DNA of 64,000 nt, from assembly GCA_003058495.1 (NCBI GenBank), contig QBVC01000011.1:62001-126000 (forward strand), in the 5' to 3' direction. The notes beneath the pieces were generated by a model that searched no databases, was not told where the DNA came from, and saw nothing but the letters and a program-made list of their open reading frames with translations. Position 1 is the first letter of the stretch. The number at the start of each line of letters is the position of its first letter. The DNA comes from a gamma proteobacterium symbiont of Ctena orbiculata. Its GTDB lineage: Bacteria > Pseudomonadota > Gammaproteobacteria > Chromatiales > Chromatiaceae. The position numbers and the translations under genes were made by a program. Below are positions 1 through 64,000 of this stretch, in pieces.

Positions 1-2122
1 GTTGATGGGATCGGTCCTGTTGACGCAGCTGGTCGATCAGCCAGCCGGCAGTGGGCTCGCGGCATGCGCCCAGTTCCAGCAGATGATCCCGCCCCTGCAG
101 CAGGCGTTCCTGGGTTGTCGCTCGCAACCGGCGCGTCTGTTCCAGCAGCGGCTCGAGGCCACTCTCCGCGGCCGCGGACTCCAGTGTCTCCCAGAGTATC
201 GGGCTGAGCTGATTGAACAGTTCATGGGCGCCCGGCACCGGGTGGCTGAAGGCGTCGAGACCGTCCCTGTACCAATGCAGCAGGATCGATTGCGGGCTCG
301 GGTCCAGATAGGGGACATGAATCTGCACCCGCTCTTTCTGGCCGATCCGGTCGAGCCGGCCGATACGCTGCTCCAGCAGATCCGGGTCGATCGGAAGGTC
401 GAAGAGGATCAGGTGGTGGGCGAACTGAAAATTACGCCCCTCGCTGCCTATCTCGGAACAGATCAGCAGCCTCGCCCCCTCCGGGTCGGCGAACCAGGCG
501 GCCGCTCGATCACGCTCGATGATGCTCATGCGCTCGTGAAACAGGGCGGCGCCGATGCCGGTCTGCATCCTGACCGCCTCCTGCAGCTCGATGGCGGTCT
601 GCGCATGGGCGCAGATCAACAGGTATTTCCTGGCGACATCCTCGCGCAGGCGCTCGATTACCCATCCGACCCTGGGATCCTCGAGCCACCAGGCGGGAAG
701 GCCGAGATTGGCATAGCCTCGTTCGGGTGTCAGGCAGAGCTCCGGCGGGAGATCGGTCGGGCTCCCATGGCCCACCTCGTAGCATCCAGGCAGCGCCAGC
801 GGGTAGCTGTGGAGTTCCCGTTCGGGGAACCCGCTGACACCGGCACGGGTGTTTCGGAACAGTACCCGACCGGTGCCGTGTCGATCCAGGAGCCTGGTGA
901 TAAGCCGCTCCCTGGCCTCGTTTCGCTCTGCTTCGTCGGCGTCACTCGCTTCGAGGAGGGTCTGCAGCGGCTGCTGCTCCCCCTCGTCGAGGATCTCCCG
1001 CAAGCTTGCCGCGGCCGCTTCCGTGAGTCTGTTATGCCGCAGCAGGTGCTCCACCGCATCCGCCACGGGCTGGTAGTGGCGCTCCTCCTCGATAAACGCC
1101 TGCAGGTCATAGTAGCGGTCGGGATCGAGCAGTCGCAGGCGGGCAAAGTGCCCGGCCTGGCCCAGCTGCTCGGGAGTGGCCGTCAGCAGCAGCACCCCCG
1201 GGGTCTTCAAGGCCAGGGCCTCGACCAGCAGATACTCCGCGCTGGGATCCTCTGCGGACCAGGTCAGGTGGTGCGCCTCGTCCACGATCAGCATATCCCA
1301 GCCGCCCTCCAGCGCCTGGCTGAGGCGCTGCGCATTGTGGTGGAAGAGATCGAGGCTGCAGAGCACCAGCTGTTCGGCATGAAAGGGATTGTCTCCCTGT
1401 CCCGAGTCCTGAATCGCCTGACAGGTCTCCTCGTCGAAGATGCGGAACCTGAGATTGAAGCGCCGCAGCAGCTCGACCAGCCATTGATGGACCAGGGGAT
1501 CGGGTACCAGGATCAGGGCCCGGCTGGTGCGTCCGGTCATCAGCTGGTGATGCAGGATCAGGCAGGCCTCGATGGTCTTGCCGAGTCCCACCTCGTCGGC
1601 CAGAAGCACCCGGGGACTCGGCCGGTTGGCCACCTCGTGGGCGATGTAGAGCTGATGGGGGATGAGATCGATTCTGGGCCCACCCAGGCCGAGAACCGGG
1701 GATTTCAGCTGGCGACCCAACTGCATCAGGGTCTGGTAGCGCAGATTGAACCAGTGGGGGGGGTCGATCTGAGCGGCGAAGATGCGCTGATGGGGTTGAT
1801 CGATGCGCAGGGCGTCGCTGAGATCGGCCTCAGCCAGGCTCGCCTGCCTGCCCTCCCTGTCGTCGCCGTGATAGATCAGGCAGCCGTTCTCCTCGACCAC
1901 ACGGGTGACCAGCAGGGAGCTGCCGTCGCGGCCTTCGATGCTGTCGCCGACGTCAAAGACGACACGGCTCAGGGGCGCGCCCTGCTGGGCGTAGACCCTG
2001 TTTTCACCGACCGCGGGAAAGTGGATGGCGACTGTGCGTCCCTGGGCCTCGACAATGCTACCCAGACCCAGTTCAGATTCGCTATCGCTGATCCAGCGCT
2101 GGCCGGGAATGAAGCGTGGCAT
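1..2122 (-). CDS. rapA: RNA polymerase-associated helicase RapA, C-terminus beyond window
   Basis: Swi2/Snf2-type ATPase that binds RNA polymerase and promotes its recycling after transcription. The visible 707 residues are the N-terminal part of a protein usually about 950-970 aa; the frame stays open to base 1. Seen directly: the RapA-type N-terminus (PRFIPGQRWISDSESELGLG from residue 2), Walker A LADEVGLGKT near residue 177, and a DEAHH box near residue 278, positions that agree with E. coli RapA. The ATG at 2120-2122 was chosen because the conserved N-terminus begins there. It appears monocistronic. A long open frame on the opposite strand is a codon-bias shadow. Family assignment is secure; the missing C-terminus cannot be assessed. 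Confidence 0.95.
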   Translation of the reverse strand, partial: MPRFIPGQRWISDSESELGLGSIVEAQGRTVAIHFPAVGENRVYAQQGAPLSRVVFDVGDSIEGRDGSSLLVTRVVEENGCLIYHGDDREGRQASLAEADLSDALRIDQPHQRIFAAQIDPPHWFNLRYQTLMQLGRQLKSPVLGLGGPRIDLIPHQLYIAHEVANRPSPRVLLADEVGLGKTIEACLILHHQLMTGRTSRALILVPDPLVHQWLVELLRRFNLRFRIFDEETCQAIQDSGQGDNPFHAEQLVLCSLDLFHHNAQRLSQALEGGWDMLIVDEAHHLTWSAEDPSAEYLLVEALALKTPGVLLLTATPEQLGQAGHFARLRLLDPDRYYDLQAFIEEERHYQPVADAVEHLLRHNRLTEAAAASLREILDEGEQQPLQTLLEASDADEAERNEARERLITRLLDRHGTGRVLFRNTRAGVSGFPERELHSYPLALPGCYEVGHGSPTDLPPELCLTPERGYANLGLPAWWLEDPRVGWVIERLREDVARKYLLICAHAQTAIELQEAVRMQTGIGAALFHERMSIIERDRAAAWFADPEGARLLICSEIGSEGRNFQFAHHLILFDLPIDPDLLEQRIGRLDRIGQKERVQIHVPYLDPSPQSILLHWYRDGLDAFSHPVPGAHELFNQLSPILWETLESAAAESGLEPLLEQTRRLRATTQERLLQGRDHLLELGACREPTAGWLIDQLRQQDRSHQ

Positions 2123-2588
2123 GGGGATGAGATCCTGGAGAAAAGAGGCAGATGATAATCAGTAACCCGGCGCCGATCCAGTTTAACCTGATCCTGGCGC
2201 TCAGATGATTCGCCCGTTGCACCGGCAACATTTGGAAATTATGAATTTTTAATTTTGAATTAAGAATGGATGAGTTCGCTTTGCTCACCATTGTTCAGGA
2301 TTCCTCATTCCGGTTCTTTTAGCGTAAGAGATGCGGCATATGGCCGAGGATACACAAGTGTTGTTGAGGCAACCCGATAAAAACTCAAAATTTATCAGCG
2401 GTTTCTACGGTATTCATGAGATTTTTCCATGATTCATAATGATCTGTAATGGGGTGCCATGTAGATGGCCGCCTGGTGCGAGATGCCTGGGCATTCCAGT
2501 TCAATCAGATCTTTTTTTTGGAAATAACACTTGAGTCTGGTTGCGAGCTGGGAATAATAGGCCGACGGTAAGCAGGGCAGGGTGGATT
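2123..2588. other. Intergenic region between rapA and yqhA-like gene
   Basis: 466 bases without a credible gene. It holds the divergent promoter region for rapA (minus strand) and the yqhA-like gene (plus strand), and an AT-rich repeat at 2235-2290 that shares a 20-base block with a copy at 32838-32857. Codon use of the short frames here does not resemble coding sequence. Confidence 0.6.
2235..2290. repeat. AT-rich dispersed repeat, copy 1
   Basis: An AT-rich stretch built of AATTTTGAATTA-like words followed by the 20-base block TGAGTTCGCTTTGCTCACCA (2271-2290). The same block, in the same orientation and also preceded by AATTTTGAATTA words, lies at 32838-32857. This copy lacks the right-hand inverted arm seen in the second copy, so it may be a truncated element. 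Confidence 0.6.
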
Positions 2589-3116
2589 GTGGAAAGTAAG
2601 TTCGAACGGGTTCTCTGGAACAGCCGGCTTGTGGTGTTCGCGGCCGTGATTGCGAGCATGGCGGCGGCGATCGCCATGTTTTACATGGCCTCGGTGGATG
2701 CCTTCTACATGATCGCCCATCTGGGGGAGTACGCCTCCCCTGCGCTGAGCGCGGAACAGCGGGTCGACTTGCGATCGGCCACCATCACCCATGTGGTGGA
2801 GATCGTCGATGGCTACCTGCTGGCCACCGTGCTGCTTATCTTCTCCCTGGGGCTCTATGAGCTGTTCATCAGCAAGATCGAACATGCGGAGGCCTCGGAG
2901 AGCGCTTCGAATGTATTGACCATCACCAGCCTCGACGATCTCAAGAGCCGTCTCGCCAAGGTTGTGATGATGATCCTCGTGGTGCGCTATTTCGAGTTCG
3001 CCCTGGGTATGGACTTCGTCACGCCGATGGATCTACTGCAGTTTGCCGCGGGCATAGCCCTGCTTGGATTGGCCCTCTATCTGGCCCATTTGGCGGACAA
3101 GGATGGCGCCCATTGA
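2589..3116 (+). CDS. YqhA/UPF0114 family inner-membrane protein
   Basis: Predicted 175-aa integral membrane protein of the YqhA/UPF0114 family, whose function is unknown. Three to four hydrophobic segments are visible: around residues 12-32 (VVFAAVIASMAAAIAMF), 75-95, 125-140 and 150-168. The charged stretch LFISKIEHAE and the following LTITSLDDLKSRLAKVV match the conserved middle region of the family. GTG at 2589 is the chosen start: an AGGGCAGGG ribosome-binding sequence lies just upstream and the family N-terminus (ESKFERVLWNSRL) begins here. A TTG at 2541 would add 16 residues with no family resemblance. Monocistronic. Confidence 0.8.
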   Translation: MESKFERVLWNSRLVVFAAVIASMAAAIAMFYMASVDAFYMIAHLGEYASPALSAEQRVDLRSATITHVVEIVDGYLLATVLLIFSLGLYELFISKIEHAEASESASNVLTITSLDDLKSRLAKVVMMILVVRYFEFALGMDFVTPMDLLQFAAGIALLGLALYLAHLADKDGAH

Positions 3117-3326
3117 TCCCCCTGGAGCCATCGGCAGGCCGCTCGAGAGGGTTTTCAATGAGGGTAATTGGGCTGTTATTTTAGGTAAACTAATCCGATT
3201 GATAATTGTCTTTGATAGGCAATTGAGGTCTATTTACTTTATAATCCGCCAAATTTGTGGGACGGGCATATCTCGTCCCCGCAGGTGTATGAGTGTTAAC
3301 TGACTGAAATTAGAGGAAAATACCTG

Positions 3327-3650
3327 ATGAATAAAATGAAAGTGATGCTGCTGGCTGCCAGCACGACCGTCGTGTCTCTGGGTGCAGTAGCAACTGCTAG
3401 CGCTGATCCCGTGGCACTTGCGACCCAACGCGGCTGCATGGCCTGCCACCAACTGGAGACCAAGGTGGTGGGACCCGCCTATAAAGAGGTCGCAGCGAAA
3501 TACAAGGGCCAGGAGGGCGCCGCCGAGATGTTGGCCGCCAAGGTCAAGGCCGGTGGATCCGGCGTCTGGGGTCCGGTGCCGATGCCGCCGAACGCCCATG
3601 TCAGTGACGAGGACATCAAGGTCATTGTCGACTGGCTGCTGACGCTCTGA
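3327..3650 (+). CDS. Monoheme class I cytochrome c (c551/c5-like)
   Basis: Small periplasmic electron carrier, 107 aa. A Sec signal peptide occupies residues 1-26 (cleavage after ASA). A single heme-binding site CMACH lies at residues 37-41, and Met86 in GPVPMPPN is the expected distal heme ligand. Length and motif order fit cytochrome c551/c5-type proteins that pass electrons to terminal oxidases or nitrite reductases. A GAGG ribosome-binding sequence precedes the ATG. A strong rho-independent terminator follows the stop codon, so the gene is monocistronic. The exact redox partner cannot be read from sequence. Confidence 0.9.
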   Translation: MNKMKVMLLAASTTVVSLGAVATASADPVALATQRGCMACHQLETKVVGPAYKEVAAKYKGQEGAAEMLAAKVKAGGSGVWGPVPMPPNAHVSDEDIKVIVDWLLTL

Positions 3651-3687
3651 GAAAGCCACAGAGAACCTTGATGCAAGGTTGAGAAAA

Positions 3688-3719
3688 AGCGCCTGCTGGC
3701 AAGCAAGGCGCTTTTTTTT
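3688..3719 (+). terminator. Rho-independent terminator after cytochrome c
   Basis: Inverted arms AGCGCCT (3688-3694) and AGGCGCT (3706-3712) with an 11-base loop are followed by eight T residues. It ends the cytochrome c transcript. Confidence 0.9.
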
Positions 3720-3928
3720 GCCCGCAATCCGAGTCTTTCCGACTGGGGTAAATCACTCAAAATAGGTCAAATGCCCTACGAATGGCGCGAAGTTGGACAA
3801 AAGTGCAGGCTTTGGATTGCCACGGGTGTGGTATTAGTGTCATCCTCCTCAGCCGTTGGCGCAGCCATTTTCGGCAGACACTCTGGGAATGGGCTGATGA
3901 GTTGTGTTTTGCAAAGGAGTTTTTACCA

Positions 3929-4414
3929 ATGTCCCAAATGAAGCATCTCTTACTATTCGGGCTTACCTTCCTCATTCTCAGCCAGACGGCCGCCGCCGGC
4001 TCCGTCGCCGATGGCATCATGGTGGACGATCCCTACGTGCGGGCTGTTCCGCCCGGTCAGCCCAACTCGGCCTCGTTCATGGTGCTGCACAACAAGGGCG
4101 AAAAGGGTAGCGCACTCACCGCGGTAAGCAGCCCGGCCTCCGAGGTGGCCGAGCTGCACACCCACACCATGGATGACGGCATGATGCGCATGCGCAAGGT
4201 GGAGAGGATCGATCTGCCGGCAGGTGAAGCGGTCGAGTTGCAACCCGGCGGGCTGCATGTGATGCTGCTCGGTCTGAAACAGGAGCTTGTTCCTGACCAG
4301 AAAGTGCCGCTGACCCTGATCTTCGATGACGGCTCAAGCGTGCAGGTTGAAGCCCCGGTGCGTAAACTGCAGATGAAAATGAAACAGGGTGACCATAAGG
4401 GTCATATGCATTGA
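3929..4414 (+). CDS. PCuAC-family periplasmic copper chaperone
   Basis: 161-aa secreted protein of the PCu(A)C family, which delivers Cu(I) to the CuA or CuB site of cytochrome oxidases. The signal peptide spans residues 1-23. The Met/His copper motif is visible: HTHTMDDGMMRM at 77-88 and LHVM at 109-112. The C-terminal tail is Met/His rich (MKMKQGDHKGHMH) and may bind extra copper. AAAGGAGT at 3913-3920 sits eight bases before the ATG and fixes the start; an upstream TTG extension has no family similarity. The HIT-like gene begins three bases after its stop, so the two are probably cotranscribed. Confidence 0.9.
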   Translation: MSQMKHLLLFGLTFLILSQTAAAGSVADGIMVDDPYVRAVPPGQPNSASFMVLHNKGEKGSALTAVSSPASEVAELHTHTMDDGMMRMRKVERIDLPAGEAVELQPGGLHVMLLGLKQELVPDQKVPLTLIFDDGSSVQVEAPVRKLQMKMKQGDHKGHMH

Positions 4415-4417
4415 TAG

Positions 4418-5449
4418 TTGATACCATCTCCCTTTGATTCCCCGGAGCAGCTGAAACAGGCGTTTACTTCGGGACTGCAACGGCTGATTGGCAATCCGGG
4501 ACTGGGCAGTTACATCCTGGTGCACGCCAATGCCTGTTTCGATAGCGGGATCTATCGGGTATTGAAGGGGGACCTGGCGCAGCGCTTCGATCAGCTTGCC
4601 GCCTACTGCCGGGATACCCTGGGCGAAGGTCGCGAGCTGGCTGGCGCCGAGGACGATCAACTGGTCTTTCTCAAGTTGATGGCGGTTGGCTTCGACGGTG
4701 TCCATGCCACCGAATTTCGACGCGCTGGGGCGTGGGAGCTGCAGTTCAACCATGTCAGGGCCTTTCGGCCCTCCCGGATGAGCCGGGAACCGGTACTGGG
4801 GATCAGCCGCGAATTCGATCCGGACGGTTTCAACTTCAACAAACCCTATCTTCGCAAAGAGGTCTTCTGGGCGGGTGAACTGCTGGGAAACGAGGTTGAA
4901 CTGCTCTACAACAAGTTCCCCTTTGCCCCCATGCACGGGCTGCTGGTCCCCCATCGTCGGAACCGGCTGCCGCAGCTCCTGAGCGGCCGCTACCACGAGT
5001 ATGTCTGGAGCCTGGCTGAGGCGCTGGGGGAGCGGTTGCCGGGATGGGGCATCGCCTACAACAGCTACGGCGCCTACGCGTCCGTCAACCACCTCCATTT
5101 TCAGTGCTATCTGCGCACCACCCCGTTGCCGATAGAAAGTGGCGAATGGCGGCACAATGGCGGGGAGAAGGCCTATCCGCTACCCTGCGAGGTGTTTACC
5201 TCGGCAGCCGATGCCTGGGCCCGTATCGGCGCACTGCACGAGGCTGAAATCAGCTATAACCTGATCTATCGTCCCGGCCGGCTCTACTGTCTATCCCGTA
5301 AACGCCAGGGCAGCTACCAGCAGGCCCCGTGGACCCATGGATTTGCCTGGTACGAGCTCGCCGGGGGCTTTACCACCTTCAGCCGGTCCGATTTCGAAAC
5401 CCTGGACGCCCTGGCCATCGAGCAGGAGATGGGCATGCTCAGGATCTGA
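4418..5449 (+). CDS. HIT-superfamily nucleotidyltransferase/phosphorylase-like protein
   Basis: 343-aa protein with the histidine-triad variant HLHFQ at residues 225-229. HxHxQ is the form used by GalT, Ap4A phosphorylase and plant GDP-L-galactose phosphorylase (VTC2), which go through a nucleotidyl-histidine intermediate, rather than by HIT hydrolases. The preceding FPFAPMHGLLVPHRR block (168-181) matches the strand before the triad in these enzymes. I infer a nucleotide-sugar or dinucleotide phosphorylase; the substrate is unknown. The start is uncertain: the frame has only a TTG at 4418 before well-conserved sequence, three bases after the copper chaperone stop, suggesting translational coupling. 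Confidence 0.65.
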   Translation: MIPSPFDSPEQLKQAFTSGLQRLIGNPGLGSYILVHANACFDSGIYRVLKGDLAQRFDQLAAYCRDTLGEGRELAGAEDDQLVFLKLMAVGFDGVHATEFRRAGAWELQFNHVRAFRPSRMSREPVLGISREFDPDGFNFNKPYLRKEVFWAGELLGNEVELLYNKFPFAPMHGLLVPHRRNRLPQLLSGRYHEYVWSLAEALGERLPGWGIAYNSYGAYASVNHLHFQCYLRTTPLPIESGEWRHNGGEKAYPLPCEVFTSAADAWARIGALHEAEISYNLIYRPGRLYCLSRKRQGSYQQAPWTHGFAWYELAGGFTTFSRSDFETLDALAIEQEMGMLRI

Positions 5450-5475
5450 TTCCGTTGGCGGGCGCTCGAAGGGTC

Positions 5476-5703
5476 CTAGAGCCACCGCACCAGATAGTAG
5501 AGGCGAAAGCCTTCCGAGGAGCGGGACGGCCCCAGGACCTCGGCCGCATGACAGTCTTTCCGTGCCGCGGCGATCGCCAGGGCCTCTTCCGCGCTGGCAG
5601 CCGGTTCGACGCAGTTTTCCGGGAAGCGCTTGCGCCGGCGGCTGGGGGTGTAGACAACCGCGTAGCAGTTGTTGACCAGGGATTGATCGGGGTCTTTCTG
5701 CAT
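5476..5703 (-). CDS. Small hypothetical protein
   Basis: 75-aa protein I do not recognise. It is basic in the middle (SRRRKRF, residues 25-31), contains three cysteines and ends in YYLVRWL. There is no signal peptide or membrane segment. The ATG at 5703 has AGGTGG eight bases upstream; a GTG twelve bases earlier would add MVQS-type residues. It lies between the HIT-like gene (convergent) and cytochrome c4 (divergent), sharing the intergenic promoter region with the latter. Codon use is consistent with a real gene. Confidence 0.55.
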   Translation of the reverse strand: MQKDPDQSLVNNCYAVVYTPSRRRKRFPENCVEPAASAEEALAIAAARKDCHAAEVLGPSRSSEGFRLYYLVRWL

Positions 5704-5737
5704 GGATTGAACCACCTGTTGCGGGAACTGTCTGATT

Positions 5738-5767
5738 TTGACCTTTATTAGAAAGTTCTGCTATAGT
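5738..5767 (+). promoter_or_regulatory. Sigma70-type promoter for cytochrome c4
   Basis: TTGACC (5738-5743) and TATAGT (5762-5767) separated by 18 bases, 100 bases upstream of the cytochrome c4 start. Good match to the consensus hexamers. Confidence 0.6.
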
Positions 5768-5867
5768 TTTGCAGCTTTTTTGGGGCTTTCAGGATTGCCT
5801 GCCGTCTGGCGGGGACCGCAAGCCCGGGATTTCAACCTAGCAAGCAGATTTCAGACCAGGATTGATC

Positions 5868-6479
5868 ATGATTAAATGGCTCGTAACCATCACTATTGCC
5901 CTTAGCTTCGGACTCAGCCTGGCCCAGGCCGCCGGAAATCCGGAGGAAGGGAAGAAACAGTCTGCAATCTGCGCAGGTTGCCATGGCGCTGACGGAAACA
6001 GCCCGATCAATCCGCTCTGGCCCAAGATCGCGGGGCAGCATCCGCGATATATCGAGAAGCAGATCAAGGATTTCAAATCCGGCACCCGCACCGACCAGAT
6101 GATGGCGCCGATGGCGATGCCGCTCAACGATCAGCAGATCGCCGACCTGGCAGCCTACTACTCCGGCCAGCCGCGGCAGAGCGGCGAGGCCGCAGCCGAC
6201 ATGGTCGCGGCCGGTGAAGCCCTCTACCGGGGCGGCAATCCCGAGACCGGGGTGGTCGCCTGCATGGCCTGTCACGGTCCTGCCGGATCGGGGAATCCGC
6301 AAGCCAATTTCCCCGCCGTCGCCGGCCAGCACGCCGCCTATACTGAGAAGGCGCTGAAGGATTTCCGCGACGGCAACCGCACCAATGACAACGCCAAAAT
6401 GATGCAGGGTGTCGTCTCACGGATGACCAACGATGAGATGGCGGCGGTGGCCCAATACATACAAGGCCTTAGCAGATAA
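5868..6479 (+). CDS. Diheme cytochrome c4
   Basis: 203-aa periplasmic or membrane-anchored diheme cytochrome that carries electrons toward cytochrome oxidases such as cbb3. Signal sequence is residues 1-22 (cleavage near AQA|AG). The two heme sites are CAGCH (35-39) and CMACH (132-136), each opening one of two similar halves; Met-rich segments MMAPMAMPL (78-86) and NAKMMQGVVSRM supply candidate distal ligands. The ATG at 5868 follows CAGG by seven bases; a TTG six bases earlier is in frame. It has its own promoter and a strong terminator, so it is monocistronic. Confidence 0.95.
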   Translation: MIKWLVTITIALSFGLSLAQAAGNPEEGKKQSAICAGCHGADGNSPINPLWPKIAGQHPRYIEKQIKDFKSGTRTDQMMAPMAMPLNDQQIADLAAYYSGQPRQSGEAAADMVAAGEALYRGGNPETGVVACMACHGPAGSGNPQANFPAVAGQHAAYTEKALKDFRDGNRTNDNAKMMQGVVSRMTNDEMAAVAQYIQGLSR

Positions 6480-6512
6480 TTGACGCCCGGGCCCGGATGG
6501 ATGAGAAAAAAA

Positions 6513-6534
6513 GGCGGCTGTTTGCCGCCTTTTT
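6513..6534 (+). terminator. Rho-independent terminator after cytochrome c4
   Basis: GGCGGC (6513-6518), five-base loop, GCCGCC (6524-6529), then five T residues; an A run on the left makes it potentially bidirectional. Confidence 0.9.
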
Positions 6535-6645
6535 GCGTTTGCGTGCTATTGTTTTAAAACTTGCGGTGTTGCACTCAAGTTTTCAGACGTAGGTGCCGTA
6601 AAATTTATAGCAATCGGGGTAATAATTAAAAAGACACACTTAGAT

Positions 6646-7449
6646 ATGAATGAACAAATCGTTCAGCATCAGTCAACACTGGACAGCGCCTACCGCCTGC
6701 GCCTGCTCAGCTACAACATCCAGGCCGGCGCCGACACGCGACGCTATCACGAATATGTGACCCGCGGCTGGAAACAGATGCTGCCGCACAAGCAGCAGCT
6801 GGACAATCTCAATCGCATCGCTCACCTGTTGAAGGATTTCGATGTGGTGGGGCTGCAGGAAGTCGATTCCGGGAGCCTGCGCAGCGGCTTCATCGATCAG
6901 ACCGCCTATCTCGCCGAACATGCCGGCTTCCCCTACTGGTACAGGCAGGTCAACCGCAGGCTGGGAAAACTGGCGCAGCACAGCAACGGCGTGTTGAGCC
7001 GTGTCGAACCGAGTGTGATCACAGAGCACCGCCTGCCGGGTCTGCCCGGCCGGGGCGCGGTGCTGATGGAGTTCAAAACCAACGAAAAGCCGCTGGGAAT
7101 CTGTATGATGCACCTGGCACTGGGGCGCAGGGCGCGTCTCCGGCAGCTCTCCTATGTGAGCGATCTGGTATCCCACTACTCCCACCTGGTGCTGATGGGG
7201 GATTTTAACTGTGGCTGCAGCTCTCTCGAATTTCGCTACCTGATCGAGAGGACGAATCTGCAGGGCAGTCTCTGCGATATGATGACCTTTCCCAGTTGGC
7301 GCCCGAGCCGCAAGCTGGACCATATCCTGGCGTCTCCCAGTCTCAAGGTGTCGAAACACGAAGTACTCAACTATGCACATTCGGACCATCTGCCGGTCAG
7401 TCTGGAGATAGAGCTGCCGAAAGATGTCGTGCTGCCTTTGGTCGCTTGA
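6646..7449 (+). CDS. Endonuclease/exonuclease/phosphatase (EEP) family protein
   Basis: 267-aa metal-dependent phosphodiesterase of the DNase I-like EEP fold. The family blocks are in order: LSYNIQAG (20-27), GLQEVDSG (residues about 69-76, metal-binding Glu), LMGDFNCG (catalytic Asp and Asn, near 185), and AHSDHLPVSLEIEL near the C-terminus with the Asp-His pair. No signal peptide, so cytoplasmic. The substrate, nucleic acid or phospholipid, is not clear. No Shine-Dalgarno sequence is obvious. It is followed 90 bases later by a diguanylate cyclase gene in the same orientation. Confidence 0.85.
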   Translation: MNEQIVQHQSTLDSAYRLRLLSYNIQAGADTRRYHEYVTRGWKQMLPHKQQLDNLNRIAHLLKDFDVVGLQEVDSGSLRSGFIDQTAYLAEHAGFPYWYRQVNRRLGKLAQHSNGVLSRVEPSVITEHRLPGLPGRGAVLMEFKTNEKPLGICMMHLALGRRARLRQLSYVSDLVSHYSHLVLMGDFNCGCSSLEFRYLIERTNLQGSLCDMMTFPSWRPSRKLDHILASPSLKVSKHEVLNYAHSDHLPVSLEIELPKDVVLPLVA

Positions 7450-7539
7450 GCCCACTTGAGCCTGGTGATGCCGTGCTGCCGGGTCCGGAGTGATGACAAT
7501 ATAACTGCAACCTGCACAGACTCGTGACGGCGAAGTGCG

Positions 7540-9081
7540 ATGAACGAGAAAGATTGGAAACAGCGATACGAAGATCTACTGCGCCAGCATGAGAGCGAGG
7601 AAGAAGCGAACCGCGATCTGGAAGGCTTGCTGACGCGCACCATCATCCGCCTCACCCTCGCCGCCAACGGCCTCGATCCGCGTCTGGATCCCCATCTGAA
7701 AGGTGTCCGTGATGCCGTCAGGGGCGGTATCAACGATCAGCTCAAGAACAAACTCAATGCCCTCTCCGATGGCCTGTTGCATTTCTCCGAGGAGACCGGG
7801 GAGAGTGAGCGCGACATGTCGGACGAGTACCTGCGGTTGCTCGATGGCCTCCAGTTGAACAAAAAACAGGCCCAGGAGGCGGTGCAACTGATGAGCCTGC
7901 TGGGCGATGATCCGAGCCGGATGGATGGTGAGCAATTTTCCCGCCTGGTTGATCTGCTGAGCCGCGACCTCCCCGCAAGGGGAAAGGGAGGGGGGCTGTT
8001 CGAACGCCTGTTGGGCAGCGCGCCGAGTGAAAAGGAGAGCGGGCCCAGGCCGAATGAGATCCTGCTCAATCTGCTGGAGCAGGCGTCCTGGCCCGGTCAT
8101 TGGGGAGAGGAGGTCAGTCGGCTGAAACTGCGTCTGGGAGGAGAGGCATCCGACGACGCCTGGGCCGATGTCCTGCATGATCTGCTGGAGCTCTCCGCGA
8201 AGTCCTATGGACAGGTGCAGATGGAGATCAAGGAGGCGGAGGATTTCCTCGAGGAGTTGACCCAGCGTCTGCAGGATCTCGGCGTCCATCTTAAGAGTGC
8301 CCACGATGGCCACAACCGCATCGCGGAGCATGGTCGAAACCTCTCACAGCAGGTGACCGGACACGTCGGGGATCTGGGCGCCAGCGTCCAGGCGGCAACC
8401 GACCTGCAGCAGTTGAAAACCGCGGTGCGCGAACGAATCACGCTGATCCAGAGCAACATCGACGACTACCTTCGGGAAGAGAATGAGTGGCACCAGAAGA
8501 GCGAGGCGAGCGAAAAGGAGTTGAAGCACCGGTTGGAAAAGCTGGAGAAGGAGTCCAGCGAACTGCGTTCGAGAATGGTCGAGGCCCACCACCTGGCGCT
8601 GATCGATACGGTGACGGGACTGCCCAACCGCCTGGCGTACGAGGAGCGGGTCGAGCATGAGTATGCGCGCTGGAAACGTTTCAACGATCCGCTCTGCATG
8701 CTGGTGTGGGATATCGATGATTTCAAGTCGATCAACGACCGTTTCGGTCATCAGGCCGGTGACAAGGCCCTGCGGGTGATTGCCAACAACCTTCAGGCCA
8801 GATTGCGGGTTACCGACTTTATCGCCCGCTACGGAGGGGAGGAGTTTGTCTGCCTGCTGACCGGCACCAGCGGCGCTGAGGCCTTGAAGGTGGCGGACGA
8901 AATGCGCATATCGGTGGAGACCAACGGCTTTCATTCGGCCGGCAAGCCGGTCACCGTGACCATCTCCTGCGGGGTTGCGCCCTTTCAGCAAAACGAATCC
9001 ATCGATAATGTCTTTTCAAGGGCCGACAAGGCACTTTATGAGGCCAAGAAGGCCGGCAAAAACCGCTGCCAACTCGGCTGA
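7540..9081 (+). CDS. Diguanylate cyclase with N-terminal helical domain
   Basis: 513-aa soluble protein making c-di-GMP from two GTP. About 300 N-terminal residues are charged, helical and coiled-coil-like, without membrane segments or a recognised sensor domain. The GGDEF domain occupies roughly residues 350-513: LIDTVTGLPNRLAYEERV opens it, WDIDDFKSINDRFGH follows, and the active-site signature is RYGGEEF (GGEEF near 432). RVTD five residues upstream of the signature is a product-inhibition I-site. Catalytic activity is therefore expected. The signal sensed by the N-terminal region is unknown. Confidence 0.9.
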   Translation: MNEKDWKQRYEDLLRQHESEEEANRDLEGLLTRTIIRLTLAANGLDPRLDPHLKGVRDAVRGGINDQLKNKLNALSDGLLHFSEETGESERDMSDEYLRLLDGLQLNKKQAQEAVQLMSLLGDDPSRMDGEQFSRLVDLLSRDLPARGKGGGLFERLLGSAPSEKESGPRPNEILLNLLEQASWPGHWGEEVSRLKLRLGGEASDDAWADVLHDLLELSAKSYGQVQMEIKEAEDFLEELTQRLQDLGVHLKSAHDGHNRIAEHGRNLSQQVTGHVGDLGASVQAATDLQQLKTAVRERITLIQSNIDDYLREENEWHQKSEASEKELKHRLEKLEKESSELRSRMVEAHHLALIDTVTGLPNRLAYEERVEHEYARWKRFNDPLCMLVWDIDDFKSINDRFGHQAGDKALRVIANNLQARLRVTDFIARYGGEEFVCLLTGTSGAEALKVADEMRISVETNGFHSAGKPVTVTISCGVAPFQQNESIDNVFSRADKALYEAKKAGKNRCQLG

Positions 9082-9102
9082 TCTCCCGCTCCCCCCTCGC
9101 GC

Positions 9103-9684
9103 TCACTCCTGGATGTAGAAATAGTGCCAGGGCCGATTCCCGGTGGCCCTCTGCAGCTCGTTCAACAGCCTGGCCGACGGGATGGCCTCCTGGGGAAAGA
9201 TGTTCTCCACGCAGAGCATATAACGCCCGCAGCCGGCACTCTGCCTCCAGTTGTAGCTGGCGGGATTCTGTGCATGGCCGCAGTGAGGGCAGGTAGCCGT
9301 GAAGTCTGCCGGATCCTGGGCCCAGTCGCCCATGGTCACCTGCCACTGGGGTACCCTTTTTCGGCAGGCTTCGCAGCGTGGAGCGGTGGTATTGCGTCCG
9401 CTCAGAAAGATGGGGAGCGGATGGGGGCCGGACTGGACCAGGTGGCAGAAAGGCTCGTCCGAGTCATCGGGCGCATATTGAATCGCGGGTGAGCAACCCA
9501 TGAACGTGACCAGTTGCATGAACCGATCGCCAACCATGTAACTCGCCGATCCCTGTCCAAGCTGCGCCCCGGCAAAACCGATCTCACGGAGCCGCTGAAT
9601 CAGATCACCAGGGTCTTCGGGTGCCAGGTAGGGGTCTTCGGGGGTCAGCACCAGGCGTCCGGTATGGAGTGGAGACGGGATCAC
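9103..9684 (-). CDS. Zinc-ribbon-containing hypothetical protein
   Basis: 193-aa cytoplasmic protein of unknown function. Two CxxC pairs, CEAC (104-107) and CPHC (132-135), form a probable zinc ribbon in the middle of the chain. An N-terminal stretch LIQRLREIGFAGAQLG precedes it and a C-terminal IPSARLLNELQRATG segment follows; neither identifies a family to me. Its first four bases overlap the end of the creA gene upstream, so the two are translationally coupled and probably act together or are at least cotranscribed. Confidence 0.7.
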   Translation of the reverse strand: MIPSPLHTGRLVLTPEDPYLAPEDPGDLIQRLREIGFAGAQLGQGSASYMVGDRFMQLVTFMGCSPAIQYAPDDSDEPFCHLVQSGPHPLPIFLSGRNTTAPRCEACRKRVPQWQVTMGDWAQDPADFTATCPHCGHAQNPASYNWRQSAGCGRYMLCVENIFPQEAIPSARLLNELQRATGNRPWHYFYIQE

Positions 9685-10217
9685 CGACTCTTGCCCGTAT
9701 CCTGCAATTGCCGCTCCGCCTGCATCGGCCGGTAGTCTAAAAGCGGGACCGCCGTAATGCTGTTTTTCGGTGAGCCATCCACCAGCTTGTCGCTGTAGGT
9801 CATATAGACCAGGGTGTTGCGCTTGGCGTCATAGAATCTCACCACCTGCATGGTTTTAAAGAGTATCGATGTGCGCTGTCTGAATACCTCTTCACCGTCC
9901 CGCGATTTGTCCCGGATCTCTGCGGCGAGACTCACCGGGCCGGTCTGACGGCAGGCGATGGAGGCGTCGGAGGTATCCTCGGCGATCCCCATCGCGCCCC
10001 CGACGCCGCCGGTCTTGGCCCGACTGAGGTAGCAGGTGACGCCGGCAACGGCGGGATCGTCGAAGGCCTCGATGACGATCTTGTCGTTGGGGCCGACGAC
10101 GCGGAATTTGGTACTGACCTGGCCCAACTCCTCCCCTTGAAGGAGCGGGGAAGCCAGGATTGAAACCAGCAGTGAAAGGGTGAGCGCTGGGGCTCTGCGT
10201 CGATCTGTTCGGTTCAT
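9681..10217 (-). CDS. creA: CreA family protein
   Basis: 178-aa exported protein of the CreA family, present in many proteobacteria but without a defined function. A signal peptide covers about residues 1-30. The family core is recognisable: VGPNDKIVIEAFDDPAVAGV, then VTCYLSRAKTGG and DASIACRQTGP. A conserved pair of cysteines lies in these two blocks. The ATG at 10217 is preferred over an in-frame TTG nine bases earlier. It overlaps the downstream zinc-ribbon gene by four bases. About 180 bases separate it from the DsrC/TusE-like gene upstream, so operon membership of the latter is uncertain. Confidence 0.85.
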   Translation of the reverse strand: MNRTDRRRAPALTLSLLVSILASPLLQGEELGQVSTKFRVVGPNDKIVIEAFDDPAVAGVTCYLSRAKTGGVGGAMGIAEDTSDASIACRQTGPVSLAAEIRDKSRDGEEVFRQRTSILFKTMQVVRFYDAKRNTLVYMTYSDKLVDGSPKNSITAVPLLDYRPMQAERQLQDTGKSR

Positions 10218-10400
10218 CTTTTGCAAGGCGCTACAGCCGCCGGCTTTGTTGCTGCGGAGGCCTTTTTATACCCCGAATGGGGCAGTGAAGGAAGCGAACG
10301 GAATAGACACGCAGGGGGCATCTCCAAGAGCTGCCCCATGTGCTACCGCGCGAAATGTGCTATGCCGTCGAGCCGCCCAGGCTGGCTACGCCTTGCGACA

Positions 10401-10790
10401 CTAAATGCAGCTGCGTCCCACCGGTTTTGTCAGGCCGGCGTAACGGCAGGCCATCTTGGCGCCGCCGGGGAACAGGTTTTCGATATAGCGTTTGGTCCAA
10501 CGGCAATCGTTCTGATCCTTGCAGAGATTACGCGCCAGGATGGGGATCTCCGGTGCGATCTCGTACTCTGCATAGAAGCGATGCAGAAAGTCGATCAACA
10601 GCCAGTGTTCATCGGTCAGTTTCACCCCATCAGCTTCTGCCAGGGCCTCTGTTACCGCCGGGCTCCAGTCACCGAAGTCGAGTAGATAACCTTCATCATC
10701 GATGGCGACCATCCGGCCTTCTACTTCTATGGTCTTGCTAGCTTTGACCGCTTCCAGCGGACGTACTGCATCCTGGTGTTCGAGTCTCAT
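10401..10790 (-). CDS. DsrC/TusE-family sulfur-carrier-like protein
   Basis: 129-aa protein of the DsrC/TusE family, small carriers that bind sulfur on a flexible C-terminal arm in sulfur oxidation, sulfite reduction or tRNA thiolation. Family blocks: DDEGYLLDFGDWSP (31-44), LTDEHWLLIDFLHRFY (58-73), and FPGGAKMACRYAGLTKP (107-123). The penultimate Cys128 and a second Cys115 are present, but they are 13 residues apart instead of the 11 normal in DsrC, because of an insertion before the final Cys (VGRSCI). Two further cysteines lie at 90 and 96. AAGGAGG precedes the ATG. No dsrAB or tusBCD genes are nearby, so the partner is unknown. Confidence 0.85.
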   Translation of the reverse strand: MRLEHQDAVRPLEAVKASKTIEVEGRMVAIDDEGYLLDFGDWSPAVTEALAEADGVKLTDEHWLLIDFLHRFYAEYEIAPEIPILARNLCKDQNDCRWTKRYIENLFPGGAKMACRYAGLTKPVGRSCI

Positions 10791-10880
10791 GACGGCCTCC
10801 TTGGAGATTTGAATGGTCTTTTTTTATTATGCCTACCCCTTAAAAATAGCAGGATAAACCAGCGGTTTTTTGGATTGGGA

Positions 10881-10894
10881 TTGACACATGTCAA
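10881..10894. promoter_or_regulatory. Palindromic operator-like site upstream of DsrC-like gene
   Basis: The sequence TTGACACATGTCAA is an inverted repeat with 5-base arms. It lies in the divergent region between the DsrC-like gene (minus strand) and the GH13 phosphorylase (plus strand). Its minus-strand reading begins TTGACA, so it could overlap a -35 element. The regulator is unknown. Confidence 0.3.
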
Positions 10895-11054
10895 CTCTTT
10901 AATACTTAAGAGATATTGAATATAGTTGATCTCTATTGACACCGGGGTATAAATGAATTTTTTGGTTAGTGGCCGGGTAAACCTCAAGGCCTGTCCGGTC
11001 ATGTGGCAAGGTTCTTTTTTTGCTCCGCCAATCAGCCACTTATAAGGGGATGTT

Positions 11055-12791
11055 CTGATCGACGATCTCGACAAGCGCCTGCATGGCCACCTGCGGCGGC
11101 TCTATGGTGAATCCGGGGCCGATGGAGTTCTACCCCGACTGCACGGGCTGATAAAACGGCATATCGAGTTGCGCCAGGGTCAGCGCTGGAGTCAGCCGCG
11201 CTGGAGCGAGAATGATTGCGTCCTCATAACCTACGGGGATAACGTGCAATTCCCCGGCATGACGCCCCTTGCCGCCCTGAACGCCTTTCTTGATCGGCGT
11301 CTGGAGGGGGTCTTCAGCATGGTCCACATACTGCCCTTTTTTCCCTTCAGCTCCGACGACGGCTTCTCGGTGTCGGATTTCAGGTCGGTCAATCCGCAAC
11401 TGGGTGACTGGGACGATATCGCGGCCCTCGCCGAGGGCAGGTCGCTGATGTTCGATCTGGTGTTGAACCATATATCCCGCGAACATCTCTGGTTCGTCAA
11501 CTTCATCCACGACGAGACACCGGGGCGGGACTATGTGATCGAGGTCGATCCCGATGAGAACCTGACCATGGTGGTTCGTCCCCGCAGTTCGCCGCTGTTG
11601 AGCCGGGTGCGCACCCCGCGGGGGATCAAGCATGTCTGGGCGACCTTCAGCAACGATCAGATCGATCTGAACTATGCCAATCCCGATGTGCTGCTGGAGT
11701 TCATCGATGTGATGCTGGACTACATCAGGCATGGCGCCAGGGCGATACGTCTCGATGCGGTGGCCTTCCTCTGGAAGGAGATCGGTAGCGGCTGCATCCA
11801 CCTGCCCGAGACCCATGAAGTGGTCAAGCTGTTCCGTACCCTGGTGGAACTCCTCGAACCCGGTGCGATCCTGCTCACGGAGACCAATGTGCCCCATGCG
11901 GAGAATATCAGCTATTTCAGCCAGGGTGACGAGGCCAACATGGTCTATCAGTTCAGCCTGCCGCCGTTGGTTTTGCATGCGGTCCATCAGCAGACGACCA
12001 GCTATCTGGTGCCCTGGGTTCGATCACTCGAGCGCGAGGAGGTGCCCGAAGGCTGCACCTATCTCAACTTCACCGCCTCCCATGACGGCGTCGGTCTGCG
12101 CCCCCTGGAGGGGTTGCTGCCCGACGACGAGATCAGCAGCTTCCTGGATGAGATGCGAAAGCTCGGCGGTTATGTCTCGATGCGGGCGACAACCGACGGC
12201 AGCGATCGGCCCTACGAGCTGAATATCAGCTATTTCGATGCCTTCCGCTCCACCCGGGAGGGTGATGATCCCTGGCACATTCCCCGCTTCATGCTCTCGC
12301 AGACCCTGCCGCTCGCCATGCGGGGCATTCCGGCGGTCTACTTCAATGCCCTGGCCGCCACGGCAAACGATCCCTTGGGCGTGGAGAGGACCGGCATGAC
12401 CCGCGCCATCAACCGACGCAAATGGGACGGCTCGGAACTCGAGCGTCTGATCGACAACCCTTTGTCGGACACCGGACAGGTGTTTCCGGAGTATATCCGC
12501 CGCCTGCGCCTGCGCCGGGGCATCAGGGCGTTTCATCCCGAGGCCCCGCAACAGCTGTTGGATCTCCAGGACGGCGTCTTCGGCTTGGAACGCAACAGCC
12601 CGGATGGCCGCGAACGGCTGCTGGCGATTCACAATCTGACCGCCGACACCCTGAGCGTCGCCCTGCCTGGCCTGCTCGATGGCGAGATCAGGTGGTATGA
12701 CGCCCTGCAGCAGACCGTACCGGACATCACCGCAGAAGGATTGAGGTTGAGGCCCTATCAGGTGGTGTGGCTGCTACAAATGAAAGGCTGA
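11055..12791 (+). CDS. GH13_18 phosphorylase, probable glucosylglycerate phosphorylase
   Basis: About 578-aa enzyme of the sucrose phosphorylase subfamily GH13_18. The whole chain resembles E. coli YcjM, a glucosylglycerate phosphorylase: WSENDCVLITYGDNV, HILPFFPFSSDDGFSV, NHISREHLWF. Catalytic residues: Asp234 in RLDAVAF, Glu276 in LTETNVPH, Asp344 in ASHDGVGL. It likely splits glucosylglycerate with phosphate to glucose-1-phosphate and glycerate, supported by the convergent synthase genes. The start is uncertain: family-like sequence (LYGESGADGVLPRLHGLIK) extends upstream of the first standard start, a TTG at 11169. CTG at 11055 after AAGGGGA is the best full-length candidate; the frame opens after a stop at 11043-11045. 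Confidence 0.85.
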   Translation: MIDDLDKRLHGHLRRLYGESGADGVLPRLHGLIKRHIELRQGQRWSQPRWSENDCVLITYGDNVQFPGMTPLAALNAFLDRRLEGVFSMVHILPFFPFSSDDGFSVSDFRSVNPQLGDWDDIAALAEGRSLMFDLVLNHISREHLWFVNFIHDETPGRDYVIEVDPDENLTMVVRPRSSPLLSRVRTPRGIKHVWATFSNDQIDLNYANPDVLLEFIDVMLDYIRHGARAIRLDAVAFLWKEIGSGCIHLPETHEVVKLFRTLVELLEPGAILLTETNVPHAENISYFSQGDEANMVYQFSLPPLVLHAVHQQTTSYLVPWVRSLEREEVPEGCTYLNFTASHDGVGLRPLEGLLPDDEISSFLDEMRKLGGYVSMRATTDGSDRPYELNISYFDAFRSTREGDDPWHIPRFMLSQTLPLAMRGIPAVYFNALAATANDPLGVERTGMTRAINRRKWDGSELERLIDNPLSDTGQVFPEYIRRLRLRRGIRAFHPEAPQQLLDLQDGVFGLERNSPDGRERLLAIHNLTADTLSVALPGLLDGEIRWYDALQQTVPDITAEGLRLRPYQVVWLLQMKG

Positions 12792-12812
12792 ATTTGGGAA
12801 ATCAATGTGCAC

Positions 12813-12881
12813 GTCGTTCCGGCGTAGGCCGGAATCTATCTGTTTGGTATTTCTGGATCCCGGCATTCACCGGGATGACGA
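12813..12881. repeat. REP/MITE-like inverted repeat
   Basis: A 69-base imperfect inverted repeat between two convergent genes. The left arm begins GTCGTTCCGGCGTAGGCCGG and the right arm, read on the other strand, begins GTCATCCCGGTGAATGCCGG. This is the familiar 'CGTCATTCCGGCG...' type of intergenic repeat in proteobacteria. It may also help terminate both converging transcripts. Confidence 0.7.
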
Positions 12882-12904
12882 ATAACAAATTAATCAGATC
12901 TTCC

Positions 12905-14119
12905 TTAATTCTGGCTATCTGCCTCTACTGCTTGGAATAGTCGTTCATTGAAATCGGGCATGGCGGAGAGAACCCGTTTCCAGTTGGCGATGAACGGGGC
13001 CTCCAGGGGGTTGTCGAGAAAGGCCTGGCCCGCCTCCACGATGCTCTGTTGGAACACTTCGACCGCCTCCTCTTCCGCATGGCGGTTGAACGATAGGTTG
13101 TTGATCGTCGCATCATGGTAGTACATCTCCACCATATCCAGGGCCTTGCGCAGGTAGGCCGCCTTGAGGCTGCGAAAGAAGGCCTGGTTCATCTGGATTC
13201 CCTCGGTGGCCAGTTTGCGGTAGAAGGATTTGGCGATGTCCCGGCTCATCTTCGCCAATCCCCCTTCGCGGTCCTGCGCCGACAGGTCCTGGTGTTTGTG
13301 ATCGTATTGGTCGGCGATGTCGACCTGGCAGATCTGGTGTCTCGAGATATTCCGGTAGACCTCGGAGAGGAGCCCCACCTCGAGTCCCCAGTCGCTGGGG
13401 ATACGGACCTGGGATGCCAGGTCCATGCTCATGGCGAACTCACCCGACAGCGGGTAGCGAAAGCTGTCCATGAATTCAAGATATTCCAGGGAGCCCACCA
13501 TCATGCGCAGCGCCCTGATCAGCGGGGTTACGAAGAGCCGGGTGACCCGGCCGCCGAGTTTGTTCTGATTGACCCGGGGGTAGTAGCCCTTGGCATATTC
13601 GAAACTGGAGTTGGGATGCACCAGTGGATAGAGCAGCCTGGCGGGAAGGTCCCGCTGATAGGTAATGATGTCGCAATCGTGCAGCCCCACCGCGGTCAGC
13701 TCCTCGATGGCCAGGGCGTAGCCGAGGCAGTACCAGACATTGCGGCCCTTTCCCGGCTCCGGCGGCGAGAGATCCCGTTCCCGTAGCTCATCATCGAGGC
13801 TGCGCAGGCGCGGTCCGTCCTGCCACAACAGGTGGGTGCGTTGCGGGAGCCTGGAAAAGAAGTCCTGGGCATGCCGGAACTCCGCCTCATCGGCCCGATC
13901 GAGCCCGATGATGATGTGGGAGATATAGTCCGCATGCTGCAGCTCATCCAGGATCCTGGAGAGGGCGGGACCGGAGAGTTCGGAATAGAGGCTGGGGAGG
14001 ATCAGCCCGATGGGATGTTTCTCTACATATTCGGCGAGCTCCCGCTCCATCTCGTCGAGGGGCTGGTGGGTGAGACGGTGCAGCGTCGTAATCTCACCGT
14101 TCTGATAGAAATCCGCCAT
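12905..14119 (-). CDS. gpgS: GT81-type glycosyltransferase, probable glucosyl-3-phosphoglycerate synthase
   Basis: 404-aa cytoplasmic glycosyltransferase. It most likely transfers glucose from a nucleotide sugar to 3-phosphoglycerate, the first step of glucosylglycerate synthesis. Seen: ILPSLYSELSGPALSRIL near residue 40, GKGRNVWYCLGYALAIEEL, the metal/nucleotide-binding HDCDIITYQRDLP, then YYPRVNQNKLGGRVTRLF and IPSDWGLEVGLLSEVYR, the layout of GT81 enzymes. A mannosyl donor (MpgS-like) cannot be excluded. The ATG at 14119 lies two bases after the stop of the upstream phosphatase gene, so the two are translationally coupled. Glucosylglycerate acts as compatible solute, especially under salt stress with low nitrogen. 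Confidence 0.8.
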   Translation of the reverse strand: MADFYQNGEITTLHRLTHQPLDEMERELAEYVEKHPIGLILPSLYSELSGPALSRILDELQHADYISHIIIGLDRADEAEFRHAQDFFSRLPQRTHLLWQDGPRLRSLDDELRERDLSPPEPGKGRNVWYCLGYALAIEELTAVGLHDCDIITYQRDLPARLLYPLVHPNSSFEYAKGYYPRVNQNKLGGRVTRLFVTPLIRALRMMVGSLEYLEFMDSFRYPLSGEFAMSMDLASQVRIPSDWGLEVGLLSEVYRNISRHQICQVDIADQYDHKHQDLSAQDREGGLAKMSRDIAKSFYRKLATEGIQMNQAFFRSLKAAYLRKALDMVEMYYHDATINNLSFNRHAEEEAVEVFQQSIVEAGQAFLDNPLEAPFIANWKRVLSAMPDFNERLFQAVEADSQN

Positions 14120-14121
14120 CT

Positions 14122-14901
14122 TCAGGTCCCATATTGTTGTAATAGTTTCTGCACGGCCTGGTTCCAACCCGCGGGTCCCGGCTGATCGGTGACGATGGCC
14201 CTGGGCCGCTGTTCAAGGACCATATGTGTACCGTCATGCTTGCGTACGATCACCGGTATATCGACCGCCAGCAGCATCTCCCGGTCGTTGTCGCTGTCAC
14301 CCAGGGCGATGGTCGTTGTGACTGGATAGCCGCTTCTCTTGAGGTGGTTGGTTACATAGCGTACAGCCTTGCCTTTATCGGTGTCGCCCAGGAGGTGATA
14401 GAAACGTCCACCCTGCAGCAGCCGCAATCCGGCACGGGCGACATCGAGGCGGAATTGATGCAGTCCGGATGCCGGACCATGCCAGAGAAAGGGTTCGGAG
14501 CCAAGCCGCTTCATGGCGCGCAACGCCATGCCCAGATCAAGACCGGTGCTTTCCATGACCTCTTCCACCGTCATGTCGCCGAATCCAAGTGTATCGTAGT
14601 CGGGGTTGGTCCTGCTATCGACAAGAAAATCCCGGATCTGCATATAACCGGGCGGAACGATCTGAGGCTCCTCCCCGGGATAGATGATGACCGCCCCATT
14701 CTCGCCGATGATCGGACCTTCGAGTCGAAGCTGCTTCATCACGACGGTGAGTTCATCCAGCGTCTTGCTGGATACGAGAATTACCGGTACCTGCAGATCT
14801 CTCAGTCTCTCCAGTGCGGGGAGGGCGTCCCGATGGTCGTAACTATGGTGATCCAACAGTGTGCCGTCAAGGTCTGTGAATATTAGCAATCCCGTCGTCA
14901 T
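14122..14901 (-). CDS. HAD phosphatase, glucosyl/mannosyl-3-phosphoglycerate phosphatase
   Basis: 259-aa HAD-superfamily phosphatase of the MPGP subfamily, which removes phosphate from glucosyl- or mannosyl-3-phosphoglycerate to give the free solute. Motif I FTDLDGTLLD has the nucleophile Asp10 and Asp12; motif II is VSSKT; ENGAVI lies at the cap junction; motif III/IV is GDSDNDREML near residue 205. DTDKGKAVRYV is the conserved Lys segment. It is first of a two-gene operon, ending two bases before the GpgS-like gene. Specificity for the glucosyl compound is inferred from its neighbours. Confidence 0.85.
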   Translation of the reverse strand: MTTGLLIFTDLDGTLLDHHSYDHRDALPALERLRDLQVPVILVSSKTLDELTVVMKQLRLEGPIIGENGAVIIYPGEEPQIVPPGYMQIRDFLVDSRTNPDYDTLGFGDMTVEEVMESTGLDLGMALRAMKRLGSEPFLWHGPASGLHQFRLDVARAGLRLLQGGRFYHLLGDTDKGKAVRYVTNHLKRSGYPVTTTIALGDSDNDREMLLAVDIPVIVRKHDGTHMVLEQRPRAIVTDQPGPAGWNQAVQKLLQQYGT

Positions 14902-15392
14902 TGTCCGTTATTCTATCTCACAAAATAGCCCGGTATCCCTGGTTCCCTGGAGGTCCCTCTACTGTTGATGGGCATTAGCATACCCTGAGATTCGTTTATC
15001 TGATTGATCTGGGGCAATTGACTGGCCATTCACTTACATCATACTGATGAGCTAGCATCCTGTTTCGACGCCTTCGCTCAATCCGCACCAGGCGGGGGGG
15101 GCCGCATCGTGAAGCGAGTATCCACGCCTCCCGCCGGGTGGCGTCATTCCGCCCTTTTCGCGGCATGGTCTGGGCCGGCAACCGTTGATCGCTGAGCCCG
15201 CCGAGGTGTACCTACTAGCCACCCGGTGCACAAAAACTACTCCTCGGACCGCTATCGATATATCCTAGCCAAGGATTTTTGATTCTATGGAACGTGCAGA
15301 CCAGGGGGGGCAGTTACGGAACTCGACTGCCAGGCACGCTTTCAAATGCTACCAAGCCCATCGATGAAGCAGGTATCCCGCAGAGGAATTGT
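14902..15392. other. Intergenic region upstream of RND efflux operon
   Basis: 491 bases between the divergent phosphatase and RND adaptor genes. No regulator gene (TetR or MarR type) is present and short frames show no protein-like composition. Promoters for both directions must lie here; I do not see a strong consensus pair. Confidence 0.5.
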
Positions 15393-16496
15393 GTGAATAG
15401 AGGTCTCATGCAGATTGGAACGAGAGTGGTGTCAGCCATGCTGCTGGTGCCGTTCATGGCTGCAATCGCCTGGGCGGCGGAGAAGCCGGCTCCCCTGGTA
15501 ATCATCGCCGAAGTCACCGAGCAGGACTTCATCGAGCGCATCGAGGCGCTGGGCACGCTGAAGGCCAACGAGTCGGTGGAGCTGACGGTAAATGTCACGG
15601 AAACGGTTACCGCGATCCATTTTGACGATGGAGAGCGGGTCGAGGCCGGCCGGGTGCTGGTGGAGATGACCAACCGCGAGGAGCATGCCCTGCTGCAGGA
15701 GGCCCGGGCCACCCTGAATGAGGCGAAGCGGCAATTCAACCGGGTCAGCCGGCTCGAATCCAAGGGTATAGAGGCGCAGTCCCTGCTTGACCAGAGACTG
15801 CGTGAAGTCGATACCGCACGCGCCCGCCTGGCGGCCATCGAATCCCGGCTTGCGGATCGCCTGATCACGGCCCCCTTTTCCGGTGTCGTCGGGCTGCGCA
15901 ATATCAGTGTCGGCGCGCTGGTGGAGACCGGGGACACCATCACCACCCTCGACGACGATGCCACCATGAAGCTGGAATTCGCGGTGCCATCGGTCTATCT
16001 TGCCGATCTGCAGCCGGGCCTGTCGATTCGCGCCCGCAGCCGCGCCTACCGGGAGCGTATCTTCGAGGGCAAGGTGAAGGTAGTGGGCAGCCGGGTCGAT
16101 CCGGTCAATCGTTCGGTCCTGGTGCGCGCCATTCTCGCCAACCCGGAACGGTTGCTGAAGCCGGGCATGCTGATGACCGTGGAGCTGCTGCACAATCCCC
16201 GGCGCACCCTGGTGATACCCGAGTCGGCGCTGATGCCGAAAGGGAATGATCAGTTTGTGTTCGTGGTGGCGGGCGAGGAGAACCGGGTGGAGAAACGCAA
16301 GATCGCCATCGGCTCCCGTCGTCCGGGGGAGGTGGAGGTGGTGCGCGGGCTGCAGCTGGGGGAACGGGTCATCACCCACGGCACGGATAAGGCGAAGGCC
16401 GACGGCAAGGTGCGGATCAAGGGAGTGCAGAACAACGAGGTCGCCATCGACGCCTTGCTCAAGCCCTTGGTCAAGGCCGCCAAGGGCGGCCGATGA
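15393..16496 (+). CDS. RND efflux periplasmic adaptor (MFP) subunit
   Basis: About 367-aa membrane fusion protein linking an RND pump to an outer-membrane channel. Signal peptide within the first 30 residues (AAIAWAAEKP). Lipoyl/hairpin region: LGTLKANESVELTVNVTETV, then a coiled-coil arm (EARATLNEAKRQFNRVSRLE ... LLDQRLREVDTARARLA), second lipoyl half LITAPFSGVVGLRNISVGAL, and beta-barrel region LKPGMLMTVELL. The start is GTG 15393 with AGAGGAA four bases upstream, or ATG 15408. The last four bases overlap the pump gene. No outer-membrane channel gene is in the operon. Confidence 0.9.
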   Translation: MNRGLMQIGTRVVSAMLLVPFMAAIAWAAEKPAPLVIIAEVTEQDFIERIEALGTLKANESVELTVNVTETVTAIHFDDGERVEAGRVLVEMTNREEHALLQEARATLNEAKRQFNRVSRLESKGIEAQSLLDQRLREVDTARARLAAIESRLADRLITAPFSGVVGLRNISVGALVETGDTITTLDDDATMKLEFAVPSVYLADLQPGLSIRARSRAYRERIFEGKVKVVGSRVDPVNRSVLVRAILANPERLLKPGMLMTVELLHNPRRTLVIPESALMPKGNDQFVFVVAGEENRVEKRKIAIGSRRPGEVEVVRGLQLGERVITHGTDKAKADGKVRIKGVQNNEVAIDALLKPLVKAAKGGR

Positions 16497-19400
16497 TTCT
16501 CTCCGATATCTCGGTCAGGCGGCCGGTCTTTGCCTCGGTCCTCTCCCTGCTGCTGATCGCCTTCGGCCTGGTTGCCTTCGATAAGCTGCCGCTGCGCGAA
16601 TATCCCAATATCGACTCCCCCATCGTCTCCGTGGAGACCATCTATCCGGGCGCGGCGGCGAACGTGGTGGAGACGCGCATCACCCAGCTGATCGAGGACC
16701 GGGTCGCCGGTGTGGAGGGGATACGCTTCATCTCCTCGGTGAGCGAGGACGGGCGCTCCGTGGTGACCATCGAGTTCAGCGTGGATCGGGACATCGATGG
16801 CGCGGCCAACGACGTGCGTGACCGGGTGTCGGCGATTCTGGACAACCTGCCGCTGGAGGCGGAGCCGCCGGAGATCCAGAAGGTCGACAGCAACGAAGAT
16901 GTCATCATGTGGCTCAACCTGGTGAGCGATCGCATGACGGTACCCGAGCTCTCCGACTTTGCGCGGCGCTACCTGGTCGACCGCTTCTCGGTGCTCGACG
17001 GCGTGGCCCGGGTGCGGGTGGGGGGCGGTCAGACCTTCGCCATGCGAATCTGGATCGATCGCCAGGCCCTCGCCGCCCGCAGCTTGACGGTGTCCGATGT
17101 GGAGCAGGCGCTGCGCGCCGGCAACCTGGAGCTCCCCGCCGGCAGTATCGATTCCGTCGACCGGGCCTTCACGGTTCGGGTCGACCGTACCTTCCATACC
17201 GCGGACGACTTCGCCAGGCTGGTCATCGCCCGGGGTGAGGATGGCTACCTGGTGCGGCTGGGTGAAGTGGCGAGGGTTGAAAAGGGCGCAAACGAGACCC
17301 GCACCTTTTTCCGCGGCAACGGCGTGCCCATGGTCGGCATCGGCATTATCAAGCAGTCCACCGCCAATACCCTTGCGGTGGCCCAGGCGGCCAAGGCGGA
17401 GCGGCTGCGGATCAACGCCACCCTGCCCGAGGGCATGGAGATCAAGCAGAGCTTCGACAGCTCCGTGTTCATCGAGAACGCCATCAGCGAGGTCTACAAG
17501 ACCCTGTTTATCGCCATCCTGCTGGTGGTGACGGTGATCTTCCTCTTTCTCGGCAGCGTCCGCGCCATGATCGTGCCGGCGGTGGCGGTGCCGGTGTCGC
17601 TGATCGCCACCTTCCTGGTGTTGTTGATGCTCGGCTTTACCATCAATATCCTCACCCTGCTCGCCCTGGTGCTGGCGATCGGCCTGGTGGTGGATGACGC
17701 CATCGTGATGCTGGAGAACATCCACCGGCGCATGGAGGAGTATGGCGAGTCGCGGCTGGTGGCGGCCTTTCGCGGCGCCAGGCAGGTTGCCTTCGCGGTG
17801 ATCTCGACCACCCTGGTGCTGGTCTCCGTGTTCACCCCCATCGCCTTTCTCGGCGGCGATATCGGGCGGCTCTTCTCCGAGTTCGCCCTCACCATGGCGG
17901 CCGCGGTCGGTTTCTCCAGTCTGGTGGCACTGACCCTCTCGCCGATGCTGGCCTCGCAGATCCTGCCGTCCGGCAAGGTGGGCAGGGCGAGTCTGAGCCA
18001 TTGGGTGGATACCCTGTTCGGCCATATCCGCGACTTCTACATCAAGACCCTGCACCTGGCGATACGCCATCTATGGCTGATGCTGCTCATCTTTGCCGCT
18101 ATCCTCGCCATGGCCTACTGGCTGTTGGCGCAGATACCCGATGAGTACGCCCCGAAGGAGGATCGCGGCGCCTTCTATCTGATCGTCAACGGTCCGGAGG
18201 GCGCCTCCTACGACTATATGAAGGATTACATGGATGAGATCGAACGGCGCATGATGCCCTACGTCGAGTCCGGCGAGATCACCCGCCTGCTGGTGCGGGC
18301 GCCGCGGCGGTTCAGCAATTTCGCCATCTTCAACGGCGGTATCGTGATCAACGTGCTGAACGACTGGAAGTCGCGCCGATCCGCCTGGACCATCATGGAT
18401 GAGCTGCGCAAGGCACTCTCGGATCTTCCCGGGGTGAAGGCCTTTCCGGTGATGCGCCAGGGCTTCGGCAGGCGCATCCAGAAGCCGATCCAGTTCGTCA
18501 TCGGGGGCGGCACCTACGACGAGTTGGCCCAGTGGCGCGACCAGTTGCTGCAGGAGATCGAGCGGGACAACCCGGGTCTGCTGGGTATGGATTGGGACTA
18601 CAAGGAGACCAAGCCGCAGCTGAAGGTGGATATTGACTACGACCGGGCGGCGGAGCTCGGGGTCACGGTGGAGACCATCGGCCGCACCCTGGAGACCATG
18701 TTCGGTTCACGCCGGGTCACCACCTACATCGAGCAGGGGGAGGAGTACGACGTAATCCTCGAGGGCGAGCGCAGCGATCAGCAGACCCCGACCGATCTGA
18801 ATCATCTCTATGTCCGTTCCACGACCAGCGGTCAGCTGGTGCAGCTCTCCAACCTGGTGACCCTGCGCGAGGTCGCCGACTCGATCAGCCTCAACCGCTA
18901 CAATCGGGTGCGCGCCCTCACCATCGAGGCCAACCTGGAGAAGGGTCTGGCGCTGGGCAAGGCGCTGAACTATCTCGAGGGGCTGGTGCGCGAGCACCTG
19001 CCGGCTCACGCCATCATCGACTACAAGGGCCAGTCCAGGGACTACAAGACCGCGGGCAGCTCCGTGGTCTTCGTGCTCATCCTCGGCGTGGTGGTGGTCT
19101 ATCTCGTGTTGGCCGCCCAGTTCGAGAGCTGGCTCCACCCCCTGGTGATCATGTTGACCGTGCCGTTGGCGATGGCTGGGGCGCTGCTCGGGCTCCATCT
19201 GACCGAGCAGACGCTGAACATCTACAGCCAGATCGGTCTCATCATGCTGGTGGGGCTGGCGGCGAAAAACGGTATCCTCATCGTCGAATTCGCCAATCAG
19301 TTGAGGGATGCGGGCAAGGCCTTCAGCGACGCCCTGCTGGAGGCCGCCCATGTGCGCTTCCGCCCCATCGTGATGACCGGCATCACCACCGCCGCCGGAT

Positions 19401-19597
19401 CCATACCCCTGCTGCTCTCCTCGGGAGCGGGATCCGAGACGCGTACCGTGATCGGCACCGTCATCCTCTCCGGCGTCATCGCCGCGACCCTCTTCACCCT
19501 CTATATCGTACCGGTCGCCTACCATCTCCTGGCCAGGCACAGCAGCTCACCCAAACAACTCAGCCGGCGCTTGGAGAAGGAACTCTCGGAACATTAG
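16493..19597 (+). CDS. RND efflux transporter permease
   Basis: 1034-aa AcrB/MexB-like proton-driven exporter of the inner membrane. Typical opening IRRPVF-like ISVRRPVFASVLSLLLIAFG (residues 5-24), two large periplasmic loops, and 12 hydrophobic segments. TM4 carries the proton-relay pair in LAIGLVVDDAIVMLENIHRR; LVLVSVFTPIAFLGG follows. The region QIGLIMLVGLAAKNGILIVE is TM10-11. Length is normal for HAE-1 type pumps. It shares a four-base overlap with the adaptor gene and ends the operon. Substrates, probably hydrophobic or toxic compounds, cannot be told from the sequence. Confidence 0.95.
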   Translation: MILSDISVRRPVFASVLSLLLIAFGLVAFDKLPLREYPNIDSPIVSVETIYPGAAANVVETRITQLIEDRVAGVEGIRFISSVSEDGRSVVTIEFSVDRDIDGAANDVRDRVSAILDNLPLEAEPPEIQKVDSNEDVIMWLNLVSDRMTVPELSDFARRYLVDRFSVLDGVARVRVGGGQTFAMRIWIDRQALAARSLTVSDVEQALRAGNLELPAGSIDSVDRAFTVRVDRTFHTADDFARLVIARGEDGYLVRLGEVARVEKGANETRTFFRGNGVPMVGIGIIKQSTANTLAVAQAAKAERLRINATLPEGMEIKQSFDSSVFIENAISEVYKTLFIAILLVVTVIFLFLGSVRAMIVPAVAVPVSLIATFLVLLMLGFTINILTLLALVLAIGLVVDDAIVMLENIHRRMEEYGESRLVAAFRGARQVAFAVISTTLVLVSVFTPIAFLGGDIGRLFSEFALTMAAAVGFSSLVALTLSPMLASQILPSGKVGRASLSHWVDTLFGHIRDFYIKTLHLAIRHLWLMLLIFAAILAMAYWLLAQIPDEYAPKEDRGAFYLIVNGPEGASYDYMKDYMDEIERRMMPYVESGEITRLLVRAPRRFSNFAIFNGGIVINVLNDWKSRRSAWTIMDELRKALSDLPGVKAFPVMRQGFGRRIQKPIQFVIGGGTYDELAQWRDQLLQEIERDNPGLLGMDWDYKETKPQLKVDIDYDRAAELGVTVETIGRTLETMFGSRRVTTYIEQGEEYDVILEGERSDQQTPTDLNHLYVRSTTSGQLVQLSNLVTLREVADSISLNRYNRVRALTIEANLEKGLALGKALNYLEGLVREHLPAHAIIDYKGQSRDYKTAGSSVVFVLILGVVVVYLVLAAQFESWLHPLVIMLTVPLAMAGALLGLHLTEQTLNIYSQIGLIMLVGLAAKNGILIVEFANQLRDAGKAFSDALLEAAHVRFRPIVMTGITTAAGSIPLLLSSGAGSETRTVIGTVILSGVIAATLFTLYIVPVAYHLLARHSSSPKQLSRRLEKELSEH

Positions 19598-19634
19598 CGG
19601 CCGAGTGCCGTGCCAAGAAAAGCGTTGACGGATT

Positions 19635-19801
19635 AACCGCAGTTGGACGCGAATCACCGCGAATTGTCGCCAAGGGTATTTGTGTACAGTAGGTGTAGGA
19701 TGCGGCTTGCCGCACTCTACACACTTGGATTAGTTTGCCAACCTTGTCATAACAAAACGGATTTGCGTTTCATTTGCGGTGATTGGCGTCCATTCGCGGT
19801 T
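19635..19801. repeat. MITE-like element with 30-bp inverted ends, copy A
   Basis: The 30 bases at 19635-19664 and the reverse complement of 19772-19801 agree at 25 positions; both start AACCGC and contain TGGACGC and AATCACCGC. The whole is 167 bp and non-coding. It lies between the convergent RND permease and phaB genes. A looser relative with GCGAAT and ACGCAAAT words is found at 47198-47479. Confidence 0.65.
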
Positions 19802-19825
19802 ATTCTTGTTCCACTTGGCAAGCAC

Positions 19826-20548
19826 TCAATACATATGTTGGCCGCCGTTGACCGACAGGGTCGAGCCGGTGATGAAGCTTGCCTCGTCGGCGATCAGGAA
19901 GAGTACGGAACGGGCGATGTCTTCAGGTTCCCCCAGACGCCCGACCGGGATGGTCTTGATGATTTTCGCCAGGATATCCTCCGGTACGGCACGCACCATG
20001 TCGGTCGCCACGTAACCCGGCGCCACGGCGTTGACGGTTATGCCCTTGGTCGCTCCCTCCAGGGCGAGGGCCTTGGTGAATCCGTGGATACCCGATTTCG
20101 CCGCGGCATAGTTGGCCTGCCCATACTGTCCGGCCTGGCCGTTCACCGAGCCGATGTTGACGATACGGCCGAAGCCCCGCTCGCGCATGCCGTTGATCAC
20201 CGCGTGACAGGTGTTGAAACAGGAGGCCAGGTTGGTCTGGATCACCTTGTCCCACTTTTCGAAATTCATCTTGTGCATGGTGCCGTCGCGGGTGATCCCG
20301 GCGTTGTTGATCAGGATCTCGACCGGACCCAGATCCTGTTCAATCTGCGCAATGCTCGCCTCCACGGCGGCAAAATCGCTGACGTCGAACTTATAGGCGG
20401 GAATCCCGGTGCGTTCGGAAAATGCCTTGGCCGCTTCCTCATTGCCGCCATAATTCGCGGCAACCGTGTAACCTGCGTCCTTCAGTGCCACGCAGATTGC
20501 CTCGCCGATTCCGCGGGTTCCCCCGGTCACTAATGCCACACGTCCCAT
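19826..20548 (-). CDS. phaB: Acetoacetyl-CoA reductase (short-chain dehydrogenase)
   Basis: 240-aa NADPH-dependent reductase making (R)-3-hydroxybutyryl-CoA for polyhydroxybutyrate. The Rossmann motif VTGGTRGIGEA starts at residue 7, NNAG lies near 84, and the catalytic Ser-Tyr-Lys set is in NIGSVNGQAGQYGQANYAAAKSG (serine near 134, YxxxK near 147-151, split here across two blocks). The C-terminus FITGSTLSVNGGQHMY is typical of PhaB. GAGGAG seven bases before the ATG supports the start. No phaA or phaC is adjacent, so the pathway's other genes must lie elsewhere. Confidence 0.93.
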   Translation of the reverse strand: MGRVALVTGGTRGIGEAICVALKDAGYTVAANYGGNEEAAKAFSERTGIPAYKFDVSDFAAVEASIAQIEQDLGPVEILINNAGITRDGTMHKMNFEKWDKVIQTNLASCFNTCHAVINGMRERGFGRIVNIGSVNGQAGQYGQANYAAAKSGIHGFTKALALEGATKGITVNAVAPGYVATDMVRAVPEDILAKIIKTIPVGRLGEPEDIARSVLFLIADEASFITGSTLSVNGGQHMY

Positions 20549-21011
20549 TGCTGATCTCCTCTGGATGATTGTTGATTTATTGCTTGTAAAGGGTCACAAA
20601 GGCCCCGGTTTCTGCTCTCCTTGCCCATGGATTATTAGTTAATTCTATCTCAGCATAAATGAAGTGGTGGGGCAACACGATCTTCAGGCCAGACCGCTAC
20701 AACCACAAATTTGGCGTTGAATAACCGTTTCCATGGAGCTGACGCCAGGCAGGCGCGGGATCAGCCTCTACGACCGGGATATGGTCTTCGGTCCGGATCT
20801 TGGCCATGAACAGATCGTTCAATCAAGACCTTTCACCGTTACACTCATCGCGCAACCCGGGGTGAACGACCATCTTGTCGCCGATGATTCGGGGTTGGTG
20901 GTCAAAGGCCGGCCTAGAGACGCGACAGGCCTTTATGAGTTGAATTGTGGAGCAGTAGATTCCCCCGGCACCTTCCGTGTGTCCGGGGGGGGAGGATGCC
21001 AGGGCCGACGA
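20549..21011. other. Intergenic region between phaB and aldolase gene
   Basis: 463 bases without a recognisable gene on either strand. Near its right end, CCCCCGG (20962-20968) and CCGGGGG (20983-20989) form a GC-rich hairpin that could end the minus-strand aldolase transcript. The left end holds the phaB promoter region. A short open frame around 20733-20960 shows no family features. Confidence 0.5.
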
Positions 21012-21983
21012 TCAGGAGATGATGCCTTCGTCGAGTCGGCTCTGTTCAATCAGAAAATCGTAACAGCGATCCCGGTTCTGCTTGTCCGCACGCCTTTTCA
21101 TCGCGGCCCGCGGGTGCTGATTGAGATGGCCGCTGATGCCGTAGATGTCATTGAATCCCCATTCGATTTCGCTGCGCAGGGGAACAAACTCCTCCTGGAT
21201 CACCCGGTAGATCGGCTCGACGTCGAATTTGGGGTTTTTCAGGAAATTGAGCAGCAGCTCCAGATTGCAGTTGCCGGCGCCGCGGCCGATGCCGTTTACC
21301 GTCGCATCGAGCAGGTTGACGCCGTCGATGATCGCCTGCTGGGTGTTGGCGAAGGCGAGTTGCTGGTTGTTATGGGCATGAAAACCCAGCTCCTTGCTTG
21401 GCGCATGTTTCTTATAGAGATTGAGGTAATCGCTGACCTGTTCGGAGTAGAAGGCGCCATAACTGTCGACCAGGTAGAGATAGTCGAGTTCGTCGGTCTC
21501 CTCCACCTGGTTGAGGGCCTCGATCAACTCGCTGCGGATGGCGGCGGAGCAGGCCATGATGTTGATGGTGGTCTCGTATCCCATATCCTTCGAGCGCTTG
21601 ACCAGGTCCAGTCCCTTGTCGATGTCGGGCACGTAGCAGGCGATACGGGCCATGTCGAAGGGGCTTTGGTCTCTGGGTTTCAGGCTCTCGAAATCAACCC
21701 GGCCGATATCGAACATCACCGCGACCAGGGGCGGGTTCTCGCACGCATGGGAGTCGATAATCATCTTCAGGTCGTCATCGTCGCAGAAGTTCCACTTGCC
21801 GAACTTGTCCCGGCTGTACTCCTCGCTGACCGCGAGTCGCTTGCCCAGTTCGACGACGTCCACACCGGAGTCGCAGGCGGCGCGATAGACGGCCTTCACG
21901 AAGTCATCGGTAAAATGGTAGTTGTTGATCAGACCGCCGTCTCGAATGGTGCAGTCCAGGACTTTCAGCTCTTTGCGAAACAC
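21012..21983 (-). CDS. DRE-TIM aldolase-like protein (HMGL/HOA family)
   Basis: 323-aa member of the DRE-TIM metallolyase superfamily, which includes HMG-CoA lyase and 4-hydroxy-2-oxovalerate aldolase. The catalytic opening LDCTIRDGGLINNYHF (residues 9-24) supplies the Arg and metal-binding Asp; GFHAHNNQQLAFANT (about 199-213) supplies the two metal-binding histidines; NGIGRGAGNCNLE is the conserved C-terminal loop. GTG is the start, with GAGGAA seven bases upstream. No dehydrogenase partner (acylating acetaldehyde dehydrogenase) is adjacent, so the reaction is unknown. It stands alone between phaB and usp. Confidence 0.8.
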   Translation of the reverse strand: MFRKELKVLDCTIRDGGLINNYHFTDDFVKAVYRAACDSGVDVVELGKRLAVSEEYSRDKFGKWNFCDDDDLKMIIDSHACENPPLVAVMFDIGRVDFESLKPRDQSPFDMARIACYVPDIDKGLDLVKRSKDMGYETTINIMACSAAIRSELIEALNQVEETDELDYLYLVDSYGAFYSEQVSDYLNLYKKHAPSKELGFHAHNNQQLAFANTQQAIIDGVNLLDATVNGIGRGAGNCNLELLLNFLKNPKFDVEPIYRVIQEEFVPLRSEIEWGFNDIYGISGHLNQHPRAAMKRRADKQNRDRCYDFLIEQSRLDEGIIS

Positions 21984-22157
21984 GATGCTATTCCTCGCAA
22001 CTTGGATGTGGGGTGGAAAGCGGCAATTCTAGCCGATCCGCTGGGCCGCTACTACATCCGGCAGCAGGAGAGTGTTGTAGTTCACGAACTATTTTCTCGA
22101 CAGGTTTTTATCGCCGTCAATCGAGCAGTGGGAGAGGCGGTGTCGCGGCTTGTTTTT

Positions 22158-22691
22158 TTACCCTGGAATCGGGATCACCATCACCGGTATCTTGGAGTGG
22201 CGGATGACGCGGCGGGCGGTGTCACCCATCAGACCGCCTCGCAGAATCCCCTGCCCGCGCTTGCCGATCACCACCAGGTCGTAGCCGCCTACGACGGCCT
22301 TTTCAACGATCTTGTCACCTGGTTCACCCGCATCCACGGCAATGTCATAGGTGATATAGGGCGCATCTTCTTCATCACTTTCCATGCTGTCTTCGCAGAG
22401 CTGCTGGATATCGTCCCGAATGGTGGTGTCGCCGCGTTTCCGTTTCACCAGTATCTCCCTGGCATCCTCCACATTGCGGTTCTTGATCTCGTTCCACAGC
22501 TCTTCATCGAAGTAGCCTTCTAGAAACTTCTCGAATTCGCGGGATTCCACCACATGAAACACGGTCAGCTCCGCACCGTAGCTGTGGGCCAGGCTGGCGG
22601 CATGGGGGAAGGCCAGACGCCCCTCTTCCGAAAGATCGGTGACGTAGAGGATCTTGTTGTAGCCGATCCGGGGGAGTTTTGTGTTAGGCAT
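22158..22691 (-). CDS. Universal stress protein
   Basis: 177-aa UspA-fold protein. N-terminal ILYVTDLSEEGRLAFPHA and HSYGAELTVFHVVESREF are family features. The ATP-binding signature G-2x-G-9x-G-(S/T) is present at the C-terminal end (GKRGQGILRGGLMGDTARRV), so nucleotide binding is expected. It starts 16 bases after the stop of the TRAP permease gene and is probably cotranscribed; a UspA protein is often found with TRAP transporters, as with TeaD in Halomonas, where it modulates transport. Confidence 0.9.
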   Translation of the reverse strand: MPNTKLPRIGYNKILYVTDLSEEGRLAFPHAASLAHSYGAELTVFHVVESREFEKFLEGYFDEELWNEIKNRNVEDAREILVKRKRGDTTIRDDIQQLCEDSMESDEEDAPYITYDIAVDAGEPGDKIVEKAVVGGYDLVVIGKRGQGILRGGLMGDTARRVIRHSKIPVMVIPIPG

Positions 22692-22707
22692 AATCGGATC
22701 TCGTCTA

Positions 22708-24435
22708 TCAGGTCTTTACCGGGGATTTCTTGAACCAATCCAGCCAGATACCGCTGAGCAGCCAGGCATAGCCATAGGTGCCGATAAGGATCAGGATGAA
22801 TGTGACCACGATGTCTTGGGTGCTGCCGTTCAGTGAAAAGCCGGGTACATAGCCAAAGAGAAAGGGGCCGAGGTAGAGAAACTTGGCGAACTTGAATGAA
22901 GTAAAGGCGGTCTTCCACATGTTCGCCTTGGCGATGGTCGCGCCGGCAAAGGCGGCGATACAGACCGGCGGCGTGATGTTGGAGTCCTGGGAGAGCCAGT
23001 AGACGATCATATGGGCGGCGATCGGGTTGACCCCCAGCTCGGTGAGAGCGGGTACCGCCACCACCGCGGTGATCAGGTAGGCGGCGGTGACCGGTACGCC
23101 CATGCCGAGGATCAACGAGGCGAGGGCGATCAGCAGGATGGTCAGCCAGAGCTTGCCGTCCGCCAGCTCGATGACGATGTCGGCAAAGGTGAGCACCAGG
23201 CCGCTGTAGGTCAGGACACCGATGATAATGCCGATCACGCCTACCGTGGCGCCGATCTTCAGGCTCGACTCCGCGCCGGCACGGGAGGCCTCGAGGAAGC
23301 CTTTCAGGTCGATGCGGGTATCCTTGCGAAACCAGCTGACGACGATACAGGAGACGATGCCGAGAATCGCCGAGTATCCGGGCGAGTAGCCCGCCAGCAT
23401 GAAGATGGTGATGATCACCAGGGGCAGGACATAGAACCACTCCTTTTTCAGGATCTCCTTGGCGCTCTCTTTCGATTTCTCGCCGACGATGTTGAAGCGC
23501 TTGGCCTCGTAGTGGACCATGACGAAGACACTGAAGAAGTACATCAGGGCCGGAAAGATCGCCACCAGCATGATGGTGGAGTAGGGTACGCCGGTCAGTT
23601 CAGCCATGATGAAGCCACCCGCGCCCATGATCGGCGGCATGAACATGCCGCCGATGGAGGCGGCCGGTTCTATGCCTCCGGCCACGTGGGGTCTGAAGCC
23701 CGCCCTCTTCATCATCGGAATGGTGAAGGCCCCGGTGGAGACGGTGTTGGCAATGGCGCTGCCGGAGATCGAACCGAAGAGCCCGGATGCGATGACGGAG
23801 ACCTTGGCGGGACCGCCGATCTTGTGGCCCACCGCGGCGAGGGGGAAGTCGATGAAAAAGCGCTGCGCCCCGCTCTTCTCCAGAAAGGCGCCGAAGATCA
23901 CGAACAGAATGATATAGGTGGCCAGGACATTGGCCATGATGCCGAAGACGCCGTCGCTCTTGTAGAAGATGCTGGTGCAGAGGTCGGGGAAGGTGTCGCC
24001 GGCGTGGGAGATTATCTCCGGGGCGTATTCGCCAAAGACGCCGTAGAGCAGCATGATGGCGCCGATAATGACGAATACGCTTCCGACCACCCGCCTGGCA
24101 AGCTCGACGCCTATCAACACGCCGACCACCGCGATCCACTTGTCGAGTTCCGTCTCTGCGCCGGCGCGATAGTTGATCGCCTCGAAATTGAGGATCCAGT
24201 AGCCGATGGTGCCGATGGATGCGGCGATCAACATATAGTCCCAGACCCGCCCCCAGACCGTGGGCGTGCGGTAGAGCATAAACACCAGTATATAGGTGAT
24301 GATGATATAGATACCGCGGTGGTATTGGGTGGCGGCGGGCTCCAGTACCGCAGAGTAGGAATAGAAGAGCACCAGCATCAGTGCCATGGCATCGAACATT
24401 ACCTGTTCGATTCGGTGTAGTTTTTCATAGAGCAT
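22708..24435 (-). CDS. TRAP transporter fused permease subunit
   Basis: 575-aa inner-membrane protein combining the small (DctQ-like) and large (DctM-like) TRAP permease domains, the form used by TAXI-type TRAP systems. About 14 or more hydrophobic segments are visible. Conserved large-subunit blocks: GLFGSISGSAIANTVSTGAF, PPIMGAGGFIMAELTGVPY, and LGMGVPVTAAYLITAVVAVP, ending with QDSNITPPVCIAAFAGATIA. The ATG at 24435 has a weak ribosome-binding site. The expected periplasmic TAXI/DctP binding protein gene is not adjacent: upstream is a 1.3-kb non-coding region and downstream is usp. Substrate unknown. Confidence 0.9.
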   Translation of the reverse strand: MLYEKLHRIEQVMFDAMALMLVLFYSYSAVLEPAATQYHRGIYIIITYILVFMLYRTPTVWGRVWDYMLIAASIGTIGYWILNFEAINYRAGAETELDKWIAVVGVLIGVELARRVVGSVFVIIGAIMLLYGVFGEYAPEIISHAGDTFPDLCTSIFYKSDGVFGIMANVLATYIILFVIFGAFLEKSGAQRFFIDFPLAAVGHKIGGPAKVSVIASGLFGSISGSAIANTVSTGAFTIPMMKRAGFRPHVAGGIEPAASIGGMFMPPIMGAGGFIMAELTGVPYSTIMLVAIFPALMYFFSVFVMVHYEAKRFNIVGEKSKESAKEILKKEWFYVLPLVIITIFMLAGYSPGYSAILGIVSCIVVSWFRKDTRIDLKGFLEASRAGAESSLKIGATVGVIGIIIGVLTYSGLVLTFADIVIELADGKLWLTILLIALASLILGMGVPVTAAYLITAVVAVPALTELGVNPIAAHMIVYWLSQDSNITPPVCIAAFAGATIAKANMWKTAFTSFKFAKFLYLGPFLFGYVPGFSLNGSTQDIVVTFILILIGTYGYAWLLSGIWLDWFKKSPVKT

Positions 24436-25725
24436 GGTGTGGTCCGCTAACTAAGACATACCAACGCCGAGAGACGGTATCGTTTTGGAGTCGTGCCTTC
24501 GGCCATTGGATTGATGATTTACACTGTATCTTTCTATTTCCAGAGCTCTCAGCACCCGGGTACAAGGGTGGTCGCCATCCTTGGGGCCTTTTGCCGGTGC
24601 GCGGCGCTTGTTCCCATGGGTCAACATCATGAAAACGCCAGCGGTAGGCTTTGAGTTGTAAGCATGCTTTTGAGAGGGGATCTGCGTCGAGGCAGCCACC
24701 CGTGCCGACACAAGTTTGAGATCCCTTGAAGGGAGTTGGTGCGCCCCGATTGCTAACGGATCGAAATCGTAAGGGTGATGTGCCATTCTCAACTTTATTA
24801 TCTTGCTAGGCGACCCAGATGGGCGTGAATCAAATTTTCCCGCCTAATGATCCATAAACCATAGACGAAAAACGGGATCTATGCCAGCTGTTGGTGGATT
24901 TCCACGCTGTGCGGCATGTCGGTAGCGCGGCCTTCCGCGGTTCACGAACGAAGAGGGATTCAGTGGTGTGTCCAGACGCCTGTCTGTCTCTCTCAGCGTG
25001 GATGGTGTCAACGGGTCCGCGCCCTGTTTCGGCTCTCCTTCGCCTGATCGGGTGCAGGAATGATCGCTTACCATGCCCTTGTGTTAACGCCTTAATCGGG
25101 TCTTTGGTCGCAAATGAATCACCGCTGCGCGGAAGGGCGCTTCCGCTATTTGGGCGGGGAGCTCATCCAGGGTTGGAGGGTTTTGGGTCCGATTGTCCTG
25201 GGATGGTCGAAGGGCTCGAGGGATCGCGGTCAGAAAAGTTAAGAAATAATAATATGGTGATTTGCTATACAGGGAATCGGCATGCCCTTGCCGGATCCTG
25301 TCCCTTTAAAGGCCGCCTCCTCCGCTGGGGAAATCAGCGGATCGGCCATTGAGCCCAATCGGTGAACAGGGAGCCGCCGCTTTCATTCTGCACAGCGCAG
25401 GGAGAACCGGATAGCCCGAACCGGCCCATTGGCCTGTAGTGGAAACGCGTGCGGTTCGAATCATGTGGGATCAAGCCGCGACTGGTGGCCTATAATCGAG
25501 GCATACGCGCCTTGTCGAAAGGGTTCGGTGCTAAAGTATGTAGTGAGTCGGTGCTGTAAGCGGTGGGCTGGGGCAGCAGTGGAATCAGGTGGGCGCTCCA
25601 TGCAACATCCTAACTTGAGGATAGGGAAATCGGTTATCAGCGGCGAATTCTGTGGCTGGCTGAAGGGTCTGTCCCGAGAAATATAACATTGTCAGATTAG
25701 ACTAGCTGGGCCTGTGGGGCAGATA
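24436..25725. other. 1.3-kb intergenic region without a credible gene
   Basis: Between the divergent TRAP permease and hemerythrin genes. The longest frames (for example plus strand 24891-25352) have no family features, and irregular amino-acid composition. A TATAAT at 25491-25496 could be a -10 element. Several small hairpins exist (for example CCGCTG/CAGCGG around 25312-25336). The length would suit a lost TAXI-binding-protein gene, an untranslated regulatory RNA or simple decay; I could not match any known riboswitch or ncRNA core. Confidence 0.5.
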
Positions 25726-26166
25726 ATGAAGAGATTTCTTACATGGCGCGACGATTGGTATCTTGGTATCGAGGGGATCGACAGCCAACACCTGCGCCTG
25801 GTTGAACTGGTTAATCAGATTGCTGGGTTACTGGAAGCGGACAATCCCGATGCCGTCGGCGGGGCCACACCGATGCAGCTGATACAGCAGCTGCAGGTGG
25901 AGACAAGATTGCACTTCAGGAGCGAAGAGGCATTCATGCGCGAATGCGGCTACCCCGATTATGTGAGCCACCATCGCGAGCATGCGATGCTGCAGGCAGA
26001 GCTGAAGGAGCTGATACGAGATATAGAGGAAGGTAAGCGGAAGTTCGATATCGATACCCTGACATCACTCAAACACTGGTTGATCAATCATGTCATCGAT
26101 AGCGATCTTGATATCGCGCGTCATCTTCACAAACATAAACTCGCACCCGCTGAAGATCAGCTCTAA
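25726..26166 (+). CDS. Bacteriohemerythrin
   Basis: 146-aa single-domain hemerythrin that reversibly binds O2 at a di-iron site. All seven ligands are visible: His22, His63 and Glu67 (HFRSEE), His82 and His86 (SHHREH), His122 and Asp127 (NHVIDSD). No membrane or signalling domain is attached. ATG 25726 is preferred to an in-frame GTG four codons earlier. The likely role is O2 delivery to oxidases or enzymes, or O2 buffering. A second gene of the same architecture is at 52767-53246. Confidence 0.93.
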   Translation: MKRFLTWRDDWYLGIEGIDSQHLRLVELVNQIAGLLEADNPDAVGGATPMQLIQQLQVETRLHFRSEEAFMRECGYPDYVSHHREHAMLQAELKELIRDIEEGKRKFDIDTLTSLKHWLINHVIDSDLDIARHLHKHKLAPAEDQL

Positions 26167-26458
26167 TGGGTCGACTGTAACATCGGCTTGGTGCCGAGAC
26201 CGTTTTCCCGCGCTCGCAATCCCTCGATTCGTATGCCCATACCCCTTACAGGTTAAAGGATATTCCGGTTTCCGCCCCACATGCTTTGGGTTATGATTCT
26301 AACGGCGGTCAGGCGATAGTCTTTTTGTGTGTCAGGCGTGGTTGTCTGCGATTCCAACTGCGTTATTCATCAACGCAACCGGCCTTAGGGAACGAAAAAG
26401 ATTTACAGTTGTTGTGAAGGAATTGGATTGCCTTGGGTCATTGGGGAAACGGGTTGCT

Positions 26459-27835
26459 ATGGCTGTCAGCGTTTTCGATCTCTTCAAAATAGGCATAGGC
26501 CCTTCGAGTTCACATACCGTCGGGCCCATGTTGGCAGCCGGACGTTTTGTCGAAATCCTGGAAAACTCATCTCAACTCAGCAACACAAAGAGATTGAACA
26601 TAGAGCTGTTCGGTTCTCTGGGCGCTACGGGCAGGGGGCATGGCACCGACAAGGCGCTTCTTCTCGGCCTCATGGGCGAGGCCCCCGCGACAGTGGATGT
26701 GGAGACCATTGCGCAACGTATTCAGGCTGTCAGAGAGCAGCGGGAAGTCGTGCTGGCCGGTGGCAGCAGGCTGGGCTTTGATGCGGATAAGGATCTGCAG
26801 TTTCACCGTAACAAACAGCTGGAACTGCATGCCAATGGGATGCGCTTCACTGCCGTTGACGCTGAGGACCGGGAGATTTTTCACAACCACTTCTATTCCG
26901 TGGGGGGCGGTTTTGTCATTGAGCAGAATGCGCGGGGAGAGAGACTGCTCCAGGAAGACCAGACCCGCCTTGCGTTTCCCTTTCACAGCGGCGAGGAGCT
27001 GTTACAGCGATGTGACGAGCAGGGCCTGTCCATCAGCCAATTAATGCTGGAGAATGAAAAGGCGTGGCGCAGTGAAAAGGGGATACGCGAACAGTTGCTG
27101 CTGATCTGGCAGGTTATGCAGCAGTGTGTGGAGCGGGGCTGCAGCAGTGAAGGGGTGCTTCCCGGCGGCTTGAAAGTCAAGCGACGCGCTCCCCGGCTCT
27201 ATCGGCAGCTGAGCAACGATGCGGAACTCAATCAGGTGCCGCTGGGTACCATGGACTGGGTCAATCTCTTTGCCCTGGCTGTCAATGAGGAGAATGCGGC
27301 CGGGGGCCGGGTGGTGACCGCACCCACAAACGGCGCCGCCGGGATCATTCCCGCGGTGCTGCACTACTACTGGCGATATTCGCCGGGTGCGTCGGAAGAT
27401 GGCGTTATCCGCTTCCTGCTTTGCGCCGGTGCGATCGGTATACTCTACAAAGAGAACGCCTCCATTTCCGGCGCCGAGGTGGGCTGCCAGGGTGAGGTCG
27501 GCGCCGCCTGCTCCATGGCGGCGGGGGCATTGACCGAGGTCCTGGGTGGCACGCCGGGGCAGGTGGAAAATGCCGCGGAGATCGGCATGGAGCACAACCT
27601 GGGCCTGACTTGCGATCCGGTCGGCGGTCTGGTGCAGGTGCCCTGCATCGAGCGCAATGCCATGGGTGCGGTAAAGGCGATCAATGCTGCTCGCATGGCC
27701 CTGCGTGGAGACGGTTCCCATTTCGTTTCGCTGGATAAAGTGATAAAAACAATGCGTGAGACCGGCGCCGACATGAAGACGAAATACAAGGAGACATCGA
27801 GGGGCGGACTGGCGGTCAATCTGGTTGAATGTTGA
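26459..27835 (+). CDS. sdaA: L-serine ammonia-lyase, iron-sulfur type
   Basis: 458-aa single-chain bacterial L-serine dehydratase converting L-serine to pyruvate and ammonia with a [4Fe-4S] cluster. The N-terminus [20 protein letters not shown] is diagnostic. Cluster ligands Cys343 (VGCQGEVG), Cys385 (LTCDPVGG) and Cys396 (VPCIERN) fall at the numbers known for type-2 bacterial enzymes. The substrate-binding [11 protein letters not shown] segment is near residue 285. ATG 26459 was chosen from the conserved start; the upstream frame is not homologous. The ribosome-binding site is weak. The gene precedes an unknown acidic protein and the suf operon, which would supply its cluster. Confidence 0.96.
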
Positions 27836-27898
27836 GGATGACCGGCAAATGGAACGGATGAGTTGAATCCGAATGACAAAGAATGTTAGATAGCGACT

Positions 27899-28576
27899 AT
27901 GAACGAGCAAGGGATTTTTTACAGCTGGGAACAGGCATGTGACTACGTCGGAGACGGCCGCTTCCTGAATGAGCTTAGCGAACTCTACTTTCACTTCGCC
28001 GGATTTGCATCGGTTGAGGTGGAGCGGGGCACATTCGACCGGGTCTATGTGGACGGCTACCTGAAACTCTACCCGGCCGATGTCAACGAGCTGAAGCAGA
28101 AGCTGCCGGTCACCTACAGCAGCGCCATTATCGATCACAATATCACCATCAACGGCGCGGTGCGGGATGACCTGTTTCAGAAGTTCCTGGTGTTTGATGA
28201 TGAGCTGATTATCGGCTCGGGAAAGGGGGAGCAAGACAACGAGTTCAACTACCCCGGCGATATCCACTTCAACCAGATCGACCTGAACCGTGTCTGCGAC
28301 GCATACGGTATCCAGCGCCCGGAAACGGAGCCCCACTCGAAACCGGTGATCGTCGAGGATGAGGTTATGTTGAAGGTGATCGGTGCCCTCGCCTGCATGC
28401 TTGCCATGGACAACGATCTCGAGGCCTCGCTGCAGAACGAGCAGCACATATCTGAAATCATCATCGACGATCTGTTTGCGATGCTCGATGGCATGGGTGT
28501 CGATATCGACGGCAAGCAGAAATTTCTCTACGAACGCATCATTTCCGATGGCGTGAAAACCATACTCGAGTCCTGA
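27899..28576 (+). CDS. Hypothetical acidic cytoplasmic protein
   Basis: 225-aa protein that I cannot assign. It is strongly acidic, without signal peptide, membrane segments or a clear catalytic motif. The N-terminal half contains LYFHFAGFASVEVERGTFDRVYVDGYLKLY-like beta-rich sequence (shown here in family-neutral terms) and INGAVRDDLFQKFLVFD; the C-terminal half is helical (QHISEIIIDDLFAMLDGMG). It lies 63 bases after sdaA in the same direction and 309 bases before sufB. Codon use matches its neighbours, so it is a real gene. Any link to serine metabolism or Fe-S assembly is a guess. Confidence 0.6.
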   Translation: MNEQGIFYSWEQACDYVGDGRFLNELSELYFHFAGFASVEVERGTFDRVYVDGYLKLYPADVNELKQKLPVTYSSAIIDHNITINGAVRDDLFQKFLVFDDELIIGSGKGEQDNEFNYPGDIHFNQIDLNRVCDAYGIQRPETEPHSKPVIVEDEVMLKVIGALACMLAMDNDLEASLQNEQHISEIIIDDLFAMLDGMGVDIDGKQKFLYERIISDGVKTILES

Positions 28577-28885
28577 ACGGGGTATGGGTAAACCCTTAAT
28601 TGGTTGGGGTAGGATATCCCCAGGCAAATAGGATAGTTTTGCTTATTTGTTGTTTTTCCGGATATTTATTTTCTCTTCCCGGGATAGCCGCCAACGATTT
28701 CCTTGAATTTCCCTTGGGTATAACCCTTGCAAATAATAATACCTGACTATATTACTATGTTATTGTTGTTTCAGAGTCGGCCACCGATGGCCAGGGGCAG
28801 TAAAAATGACCGTTGTTGCACAACATGCTTCAGTTCCCGTCGCTGCTGTCAGGGCGCTAGAAAGTGACTACCGCGGAGGTAAGAG
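28577..28885. other. Promoter region of the suf operon
   Basis: 309 bases, AT-rich around 28620-28765. It holds an IscR type-1-like element at 28739-28763 and a 29-codon open frame at 28806-28895 that runs into the sufB start. No other gene is visible. Confidence 0.5.
28739..28763 (+). promoter_or_regulatory. Possible IscR-type binding site upstream of sufB
   Basis: ATACCTGACT followed by ATATTACTATG and TTAT resembles the IscR type-1 operator (AT-rich ends, CCTGACT left half, ACTnnGTTAT right half). It lies 120 bases upstream of sufB, where an Fe-S responsive repressor would be expected. No iscR or sufR gene is in the window, so the assignment rests on the motif alone. Confidence 0.35.

Positions 28886-28895
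<10 letters not shown>
28806..28895 (+). other. Possible 29-aa leader ORF overlapping sufB start
   Basis: ATG at 28806 opens a 29-codon frame (ends ...DYRGGKRWR) whose stop TGA lies at 28893-28895, overlapping the first ten bases of sufB in another frame. The sufB ribosome-binding site GGAGGT lies inside it. It has no good ribosome-binding site of its own. It could be a coupling leader peptide or chance. Confidence 0.3.
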
Positions 28896-30331
<1,436 letters not shown>

Positions 30332-30356
30332 GTTGGAATCGACAACTGAGGTCAAG

Positions 30357-31109
30357 ATGTTAACGATAGAGAAGCTACACGCCGGCGTGGATGACAAAAC
30401 GATCCTGAAAGGGATCGACCTGCGCATCAATGCAGGGGAAGTGCACGCCATCATGGGACCCAACGGATCCGGAAAGAGTACCTTGGCACACATCCTCGCC
30501 GGAAGGAGCGGCTATGAGGTGAGTGAAGGTTCGGTGGACTTCCTGGGAGAAAACCTGCTCGACCTGGAGGTCGAAGAGCGGGCGCACAGGGGGCTCTTTC
30601 TCGCCATGCAATACCCGGTCGAGCTGCCCGGCGTCAACAACATGACCTTTCTGCGGGAGTCGATGAACGCGATACGCAAGGCGCGGGGCGAGCAGGAGAT
30701 CGACGCGGCAGGCTTCATGAAACTGGTGCGTGCCAAGGCCAAACAGGTGAAGCTGGACGATAGGCTGCTTAAGCGCGCGGTCAACACCGGATTCTCCGGC
30801 GGCGAGAAAAAGCGAAACGAGATCCTGCAGATGGCGATGCTGGAGCCGCGTTTGGCGATCCTGGACGAGACCGATTCCGGCCTCGACATCGATGCCCTGC
30901 GGACGGTCGCCGACGGCGTGAACATGCTGCGCTCCAAGCAGAGGGCGCTGCTCGTGGTGACCCACTACCAGCGGCTGCTTGACTACATTCAGCCCGACTT
31001 TGTTCATGTGCTGGCGGCTGGGCGCATCATCCGCTCAGGCGGTAAGGAGTTGGCGCTCGAGCTGGAAGAGAAAGGCTATGGCTGGTTGATGGAGGAGGCG
31101 GTGGCATGA
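30357..31109 (+). CDS. sufC: Fe-S assembly ATPase SufC
   Basis: 250-aa ABC-type ATPase of the SufBC2D complex. Walker A GPNGSGKST is near residue 35-43; signature FSGGEKKRNEI; Walker B LAILDETDSGLDID, with the Suf-typical DETDSGLD sequence. ATG 30357 is used because GAGGTCAAG precedes it and the protein begins at the usual MLTIEKL; an earlier in-frame GTG/TTG would overlap sufB without homology. The gene overlaps sufD by four bases. Confidence 0.97.
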   Translation: MLTIEKLHAGVDDKTILKGIDLRINAGEVHAIMGPNGSGKSTLAHILAGRSGYEVSEGSVDFLGENLLDLEVEERAHRGLFLAMQYPVELPGVNNMTFLRESMNAIRKARGEQEIDAAGFMKLVRAKAKQVKLDDRLLKRAVNTGFSGGEKKRNEILQMAMLEPRLAILDETDSGLDIDALRTVADGVNMLRSKQRALLVVTHYQRLLDYIQPDFVHVLAAGRIIRSGGKELALELEEKGYGWLMEEAVA

Positions 31110-32407
31110 GTCTGGAGGGCTACCGCCAGGCGGCGCTAACCACGATTGACAGTCTACCCAGGGAGAGCGGGGACTGGCTCATCCAACAGCGCCAGGCAGC
31201 AGTGAGACAGATGCTGGACCTGGGCATTCCCCATGCCCGCCAGGAGGCATGGCGCTACACCAGCGTCGATGGCTTGTTGCGCAAGGAATTTGAAACGAAC
31301 CAACGGGTCCCGGACAGGCCAGTCGGGGATCTTGATACAGCACCGCTAGAAGAGCCGGTCGCGGCGCGCCTGGTGTTTGTTGATGGTATCTATAATCCGG
31401 GGCTGTCGACAGGCGACGGGCAGCCTGGCTATAAGCTGACAAGCCTGCGCAGCGCGATGGCTGCGGGGGATCGGTCGGTGCTCAGGTCGGTGGCCAGCCT
31501 GTCAGGTTTGGGCGATCATCTTTTCGCCGCGATGAACCTGGCAAGCCTGCAGGACGGCGCGGTGATTCAGCTCTCCCCTGGTGTCGTCATTGAACAGCCT
31601 GTCGAGTTGCTGCACATCGCCACGCATCGAAACGGCAGCCATGGACAACAGCTGCGACACCTGATCGAGCTGGATACGGATGCCTCGGTGAAGCTGATTG
31701 AAAGGTATCTGTCGGTGGCGGGCGACAGCGACTATTTCAATAATATCGTCTGCGAGATCAGTCTGGCGGAGGGCGCCGAGTTCAGGCACCAGCGGGTTCA
31801 GCAGGAGAGCGATGCCGCCTACCATCTCAGCCGTATCCATATCGAGCTGGGACGGAGCGCCAGCTACCGGGGCGTGAATGCCGCCCTGGGCGGGGCATGG
31901 TCGCGTACCGAACTGCACAACCGCTTCTCAGGAGAGGGTGCGGTATTTGAAGTCGACGGCCTCTACACGGCAGGTGATGGCCAATTGACCGATGTTCATC
32001 TCGATGTCGATCACGCCCTGCCCAATTGCACAAGTCGCGAGGCGTTCAAGGGTGTTCTGCATGGGGCCGGAAGGGCGGTGTTTGACGGCCTGATTCAGGT
32101 GAGAGCCGATTCCCAGAAGAGCGAGGCTCATCTGCACAACGCCAACCTGATGCTCTCCTCCAGGGCCGAAGTCGATACCAAGCCGCAGCTGGTCATCCTT
32201 GCGGATGACGTGCAGTGCAGCCATGGCACAAGCGTGGGACAGCTTGATGAACAGGCGCTGTTCTATCTTCGTTCCCGCGGTATCGATGGCCAGCAGGCGC
32301 GGCGCATTCTCTGTCTCGGCTTTGCCGGCGAAATACTCGACAGGTTTGAAACGGCCTCCCTGCGCGAGCAGATTGAGAACGACCTACTTCAAAGAATGCG
32401 GTTTTGA
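31106..32407 (+). CDS. sufD: Fe-S assembly protein SufD
   Basis: 433-aa beta-helix partner of SufB in the SufBC2D scaffold. Seen: early WRYTSVDGLLRKEF, the middle VVIEQPVELLHI repeat, and the C-terminal block LADDVQCSHGTSVGQLDEQALFYL-type region ending RSRGIDGQQARRILCLGFAGE, with the conserved His in CSHG. ATG overlaps the stop of sufC by four bases. In most suf operons sufS would follow, but here a SufT-like gene starts 60 bases later. Confidence 0.95.
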   Translation: MSLEGYRQAALTTIDSLPRESGDWLIQQRQAAVRQMLDLGIPHARQEAWRYTSVDGLLRKEFETNQRVPDRPVGDLDTAPLEEPVAARLVFVDGIYNPGLSTGDGQPGYKLTSLRSAMAAGDRSVLRSVASLSGLGDHLFAAMNLASLQDGAVIQLSPGVVIEQPVELLHIATHRNGSHGQQLRHLIELDTDASVKLIERYLSVAGDSDYFNNIVCEISLAEGAEFRHQRVQQESDAAYHLSRIHIELGRSASYRGVNAALGGAWSRTELHNRFSGEGAVFEVDGLYTAGDGQLTDVHLDVDHALPNCTSREAFKGVLHGAGRAVFDGLIQVRADSQKSEAHLHNANLMLSSRAEVDTKPQLVILADDVQCSHGTSVGQLDEQALFYLRSRGIDGQQARRILCLGFAGEILDRFETASLREQIENDLLQRMRF

Positions 32408-32466
32408 GGAGATGACCTCCCATCCACCGGCGGTTGCGGTTTATTTTCGATCGAGGGTGTCGACTG

Positions 32467-32808
32467 ATGAAGAATCCGTTCAAGAGCGAAGCCAAACAGG
32501 GAGCGCCGCCATCCAGGGAGGCGCTGATCGAGGCCCTGAGTTCGGTATACGATCCGGAGATAGCGGTCAACATCTACGACCTGGGATTGATCTACCGCCT
32601 GGCGGTGGATGATGCGGGCAGGGTCGAGGTCGATATGACCCTTACAGCCCCCGCCTGCCCGGTTGCCGGTACCCTGCCCCACGAAGTGGGAAGGGTTATC
32701 GATGCCGTGCCGGGCGTCACCGACGCTATCGTCAGGGTGGTGTGGCAGCCACCCTGGAGCCAGGAGAGGATGAGTGACGAAGCCAGGTTTCAGCTCGGAC
32801 TGCTTTGA
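32467..32808 (+). CDS. sufT: SufT/MIP18-family (DUF59) Fe-S maturation protein
   Basis: 113-aa protein with the MIP18/DUF59 fold: SSVYDPEIAVNIYDLGLIYR (residues 24-43) and LTAPACPVAGTLP with the conserved cysteine. SufT-like proteins aid maturation of Fe-S proteins in the Suf pathway. It lacks the long N-terminal extension of some SufT proteins. ATG 32467 follows a GAGGGTG sequence; the upstream frame has no homology. It lies 59 bases after sufD. A repeat element separates it from the next suf gene. Confidence 0.85.
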   Translation: MKNPFKSEAKQGAPPSREALIEALSSVYDPEIAVNIYDLGLIYRLAVDDAGRVEVDMTLTAPACPVAGTLPHEVGRVIDAVPGVTDAIVRVVWQPPWSQERMSDEARFQLGLL

Positions 32809-32810
32809 GA

Positions 32811-32950
32811 AATTTTGAATTATGAATTTTGAATTAATGAGTTCGCTTTGCTCACCAATCTTTTTTACTTGTTTCCGAAGATGAATGCGTGACTAATTCC
32901 CATGGAGAGTACGCTCGCTACAGTCAATTCATAATTCTAAATTCAAAATT
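32811..32950. repeat. AT-rich MITE-like repeat, copy 2, within the suf operon
   Basis: Left arm 32811-32836 (AATTTTGAATTATGAATTTT...) is inverted relative to 32926-32950 (reverse complement starts AATTTTGAATTTAGAATTATG). Between them at 32838-32857 is TGAGTTCGCTTTGCTCACCA, also found at 2271-2290. The element is 140 bp, non-coding, and inserted between sufT and sufA. Confidence 0.65.
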
Positions 32951-33035
32951 ATTTAAGTCGTTGGTTGAATGACTGATAAGAGTGATTAACCAAGGGCTCT
33001 TCCAACTCTATTCATTGTTATAGTCGGGGGTGTTT

Positions 33036-33362
33036 ATGGCGATCCAATTGACAGAGAGTGCCGCCAGGCATGTCAAATCGATGTTGACCCAAACAGAGGG
33101 TGCAATCGGTCTGCGCCTGGGTACCCGGAAGAGCGGCTGTACCGGTTTCGCCTATGTGGTCGACTATGCACAGCAGGTGGGGGAGGACGACAGGCTGTTC
33201 GAATCCCTGGGGATAAAGATCGTCGTCGATGTCGAGAGCCTGCCGATGCTCGATGGCATGACCGTGGACTATGTCAAGGCGAATATGCTTAACGAGGGTT
33301 TCGATTTTATCAACCCGAACATCAAGGATCAGTGCGGTTGCGGCGAGTCGTTCAGTGTATGA
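33036..33362 (+). CDS. sufA: A-type Fe-S carrier (SufA/IscA family)
   Basis: 108-aa carrier that holds and delivers Fe-S clusters. The three ligand cysteines are at Cys35 (SGCTGFAY), Cys100 and Cys102 (DQCGCGESF). The remaining sequence (LTESAARHVKSML, VVDVESLPMLDGMTVDYV) is typical. ATG 33036 was preferred over a GTG two codons earlier. It follows the repeat element and so may be transcribed from a promoter in or after the repeat. SufE begins 28 bases after its stop. Confidence 0.92.
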   Translation: MAIQLTESAARHVKSMLTQTEGAIGLRLGTRKSGCTGFAYVVDYAQQVGEDDRLFESLGIKIVVDVESLPMLDGMTVDYVKANMLNEGFDFINPNIKDQCGCGESFSV

Positions 33363-33390
33363 CCGGTTAACACATGGTTTGGAGCGCGGG

Positions 33391-33843
33391 ATGAGAGAGA
33401 TAGACGAGATCGTGGAGAATTTTGAGTTCTTCGATGACTGGGAAGGGCGCTATCAATACCTCATTGAATTGGGCGAGGCGTTGCCAGCCATGCCTGATGA
33501 ATTGAAACGGGAGGAGAACTGGGTCAAGCCCTGCATGAGTACTGTCCACGTCTCAGCGCACCTGGAGCCGAGCGATCCGTCGCTGATCTATTTTCGGGGT
33601 GATTGCGATACCGCGATCATCAAAGGCGTCCTCGCGCTTCTGCTGGACCTGTTCTCTCACCGCACCCTGGACGAGATCCGCGGCCTGGATGTGGACTCGC
33701 TGTTCAGGCGTCTCAAGCTTGAAGAGCACCTCAGTCCGAGCCGCCATGTCGGCATCTATGCGATTGTGGAAAAAATGATCGAGAGGGCCGAAGCCCTCTC
33801 GAAAGCCGAGACTTCAAAGCTCGAGCCAACCATTTCGTCCTGA
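33391..33843 (+). CDS. sufE: Sulfur acceptor protein SufE
   Basis: 150-aa protein that accepts persulfide from the cysteine desulfurase SufS and passes it to SufB. FFDDWEGRYQYLIELGEALP (13-32) is the usual opening and the active Cys48 lies in VKPCMSTVHV, where most SufE proteins have GCQS; the change of neighbours is notable but the cysteine is kept. GGAG precedes the ATG. It closes the cluster. Its partner SufS is not encoded here. Confidence 0.92.
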   Translation: MREIDEIVENFEFFDDWEGRYQYLIELGEALPAMPDELKREENWVKPCMSTVHVSAHLEPSDPSLIYFRGDCDTAIIKGVLALLLDLFSHRTLDEIRGLDVDSLFRRLKLEEHLSPSRHVGIYAIVEKMIERAEALSKAETSKLEPTISS

Positions 33844-33886
33844 CCTGGAGAACGCCAGGCGGGCGTCCTGCCCGTCATCCTAGCGG

Positions 33887-35014
33887 CTAGTTCTCGTCGG
33901 TGCAGAGGATGTGCGCATTCTCTTCACCGGACTGGGCCAGGCTCTCGAGGTTTGATATGACCTCCATGCTGGCCTCTTCCATGCGTGCAATATTATCGAT
34001 GGCAGCCTGCTTGTCCCCGCCTGCCAAATGGGTCAGTGCCTGCCTGCCATATTGATGAACCTGTTGATGGGGCGTTTCGATTTCACGATAGCCGGGCAGG
34101 GTGGAGAAGCAGGAGATCCCTTCGCCCTGGTAATACCACTGGCCCAGGCGGCAACTCTTGTGGTCTGAGAGGGTATCGGCGGAAAGCTCATATAGACCAA
34201 GAAACGCCCTGTAGATACCGAACTTGAACACCAGATGATCAAACTTCGCCAACTCCACGAAGCTTCGCAGTGAGGTTGAAGAGATGGCCGTCTCCATCGA
34301 TTTGGAGAGGTCGAACTGCTGTTTGATGGTCGATATGGACTGGGTAACCTGATTCTGAAAATTGTCCGCCACCTCCCTCATCGACGACATGGTGTCCATC
34401 GATTTCTTGGTCTCTTGCGTGATGGTATCAACCAGAGAGGCGATCTCCGTGGTGGCATCGCGGGTGCGCGCAGCCAGGCTGCGCACCTCGTCTGCGACAA
34501 CGGCAAAACCCCGTCCCATCTCACCCGCACGTGCAGCCTCGATCGCGGCATTCAGCGCCAGCAGGTTGGTCTGTTCCGAAATGCCCTGAATGATGCTGAC
34601 GAAATTGCTGATGTTGTCCGCAATCGTACCCAGCTTGTCAACGCTTTCTGAGCTTTGTGCGGAGATCTGGGTCACGTTGTCGATTTCGTTATGCATCACC
34701 TCGACGCTGGCTATTGCCTGGGTGGATATTTCGGAACCGCGGATTGCATGCACTTTCTCGTTTTTGATGTTGGTGGCGGTGTGCATCAATGAGTGCTGAA
34801 GCTCGGCGAAGGAGTCGCTCAACGAGTTAAAGTTAACCAGCAGCTGCTGTTGGATTTGCTGCTCTCTCGCTGCTTCCTCGCACTGTTGATGCAGTTTTTC
34901 GTTTTCTTCCCGGAGCCTGGCGATTTGCGCTTCCTGCGAGTCGAGTTGACGGGTTGTTTCATCTAGCTGCTGTTGCAACCGGGTGATCTGCTTTTTGTAG
35001 GTTAGGCCAAACAT
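33887..35014 (-). CDS. Soluble methyl-accepting chemotaxis protein with CZB domain
   Basis: 375-aa cytoplasmic chemoreceptor without membrane segments. Residues about 5-70 form a coiled coil. The signalling hairpin follows, with the tip [20 protein letters not shown] and [18 protein letters not shown]. The C-terminal CZB (chemoreceptor zinc-binding) domain shows the zinc ligands in [28 protein letters not shown] and [14 protein letters not shown] domains respond to zinc or hypochlorous acid; here a cytoplasmic redox or zinc signal is likely. ATG 35014 is preferred. It ends the sequence opposite sufE (convergent). Confidence 0.92.
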
Positions 35015-35196
35015 CGGGGCTCTCGCAGGTTGGAAACGAATCTCAAAAATCTGTATCAATCAATCTCTTGGCGGCCGCGAGCTGACAATATTGAGATCGG
35101 AAGGTTACAAATTTGTAAAAAAAGACTGTTTTGGCAAGAAGATCGGGGATTTGAGAGGCCTTTGCACTGAATCCGCGACGGAAGCGCGGCGCGGGA

Positions 35197-35919
35197 CTAT
35201 TGGTCCAGCTGCAGCTCAATGGTGCCGGTGATCTCGATCCGCACGGTCTGGCTCCCGGCCTCAAGGGTGGGGGCCGCCGCGGATCGCTCCAGGGCCATCA
35301 TGTTGGCGCGCATGTGGCGTGGTTGATAAGGCCTGTCCGAACTCTCTATCGCCATCTCCACCAGGCGGTATCTCTCACGTCCGAACTGTTTCGTCACCAG
35401 GTCTGCCCGTTTTCGGAACGCGTCGATCGCCTGCAGGGTCAATGCTTCCCCCACCTTTTCCCGCTGCGACGGCGAGATCGTATAGCTGATGGATTCAAGG
35501 GCCAGGGATGATTGCAGCTTGTTCAGCAGTTGGCTCAATCTGCCGCTGTGCAGACTCTGCAGGCGGATGGATTGACGCACGCGCCAGCCTGTGAGTCTCT
35601 GCTGTTGATAGATCGGCGATGTCTGATAGCCAAGTGTCTGAACCTTGATTCCCTCGCTTAGCTTTGCCTCGCCGACGGCCTGTGTGATCAGGCGGTTGAC
35701 GCCATCGCTCAACGCAGCCGGCTCGCTCCCCTCCTGCTGCGCATAGAGAACGGCGATCAGGGTGTCGTTCTCCACTTCCGCTGAAGCGCTGCTGCGCAGT
35801 TTTATCCGATCGTAATGAAGCGGACTTTCCCCGGCGGGCAGCGAGGAGGGCGATGCCGCCAGGTTGAGGCCGAGGAGAATGGAGAAAACAATTTTAGCTG
35901 GTCCGATTTTCACATCCAT
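35197..35919 (-). CDS. SIMPL domain (DUF541) periplasmic protein
   Basis: 240-aa secreted protein of the SIMPL/DUF541 family, periplasmic or outer-membrane-associated oligomers linked to oxidative-stress defence; exact function is unknown. Signal peptide about residues 1-30. IKLRSSASAEVENDTLIAVL, GYQTSPIYQQQRLTGWRVRQ and ALTLQAIDAFRKRADLVTKQF are recognisable. Both ATG 35919 and GTG 35913 are possible; the GGGGG sequence is better spaced for the GTG. Monocistronic, with the divergent promoter region shared with the PAS-chemoreceptor operon. Confidence 0.85.
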   Translation of the reverse strand: MDVKIGPAKIVFSILLGLNLAASPSSLPAGESPLHYDRIKLRSSASAEVENDTLIAVLYAQQEGSEPAALSDGVNRLITQAVGEAKLSEGIKVQTLGYQTSPIYQQQRLTGWRVRQSIRLQSLHSGRLSQLLNKLQSSLALESISYTISPSQREKVGEALTLQAIDAFRKRADLVTKQFGRERYRLVEMAIESSDRPYQPRHMRANMMALERSAAAPTLEAGSQTVRIEITGTIELQLDQ

Positions 35920-36185
35920 TCCCCCGTGTTGAATTTTAGTTGTTTTATATTATAACGAGTTGGCCGCTGCGGTCGATTCGGACAACGGACGGGTTGACGT
36001 CAGGGCGCTCGGCCGATGCCGGAGTCCGTCGGATTGGATCAAGTGGAAGGCCTCCATTTTTGCAGGGAGATAATGGCGTGCATTCCGATCTTTGGGGCAC
36101 TAAAGTTATGCTACCGGGAGGCGATATAGATCAGTACAGGTCCTGTTGGTGTAAACAGAATAACTGTTCAAATAAGGCAAGGAAG

Positions 36186-36706
36186 ATGAAAGGAATAATC
36201 GTGCCCACAGGTAGGGAAGTGTTCTTGCATAACAAAGACTATATCGTATCGAAAACCGACACCAAGGGGAGGATAGTCTACGTCAACAGAGAGTTCATGC
36301 GCATCAGCGGTTTCAGTGAATCCGAACTGCTGGGCAGGCAGCACAATATCATTCGTCATCCCGGAATGCCGCGGGGTATTTTCAAATTGCTTTGGGATGT
36401 CATCGCCGCGGGAAGCGAGTGCTTCGCCTATGTGAAAAACCTCTGTAAAAACGGGGACCACTACTGGGTTTTGGCCAATGTCTCACCCGATTTCGACAAA
36501 CAGGGTGAAATCATTGGTTTTTCTCCGTGCGGCGAAAGCCGAATCAACAGGCCGTGGACTACTTCTCGCAGCTCTATGAGAAGCTGATTATAGCGGAGCA
36601 GGAGGCGGGAACGAGACAGGCCCTCGCGGCCTCCTCCGCACTGTTAAATCAAGCCATTGAGGAGCAAGGTTTTGAGAATTATCAATCGTTTATACTTGGC
36701 CGCTAG
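36186..36706 (+). pseudogene. Aer-like PAS protein gene, -1 frameshift near its end
   Basis: Encodes an Aer-type PAS protein: GRIVYVNREFMRISGFSESE, HNIIRHPGMPRG, and NGDHYWVLANVSP with the FAD-site Trp. The open frame closes early at 36587 after a nonsense tail. Adding one T to the five-T run at 36518-36522 restores GFFSVRRK and then EQEAGTRQAL ... ENYQSFILG to a stop at 36704-36706, matching the intact paralogue at 38144-38668 to its end. GGCAAGGAAG precedes the ATG. Cause: mutation, slippage-dependent expression, or a sequencing error. Even the truncated product keeps most of the PAS fold. It overlaps the next gene in the restored frame. Confidence 0.75.
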
Positions 36707-38132
36707 ACTCAAGCTCTATGTCGCCGTTTTTGTAGGCCTGAACCTGCTGAGCGTTGTTTCGGTTCTGCTCTCCGACGGTTATCAACATTGGATATGGCTG
36801 TTTCCCCTGCTCGCCATTGCCCTGGCCCTGGCGGTCGGGCATCGGATGAAGATGCCGTTCTATGTCATGGGCGAGATCGACCGGGTGCTGAAGGAGATGC
36901 TCGCCGGTCAATTCACTTCACGCATTACCAATGTGCCCTGGATGGGGGAGGCCGGACATATCGCCTGGAACCTCAACGAATCCCTGGATCAGCTGGAGAC
37001 CTTTTTCAGGGAGGTTAAAACCAGCTTTGAACTGGTCTCCCACGGCCACTACTACCGCCGCACCCTTCCCGCGGGTCTGCATGGCGAGTTGGAAAAGACC
37101 CTGGTTCGAATCAACGAGTCCCTGGATGCAATGGCGAGCAACGCAATCTACATCAAGCAAAATGAGATGGCTGCCGAATTGCAGGAACTGAATACCAACC
37201 AGACCATGGGCAATCTGTTGCTGAGCCAGGGCGACCTGACGCGGATCACCGACGAGATGCGGAAGGTTTCAGCCACCGCCACCGACAACATGCAGAAGGC
37301 CCAGGAGAACCAGGGGGCGGTGTCCCAGGTCGTCGATTCCCAGACCAGAACCCTGGGGCTGATAGAGCAGAGCCACGAGACAATGGCAAAACTCAACAGC
37401 ATGAGCGATGAGATAACCGGCATCCTCGGCATGATCGGTGAGATCGCGGACAAGACCAATCTGCTTGCGCTGAATGCCTCCATCGAGGCCGCGCGAGCCG
37501 GTGAGCACGGCAGGGGATTCGCGGTGGTGGCGGATGAGGTGAAAAAGCTGGCTGAGAGCACCAAGAAGGCGACCGATGAAATTCGCCAAGTGGTGACGAC
37601 TTTTCAGAGTGAAACGACGGTGATGCAGACCAACTCCAGCGAAATGCTCGATATGGCGAACAATGTACAGCAGGCCGTGGAAGAGATGAACACGAGCTTC
37701 AATCTCTTCGCGGACCGGGCGCAAAGGACCTATACCTCGGTCAACTTCGCTCATGATATCTGCTATGCGTCATTGATCAAGGTGGATCACATGATCTACA
37801 AACAGAAGGCCTACAAATCATTTTATGCTGGGACTGACAATCCCGATGCCCAGGCGGTGCTGGTGAATCACCACAGCTGCCGCCTCGGCAAGTGGTACTA
37901 CGAGGGTATCGGCAAGGAGAGTTTCGGTCATCTGCATGCCTTCAGGGAGCTTGAATCGCCCCATGAGGCTGTGCACAACTTTGGCCATGCAGCGCTTGAC
38001 CACCTGACCGAGGAGTGGCGGACGAATCCCAAACTGCAGAAAACAATCATCGACACCTATAAGGAGATGGAGTACGCAAGTGACATGGTGATGGATCGCA
38101 TCGATGCCATGATTTCCGAAAAACACAATTGA
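36672..38132 (+). CDS. Methyl-accepting chemotaxis protein with CZB domain, no sensory domain
   Basis: 486-aa membrane chemoreceptor. Two adjacent hydrophobic segments ([19 protein letters not shown] and [15 protein letters not shown]) near residues 14-55 leave almost no periplasmic domain. HAMP-like sequence follows, then the signalling tip [20 protein letters not shown], and a C-terminal CZB domain ([41 protein letters not shown]). TTG 36672 has GAGGAG seven bases upstream; a TTG at 36657 is the longer alternative. Flanking PAS genes probably supply its sensing function, as in a split Aer aerotaxis receptor. Confidence 0.9.
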
Positions 38133-38143
38133 CAGGTGCAGCC

Positions 38144-38668
38144 ATGAAGCAAGCGATCAACCCGACCGACCGGGAAATCTTCATGGAGGAGAACGATTTC
38201 ATCGTCTCTAAGACCGATCTGAAGGGACGCATCACCTACGCCAACCGAATCTTTATGCGGATTGCCGGCTACAGCGAGTCGGAACTGCTCGGGGTGCAGC
38301 ACAATATTATCAGGCACCCGGATATGCCGAGGGGTGTCTTTCGCCTTTTGTGGCAAGTGATCGAATCCGGGGAGGAGTGCTTCGCCTATGTCAAGAATAT
38401 GGCGAAGAATGGCGACTTCTACTGGGTCTATGCCAATGTCACCGTGGACTATGACAGCGACCACAATCCCGTGGGTTATTTTTCGGTGCGCCGCAAGGCG
38501 AACCGGGAAGGTGTCGAGACAATATCGCAGATCTACCGGGATATGTTGGAAATCGAGCGACAGGCCGGTGTTCGCAATGCCCCTGATGCCTCATTGAACT
38601 GGCTGACGGAACAGCTGAAGGGCAGGAACACCAGCTACCAGGCGTTCATCCACACCCTCGGTCACTGA
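38144..38668 (+). CDS. Aer-like stand-alone PAS protein
   Basis: 174-aa cytoplasmic protein containing one PAS domain of the FAD-binding Aer type: INPTDREIFMEENDFIVSKT, GRITYANRIFMRIAGYSES, HNIIRHPDMPRGVF, and NGDFYWVYANVTVD with the Trp important for FAD binding in Aer. The C-terminal 60 residues are helical (QIYRDMLEIERQAGV). No transmembrane or signalling domain follows. ATG 38144 lies 11 bases after the chemoreceptor stop, with AGGTG upstream. Its last seven bases overlap the convergent psiE-like gene. I infer that it docks on the preceding chemoreceptor to report redox state. Confidence 0.88.
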   Translation: MKQAINPTDREIFMEENDFIVSKTDLKGRITYANRIFMRIAGYSESELLGVQHNIIRHPDMPRGVFRLLWQVIESGEECFAYVKNMAKNGDFYWVYANVTVDYDSDHNPVGYFSVRRKANREGVETISQIYRDMLEIERQAGVRNAPDASLNWLTEQLKGRNTSYQAFIHTLGH

Positions 38669-39168
38669 GACGTATCAGTTTGCTGGCTTTGCTGCGGCCC
38701 CTCGTCACAGGGAATGTGGTTTTCCGGTGAATAGCGCATTGTCACGATCCGCAGCAGGGTCAGCAGGGTGATCACCGCGAGGCTCAGCAGCACCTCTTGC
38801 GTCGTGTATTCACGGTACCAGAGACTGATCAGTTCACCGATCAATACAACCAGGGCCGCATCCAGGATCAGGGTCACCTTCACCCTGCCCAGTTCAAGGT
38901 AGGATTGCAGGGTGCGCACCAGCTCGAGGATAGCCAGGATAATGACCACATCGGTAATCATCTTCTCGGCACCATGGCTCCACTCTCCGGTGGCTGCAAT
39001 ATAGAGTTGACGGAGCAGATCCACGATCGCCCCGGTGATCCAGAGCCCCAGGCAGATGATCAAGCCGCTGACCAGCAATCTGGTCATGGTGTTGAAGGTG
39101 CGCGGATTCAGCAATGGCGCCAGTGTCGCGGGGGTGTTGAAAGCGGCTTGATCGAGGGTTTCGCTCAT
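38662..39168 (-). CDS. PsiE family (phosphate-starvation-inducible) membrane protein
   Basis: 168-aa inner-membrane protein of the PsiE family, induced by phosphate starvation in E. coli but without a known activity. Four hydrophobic segments: LLVSGLIICLGLWITGAIVDLL, MITDVVIILAILELVRTL, VTLILDAALVVLIGELISLW, and VLLSLAVITLLTLLRIVTM. The LELVRTL segment is typical. Monocistronic. Its end overlaps the PAS gene on the other strand by seven bases. Confidence 0.8.
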   Translation of the reverse strand: MSETLDQAAFNTPATLAPLLNPRTFNTMTRLLVSGLIICLGLWITGAIVDLLRQLYIAATGEWSHGAEKMITDVVIILAILELVRTLQSYLELGRVKVTLILDAALVVLIGELISLWYREYTTQEVLLSLAVITLLTLLRIVTMRYSPENHIPCDEGPQQSQQTDTSQ

Positions 39169-39412
39169 TCACCGGTCCATCATGTTAAGGGGGGTGCAGT
39201 CCATTGCGGCGATCCAGAGAGCGTCCGCGGTTTGTTTCCAGTCTCGGGAGGGCGGTGCGTAAACTCCATTTCAGGCAGCATATGGTCTCTCTGCTGCTTC
39301 CTTGTCATATGCGCGGTCATTTTAGGGTCGGGATGTGACCGTCATATGTGGCCAGGGTGACTGTTTCCCTACCGAGGTTTTTATCTGCGATGTGGACAGG
39401 CGTTGCCGGCGG

Positions 39413-40279
39413 TCAGTTCAATGGCAGCTTCATTTTGCGTTCTCCGAGCCAGATCGCCAGGCGCTGCAATGGGTGGCGATTGCCCCCGGGACGCCAGGTG
39501 CGGCGCAGGCGGTTGTGGTAGGCGTCGAACTGAAGTCCCCGGGGCGCCGCCGGCACTGGGCCCCGATCGAGCAGAATCTTCAATACCTGGCTTGCGGCGA
39601 ATCCGGCGCACAGTTCGCATCCCATCGGCGTCGAGGGCCCCTTCTTGGCGACCAGGTCGATGCGTTCGGGGAGTACCAGGTAGGCGGCATGCAGCGCCGC
39701 CGGTGCCAGGCCGACCAGAAAGCGGAGATATTGCCGATACTCGCCGACGGCATCGAGCTGAAAATAGTCCTCGAAGGTCATGCCGCCCGGGAGGAAGGCC
39801 AGCAGCGCCGAACCCATCCCCAGGGGGGCGGCGGTGACCGCCGGAAGCCGCATTCTGTCGCAGGCGGCAAAGATGGCCCGTCTTGCATCGAGGGCGAAGA
39901 AATCGAGACCGTCGAGATAGAGATCGCAACCATCGAGAAAGGCCGCTGCCTGTGTCGGGTTCACACCGTCGGGAAAGGGCTTGATATCGAGTTCGGGGTT
40001 GATCGCGAGGGCCATCTCGAGCAATACCTCGAGCTTGGGCCTGTCGACCGTGCTGAGGTTGGCACCCGCCTGGCGATTGAAGTTTTCCACGGCAAAGCGA
40101 TCGAAGTCCGCGAGGTTGAACCCGCCCACGCCCAGCCGGGTCAGGGTCAACAGGTGGCTGCCGCCGACCCCGCCCAGGCCGGCTATGGCGATGCGGGAGT
40201 GGCGCAGCTGCTGAAGCTCCGTCTCGGTAACCCAGCCGATGCTGCGGGAAAAGGCGGTATGGTAATCAAATCGGGTCAT
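39413..40279 (-). CDS. ThiF/E1-like adenylyltransferase
   Basis: 288-aa enzyme of the ThiF/MoeB/HesA superfamily, which adenylates the C-terminus of a ubiquitin-like protein or a carboxylate. The nucleotide motif GLGGVGG is at 34-40, and LADFDRFAVENFNRQAGA (57-74) carries the conserved Asp, Glu, Asn, Arg and Gln. Only one potential metal cysteine pair (CELC near 213) is present, unlike the two CxxC of MoeB. The start codon overlaps the end of the acyltransferase gene by 14 bases, a strong sign that the two proteins act together. No ThiS/MoaD-like partner is in the window. Confidence 0.88.
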   Translation of the reverse strand: MTRFDYHTAFSRSIGWVTETELQQLRHSRIAIAGLGGVGGSHLLTLTRLGVGGFNLADFDRFAVENFNRQAGANLSTVDRPKLEVLLEMALAINPELDIKPFPDGVNPTQAAAFLDGCDLYLDGLDFFALDARRAIFAACDRMRLPAVTAAPLGMGSALLAFLPGGMTFEDYFQLDAVGEYRQYLRFLVGLAPAALHAAYLVLPERIDLVAKKGPSTPMGCELCAGFAASQVLKILLDRGPVPAAPRGLQFDAYHNRLRRTWRPGGNRHPLQRLAIWLGERKMKLPLN

Positions 40280-41039
40280 TGCGCTGCCGCTCGGCCGGTT
40301 GCCGGGGTCTATGCCATGGCTGGGTATCCAGCTCTTCGTGGATGAAATCGTAGAGCGCTTTGATCTGTTGATTCATATGGCATGTCAATTCCGTCCGCGG
40401 TAATGAAAAGAGTGCCCGCTCACCCCTGAGCTCGAAGGACGGGCTGATCTGCTGGAAGCACAATCCGTAGCGCCTGAGATGGCGCTGCAGCCTGGGCTCC
40501 ATTACCACCAGGGCGAAATCGAGACCACAGATATCGACCAGGGCGATTGCCGAGAGGTAGAGGCCGATCGAGATGTTGGGAAAATTGCGTCGCTCCTCCT
40601 CGGTAAACAGGGTGGGGTTGTGGTTGTCCAGGATGAAGGGTTTGCCGGCCTCATTGGCGCGCCGGCGAAAACAGCTCGGCACCGCCAGTCTCGATATCTC
40701 CCCAATGCTGCCCTCGGTGTGGTGGCGCAGCGAATCGGTGTTGACGGCGTCGATATCATGGAGCTGAAACGGCAGCCGTGCCTGCGCGTCGCCGGGGGGT
40801 GCTATCACCAGGCGCACGCAACCGGCGATGTCACCGGTCCGCTTGTGCTCCAGCAGGCAGTGGTGCGCATAGTCGTCGCACTCATCCCGTTCGATACGGC
40901 TCTCGTTCAACGGCTCCCAGCCAAGCTCCTCTGCGTAGACCTGATATCGAATGGTGTAGCTGAACCGTCTTTGATGTCTTGTTGTGGCGTATTGGGGACG
41001 AAAGTAGATCGAAAAATTCCTTACCAGGCTCTTGTCCAT
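40266..41039 (-). CDS. FeeM/exosortase-associated-type N-acyltransferase
   Basis: 257-aa member of the GNAT-like family named for PEP-CTERM/exosortase loci and related to FeeM and acyl-homoserine-lactone synthases. The typical opening is FSYTIRYQVYAEELGWEPL (residues about 26-44), then DECDDYAHHCLLEHKRTGDI and GSIGEISRLAVPSCFRRR. Such enzymes join an acyl chain to an amino acid or amine. ATG 41039 follows GGGAGAG; the upstream frame is not homologous. No exosortase or PEP-CTERM gene is in the window, so the name may mislead. It is translationally coupled to the ThiF-like gene; product unknown. Confidence 0.85.
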   Translation of the reverse strand: MDKSLVRNFSIYFRPQYATTRHQRRFSYTIRYQVYAEELGWEPLNESRIERDECDDYAHHCLLEHKRTGDIAGCVRLVIAPPGDAQARLPFQLHDIDAVNTDSLRHHTEGSIGEISRLAVPSCFRRRANEAGKPFILDNHNPTLFTEEERRNFPNISIGLYLSAIALVDICGLDFALVVMEPRLQRHLRRYGLCFQQISPSFELRGERALFSLPRTELTCHMNQQIKALYDFIHEELDTQPWHRPRQPAERQRNDPI

Positions 41040-41398
41040 TGCACTCTCCCTGGAATGCTCCACTGCCTTACCGCTGGTTGGCGTTGGTTTCCATACTTCA
41101 ACAGGCTGTAGATCCCCTGGCTGAGCAACACATGCCGGCTTGCCGGGATAGTCAGGTTTCAATCCATAACGATAGTCAGAACCGGGAAAAGTGACAACGC
41201 CATGAATCCTGGTGGAATCCCTGATCCAGTCCGATCCTCGTCGCATCGGCGAGGGGATGGATAACCCACCGATCTGCCGTCAGGGGGCGTTGCGGGGCGT
41301 GGCAGTTGATCTGGGTCACTATTTAATCTTTTGGCTATTAATTATTTATTTCAATGAACGCTATATTGGGCTCCACATTGATGTGGGAAGCAGTAGGG
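41040..41398. other. Divergent promoter region of acyltransferase and GGDEF genes
   Basis: 359 bases. The right part (41320-41365) is AT-rich and probably holds the GGDEF gene promoter. No gene or RNA could be recognised. Confidence 0.5.
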
Positions 41399-42592
41399 AT
41401 GAAGTACTTAATCAAAATGTATATATCACTGATCGAGTCGTTAGGAATTCACACCAAGGATCAGCTCTACGAGCTGTTTAGCACCAAGCAGCACGGATTG
41501 CCCATCTCCCGTCATCGCGCCGCGGTGATGCAGAGTCGGGTCTTTTTCTTCAGCGTGATATTCGCCCTCCTGGTACCCGCCTGGTCGATCATCGACATCC
41601 TCTATCTGCCAGCTGAGTTGTGGAGTGAGCTGCTGCTGATCCGTCTGGTCACGGCGCTCTGCTTCGCCGTCATCGCCTGGCAGTCCCGCGGCGAATCCGA
41701 TCTCCTGCGGGCGCGTGTGCTGCTTGCCGCCATGCTCGCGATTACGCCGCTCTTCTATCTCCTTTCGGATCGGTTCATCGAGGGCCACCAGCTCGAAGGC
41801 GCGGCGCTGGTGCTCGCGGAGATCTACGCGCTGCTGCCTTTTGTCATGGTGGCGGGTCTGACCCTTTTTCCATTGGCGATCTCGGAGTTTCTCAGCTATG
41901 CGCTGCCGATTTTTGCCCTCGTCGTCTACTCGGTCTATCCACAAACCTCTGCCGAGGTACCCGAGGCGGCCGCCACCATCTGGCTGTTGATTCTGCTGCT
42001 GGGTGTCGCCCTGTTCGCGTCGATGACCCAACTCCGCTACATGCTCTCCCAGGTAAGCCATGCCAGCTACGATGTCCTCACCGGCATGCTCTCGCGACGC
42101 GCCGGCATCGAGATACTCGAGCTGCAGTTTCGCCTGGCATCGATGAGTGAAAAACCCATGTCGATCCTCTATTTCGATCTGGATCATTTCAAGGCGGTCA
42201 ACGACACCTACGGCCATGACGCCGGCGACACGGTGCTGCGGGTCGCCTCCCAACAGATTCGCGATACGGTGAGAAAAGGGGACAGTGTCATCCGGTGGGG
42301 GGGTGAAGAGTTTATCGTCGTGCTCCCCACCGCTGACCACAAGGAGGCGAACGACGTCATCACCCGGATCATGCTGGCGGGCCTCGGCAGCCGGCCGGAC
42401 GGGGCCCCGGTCACCGCCAGCATCGGCATAGCCGAAATCAGGCAGGACAGGCTCAGGGACTGGAAATCACAGGTCGAGCTGGCGGATCACCGCATGTATA
42501 CCGCCAAATCCAACGGCAGGGCGCGTTGTGTCGGGGTCGGCGGACACTCCATGGAGTGGGTGGTGGCGCTGGAGGAGACCTCGGGTTTTTGA
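41399..42592 (+). CDS. Membrane-bound diguanylate cyclase
   Basis: About 397-aa protein with roughly six hydrophobic segments in the first 210 residues (for example VFFFSVIFALLVPAWSIID and LLRARVLLAAMLAITPLFYL) and a C-terminal GGDEF domain. YDVLTGMLSRRAG and YFDLDHFKAVNDTYGHDAG lead to the active site RWGGEEF; RKGD before it is an intact I-site, so synthesis of c-di-GMP with product inhibition is expected. Start is uncertain among ATGs at 41354, 41381 and 41399; the last gives a compact N-terminus (KYLIKMYISLIESLG). Confidence 0.88.
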   Translation: MKYLIKMYISLIESLGIHTKDQLYELFSTKQHGLPISRHRAAVMQSRVFFFSVIFALLVPAWSIIDILYLPAELWSELLLIRLVTALCFAVIAWQSRGESDLLRARVLLAAMLAITPLFYLLSDRFIEGHQLEGAALVLAEIYALLPFVMVAGLTLFPLAISEFLSYALPIFALVVYSVYPQTSAEVPEAAATIWLLILLLGVALFASMTQLRYMLSQVSHASYDVLTGMLSRRAGIEILELQFRLASMSEKPMSILYFDLDHFKAVNDTYGHDAGDTVLRVASQQIRDTVRKGDSVIRWGGEEFIVVLPTADHKEANDVITRIMLAGLGSRPDGAPVTASIGIAEIRQDRLRDWKSQVELADHRMYTAKSNGRARCVGVGGHSMEWVVALEETSGF

Positions 42593-42622
42593 GCGTATGT
42601 CGCAATCCTGATTCCGGTCTGG

Positions 42623-43840
42623 CTAGCGATCATTGTTCCTGGCCTCGATGTCTATACCTTCTGCGATCTTGTCTCCCGGGTGGACGACCACGCGTTCGCC
42701 TGCAGAGATTCCGGAAAGAATCTCCGCCTCCAGGCCGGTGCGCCTGCCGAGGGTGACCAGGCGTTTGCTGGCCTTGCCCTCGACTTCCAGGAAGACAGCC
42801 CATTCGTCGCTATCCCTGAAGAGGGCGGTCAGGGGGAGCTTTAGCACCCCGCTGCCCTGCCAGAGGACGATCCGCACATCGACCTGGTAGCCGTGGGCGA
42901 TGCGCGACCAGGCCTCCTTGGGGGAGGTGAAGTCGATGATCACGTTCACCCGCTGTTCCTCGATGCCCAGGGCCGAGATCTTGGTGAAGCCGAAGGGTTC
43001 GACTCTTCTTACCGCCCCTTCGAGGGGCTTGTCGCCGCCCCAGTTTTCGATGATGACCCGCTGGCCCTGCTCCACCTTGACCGCATCGGAGGAGAGCAGG
43101 TCGGCGACGATCTCCAGATCGGTGGGGTCACCGATCTCCACCAGGGGTTCGCCGGCGGCGACCACCCCTTCGCTCTTGTGCAGAATCTTGAGGATGCGTC
43201 CGTCCACGGGTGAACGGATCGGCACGCAGGGGCAGTCATCGCTCTTCACCCGCGCATCAGTGGGCGAGATGAGCTGGGCGCGGGCCCGCTCCAGTTCGGC
43301 CTGGCGCGCCTGGCGATTGGCGATGGCGGTTTCCAGTGCCGCCTGGCGGGTACGGAAGGCACGTTCCGCATCTTCCAGTTCCCGTTCGGACATCACCGCG
43401 TCTGCGCGCAGTTTGCGCGCGCGCTTGAGCTCGCTCCGGGCGAAGTCGAGTTCCACCCGGGCCTCCTTCACCGAGGCCTCCGCCAGCACCAGGTTGGCCT
43501 CCGCGGCGCGGATATCGGCGCGGGCCTGGGCCTCGCTGCGGGGATCGAGCAGGGTGGCGTCGGTGGGCTCGATCTCCGCCACCTTGGTCTGCTGCGCAAG
43601 CACCTCGTCACCCACCTCGGCGTCGATACGCAGGGCGCGGCCGCTGATGGGGGCCGAGAGGACGAAGACGTCCCGTACCCGGGTCTCCCCCTCTTCATCC
43701 ACGGTCACCGTCATCTCGCCCGGTTCCAGGGTCAGCATATCGACCGGGATCGGTTTCGGGATGAAGGCCCAGACCAGGGTGGCGGCCAGGATCAGGCCCA
43801 GCAGGCTCCACAGCAGGATGCGTTTGGCGTTGGCGCTCAT
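42623..43840 (-). CDS. HlyD-family periplasmic adaptor of ABC exporter
   Basis: 405-aa adaptor anchored by an N-terminal segment (ILLWSLLGLILAATLVWAFI, residues 8-27). Lipoyl halves and a long coiled coil follow (RADIRAAEANLVLAEASVKE ... AALETAIANRQARQAELERA), then PIRSPVDGRILKILHKSEGV, and a C-terminal beta region. It resembles DevB/MacA-type adaptors. Its start lies nine bases after the permease stop, making it the third gene of the ATPase-permease-adaptor operon. An outer-membrane TolC partner is not encoded nearby. Confidence 0.9.
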   Translation of the reverse strand: MSANAKRILLWSLLGLILAATLVWAFIPKPIPVDMLTLEPGEMTVTVDEEGETRVRDVFVLSAPISGRALRIDAEVGDEVLAQQTKVAEIEPTDATLLDPRSEAQARADIRAAEANLVLAEASVKEARVELDFARSELKRARKLRADAVMSERELEDAERAFRTRQAALETAIANRQARQAELERARAQLISPTDARVKSDDCPCVPIRSPVDGRILKILHKSEGVVAAGEPLVEIGDPTDLEIVADLLSSDAVKVEQGQRVIIENWGGDKPLEGAVRRVEPFGFTKISALGIEEQRVNVIIDFTSPKEAWSRIAHGYQVDVRIVLWQGSGVLKLPLTALFRDSDEWAVFLEVEGKASKRLVTLGRRTGLEAEILSGISAGERVVVHPGDKIAEGIDIEARNNDR

Positions 43841-43849
43841 GACAGTTAC

Positions 43850-46213
43850 TCACTCACGGGTTTTCAGTACGGCGATCAGGTCCAGGTGGTCGAGCCGGTT
43901 GCGCACCACCGCCGCCGAGAGCAGGGTGGCGGCCAGGGTCACCAGTACGGCAATGGCGTTGGTGGAGGCCTTGATCACCAGCGGAATGCGGTAGAGCTCC
44001 GAGTCCATGGCGCTGGTCATGAACCAGCCCAGACCGGCCCCGGTCAGGACGCCCAGGGGCAGGCCGACCAGGATCAGCAGGCCCGCCTCGCCGAGCAGGA
44101 TGTAGGAGATCTCGCCGCGATGGAATCCCAGCACCCGCAGGGTGGCCAGCTCCCGGCCCCGCTCGGAGAGGGCGATGCGGGTGCTGTTGTAGACCACGCC
44201 GAAGCCCAGGGCGCAGGCGAAGGCGGCGAAGAAGGAGATATAGATCAGGATGGTCTCCGCCATGGTCTTGTTGAACTCACGCACCGCGGCGTCTTTCAAT
44301 GTCACCGCGGCCACCTTGGGCAGCGCCTTGAGCTCTTTGTAGAGGGCCGGGAGCCGGCTGTCGTCCACCAGCAGGGTGACATACTCCAGGCTGCCCCGTT
44401 CCCCCATCATGCGGTTGAAGGCGTCAATGTTCATGTAGGCGGTCATGCCGATGTAGGTCTCGTAGAGATCGACCACCGGGATGGTTCGCTTGGGCCGTCG
44501 TCCCTCCAGCACATCGACCTGGACGCGGTCGCCGATGTCCAGGTTGAGCTTCTCCGCCAGGGCGGTGGAGAGCAGCAGGCCCTCCGGCGGCAACTGCACC
44601 ACCCGGCCGCCCGCGTCGTAGACCCGCTGCAGTTGCGGATCGTCCGGGATGCCCTCGATGGCGCCCCGGTGGGTGCGGGTGCCGGCGTGGAACTCCACGC
44701 TGGCGGCGCGCATGGGCTCGGCGGCGAGCACCCCGGGCATGCGGCGGAACTCAAGCAGGGTGGTATCGGACTGGGTCTCCACCAGCCCCACCATCATGTC
44801 CTGGCGCTGGGCGTCGTGGAAGAAGACGTCGACGATCTTCTCGATGGAGTCGAGCCACTGCAGGGCCATGATCATCACCGCCACCGAGCAGGCGATGCCG
44901 ATACTGGTGAAGAGCGCCTTGAAGGGGGCGCGCACGATCTGGCGCAGGATGATGCGGGTCGGCTGGTCGAGCCAGAGGATGAAGCGGCTGCCGGAGATGC
45001 GGGTCTTGCGGTAGAGGGGCGGCGCCGGCGGCATCATCGCCTCCGCCGGGGGCAGGTTGGCGGCCCGGCGCACCGCCCCGAGGCTGCCGGCGAGGGCGGC
45101 GATGAGGCTGACCATGGCGCCGATGGCGAAGACCCCGGGATCGGGGCGGAAGATCAGCAGCGGAAAACGGTAGAACTCGGCATAGATCTCGGTGTTGACC
45201 CTGCCGAGCCAGGCCCCGGCCGCCCAGCCCAGGATGATGCCGACCCCGGCCATGGCCATCACCAGCTTGGCGTAGTGCCAGCCCACCTGCCGGTTGCTGT
45301 AGCCGAAGGCCTTCATCAGGCCGATCTCGCTGCGGTCGGTGGCGATCAGGCGGCCCAGCACCATGTTGCTGAGGAAGGCGGCCACCGCCAGGAAGATGGT
45401 CGGCAGGATGGTCGACATGGTCTTCTGCATCTCGATCTCGTTCATCAGGAACCAGTTGGAGATCTGCTCGGCCCGGGGGATGGCGCCGGTGCCGCCGTAG
45501 CGCTCCAGCAGCTGGTCGAGGCGCTCGATCACATCCTGGGGGTTGGTGCCGTGGAGCAGGCCCAGGCTGAGATCGTTGAAGGCGCCGTCGAGATCGTAGG
45601 CCGCCTCCAGCGCCTCGCGGCCGATCCACATGACGCCGAAGCGGTGGTCGTCGGGCATCAGGGCGCCGGGGCCGATGGTGTAGACATACTCCGGCGAGAG
45701 GGCGACGCCGACCACGGTGAGGGTGCGCAGGTTGCTGTTCATCAGCGCCTGGAAGCTGTCCCCGGGCTGCATGCCGTGGGCGTCGGCGAAGGGCTCGCTC
45801 AGCACCACCTCGTCAGGATGGCCGGGGCTGACCAGGCGGCCCTCACGCAGCACCAGCTGATTGAGCTTGGGCTGGGCACCCTCCGGAATGGAGACCAGCT
45901 GGCCGATCACCGGCTCCTCGAAGCCCTCGATGGAGAGGGTGGCGAGATACTTGATCCGGTGGTCGACGGAGCGCACCCCGGGGATGGTGCGGATCTGCTC
46001 GATCAGCCGCTGGGGCGCCCGCTTGACGCTGGCGAAGACCTCGCCGAAGCGCTGCCGTTCGTAGTAGGCCTCGGTGGTCTCGGTCAAGGCCTGCAGGGCG
46101 GACAGCGACATCACCAGCACCGCCACCCCGGAGGCGATGACGATGGCGATGGCCAGCACCTGCCCCCGCAGCTTCCAAAGATTGCGCACCAGCTTTTTGT
46201 TCAGCGCCCGCAC
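43850..46213 (-). CDS. ABC exporter permease, FtsX/MacB-like
   Basis: About 787-aa inner-membrane permease with two FtsX-type units: TM near the N-terminus ([21 protein letters not shown]), a large periplasmic domain, three TMs in the middle (from [20 protein letters not shown]), a second periplasmic domain, and three C-terminal TMs ([39 protein letters not shown]). GTG 46213 is preferred because GGGGGG lies five bases upstream and the family starts with [15 protein letters not shown] 46258 is the longer option. Middle gene of the exporter operon. Substrate, lipid-like or peptide, is unknown. Confidence 0.9.
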
Positions 46214-46280
46214 CGGATCCCCCCATGGGGTGCGGTGTGCCGCACCCTCGACCTCCATGCCCTTGTCGATCCAGGACCCA

Positions 46281-47012
46281 TCACCAGCTCAACTCCCCCG
46301 CCGCCCGCCGCGTGGCATTGCGCTCGCTGCTCACCACATGCCCGTCTCCAAAGTGGATCACCCGGTCGGCCATCTCCCCGATCACCGTATTGTGGGTGAT
46401 CACCGCGGTGGTGGTTCCCAGCTCCCGGTTGACCCGCTCGATCGCCTCCAGCACCAGGATGCCGGTCTCGCTGTCCAGCGCGCCGGTGGGCTCGTCGCAG
46501 AGCAGCACATCGGGCCGCTTGGCGATGGCGCGGGCGATGGCCACCCGTTGCTGCTCGCCGCCGGAGAGCTGGGCCGGGAAATGGCCGAGCCGCTCACCCA
46601 GGCCGACCAGGGTCAGGGCCTCAGCCGGGTCCATAGGATCGGTTGCGATCTCGGTCACCAGGGAGACGTTCTCGCTGGCGGTGAGGCTGGGGATCAGATT
46701 GTAGAACTGGAACACGAAGCCGACATGGAAGCGACGGTAATGGGTCAGCACCGATTCGTCGCCGTCGGTGATCTCGGTGTCGCGGAAGCGCACCCGGCCG
46801 CTGCTGGGGCTATCGAGACCACCAAGGATGTTGAGCAGGGTCGATTTGCCGCTGCCGGAAGGGCCCAGCAACACCACCAGTTCGCCCTCGTAGAGCGAGA
46901 TGTCCACCCCGCGCAGGGCATGCACATCCACTGCGCCGGTGTGGTAGGTCTTGGTGAGAGACCTGCCTTCCAGGGTTATGCTCTGTTGCTCTGCTTTAAT
47001 CGATGGGGACAA
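46281..47012 (-). CDS. ABC exporter ATP-binding protein (MacB/LolD-like)
   Basis: 243-aa ATPase that powers the adjacent permease. Walker [11 protein letters not shown]-loop region [16 protein letters not shown], signature [14 protein letters not shown], and Walker [15 protein letters not shown] are all intact. TTG 47012 was chosen because AAGGAGCGG lies eight bases upstream and homology begins nearby ([15 protein letters not shown]); the upstream open frame is non-homologous. First gene of the ATPase-permease-HlyD operon. Confidence 0.92.
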
Positions 47013-47197
47013 GACTGCTACCGCTCCTTGTTGCCGGATGGGGAAATAGAGAGTATGCCGTCGCAACGGGTAGGCAAACTGGGACTCGACAAGTCCATAT
47101 CTCCCATAGGAAAGTATAACCGGCAATCTACAGCTCGGATTGATTGGCAGCAATCCAGTTACCGAAACTGGTTAAACTGGGCTGTAAATTGATGGGT

Positions 47198-47479
47198 CCG
47201 TAAATGAATGCGAATAGACGCAAATGAATTATGCACAGGGAACGTCAAGTCGCACCCTATGCACCAGCCACCGTAACTGGTTAATAGTGAGACAAACTGA
47301 CGCATACATGTTTCTACTGTCCCTGCGCTGACGGGGCTACCACGGCGTCCATGCCGCTGCTGGGAAAGAAGACCGCCGGACGCTTCTCTACCAGCTATGG
47401 GGATAAGACTTTGTAGCACCCTAATGAATATATATTTGCGTTCAATTGCGGATAAAAAAACATTCGCGGATATTTACGG
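47198..47479. repeat. MITE-like inverted-repeat region, copy B
   Basis: Left arm at 47198-47233 starts CCGTAAAT and contains GCGAAT and ACGCAAAT. Read on the other strand, the right side (47421-47479) also begins CCGTAAAT, with GCGAAT and ACGCAAAT in the same order but longer spacing. The words are shared with the element at 19635-19801. It ends exactly next to the LEA-like gene stop codon. The region 47013-47479 holds no gene. Confidence 0.5.
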
Positions 47480-48043
47480 CTATTCCGGTTTGGCCTCTTT
47501 CGGGCTTGCCGCGCCCGGCAGCAGATTGAACTCACCCTCTTCGCTGAAGGGGAGGGTCAGCATGCTGTCCGGCGAGCTCAGGCTGCCGCTGATCCGGTAG
47601 TCGAAACTGCCGTCCGCTTGATCCTGGAGTGCGCTGAACTGCCTGATCAGTCCAAACACGGTGCTGCTCACTTTCACCTCCAGCATCGATTCGCTGAAAC
47701 CCGGGATGCTGGCCTTCTGGTTGCTTACCCCCGAGGCGAAACGCCTGCCGTTGAGATCCAGGTCGAAGCTCATGCCATCTATGTTCAACGCCTCCTTGGA
47801 TCGGTTTTGCAGTCGGATCTTGAGCAGATAGCGTTGCTCCATGAGGGTCGATTCCAGCGGACTCAGGTCGGCGATGGTCACCCTGATCCTCTCCTCCCGC
47901 GGTTGCAGGGAGGCGCAGCCGGAAAGAATCAGGAGAAGATAAAACAGCATGATTGTGCTGCTGAAGCCGATGTGGGATCGGCGAAGTGGTCGCCAATCGC
48001 CGTGGCCGGACTGTTTCATTTTGTCACTTGCAATAGCCATCAT
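47480..48043 (-). CDS. LEA type 2 (WHy-domain) family lipoprotein
   Basis: 187-aa predicted lipoprotein: a hydrophobic segment ends in the lipobox LILSGCAS, so the mature chain starts near Cys43. The rest fits the LEA14/WHy beta-sandwich family: RIRVTIADLSPLESTLMEQ, YLLKIRLQNRSKEALNIDGM, and VSSTVFGLIRQFSAL. Function in bacteria is unclear, possibly envelope stress. ATG 48043 follows AGGA; a second ATG at 47950 just before the signal segment is possible. The start overlaps the upstream small gene by four bases. Confidence 0.8.
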   Translation of the reverse strand: MMAIASDKMKQSGHGDWRPLRRSHIGFSSTIMLFYLLLILSGCASLQPREERIRVTIADLSPLESTLMEQRYLLKIRLQNRSKEALNIDGMSFDLDLNGRRFASGVSNQKASIPGFSESMLEVKVSSTVFGLIRQFSALQDQADGSFDYRISGSLSSPDSMLTLPFSEEGEFNLLPGAASPKEAKPE

Positions 48044-48273
48044 TGCGGATCCTGTTTGCCATGTTCAATCGTTGGTTGCTCTGCCCGGCTGCCTTTTTTC
48101 CAGGAACCGAACAACAGAGTCAGCAGCCCCAGCAGAATTTCATCCGCAAATGGGACCAGGTCGGGTATCAGCAGATCGACGACGAAGAGTGCGGCGGTCA
48201 CCAGAAACAGCTGACGGAATTTCAAGCGGTCAGCATATTTCAACAGGGCTGTGATTATGGGCAGTCGGGTCAT
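48040..48273 (-). CDS. Small two-segment membrane protein
   Basis: 77-aa protein with a probable membrane hairpin: LFLVTAALFVVDLLI and ILLGLLTLLFGSWKK, separated by a short PDLVPFADE loop. It resembles a widespread small family of uncharacterised proteobacterial membrane proteins (DUF6116-like, recalled from memory with low certainty). Its stop overlaps the start of the LEA-like lipoprotein gene by four bases (ATGA), so the two are coupled. Confidence 0.7.
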   Translation of the reverse strand: MTRLPIITALLKYADRLKFRQLFLVTAALFVVDLLIPDLVPFADEILLGLLTLLFGSWKKGSRAEQPTIEHGKQDPQ

Positions 48274-49056
48274 CTCTATCGGGTTTAATATCTCGCGTAT
48301 CGACGATTCCGTTAATAGTCGCTGAAACGGTCTCTGCCAGTCCAGCTCAGGGTGTTAAATATTGTCACTCGATCTGGTCGGCAGTAGGGTCACCCCGGTC
48401 TTTATCCCCTTGAAATGTGGGTTATTGCTTATATATGAAAGTAGGGTTAGTACCCATAATAAACATGTAAATGATAGGGTAATGTTACTGTGAATTATTT
48501 CAAAAAGTTACAACGATATGCAAAACAAGCAGTTGAAGTCGACTGATGGTGGCGCTCAACGAGGAACCTTCAGTGTCTTCACTACGGAATAAGGATGGGG
48601 TGAAAAGGGGGCTTACAGACGCATCGCTCGGTATAACAGGACTTAAGGGGTGTCTTGCGGCGCTGAGTGTCTATCCGTTGGATTGAATCCAGGATACATT
48701 CAAGGTCTCAAGGCAGACTGTTTTACAAGCGGCTCTGTAGGTCACATCGAATATAACAATAACTGTTGTCATCTATTGGGCAATATTTTCTGTACGACCG
48801 GACTATGTAACGCAGTCTGCCGGTCACGCTCGATTGTTCCCATTCGCTTCTGCGTTTTTGGACCGATCACCCTCTCCTTTATTTCCCGGATGCAGCCGAC
48901 AGGTGACTCTGATTTCCACCCGGCATCCGGAACTATGGGGGTCGTTAACGGTTTTATTTACGATGTTCGATGGCCCTCGGGCTGTCGTTTTCGGATTGAC
49001 CGCAAAGCAGTAAACGACGACTGAGTTGGGTAACACTTCACTATCTGGAGGAGCGT
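48274..49056. other. Long upstream region of the cytochrome-porin operon
   Basis: 783 bases between divergent genes. It includes an AT-rich part (48420-48530), the palindrome GGGTTAGTACCC near 48446, and a TACCCAT word reminiscent of a NarL half-site. No family features are seen in its short frames. GGAGGAGCGT just before 49057 is the ribosome-binding site of the cytochrome-porin gene. The length suggests regulated expression or a lost gene. Confidence 0.5.
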
Positions 49057-50298
49057 ATGAACAGAAAACTCACGATGTTGCATAGCTATGCAATGGGGAT
49101 GCTTCTATTGATCGGGAGTTCGCTGCTTCCACAACAGGCAAGCGCAGTTCCGGCATTTGCGCGACAGACAGGCATGCCTTGTACCGCCTGCCACTTTCAA
49201 CACTTTCCCGCCCTCAACTCGTTTGGCAGATCGTTCAGGTCAGGCGGTTATACGCTGACCGGCGGTCAAGGTATGATCGAGGGCGATGATATCTCCCTGC
49301 CGTTGATGCTGAATGCCTCGGTGATCACCAAGCTGCGTTATGTGAAGTCGAATGGCAACACCAATACCGGCAGCGACTACGGCGTCATCGAGTGGCCCGA
49401 CGAAGCGGCCCTTCTGGTCGGCGGCAAGTTGGCGAAGGACGCCGGTTTTCTCATGGAACTGGGCTTGACCGACGCCAACTCCTTCCTCTCCACCAAGGTC
49501 CATTTCAATCTTGGCAAGGCGGGCAATACCCAATTCAGCGCCATACCCTTCTCCACCGATGGCCTGGGATCGGCATACGGGTTTGAGTTGTTGAACACCG
49601 GGGCGCAACGCTCGCAACGCCCCATAGAGGAGCGGAGGGGATTCAGTGCCGCCCAGGCATTGGGCCTGGGCAGCGGCGAGGCCACCGGTATCGCCCTGGT
49701 CGCATCGAGTCACAACTTCTTCATCAACTACACCCCCTGGGTGCCGGGTTGGGAAGAGCATAACGTCGAGGTAAAACCTTCCGGGCTGGCTCACTATCTA
49801 CGTGCCGCCTACATGCCCTTCATCGGTTCCTGGGACAGCGGTTTCGGTTTTCAGCTCTGGTCGGGTGATGCGGAAGTGGCGGATGGCGCCGGTGGCGAGA
49901 GAGTGATTGCAACCGATGGCTGGGTCATCGACGGTCAGCTGCAAGGGAACCTGGGGAGCCTGCCCCTGGGTCTCTACGCCAGTTACGGGAGCTGCTCCGC
50001 CGACGAATCCCACTTTCTCATAGGCTGCACCAACAGCGATGACGGTGAGGCGTTCGGTATCCTCGCCCAGCTGGGCGTATTGCCCAATAAGGCCAACATA
50101 TTCGCTGCCTATCGCTCACTTGATGATGGCTCGGATGAGGATTCGGAGTTCAACGCAACGACGATTGGCGCAAACTACCTCTTCTCGCAGAATATCCGTT
50201 TTGAACTCTACTATGTGAAAGAGAGCGGAGACGGGGTGGATGCCCGCAGTGATGAGCGTGACGGCAAATGGCTGTTCCAGCTCTTTGCCGGTTATTGA
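49057..50298 (+). CDS. Cyc2-like fused cytochrome c-porin
   Basis: 413-aa exported protein: signal peptide to residue 30 (QASA|VP), a short heme domain, then a beta-barrel. The opening VPAFARQTGMPCTACHF (heme CxxCH, residues 42-46) and FPALNSFGRSFRSGGYTL match the N-terminus of Cyc2, the outer-membrane cytochrome-porin that takes electrons from extracellular Fe(II) in iron oxidisers. The rest shows alternating strands (AALLVGGKLAKDAGFLMELG, GFGFQLWSGDAEVAD), and ends LFQLFAGY with a terminal aromatic, as in porins. GGAGGAG precedes the ATG. A diheme cytochrome c gene follows. Alternative: another fused cytochrome-porin clade with different donor. Confidence 0.8.
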   Translation: MNRKLTMLHSYAMGMLLLIGSSLLPQQASAVPAFARQTGMPCTACHFQHFPALNSFGRSFRSGGYTLTGGQGMIEGDDISLPLMLNASVITKLRYVKSNGNTNTGSDYGVIEWPDEAALLVGGKLAKDAGFLMELGLTDANSFLSTKVHFNLGKAGNTQFSAIPFSTDGLGSAYGFELLNTGAQRSQRPIEERRGFSAAQALGLGSGEATGIALVASSHNFFINYTPWVPGWEEHNVEVKPSGLAHYLRAAYMPFIGSWDSGFGFQLWSGDAEVADGAGGERVIATDGWVIDGQLQGNLGSLPLGLYASYGSCSADESHFLIGCTNSDDGEAFGILAQLGVLPNKANIFAAYRSLDDGSDEDSEFNATTIGANYLFSQNIRFELYYVKESGDGVDARSDERDGKWLFQLFAGY

Positions 50299-50392
50299 TG
50301 GGTGACTTGCGCCCTATCGATGAATAACGAACCGACACTGGAGTCGTTTCGGCTGCAAGAACGCAGTACCTGATACAAGTGAGGATTTACTC

Positions 50393-51052
50393 ATGAATAG
50401 AATTGTAACTAGAGTGGTTAAGTTCGCCGCGTTGCTGAGCCTGTTGGGATTGATATCGCTCTCCGCTCATGCCGGCACCTATGAGGGATATACCCTGTTC
50501 AATCAATCCTGTTTTCTCTGCCATGGCACAGATGGCAAGGGTAACGGACCCTTGGCGAAGAAACTGGATGTGGCGCCTGCCGACCTGACCAATGGAAACG
50601 GCAGTGCGGCGGAGAGCACCGACCAGCGACTGTTCGGTCTGATTCAGGGCACCGTCAGGCACGGCGCGGGAACCAGCGCCATGCCGCAGTGGGGCTTGGC
50701 CATGCCGGGAAATCAGATCAAGTCCCTGGTCTCCTATATCCGGTTCCTGCAAAGGTCGAAGCACAGCCTGCCGGGGGATCCTGAGATCGGAAAAAGCATC
50801 TACGAGGATAACTGCGCCGCCTGTCACGGCCGCTCCGGAAAAGGGGACGGGCCCTTGGCGGAAGTGCTGGGTTTGAAACCAAAGGACCATACCGACAGTG
50901 GTGAGATGAACAAGCACCCCAACTCTCAATTTATCCAGGTTGTGAGCCATGGAACACCCGGCAAATCGATGATGCCTGGCTGGAAGGACGTGCTCAGCCA
51001 GGAGGAGATCGAAGGCGTGGTCAGCTATATGCGGTTGCTGTCGAACTACTAG
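50393..51052 (+). CDS. Periplasmic diheme cytochrome c
   Basis: 219-aa secreted cytochrome with two class I heme domains: CFLCH at 40-44 and CAACH at 141-145. Each is followed by GKGNGPLA or GKGDGPLA and by a Met-containing loop (AMPQWGLAM; SMMPGWKDVL). Signal peptide to about residue 27. GAGGA precedes the ATG. Placed 94 bases after the cytochrome-porin gene and sharing its direction, it is the natural periplasmic electron acceptor or donor for it, analogous to Cyc1 in Acidithiobacillus (an inference). The operon ends at a strong hairpin. Confidence 0.92.
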   Translation: MNRIVTRVVKFAALLSLLGLISLSAHAGTYEGYTLFNQSCFLCHGTDGKGNGPLAKKLDVAPADLTNGNGSAAESTDQRLFGLIQGTVRHGAGTSAMPQWGLAMPGNQIKSLVSYIRFLQRSKHSLPGDPEIGKSIYEDNCAACHGRSGKGDGPLAEVLGLKPKDHTDSGEMNKHPNSQFIQVVSHGTPGKSMMPGWKDVLSQEEIEGVVSYMRLLSNY

Positions 51053-51071
51053 CTAGAGAAAAGCTCTGTTT

Positions 51072-51097
51072 GAGCCGCCGCCATCCGGCGGCGGCTC
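51072..51097. terminator. Bidirectional hairpin between convergent genes
   Basis: GAGCCGCCGCC (51072-51082), four-base loop, GGCGGCGGCTC (51087-51097): a perfect 11-bp stem between the diheme cytochrome gene and the convergent PEGA/SHOCT lipoprotein gene. No long T tract. Confidence 0.7.
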
Positions 51098-51105
51098 TTA
51101 TCCCC

Positions 51106-51753
51106 TCAAAGTTCATCAAGAATTCTCTTTCTTGCCTGTCGATACTCTTCCTCGGAGATCATACCTTCCCGCTTCAGCCCGTCGATGCGCAGCAGTCGTT
51201 GTTTGATCGTCAATCCCGCCGATTGCCTGTCCGCAACCTCTCCCGCTTTCCCGTGGATCGGCGGAGCGGTTGAAGCGGGAGGAGTTGTGACTTCGGATAT
51301 GTTCTCCCTATCCCTGTTTTCGGAGACGCCAGGCGGTTCCTCATTCGACTGAGCCGACGAGGGTGTGGGTTTTACGGGAGTATCGGATGGCAACTCAGAA
51401 ACGGTGGCGGTATCTTCACAATTAAGTTCAACTGACAGTCTCGAGCTGAAATCCTTATAGTGGATCCGTTTGGTGAGATCCTCGCAGCCCTCTTTTCTGA
51501 ATGAGAGAGACCCGTACATCCGATGCTTGCCTGCATCGTATCCAGCCGGGTAGAGCTGCTGTTGAGAGATGGTAACAGGCGTTTCGCCGATCGCCTTATC
51601 CAATAGATAGATCGTGGCGCCGGGTGGATCGGACTCGACTTTTAGCGGCATGTCCCCCGAAACAGCGCCTATCCCGCTACAGGCCTGCAACACTATCAGA
51701 GATGCTGCCAGGCCCGATAGCTGTAGGATTCCTGGTAATCGATGCTTGCCCAT
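51106..51753 (-). CDS. PEGA-like lipoprotein with C-terminal SHOCT-like motif
   Basis: 215-aa probable lipoprotein: lipobox VLQACSG near residue 25. The PEGA-like segment VESDPPGATIYLLDKAIGET follows. A proline/serine-rich linker covers about 115-175. The C-terminus IKQRLLRIDGLKREGMISEE resembles the SHOCT motif found at the ends of many oligomerising proteins. AAGGCGC precedes the ATG. Function unknown; PEGA domains are linked to the cell surface. Confidence 0.75.
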   Translation of the reverse strand: MGKHRLPGILQLSGLAASLIVLQACSGIGAVSGDMPLKVESDPPGATIYLLDKAIGETPVTISQQQLYPAGYDAGKHRMYGSLSFRKEGCEDLTKRIHYKDFSSRLSVELNCEDTATVSELPSDTPVKPTPSSAQSNEEPPGVSENRDRENISEVTTPPASTAPPIHGKAGEVADRQSAGLTIKQRLLRIDGLKREGMISEEEYRQARKRILDEL

Positions 51754-52196
51754 GCGCCTTCCCCGCTGTCTGTTTTTACCTCTCTAGCAGCACTATAAAA
51801 CATGCCATAGGAAAAGACATCCATGGTTCGGATTGCTCCCCCTGCCAGGGCCGGACAGGGCGCTTGGCGATGCGGGGACGGAGCCAATAAGCAGGCATAG
51901 CCTTAATGTTTAATTAAACCTTAACTAACTGATCACATTTACTATTTCTTGATTGGCCATTTAAGTCTTGGTTAAGAATGGGGTGCTAGTTTTTAATTAA
52001 AAAGATGAGACCACCCTGCAGAAGAAGGCCAGCGGTTCCGTCGAGGTTTAGGCAGAGACAAACCCTGGCCGTCAGCCTAATGGACTGAGTCAGTATTCAA
52101 TAACGAGCAGGCGAGGCAGTAAGCACTGTTTTCTGGCAGAAACGGAATTGAATCGATATGAATCGTGCTGAGTCTGAGGGACTCTGGAGGTTTGAA
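51754..52196. other. Intergenic region upstream of secreted hypothetical gene
   Basis: 443 bases between divergent genes. A strongly AT-rich block at 51905-52000 contains TTTAATTAAA and TTTTTAATTAAAAA words and is probably promoter sequence. No gene or RNA recognised. Confidence 0.5.
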
Positions 52197-52670
52197 ATGA
52201 AGATTAAACGACTGTTCATCGCCTCTTCTTTAGTGGCGTTGACACTGGCCGTACTGCCGTTTTCGGCTGCGGCGGGAGAGACCACAGGTTCTTCCACCGC
52301 TGTTACGATGCCCGCCAGCCTTGACGACACCCTGGTCATCGTGGACAAGATATTGGGCGTCGATGCCACAGGTAAGCAACGGATCCTCTATGACGAGGAG
52401 CATGGACGCGTCTATCGTCTGCAGAACATCGAGCAGGCGATTCACGACATGAGTGCGCGGGGAATTGTCTCCAAAGGGAGCTATCGTTCCCTAAGGGCGG
52501 TGTTGAACGAGACCGTCTATTTGATTGGCAAGAATGAGACTCCCTATCCCGCGCGGCGCGCGGATACTCCGATTCCCGAGATCGTTCCGCTTGCGGTGGA
52601 AAACCTGCGGGTCACCAAAGACAGGGTCATCGCGATATACACAACCAATTGCGATAACAGCGCTATTTAG
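52197..52670 (+). CDS. Secreted hypothetical protein
   Basis: 157-aa protein with a clear signal peptide (MKIKRLFIASSLVALTLAVL, cleavage near AAAGE, residue 27). Mature part is about 130 residues: a threonine/serine-rich start, then DDTLVIVDKILGVDATGKQR and YRLQNIEQAIHDMSARGIVS. One Cys lies near the C-terminus. No family recognised. ATG 52197 has GGAGGT six bases upstream, which decides against the upstream in-frame ATG 52158. A perfect hairpin after the stop ends the transcript. Confidence 0.65.
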   Translation: MKIKRLFIASSLVALTLAVLPFSAAAGETTGSSTAVTMPASLDDTLVIVDKILGVDATGKQRILYDEEHGRVYRLQNIEQAIHDMSARGIVSKGSYRSLRAVLNETVYLIGKNETPYPARRADTPIPEIVPLAVENLRVTKDRVIAIYTTNCDNSAI

Positions 52671-52687
52671 TATTCCAGCCGCCCTCC

Positions 52688-52719
52688 CTGACAGATTCGC
52701 CCAAAGGCGAATCTGTCAG
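52688..52719. terminator. Perfect 14-bp hairpin between convergent genes
   Basis: CTGACAGATTCGCC (52688-52701), loop CAAA, GGCGAATCTGTCAG (52706-52719). Lies between the secreted hypothetical and the convergent hemerythrin gene; probably a bidirectional terminator, with only a short T run downstream. Confidence 0.75.
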
Positions 52720-52766
52720 TGCAGAGGGTTTTAGACAAAATCGCACCGTTACTCTGGTTTGCGATG

Positions 52767-53246
52767 CTAGACTGGCTGTACCTGAACATCAGTCATATCG
52801 TCCAGGTCGACCTCATCCTCTGACTGCGATTGGCGCTTGAGAAAGTCGGCAAACAATCTGTCGCTGTAGACTACATGGTCGATCTGCCAGTGCTTGAGGG
52901 CGGTCAGGGTCGCCAGGGTGAACGGCTTGTTCTCTGTTTCGATGTCCCGCAGAAACTCCTGCAATTCCGCCAACAACATGACATGCTCCCGGTGATGCTC
53001 CGCCAGCCTGGGATAGTCCTTGGCCCGCATCAATGCTTCCTCGGCTTTAAAGTGGCGTCGAGCGATGTCGACCAGGGTGGAAAGCTGCTGACATATTTGG
53101 TTCCTGTCACGGTTATGCCTCGTATCCTCGCGGGTCACGAAGCGGTGCAGTCGGTTTATGATATCGACGAGTTCCCTATGCTGCTCGTCCAGGCCTTCAA
53201 GTCCGAGTCGCCAATCGTCTCGCCAGAGTAAAAAAGGTTTTTTCAT
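52767..53246 (-). CDS. Bacteriohemerythrin
   Basis: 159-aa single-domain hemerythrin with all di-iron ligands: His23, His65 and Glu69 (HFKAEE), His84 and His88 (EHHREH), His124 and Asp129 (DHVVYSD). The beginning LLWRDDWRLGLEGLDEQH closely parallels the other hemerythrin (25726-26166), so they are paralogues. The C-terminus ends in an acidic tail (SEDEVDLDD). ATG 53246 follows GGAGATCACA; a start four codons upstream is possible. Probable O2 binding or delivery. Confidence 0.93.
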   Translation of the reverse strand: MKKPFLLWRDDWRLGLEGLDEQHRELVDIINRLHRFVTREDTRHNRDRNQICQQLSTLVDIARRHFKAEEALMRAKDYPRLAEHHREHVMLLAELQEFLRDIETENKPFTLATLTALKHWQIDHVVYSDRLFADFLKRQSQSEDEVDLDDMTDVQVQPV

Positions 53247-53790
53247 TGTGATCTCCATATCATGGTACTGCTCGTATGGGATTCGTTTTCAGACCGTTGA
53301 CCATCGATTACCCGCCGGCACTTCCGCGGATGGGGCAGCGATCTACAACTTTTTTAGTCTGATTTTTTAATTTTGTTTTGCTAAAGCCCTATTAACCTAG
53401 CATGCGTATGGTAATTTTGTACACTGAAATTCCGAAAAAATGATCGGGTTCGCAGTTTACTTCAGCGACCGGCAGGCCAATTTATTGAACATTATTATCG
53501 AAAATGGCTCGTCGTCCCAAAATCGATAGGGATTCAGATTCCTTTGTGAAATGTTGATTAAGCGGGGATGACAATTCTATTTCCCGGCTGGTCGCCTGCT
53601 TGGTCGCGGCGGGATGTCGGATCAGGGTCCGGATAGGCGTTCGTGCGGTTGGGGGTAAACAGCGTGGGTGCACGAATGGCTGTAACATGTCCAGCTTAGA
53701 ATGGAACCAGGTATCCCTGGTAAACGGAGAGACGCACCGCTCTGTCAGGGATAGAGCGCCGCAATAGAGTCGGATTCAAGGAGAGAACAG
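53247..53790. other. Intergenic region with structured leader
   Basis: 544 bases. An AT-rich middle separates the divergent hemerythrin promoter from a GC-rich leader. Close to the plus-strand gene two hairpins are visible: CCAGG/CCTGG (53709-53722) and CGCTCT/AGAGCG (about 53738-53758). No known riboswitch core was matched. AAGGAGA just before 53791 is the ribosome-binding site. Confidence 0.45.
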
Positions 53791-55092
53791 ATGCGGATCC
53801 ATGCTGCCATCATCATTCTAATTGCTACCTTACCCTCGCTTGGTCATGCCCTTGACGGCTGGGATAGGGATCTGCGTGACGGTCTGCTGGTATATAGACC
53901 GGAGTCACTGGACGACGGCAAGACATTTCTCTATCGGGCGGTTCCACCGGAGTCCTTGTCCGGACGAAACCTCCACCAATGGTTTTCTGCAAAGATTGCA
54001 GCCATGCAGGATCAGTTGGGAGAGCCATTGGAGAGTTGGAAAATAAAAGCGGAGAAAAATGACCATTTAGGTGCGGCCAACAGCTATATTGCGCCGAGTG
54101 GCGAGAAGTTCAGTGTCGGTTATTACGCCGGGTATCTGAATGATGATCAGGCCTATATCATTCAGATGATCTCAAACCAGGATATCTGGTTGGTGCTGCG
54201 TTATGGATTTGCGCTCGACAAGGTCGCCGCGGATGTCAGAGAAAACCTGCCTAATCTTAGCCAAAGCCCTCCTGCCTTGACTCATCCGGCAACAGGAGAT
54301 CGCCCGCAGAAAAGCGCTGACAGGGAAAAGGGCCCGACGAAAACGGCGAACAAGCCGGCCGGTAGGGATTTGCTGGCGCAGATAAGGACCGCGCCCGGTG
54401 ACGGCGTGAAGGACGAGCTGGAAACGGTATGGGTAAAAACCAAAATCAACGTGATGCGTGGCAAACTTGAACCGACAACCTATTTTCTGTTTGCAGATGG
54501 CACAGCGTACATCGACGCGCGTACGCCTCCGGCGGATTTCAATGCGGCGACTTCCAAACGCCTCGAGGGGAGGGGAAAGTGGGGACAATGGCGCAAGCGT
54601 GGCGGTAAATATCAGGTGAAGCGCCCCAAGGTAGGCAGGTGGGAGGATATCAAGGGCAACAGGGCCGTGCCCGGTAAGCGCGGCGAGAGGATCGACAACA
54701 AGTTTATCAACGCCAGCGGCAGTGCAAACTTCGGCTCCCATAAATCATCGGTCAGGTTGATGTCGAATGGTCGTTTCGAATTGTCCCACAGCAGTCTGAT
54801 GGGTGGCGGCGGCATCATCGATATCGCTCCCAAGGTCCTGGCCAGCGGGCAGAGCGACAAGACCGGGACCCGTACCACCCTTACCACCATGGGTAGCAAG
54901 ATCGGTGGCGGCAGCAGCACCAGCAACAGGGATGGGGCAAATAATACCGGCACCTACGAGATCGATGGCTACACCATAGAGATGCACCATGACAACGGCC
55001 TCGTTCACAGGGAGCTCTTTCTCTTCGAGGACGAGAGAAAGAACAGGATTGTGATCGGTGATACGGTCTATTGGGTGGATATGGACGGCTAG
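53791..55092 (+). CDS. Secreted hypothetical protein, 433 aa
   Basis: Signal peptide to about residue 20 (SLGHA|LDG). Two parts are visible: an N-terminal domain (25-130, GWDRDLRDGLLVYRP and YAGYLNDDQAYIIQM) and a C-terminal beta-rich domain (190-430) with repeated GKW/GRW elements, FLFADGTAYIDARTP, RLMSNGRFELSHSSLMGGGG, GTYEIDGYTIEMHHDNG and LFLFEDERKN, the pattern of a lipocalin-like or DUF-type barrel that measures a model 'display' of a stress protein. A proline/lysine linker joins them. I do not recognise a family or function. Monocistronic; strong AAGGAGA ribosome-binding site. Confidence 0.65.
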   Translation: MRIHAAIIILIATLPSLGHALDGWDRDLRDGLLVYRPESLDDGKTFLYRAVPPESLSGRNLHQWFSAKIAAMQDQLGEPLESWKIKAEKNDHLGAANSYIAPSGEKFSVGYYAGYLNDDQAYIIQMISNQDIWLVLRYGFALDKVAADVRENLPNLSQSPPALTHPATGDRPQKSADREKGPTKTANKPAGRDLLAQIRTAPGDGVKDELETVWVKTKINVMRGKLEPTTYFLFADGTAYIDARTPPADFNAATSKRLEGRGKWGQWRKRGGKYQVKRPKVGRWEDIKGNRAVPGKRGERIDNKFINASGSANFGSHKSSVRLMSNGRFELSHSSLMGGGGIIDIAPKVLASGQSDKTGTRTTLTTMGSKIGGGSSTSNRDGANNTGTYEIDGYTIEMHHDNGLVHRELFLFEDERKNRIVIGDTVYWVDMDG

Positions 55093-55094
55093 GC

Positions 55095-56288
55095 TCACTC
55101 CTTGCGCCGCCGAACCCCGAGCCGCAGCGACCGCCTGCCGAACTTGTCGCTGATCGCATCCAGTGTTTCATAGATGCGATCCTGCTTTGGATCGGGTCCG
55201 GATCTCATCCCGTCGAAAAGGTCTCCCTGGCGCGCCCCTTGTGAGGCCTCGCTCTCCCAGCCTCCTATGCCCAGCCCGATCAGTCTCACCGGCCGTCCCT
55301 GCCAGTCTTCGGCCCGGTAGAGCCCCCAGGCCTGCTGGAAGATCTCCAGGTCCGCCGCGGTCGGTGTCGCCAGGGTCCGGCTGCGGGTATGTGTCTCGAA
55401 TCCCCTGAAGCGGATCTTGAGGGTTACCGTGTTCCCCGTGCGCCCCTCCTGGCGGGCGATATAACCGACCTCCTGCGCCGCCCAGCGCAGGGTATCCCGC
55501 AGCAGATCCTGGTCGGTGATGTCCCGCCCGAAGGTGGTCTCCTTGGAGATCGACTTGCGTTCGCTGTCGCTGTGCACCCTGTCCGAGGCGATTCCATGGG
55601 CCTGCTCGTGGATCTTGGTGCCCGCCAGTACGCCCAGCTGCTGCCGCAGTTCCTGCAGGGAGAGCCGGCGTACGTCGCCCACGGTTCGCAGCCCGAGCCG
55701 CTGCAGTAACGGGGCGCTCTTGGCCCCCAGTCCGCGCAGCACTGTCAAGGGCTGGGGATCGAGAAAGGCCTCGACCTGATCCGCCATCACCAGGGTGAGG
55801 CCGTCTGGCTTTTGGTAATCCGAAGCGAGCTTGGCGATCAGGCGGTTGGGACCGATGCCGACCGATGCGGTCAGGCCGACGGCCTCGTGGATGACGGCCT
55901 TGGCCCGGTGTCCGATGCGCTCCGGGGGACCGATCAGGCGCTCCATGCCGGAGATGTCGAGAAAGGCCTCATCCACGGAGACCTTCTCCACCAGGGGAGA
56001 GATGGCCTCCAGGGCGGTCATGATCCGCCGCGAGACCTCGCCGTATCGGGCGATGTCGGGGCGCAGGTAGATGGTCTCGGGGGGCAGCCGGCGAAAGGCC
56101 TCGCTGATCGGCATTGCCGAGTGCACACCGTAACGCCGCGCCTCGTAGGAGCAGGTGGCCACTACCCCGCGTTTGCCCGGCTCGGCGCCGACCACGAGCG
56201 GGCGTCCCTGGTATTCGGGGTGGTCCCGTTGCTCGATGGAGGCGAAGAAGGCATCCAGGTCGATGTGCATGATCAGGCGTTGGCTCAT
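55095..56288 (-). CDS. dinB: DNA polymerase IV
   Basis: 397-aa Y-family polymerase for lesion bypass. The catalytic block HIDLDAFFASIEQRD is at residues 8-22 and SVDEAFLDISG near 103-113 completes the acidic triad. The thumb/HhH region LRGLGAKSAPLLQRLGLRTV and the little-finger ETTFGRDITDQDLL follow. A C-terminal QGDLF is a beta-clamp binding motif. Family length is usually about 350; the extra C-terminal part is ordinary for some groups. No LexA box was noted upstream. The DUF429 gene ends 44 bases upstream in the same direction. Confidence 0.96.
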   Translation of the reverse strand: MSQRLIMHIDLDAFFASIEQRDHPEYQGRPLVVGAEPGKRGVVATCSYEARRYGVHSAMPISEAFRRLPPETIYLRPDIARYGEVSRRIMTALEAISPLVEKVSVDEAFLDISGMERLIGPPERIGHRAKAVIHEAVGLTASVGIGPNRLIAKLASDYQKPDGLTLVMADQVEAFLDPQPLTVLRGLGAKSAPLLQRLGLRTVGDVRRLSLQELRQQLGVLAGTKIHEQAHGIASDRVHSDSERKSISKETTFGRDITDQDLLRDTLRWAAQEVGYIARQEGRTGNTVTLKIRFRGFETHTRSRTLATPTAADLEIFQQAWGLYRAEDWQGRPVRLIGLGIGGWESEASQGARQGDLFDGMRSGPDPKQDRIYETLDAISDKFGRRSLRLGVRRRKE

Positions 56289-56332
56289 GGATCGAAGTGT
56301 ATACCAAGCTTTGCCGCCGAGGGGTCGTCCTT

Positions 56333-57067
56333 CTATGCGCGGTTCATCGAGGCCTTGCCGGGGTTGGCGAAGACGATCTCCATGACCAGTCCCAGTTCGT
56401 CCCTCTCGGCGACGGCGGGCAGGGAGACGAGGCTCTCCGGGTGGGAGGCGGTCACTGCGCCCACCAAGGCGTCGAGGATATCGTCATCGGCGAGATCCTT
56501 CTTCGGCGATGCGGCCCGCGCCTGGTCGATAATCGCTCCGCTGTTGGGAAGGTGGCGCTCGAGCAGTGCCAGCCGCTCCGCCCGACCCTGCGGTCGCTTT
56601 TTGTTGTGGCTCATCGGCCGCCCCCGGTTGAGTGCCAGGAAGCAGACTTCCGGATGCATCTCCCTTAATTTGGTTTTGTCGGGCAGGGTGCGGATGAGTC
56701 GGTCGGCCTCTGCGATCTTTGGCACTATTCCCCAGCTCTGTCGCGAAAGCCTTCTCCCGGTTTGCGAGTGGTTGAGTTCACTCCCCGCCTGATAGCTCCT
56801 GCAGTCGAGGACTTGACGACAGGGTACGGGGAAGACACTCGATGCCCTGCGCCCGAGCAGGCGTCTCGCCTCGCGATCGCATTTTCGCTCCTCCCTGCCG
56901 GAGACTTTGAGCCCGATTGGAATATCGATCAAGGTCAGATCGGCACTGATGATGATATCGCGCAGGTTGTGGAGCGCTTCGGCCACACCGGTTTCATATC
57001 GTCCCGGGTCGAGGAGCTGAACGTAGAACCAGCCGCGGCGACAGCCATCGATGCCGACCGCAATCAT
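56333..57067 (-). CDS. DUF429 family protein
   Basis: 244-aa RNase H-fold protein of the DUF429 family. The N-terminal GIDGCRRGWFYVQL (5-18) and DLTLIDIPIGL (43-53) carry the conserved acidic residues, followed by REARRLLGRRASSVFPVPCR. The C-terminal DDDILDALVGAVTA block is also typical. The activity is unknown; related proteins are predicted nucleases. It lies between the response-regulator gene and dinB on the same strand and may be cotranscribed with dinB. Confidence 0.85.
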   Translation of the reverse strand: MIAVGIDGCRRGWFYVQLLDPGRYETGVAEALHNLRDIIISADLTLIDIPIGLKVSGREERKCDREARRLLGRRASSVFPVPCRQVLDCRSYQAGSELNHSQTGRRLSRQSWGIVPKIAEADRLIRTLPDKTKLREMHPEVCFLALNRGRPMSHNKKRPQGRAERLALLERHLPNSGAIIDQARAASPKKDLADDDILDALVGAVTASHPESLVSLPAVAERDELGLVMEIVFANPGKASMNRA

Positions 57068-57203
57068 CGCCCTGGGGTTGAGCGTCGGTCGAAGCGCTTC
57101 CGGATTGCTCCTGGTTCATCGGGAATAACCAAACCTCACTCCTCGCGCCTTGATTGGCGCTTTTCCAGACGCATCAGCGCCGATTGGTTTCTAGCTATCA
57201 GGT

Positions 57204-58529
57204 CTAGAATCGGATCTCCTGGATCGCCGGCTTGATACTGCCGCCGCGGCTGTTGACATGGGCCTGGTTGCGACCCCCCTCCTTGGCCGCATAGAGCGCC
57301 ATGTCGGCATGGCTGAGCAGGGTGTTGAGGTCGTCGCCGGGGTGATCCTCCACGCAGGCGAGACCGATGCTCACCGTGACCTCGATTCCGGCGGGCTGCA
57401 ACGCCTCGACCGCCAGGCGCAGATCCTCGGCCCGTGCCGGCATTTCCGCGCCGTGGGCGATGACGACAAACTCCTCGCCGCCAAAGCGGAAGGGCAGACC
57501 GTCCTTGAAGCGCTGGTTGAGCAGCCTGCCCAGGGCCATCAGCACCTGGTCGCCCACCAGATGGCCCTGGGTGTCGTTGATGCGCTTGAAGTGGTCCAGG
57601 TCGATGATCATCACCCAGCCGTCTGCGGCGCTCAAGAGAAACCGCTGGCCTTCATCCACCAGGTAGCGCCGATTGCGGGTGCCGGTGAGGGCGTCGGTGG
57701 TGGCGATCCGCTCCATGTCCTCGGTCTGGTGGCGCAGCCTGTCATACTGGTATTTGACCAGCAGCAGCGAGCGTATCCGCGCCATGACGACCTCCTCTAT
57801 CAGGGGTTTGATGACGAAGTCGTTGGCCCCGGCGTTGAATGCCTCCACCTGGGTATGGGTCTCCTCGTTACCGGTGGTGACCAGCACCGGCAGCTCCTGT
57901 TGCGAGTAGTGGAGGCCGACGCGGACGAAATAGAGCAGGTCGCCGCCGGTCATTTCACCTTTCAGGTGGAAGTCGGTGATCACCATGTCAAAGCTCTCTT
58001 TTTCCCGGCTATGGGCACTTTCGAGCAGGGTCTGGGCCTCTTCCACCGAGAGTACGTGAGTCACCTCCATGCCGTGCTGTTCCAGCATCTGCCGGGTTAC
58101 CAGGGCGACGGTCTTGCTGTCCTCGATATAGAGGATGCGCCCGCAAAGGTCGGGATTGCGCTCCATGAACGACTTGATGAACTGGCCGAAGACCTTGAAG
58201 CCGAGCGCCTTGTCGAAGTAGTCGGTGACCCCGGCGTTGAAGCCCTCGTGGAGCAGCCGATGGTCGGCGTCGGATGAGACCACGATCACGGGGGCGTAAC
58301 GGTTGCGCTTGCTGGCGCGGATATTGCGGCAGAAGTCCAGGCCGTCCATATCGGGAAGCAGCAGGGCGGTGGTGATCAATGAATAGCGTTCCTGCTCCAT
58401 TCGACTCAGGGCTTCGCCGGCGTTGGGGCAACTGGTTATGGCAATCTCCGGCATGGCGATCTGCAAGCGCCTGGCCAATACCTCGCGCGCCGCGGTAGAA
58501 CTGTCCACCAGCATGATTCTGTTGCCCAT
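57204..58529 (-). CDS. PleD-like response regulator, REC-REC-GGDEF
   Basis: 441-aa cytoplasmic diguanylate cyclase. The first receiver (about 4-120) starts RIMLVDSSTAAREVL but has TTALLLPDMDG where the phospho-accepting Asp is expected, so it looks non-functional as phosphoacceptor. The second receiver (about 128-250) is complete: YIEDSKT, VITDFHLKGEMTGG with the Asp, and NDFVIKPLIEE with the Lys. GGDEF domain: TDALTGTRNRRYL, IDLDHFKRINDTQGH, RFGGEEF. ATG 58529 follows GAGGGG. No histidine kinase is adjacent, so the phosphodonor is unknown. Confidence 0.93.
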   Translation of the reverse strand: MGNRIMLVDSSTAAREVLARRLQIAMPEIAITSCPNAGEALSRMEQERYSLITTALLLPDMDGLDFCRNIRASKRNRYAPVIVVSSDADHRLLHEGFNAGVTDYFDKALGFKVFGQFIKSFMERNPDLCGRILYIEDSKTVALVTRQMLEQHGMEVTHVLSVEEAQTLLESAHSREKESFDMVITDFHLKGEMTGGDLLYFVRVGLHYSQQELPVLVTTGNEETHTQVEAFNAGANDFVIKPLIEEVVMARIRSLLLVKYQYDRLRHQTEDMERIATTDALTGTRNRRYLVDEGQRFLLSAADGWVMIIDLDHFKRINDTQGHLVGDQVLMALGRLLNQRFKDGLPFRFGGEEFVVIAHGAEMPARAEDLRLAVEALQPAGIEVTVSIGLACVEDHPGDDLNTLLSHADMALYAAKEGGRNQAHVNSRGGSIKPAIQEIRF

Positions 58530-58658
58530 ACGCCCCTCACATACCAAAACCCCTTGGTTTATAATTGAGTTACCACGTACGCTTGCCCAATTCAAGTCAG
58601 ATTAGGAGTTTGTCGCTGTGGATTCACAGGACAGCGCTGGAGCAGGCAGGTGATCGTC

Positions 58659-59792
58659 ATGTCCATTAGCAACGAACTAGACAAAACCCTGTTGGATGAC
58701 CTCAAGCCGTTCCATGGCGTCCCGGAGCGCGCCAAACTCCGCCTGGTGCGTGTGGTCATTGTCGGCATTATTGGAATCAGCTATTTGCTGGATGCATTTT
58801 TGCTGTTTCTCTTTACCCTCAGCGATACCGTTCAAATCCATGTGCCGCTCATTTATGGGCTGGCCGGCCTGGGGCACGTCTTGATTTTCGCTTCCTTGCA
58901 CTGGAGCGGTTTCAGTGATCGCTTTGAAAATCCCCATATGACCCTGTGGCAGATGGTCTACGCCATCTGCACCGTGTTGATGGGGCTCGTCATCGCCCCC
59001 CAAATTTCCATTTTCTTTCTCAGCCATCTGATTGTGATATTCACATTCGGCGCCTTGAGGATCCGCTTGTTCGAACTGCTCTCGGTCTGGCTTGTCACTG
59101 CAATCGCCATCTCCCTGGTCACCTTCTTCAACCAGCACAGTGTTCTCACGCTGTTTTATGAAAAACCCATTGAACATCTGCTTATCACGGTCAGTTTTTC
59201 GCTTTTTCTGTTGCGCGCCATCGTCATTGGCTACTACGGCTATAGAATGCTGTTGCGCATGTTCGATAAAAGCCGCGTGTTTGAAGATGAGGCAGCGCGT
59301 GATGTGTTGACGGGAATCTACAACCGGCGAAATCTTAATCACATCCTGGTGGAACAGATCAGTCTCCATGGGCGAAAGGCGATCCCCTGCTCCCTGGCAA
59401 TGATCGATGTCGACCACTTCAAGCTTATCAATGACAGTTTCGGTCACGGTTGTGGCGACGAAGTGCTCAAGGGGTTGGTCAAGTTTCTTCTCAGCGAGAT
59501 ACGCGATTCAGACAAATTGATTCGCTATGGCGGGGAAGAATTTATTATTGTTATGGCGGCTACCAACCTGGTCGAGGCCGAAAACCATGTCGAGCGTATT
59601 CGTAGAAGGGTTGAACAATTTAAATATAAGGAGCTTCCCAGTCACCACTCGCTGACCATATCGGCCGGCATTGCCCAATTGAGGGTGCACGATCAACCCG
59701 ATGACCTGATAAGTCGCGCGGATTACGCGCTCTACACGGCGAAGCGAAAGGGTAGAAACCGGGTTGTCGTTGAACCGGATATACCGAAGTAA
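58659..59792 (+). CDS. Membrane-bound diguanylate cyclase
   Basis: About 377-aa protein. The first 210 residues have six hydrophobic segments (including LVRVVIVGIIGISYLLDAFL, IFFLSHLIVIFTFGALRIRL and LLITVSFSLFLLRAIVIGYY) and no clear extracytoplasmic domain. The GGDEF domain follows: RDVLTGIYNRRNLN, MIDVDHFKLINDSFGHGCGD, RYGGEEF; RDSD is an intact inhibitory site. Start is either ATG 58659 (AGGTG seven bases upstream) or GTG 58650. Divergent from the PleD-like gene; both may be regulated together. Confidence 0.9.
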   Translation: MSISNELDKTLLDDLKPFHGVPERAKLRLVRVVIVGIIGISYLLDAFLLFLFTLSDTVQIHVPLIYGLAGLGHVLIFASLHWSGFSDRFENPHMTLWQMVYAICTVLMGLVIAPQISIFFLSHLIVIFTFGALRIRLFELLSVWLVTAIAISLVTFFNQHSVLTLFYEKPIEHLLITVSFSLFLLRAIVIGYYGYRMLLRMFDKSRVFEDEAARDVLTGIYNRRNLNHILVEQISLHGRKAIPCSLAMIDVDHFKLINDSFGHGCGDEVLKGLVKFLLSEIRDSDKLIRYGGEEFIIVMAATNLVEAENHVERIRRRVEQFKYKELPSHHSLTISAGIAQLRVHDQPDDLISRADYALYTAKRKGRNRVVVEPDIPK

Positions 59793-59877
59793 GTGAACAA
59801 CCGGCATAGGGTGGTTGGTTGGGAATAATCCGCCCTCTCTGATCCGCTTACACTGCGCCCGCGTGAAGCCGGCTTCA

Positions 59878-60579
59878 TCAACGCAGTGAATAGTTGATCG
59901 GTATGGTGAACTCCCACTGCTCACGCGCCAGCTCATCGGGAAAGGGCAGCCTGCCGCTGATCTTCTCCACCGCGCCTCGGGCGGCCTTGTCGAGCAGTCT
60001 GCTGCCAGAGCCATCGACGATGCGCAAGGCCTCTACCACACCGTTGCGGAGAACGGTGAATCCCACCAACACCTCGCCCTCCTGGCGCAGACGTATGGCC
60101 CGGCGCGGATAGCCCTTGTTGGCCTCGATCGCACGCCGCAGGCTTGCCTTGTACTCCTCCTCGAGGCGGCGGATCAGACCGATATCGACCGCAGGCGGAG
60201 CCGGGACCGGGGCAGCCACTGGCGCTTTCACCGGGGGAGGCGGGGGTTTCGCCGCCTCGATGGGTTTCTCCTTGACGGGGGGTTTGGGTTTTGGCTTCGG
60301 TTTGGGCTTTGGCTTGGGTTTCGGTTTAGGGGGGGGTGGCGGGTCAGGTTCGGGTTCAACCTCCACAACGGGCTCGGGTTCGGGCTCGGGTTCCGGCTCG
60401 GGCTCGGGTTCCGGAATAGGTTCCGGTATGGGTTCCGGCTTGAACATCTCCAGGCTCACCGCCAACCTTGACTCCTGCAGGCTGTCGCTGGGCAGTTGCA
60501 GGACGCCGGTCAACACCAGCGCAAGCATCCCGAGGTGGATCAGGGCGGAGATCAGGAAGGCAGGGGTATGGGTGCTCAT
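59878..60579 (-). CDS. tonB: TonB energy-transducing protein
   Basis: 233-aa protein transmitting proton-motive force to outer-membrane receptors. An N-terminal anchor (FLISALIHLGMLALVLTGVL) is followed by a Glu-Pro run (about 50-75), then Lys-Pro repeats (about 85-100), and a C-terminal TonB domain with YPRRAIRLRQEGEVLVGFTV (about 155-174). Anionic and cationic repeat halves span the periplasm. ATG 60579 overlaps the end of exbD by four bases. Last gene of the exbB-exbD-tonB operon. Confidence 0.93.
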   Translation of the reverse strand: MSTHTPAFLISALIHLGMLALVLTGVLQLPSDSLQESRLAVSLEMFKPEPIPEPIPEPEPEPEPEPEPEPVVEVEPEPDPPPPPKPKPKPKPKPKPKPKPPVKEKPIEAAKPPPPPVKAPVAAPVPAPPAVDIGLIRRLEEEYKASLRRAIEANKGYPRRAIRLRQEGEVLVGFTVLRNGVVEALRIVDGSGSRLLDKAARGAVEKISGRLPFPDELAREQWEFTIPINYSLR

Positions 60580-60953
60580 CGATTGCCGCGGGCAACGATA
60601 GAGAGCTTCTCCAGTTTGTTCGCCTTGAGGAGATCGATCACCGTGACGAAGCGGTCGAAGGGTACCGACTTGTCCACATACAGCACCACCGGCGTCTGTG
60701 CGGTCAGCAGGGCGAGCTCCCGGCCCAGCGCCTCGGCATCGACCGCTGCCTGATTGAAGAAGATCTGCTGTTGTGCATCGATGGCGATCTCCACGCCGTC
60801 CAGATCGCTGAGTGTCTCCGCATGTTCGGCTTCGGGCAGGTCGAGGGAAATCTTGCCCTGGTAGATGAAGGTCGCGGTGGTCAAGACGATTGCCAGCAGC
60901 ACCAGCATGATGTCGATGAAGGGGATGACGTTGACCTGGTCGAAACGCTTCAT
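60576..60953 (-). CDS. exbD: Biopolymer transport protein ExbD
   Basis: 125-aa inner-membrane protein of the TonB motor. One TM segment near the N-terminus carries the essential Asp (VIPFIDIMLVLLAIVLTT, residues 9-26); the periplasmic domain has DGVEIAIDAQQQIFFN and VVLYVDKSVPFDRFVTVID. Overlaps exbB by four bases upstream and tonB by four bases downstream. Confidence 0.95.
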   Translation of the reverse strand: MKRFDQVNVIPFIDIMLVLLAIVLTTATFIYQGKISLDLPEAEHAETLSDLDGVEIAIDAQQQIFFNQAAVDAEALGRELALLTAQTPVVLYVDKSVPFDRFVTVIDLLKANKLEKLSIVARGNR

Positions 60954-61375
60954 GACGCCCTTGTCTGCTTCCAGCGTACGGTGAGAACATCAACCTTGCG
61001 CAGCAGGGCGTTGTAGAAGAGGATCGCCGGAATCGCCACCACCAGCCCCATGGCGGTTGCCTTGAGCGCCAGGGCGAGGCCGAGCATGATCGTCGCCGGT
61101 TCGATATTGCCGCCCTGTCCCAGGTCGAAGAAGGTGATCAATATCCCCAGCACCGTACCGAGGAGGCCGATGTAGGGGGCATTGGCGCCGATGGAGGCGA
61201 TGGTCGTCAAATGCGCGGTGAGGGCGATGTTGAGGGTATCGGGGTGATCGTAGTCGTCGAGCCTGACACGGGCGAAGAAGAGGTAGCGCTCGATGACGAA
61301 CCAGACCATGACGAAACTCATCAAACCGAGCAGACCAAAGACAAAGATATCGAGATATTGCTTTATAAACTCCAC
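60950..61375 (-). CDS. exbB: Biopolymer transport protein ExbB
   Basis: 141-aa proton-channel subunit of the TonB motor, a short ExbB form with three TM segments: FVFGLLGLMSFVMVWFVIE, NAPYIGLLGTVLGILITFF and LGLALALKATAMGLVVAIPA. The LGLLGTVLG-like segment and the LALKATAMGL motif are conserved. GTG 61375 follows GGAGG by four bases; an upstream in-frame extension is not homologous. First gene of the operon. An inverted repeat upstream (61438-61455) is a possible operator. Confidence 0.94.
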   Translation of the reverse strand: MEFIKQYLDIFVFGLLGLMSFVMVWFVIERYLFFARVRLDDYDHPDTLNIALTAHLTTIASIGANAPYIGLLGTVLGILITFFDLGQGGNIEPATIMLGLALALKATAMGLVVAIPAILFYNALLRKVDVLTVRWKQTRAS

Positions 61376-61437
61376 ACAGCCTCCGACTCGAACCCGGGAA
61401 AAACAAGGGCCGGGATCACGCCTGGATGATGCCTGAT

Positions 61438-61455
61438 GTAGACCCCTAGGTCTAC
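61438..61455. promoter_or_regulatory. Operator-like inverted repeat upstream of exbB
   Basis: GTAGACC (61438-61444), four-base spacer, GGTCTAC (61449-61455): perfect 7-base arms about 60 bases upstream of the exbB start, between exbB and the upstream receptor gene. It does not look like a canonical Fur box. Could also be a short transcription terminator hairpin. Confidence 0.35.
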
Positions 61456-61637
61456 TCACCCAAAACGATCAACCGGCCCACCCGAGGATATAAACCTTTT
61501 TCTCCCTGATCTACACTCTATTCCCTTGCATATGCCGGGGTAGGCTTATGAACCCCAACCTAACCATTGAATCTGTACAACCATCTACAATTTGGGTCCA
61601 TTTCACAGTGATGATCCCCATTGGCGATGGATCCGCT

Positions 61638-63959
61638 TTAATAGAAGTTGTAGCGCAGCCCTGCCCAGATCGCCCGCGGCGATCCGGGTGAGAGGAAGCG
61701 GGGATTTTCATAATCGTCCCCCAGTACCTCGTCGGCCTCGCCATAGAGGCCGAAGGTCTCGTACTCCTTGTCGAACAGGTTATCCACCTTGGCGAACAGT
61801 TTGAGCTTGTCAGTGGCCTGGTATTCACCCCGCAGGTTGACCAGGGTGTAGCCGTCGATCTCATCATCGAGGTTGGCCTCGTCACCGCGCAACACGATAT
61901 CGGAACTGTATTGGAGATCGGCGCCTAGGGAGATGTTCGAGGTCACCCGGTAGGTCGCTCCTGCCTTGAGCAGGTTTTCCGGCAGTCCGGGGAGGCGGTC
62001 CCCGGAACTCACCGCGATCTCGCCATCCACCGCGAAGGGATTGTTGGGACTGGCGATGTTCAGATTCTCCTCGAAGGTGGCCTTGAGGCGGGTGTAACTG
62101 AGGAACCAGTCGAGGCGGTTGTCGGCCAGCCTGCCGTTAAGCGTGAGTTCCAGGCCCTGGCGTCGGGTCTCACCCACGTTGTCGAAGAAGCCCTCGTTGG
62201 TCAGCGCGCCGGCGCTGATGAAGAGGATGTCATCCTCATTGGTGGTCTGGAACAGACCCAGGTGCCAGTTCATTCCGGGCAGCGAACCTCTCAGGCCGGC
62301 TTCCCAGGTCTTTGCCACCACCTGCTCCAGGGGCGGATCGGAGAGGAAGGCGTTGGGCAACCGGCAGGGATCCTCCGGATCGGCGCAGGTCAGTTCCATG
62401 GCGGTGGGGGCGCGATTCGATTCGCTGTAGCCGGCATAGAGGTTGACTCCCTGGTTCAGGTCGTAGGCGAGTCCTACGGCCGGGTTGAAGCGGGTGAAGC
62501 TGTGATCACCGTTCAGTGCCGTGCCCAACTGATCGCGCAGTTCTATCTCTGTCTTGTTCCAGCGACCCGAGAGGGTCAGCGCCAGCTGTTCGCTTACAGA
62601 CCAGGTGTCGGTGAAGTAGAAGGAGAGGTTCTTGGTCTCGGTCTCCACCTCGGTGAAACTCTCCTCGACGAAGATGCCGCTGCCGATCGCCTGACGGCTA
62701 TCGTCGAGGCTGCCTAGTTCCGTGTCGGAGGAGAAATCCACCTCGCTGCGATCCGCCGCCACACCGACGATCAGTTGGTTGTCCCGACCACCGAGGGGTT
62801 GCAAAAAGGCTGTCTGCAGACTCAGGCCGAAGGTATCCTGATCGCTCTTCGAGCGGTTCACGGTGCCACCCTCCACATCGTCATCCGCAACGATGGGATT
62901 GCCATTCTGGTCTAAGACAACCTCTTCCTCTTCTCCTTCCTCTCCCCCCTCCTCTTCTTCACAGATGAAGCCTTCGTTTTCGGCCTCTTCACACTCTTCA
63001 AAGTCGGAGTCATCGCCGTTGAGTGTGTCGATCTGGCTGTTGCGGAAATAGATCGCACCCTCCAGCACGATCTCGTCACCCAGTTCACGCTGACCGCCAA
63101 GGCGCAGTAGCGTCGCCTCCTGTTCGGTGATGTCGGGGCGGGTGAAGATCGCTTCACGATCCTCCTCCAGCAGATCCTCAGGCAAGGCGCCGTTACCAAT
63201 CAGTTCGTTGTCGCTGAGGCTAAGGGTCAGGTCGAGGGAGCCTGCTTCACCCTGCCAGGCCAGACTTCCGAACAGCTGCTTGGATTCTGATGGTGAGTAG
63301 TCGCGCCAGCCATCCTCGTCGAAATAGTTGCCGGTAAAGAAGTAACCCAGGTTATCTTTTTGCCCACCGATACTGGCCTGGGCGGTGTAGCGGTCGAAGG
63401 AGCCGCCCGAGACCTCCACCTCGGCGCCGGGGTGGGTAAAGCCGTTCTTGGTCTGCACCGAAAGGGCGCCGCCCAGGGTGTTGAGTCCGAACAGGGGATT
63501 GGAGCCCGCCATCAGGTTGATCCCGGCAATGGCCGATTCGGGTATCACCGACCAGTTGACGGTATCGCCGAAGGGCTCGTTGATGCGCACTCCGTCCATG
63601 TAGACCGACATGCCCTGGGGCAGGCCGATCAGGGGCGAGGCGACAAAGCCCCGATAGAGCAGATCGGGTTGCAGGGGGTTGTTCTGCGCCTCATTGAGAA
63701 AGACGCTGCCGAAGCGCTGGTTGAGAAACTCCGAGAGATCGAGACTCTGCTGCCTTCGGATATCTTCATCGGTGGCGATCTCGGTGTGCATCGGCAGCCG
63801 GTTGCGTTCGATCTCGACCCCGTGCAGCGGCGTGGTGCTGATGACATCGATGGATGGCAGGCGCTCTTCCGCCAACCCCGTCCCGGAGCCCGACAGGACG
63901 AGGCCGGCGGAGAACAGCAACCGCATAGGTTTTAATTGTTGTTGTGAAACTGCAGGCAT
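61638..63959 (-). CDS. TonB-dependent outer-membrane receptor with acidic insertion
   Basis: 773-aa outer-membrane receptor. Signal peptide to about residue 30; plug domain with IDVISTTPLHGVEIER, LLYRGFVASPLIGLPQGMSVY (split across the conserved plug loop) and NLMAGSNPLFGLNTLGGALS; barrel strands to the end, terminal LRYNFY. A loop near residues 317-360 is extremely acidic (long Glu runs with two cysteines and LDQNGNPIVADDD after them), unlike the rest. It lies 262 bases upstream of exbB on the same strand. The ligand is unknown; the loop suggests a metal cation or a cationic compound. Adjacent TonB-ExbBD probably serves it. Confidence 0.9.
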   Translation of the reverse strand: MPAVSQQQLKPMRLLFSAGLVLSGSGTGLAEERLPSIDVISTTPLHGVEIERNRLPMHTEIATDEDIRRQQSLDLSEFLNQRFGSVFLNEAQNNPLQPDLLYRGFVASPLIGLPQGMSVYMDGVRINEPFGDTVNWSVIPESAIAGINLMAGSNPLFGLNTLGGALSVQTKNGFTHPGAEVEVSGGSFDRYTAQASIGGQKDNLGYFFTGNYFDEDGWRDYSPSESKQLFGSLAWQGEAGSLDLTLSLSDNELIGNGALPEDLLEEDREAIFTRPDITEQEATLLRLGGQRELGDEIVLEGAIYFRNSQIDTLNGDDSDFEECEEAENEGFICEEEEGGEEGEEEEVVLDQNGNPIVADDDVEGGTVNRSKSDQDTFGLSLQTAFLQPLGGRDNQLIVGVAADRSEVDFSSDTELGSLDDSRQAIGSGIFVEESFTEVETETKNLSFYFTDTWSVSEQLALTLSGRWNKTEIELRDQLGTALNGDHSFTRFNPAVGLAYDLNQGVNLYAGYSESNRAPTAMELTCADPEDPCRLPNAFLSDPPLEQVVAKTWEAGLRGSLPGMNWHLGLFQTTNEDDILFISAGALTNEGFFDNVGETRRQGLELTLNGRLADNRLDWFLSYTRLKATFEENLNIASPNNPFAVDGEIAVSSGDRLPGLPENLLKAGATYRVTSNISLGADLQYSSDIVLRGDEANLDDEIDGYTLVNLRGEYQATDKLKLFAKVDNLFDKEYETFGLYGEADEVLGDDYENPRFLSPGSPRAIWAGLRYNFY

Positions 63960-64000
63960 GGTCGTCTTCTCTCTTCGTTTTCAATTGCTTTGAGAGAAGT

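Follow-up and report, generated by a model that had tools for sequence, protein, structure and literature searches.

Does a sulfur-oxidising clam symbiont carry genes for taking electrons from a donor outside the cell? The window, that is, the whole stretch of 64,000 nucleotides that was analysed (contig QBVC01000011.1, positions 62,001 to 126,000), comes from a gammaproteobacterial symbiont of Ctena orbiculata. The original prediction proposed that a Cyc2-like cytochrome-porin and a diheme cytochrome encoded in the window form a conduit for electron uptake from Fe(II), solid minerals or a partner cell. The source genome (G000) is that of a 'Candidatus Thiodiazotropha', the symbionts of lucinid clams. 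It has 4.53 Mb in 51 contigs and is estimated to be 99.12% complete with 0.27% contamination. DsrA was found twice in G000 above the curated cut-off (C8:100801-102003 and C34:58928-60130; 605 and 554 bits), in line with sulfur oxidation. Each of the two DsrA genes has a second, weaker match beside it.

An uninterrupted ORF runs from ATG to stop at 49057-50298 on the forward strand and encodes 413 amino acids; GGAGGAG at 49047-49053 (same strand) is its likely ribosome-binding site. Keffer et al. (2021, PMC8406198) give as hallmarks of Cyc2 the motif AXPXFAR[Q/K][T/Y] before a CXXCH site and a PXL motif four residues after it, together with a length of at least 365 residues and a 16-strand porin. 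Residues 30-53 of the window protein read AVPAFARQT-GMP-CTACH-FQHF-PAL. They comprise the defining motif (residues 30-38; 49144-49170), the heme c attachment site CTACH (residues 42-46; 49180-49194) and, four residues further, PAL as the PXL motif (residues 51-53; 49207-49215), all on the forward strand. CTACH is the only CXXCH within the ORF, and its C42, C45 and H46 are invariant across 77 aligned sequences. The N terminus (residues 1-30; 49057-49146, forward strand) looks like a signal peptide by eye, ending in ASA (residues 28-30), and the AlphaFold2 model has a helix at residues 3-22. The single N-terminal heme site within a Cyc2-type motif had been recognised correctly, the length is above the published minimum, and the observation of a Cyc2-type gene at this position is confirmed. 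The identity of the protein as a fused monoheme cytochrome-porin of the Cyc2 type is well supported by the ORF, its relatives, the trees and the model.

Pfam and NCBIfam searches of the protein returned no Cyc2 family; Pfam gave Porin_4 below its cut-off, a weaker Porin_O_P and nothing else. Porin_4 was found in 27 of the 77 relatives at E 0.01. In a profile search at E 0.1, the window gene was the sole Cyc2 in its genome. A candidate second copy, reached through locus L002 (E 0.18), lies antisense to an ORF which I take to encode FtsZ, and it was rejected as a chance match. Conservation upstream of cyc2 is limited to roughly the last 70 bases before the start codon among six aligned species. 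Neither of two FNR-like patterns matched upstream of cyc2 in the 17 upstream regions scanned, and a scan for promoters and terminators gave numbers within the range of shuffled sequences, with none between cyc2 and the following two-heme gene.

Is the remainder of the protein a porin? The AlphaFold2 model (pLDDT 83.9, pTM 0.81) is a 16-strand porin barrel spanning residues 87-412 (49315-50292, forward strand), with strands of at least eight residues; residues 21-41, 43-48 and 50-53 have a pLDDT below 50, and the model is without heme. The best matches among solved structures are porins, with OprP/OprO ranked first by VIA-align; a profile of the 77 rows matched no solved structure at E 1. As a control, a Sideroxydans Cyc2 was folded with 51 of the 77 rows, one of the two neighbouring Cyc2 ORFs of locus L130 being used, and it also gave 16 strands. 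The structure prediction for which the original prediction had called has yielded the expected barrel, resembling OprO/OprP, and the claim of a beta-barrel-like remainder of the right length holds. By its fold, the protein is predicted to reside in the outer membrane.

To which Cyc2 lineage does it belong? Matches were found in 88 of 398 sampled genomes of the phylum. Leaving aside the window's own, 29 of the first 30 matches belong to a single family, f58, and the best (G416, 36% identity) comes from another. The f58 genomes are about 1-3 Mb in size and several carry a second, Cluster 3-like Cyc2. Since two Cyc2 types have been described in Zetaproteobacteria (McAllister et al., PMC7029218), I infer that f58 belongs to that class. 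In named genomes, 349 relatives were confirmed and the best 80 were fetched. Within these 80, the closest to the window protein are from Ctena orbiculata symbionts (92 and 90% identity) and Stewartia symbionts (76%); records under the name Candidatus Thiodiazotropha range from 76 to 90%, with 70-71% over the best segment for two. They are followed by symbionts of Lamellibrachia and Escarpia (68-70%), other gammaproteobacterial MAGs (44-62%), MAGs of Deltaproteobacteria and Nitrospirae (37-45%), and Gallionellaceae/Gallionellales (34-37%, with the Sideroxydans protein at about 36%). The 80 loci include no Riftia symbiont.

In a tree of 130 rows (9 of 131 loci are not represented, and 7 second copies were included), the window protein falls in a clade of 110 rows with a support of 99, which also takes in the Gallionellaceae and most of the f58 rows; support drops to 49 at the node above it, where three divergent f58 rows join. 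The branch next to Thiodiazotropha consists of tubeworm symbionts. In a mixture-model tree of 51 rows, a chosen subset of the 130, the 35 rows labelled Cluster 1-type group together (99/95); caution is called for, since in this tree the Cluster 2-like and 3-like rows, both on long branches, come together. The cluster labels rest on motifs and on the first tree rather than on reference sequences, and both trees are without the Cyc2PV-1 sequence. The underlying alignment of 77 rows (A3) holds the window protein and 76 of the 80 loci, leaving out L061, L118, L124 and L131. Both trees place the window protein as a Cluster 1-type Cyc2, with the Gallionellaceae and the presumed Zetaproteobacteria and apart from the Cluster 2-like and 3-like proteins. 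None of the outcomes that the original prediction had named as counting against it turned up: a barrel is predicted, and the phylogenetic placement it had proposed as a check is Cluster 1-type in two trees.

A second Cyc2-like ORF or fragment lies near the first in L107, L117, L123, L126, L127, L130, L134 and L136, several of which are Gallionellaceae; tandem duplication of cyc2 may be common in that family. In the locus L131, from a 'Proteobacteria bacterium', an ORF of 445 amino acids with six CXXCH sites lies upstream of cyc2 at a distance of about 3.3 kb; two small ORFs, each with one heme site, are closer to cyc2.

Downstream of cyc2, after 94 bases and on the same strand, lies a gene for a two-heme, two-domain cytochrome c of 219 amino acids (50393-51052), which has two stretches matching Pfam Cytochrome_CBB3 and is, given its conserved adjacency, a likely periplasmic electron acceptor. 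In its heme sites CFLCH (50510-50524; C40, C43, H44) and CAACH (50813-50827; C141, C144, H145), both on the forward strand, the numbered cysteines and histidines do not vary in either of two alignments, of 24 and of 12 sequences. Is this neighbour a constant companion? Over the 80 named loci, which are the best 80 of the 349 confirmed relatives, a homologue lies directly downstream of cyc2 in 23 of 25 gammaproteobacterial loci (L057-L081) besides the window, tubeworm symbionts included. L075 and L080 lack it despite 1.3 and 1.8 kb of sequence there. It was found directly downstream in none of the other 55 loci (L082-L136), and in 50 of them the sequence at that place runs on for 900 bases or more; L096, a further gammaproteobacterial locus, is likewise without it. 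The diheme cytochrome of the original prediction was real, and so were the other cytochromes it had noted in the window (one heme at 3327-3650, two hemes at 5862-6479).

The same gene order, cyc2 and then the two-heme gene, was seen in genomes G466 and G504. In L103 a two-heme homologue lies 0.9 kb upstream of cyc2, and weaker profile matches occur elsewhere in L098, L099, L116, L126, L135 and L136. Two betaproteobacterial loci, L114 and L116, have two-heme ORFs of 213 and 218 amino acids at 102 and 86 bases downstream; since the profile of the window cytochrome gave no match to them at E 1e-3, they were not counted as the same pair. In a draw of 116 genomes of the family, the two-heme cytochrome family was present in 19 at E 1e-20, some of them without a Cyc2 match.

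How does this locus compare with known systems? With Cyc2PV-1 of Mariprofundus ferrooxydans and the Cluster 1 proteins of Gallionellaceae (PMC8406198), the window protein shares the motif, the one CXXCH, the PXL, the predicted 16-strand porin and the Cluster 1-type placement, and its N terminus looks, by eye, like the signal peptide of those proteins. It differs from the Gallionellaceae proteins in its sulfur-oxidising host, in the adjacent two-heme gene and in sequence, at about 34-37% identity. The rus operon of Acidithiobacillus also has an outer-membrane monoheme cytochrome-porin gene, cyc2, followed by a gene for a periplasmic cytochrome, Cyc1 (PMC10654088). The two-heme protein of the window is set beside Cyc1 by gene position only, its Pfam family being Cytochrome_CBB3. 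As a difference, the clade of the window protein does not include the Cluster 2-like proteins. Nothing of the cox, cup or rus type was found among the seven ORFs scanned at 47480-55092; cyc2 and the two-heme cytochrome are the redox genes there, and the others encode LEA_2, DUF6116 and PEGA proteins and two proteins without a family. MtoAB, PioAB and MtrAB likewise transfer electrons through an outer-membrane barrel, as proposed for the window protein, but they combine a 26-strand barrel with a ten-heme cytochrome (PMC8406198) in place of 16 predicted strands and one heme. A search of the genome for the MtrB/PioB route gave a best TIGR03509 match of 21.2 bits against a cut-off of 240.05, and this candidate was dismissed.

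Is the gene maintained in the genus? A Cyc2 homologue was found in 18 of the 21 other genomes of Thiodiazotropha, and it is uninterrupted in 16; the species G006, G015 and G018 lack it. The gene is interrupted in G012 (L061, one internal stop) and in G001 (L017/L026, a split frame), by either decay or draft-assembly error. In other genera of the family, none of 13 genomes of a first draw had Cyc2. The larger draw gave 12 of 116 genomes in 7 of 61 genera; the 12 include the window's own genome, three more of its genus and three short partial matches. Against four Thiodiazotropha copies, the dN/dS of cyc2 is 0.02-0.05 by NG86 and 0.05-0.07 by YN00 (three computable), at high dS values of 0.8-2.6; the tubeworm copy L072 was left out of both methods and L062 of one. 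The two-heme gene has values of 0.10-0.16 (NG86) and 0.13-0.21 (YN00). Thus, cyc2 is under purifying selection. These data bear on whether cyc2 is a relic without present function, or the stretch misassembled or a contaminant. Although the interrupted and missing copies would suit a relic, the low dN/dS (0.02-0.07) and the 16 uninterrupted copies argue against it, while a contig of at least 126 kb and the completeness and contamination estimates given above speak against an artefact; this explanation is largely refuted.

What, then, would the pair do? I consider it fairly probable that the Cluster 1-type Cyc2 oxidises dissolved Fe2+, with the electrons passing through the two-heme cytochrome to oxidases, and that iron is an auxiliary donor. 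Cyc2 would be a 16-strand porin of the outer membrane with a short N-terminal cytochrome, whose one heme c would sit near the periplasmic mouth. Dissolved Fe2+ would enter the pore and donate one electron to the heme. The electron would move to the two-heme cytochrome encoded next door, the candidate direct partner, and from there either to cytochrome oxidases or uphill via bc1 and complex I for CO2 fixation, and Fe2+ would be used alongside sulfide and thiosulfate. Both aa3 and cbb3 oxidases have been reported in Ca. T. endoloripes (Petersen et al. 2016, PMC6872982), and sulfur oxidisers that grow on Fe2+ exist, as in Sulfuriferula with a Cluster 2 cyc2 (PMC12285272). For the window protein, Fe(II) use is suggested by kinship. 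Keffer et al. (PMC8406198) hold that the function of a Cyc2 is to be judged by its closeness to characterised proteins, and at about 36% identity to the Sideroxydans protein the transfer of function is reasonable but not safe.

Several observations weigh against the Fe2+ reading. The window protein lies at a large distance from those of the iron oxidisers (36% identity to the Sideroxydans protein), its heme segment is modelled with low confidence, and the wider node of the 130-row tree has a support of 49. Sulfide-rich habitats hold little free Fe2+. Three of the 21 other species are without cyc2, two copies are interrupted, and two of the 25 loci are unpaired, as is L096. In a mangrove study (PMC12400630), cyc2 transcripts were very low and assigned only to Gammaproteobacteria, which argues against a large role there. 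No expression evidence for the window cyc2 was found in the literature searched, as far as those sources were accessible; in Ca. T. endolucinida, expression is strong for a porin and for an unnamed cytochrome c, and neither could be tied to cyc2 (PMC13137333).

A true Cyc2 by descent might now work with a different dissolved donor, e.g., sulfide or polysulfide, Mn(II) or small redox-active organics, and the two-heme cytochrome would be the acceptor. Among named hosts, the nearest are known sulfur-oxidising symbionts, DsrA is encoded in the genome, and, of the 80 loci (the best of 349), only those of this gammaproteobacterial group showed the pairing with the two-heme gene, which could reflect a change of role; further functions of Cyc2 are also allowed for by Keffer et al. 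(PMC8406198). Since the heme motif resembles that of Gallionellaceae and these bacteria handle sulfide with enzymes of their own (PMC13137333), I consider such a switch unlikely. The sequence does not set the direction of electron flow, so that Cyc2 might instead export electrons to extracellular acceptors, e.g., Fe(III), for redox balance. In some relatives, a paralogue of the two-heme cytochrome does have an 11-heme cytochrome next to it, in one of them along with an OmcE-like protein, and further routes of electron transfer at the surface may exist in this group. But the 11-heme protein has no match in the window's genome at E 1e-10 and the characterised Cyc2 proteins are oxidases (PMC8406198), which makes export very unlikely. 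That electrons are taken up directly, whether from a partner cell, an electrode or a solid mineral, was part of the original prediction and has in its favour an outer-membrane cytochrome by predicted fold. It fares badly as Cyc2 has one heme, at the N terminus of the porin, with no multiheme chain and no MtrB/PioB above the cut-off in the genome, and Keffer et al. argue that Cyc2 acts on dissolved Fe2+ (PMC8406198); this part of the prediction is highly improbable.

The presence of Cyc2 in the genus is already known. Tamre and Fournier (2025, PMC12442345) reported Cyc2 orthologues in lucinid symbionts, naming Ca. Thiodiazotropha, used them as a clock calibration, and stated that iron oxidation in these symbionts has not yet been shown. 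Their protein is of the same genus and protein family as the window's, and since the genome shows a single Cyc2, the window gene very likely belongs to their orthologue group. The main text of that paper contains none of the words operon, neighborhood, synteny, diheme and tubeworm; the present analysis adds the conserved two-heme partner gene, the structure model and the tubeworm orthologues. In the literature searched, as far as its text was accessible, neither the two-heme pairing nor the tubeworm orthologues were met, and nothing was found on Cyc2 in Lamellibrachia symbionts; both appear to be additions made here. The claim that a Cyc2 is not standard for the group fails for the genus, given that paper and the 18 of 21 genomes. 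The original prediction was partly right: it cast the range of donors too wide and overstated how unusual the finding is.

The 2025 Cyc2 clock was calibrated by assuming that the group occurs in lucinids and nowhere else (PMC12442345). Transcripts of the genus were reported from mangrove sediment too (PMC12400630), and these, as well as the tubeworm symbionts on the next branch, bear on that premise. L063, a Chromatiales bacterium (MAG.232) whose title does not call it a symbiont, branches within the Cyc2 clade of Thiodiazotropha, and its placement also bears on the published assumption.

Could the symbionts of lucinid clams and those of the Lamellibrachia/Escarpia type be facultative iron oxidisers, through Cyc2 and a dedicated two-heme cytochrome? 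It is possible but somewhat doubtful. Sediment Fe(II), e.g., from FeS, would be used when sulfide is scarce, in a free-living phase or in the host, and the pair, common to both symbiont lineages, would be kept under strong selection. If it oxidises iron, textbook sulfur-oxidising symbionts of clams and tubeworms would have a second inorganic energy source, with consequences for how iron and sulfur are coupled in the sediments of seagrass beds and seeps. Zetaproteobacteria have several periplasmic cytochromes that could accept electrons from Cyc2 (PMC7029218); with the conserved gene pair, a Cluster 1-type Cyc2 could be tested together with one defined candidate acceptor.

Relatives of the two-heme cytochrome are also found in another setting. 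Genomes such as G010 and G532 have a paralogue close to an 11-heme cytochrome, and by guilt by association its position near 11-heme and OmcE-like cytochromes would fit a carrier role between surface cytochromes and the periplasm. Among ten genomes searched, the 11-heme protein had matches in seven, including two of genus g250 (one of which is G532), and none in G000, G021 and G006. The G010 cluster (L184:7206-15534, contig C7) encodes an OmcE-like tetraheme cytochrome, two triheme c7 cytochromes, the 11-heme cytochrome, a protein of 681 amino acids without a Pfam family, an NHL protein and the two-heme paralogue. Its OmcE-like cytochrome matches 7tfs, presumably OmcE itself, by phmmer at E 3.6e-34.
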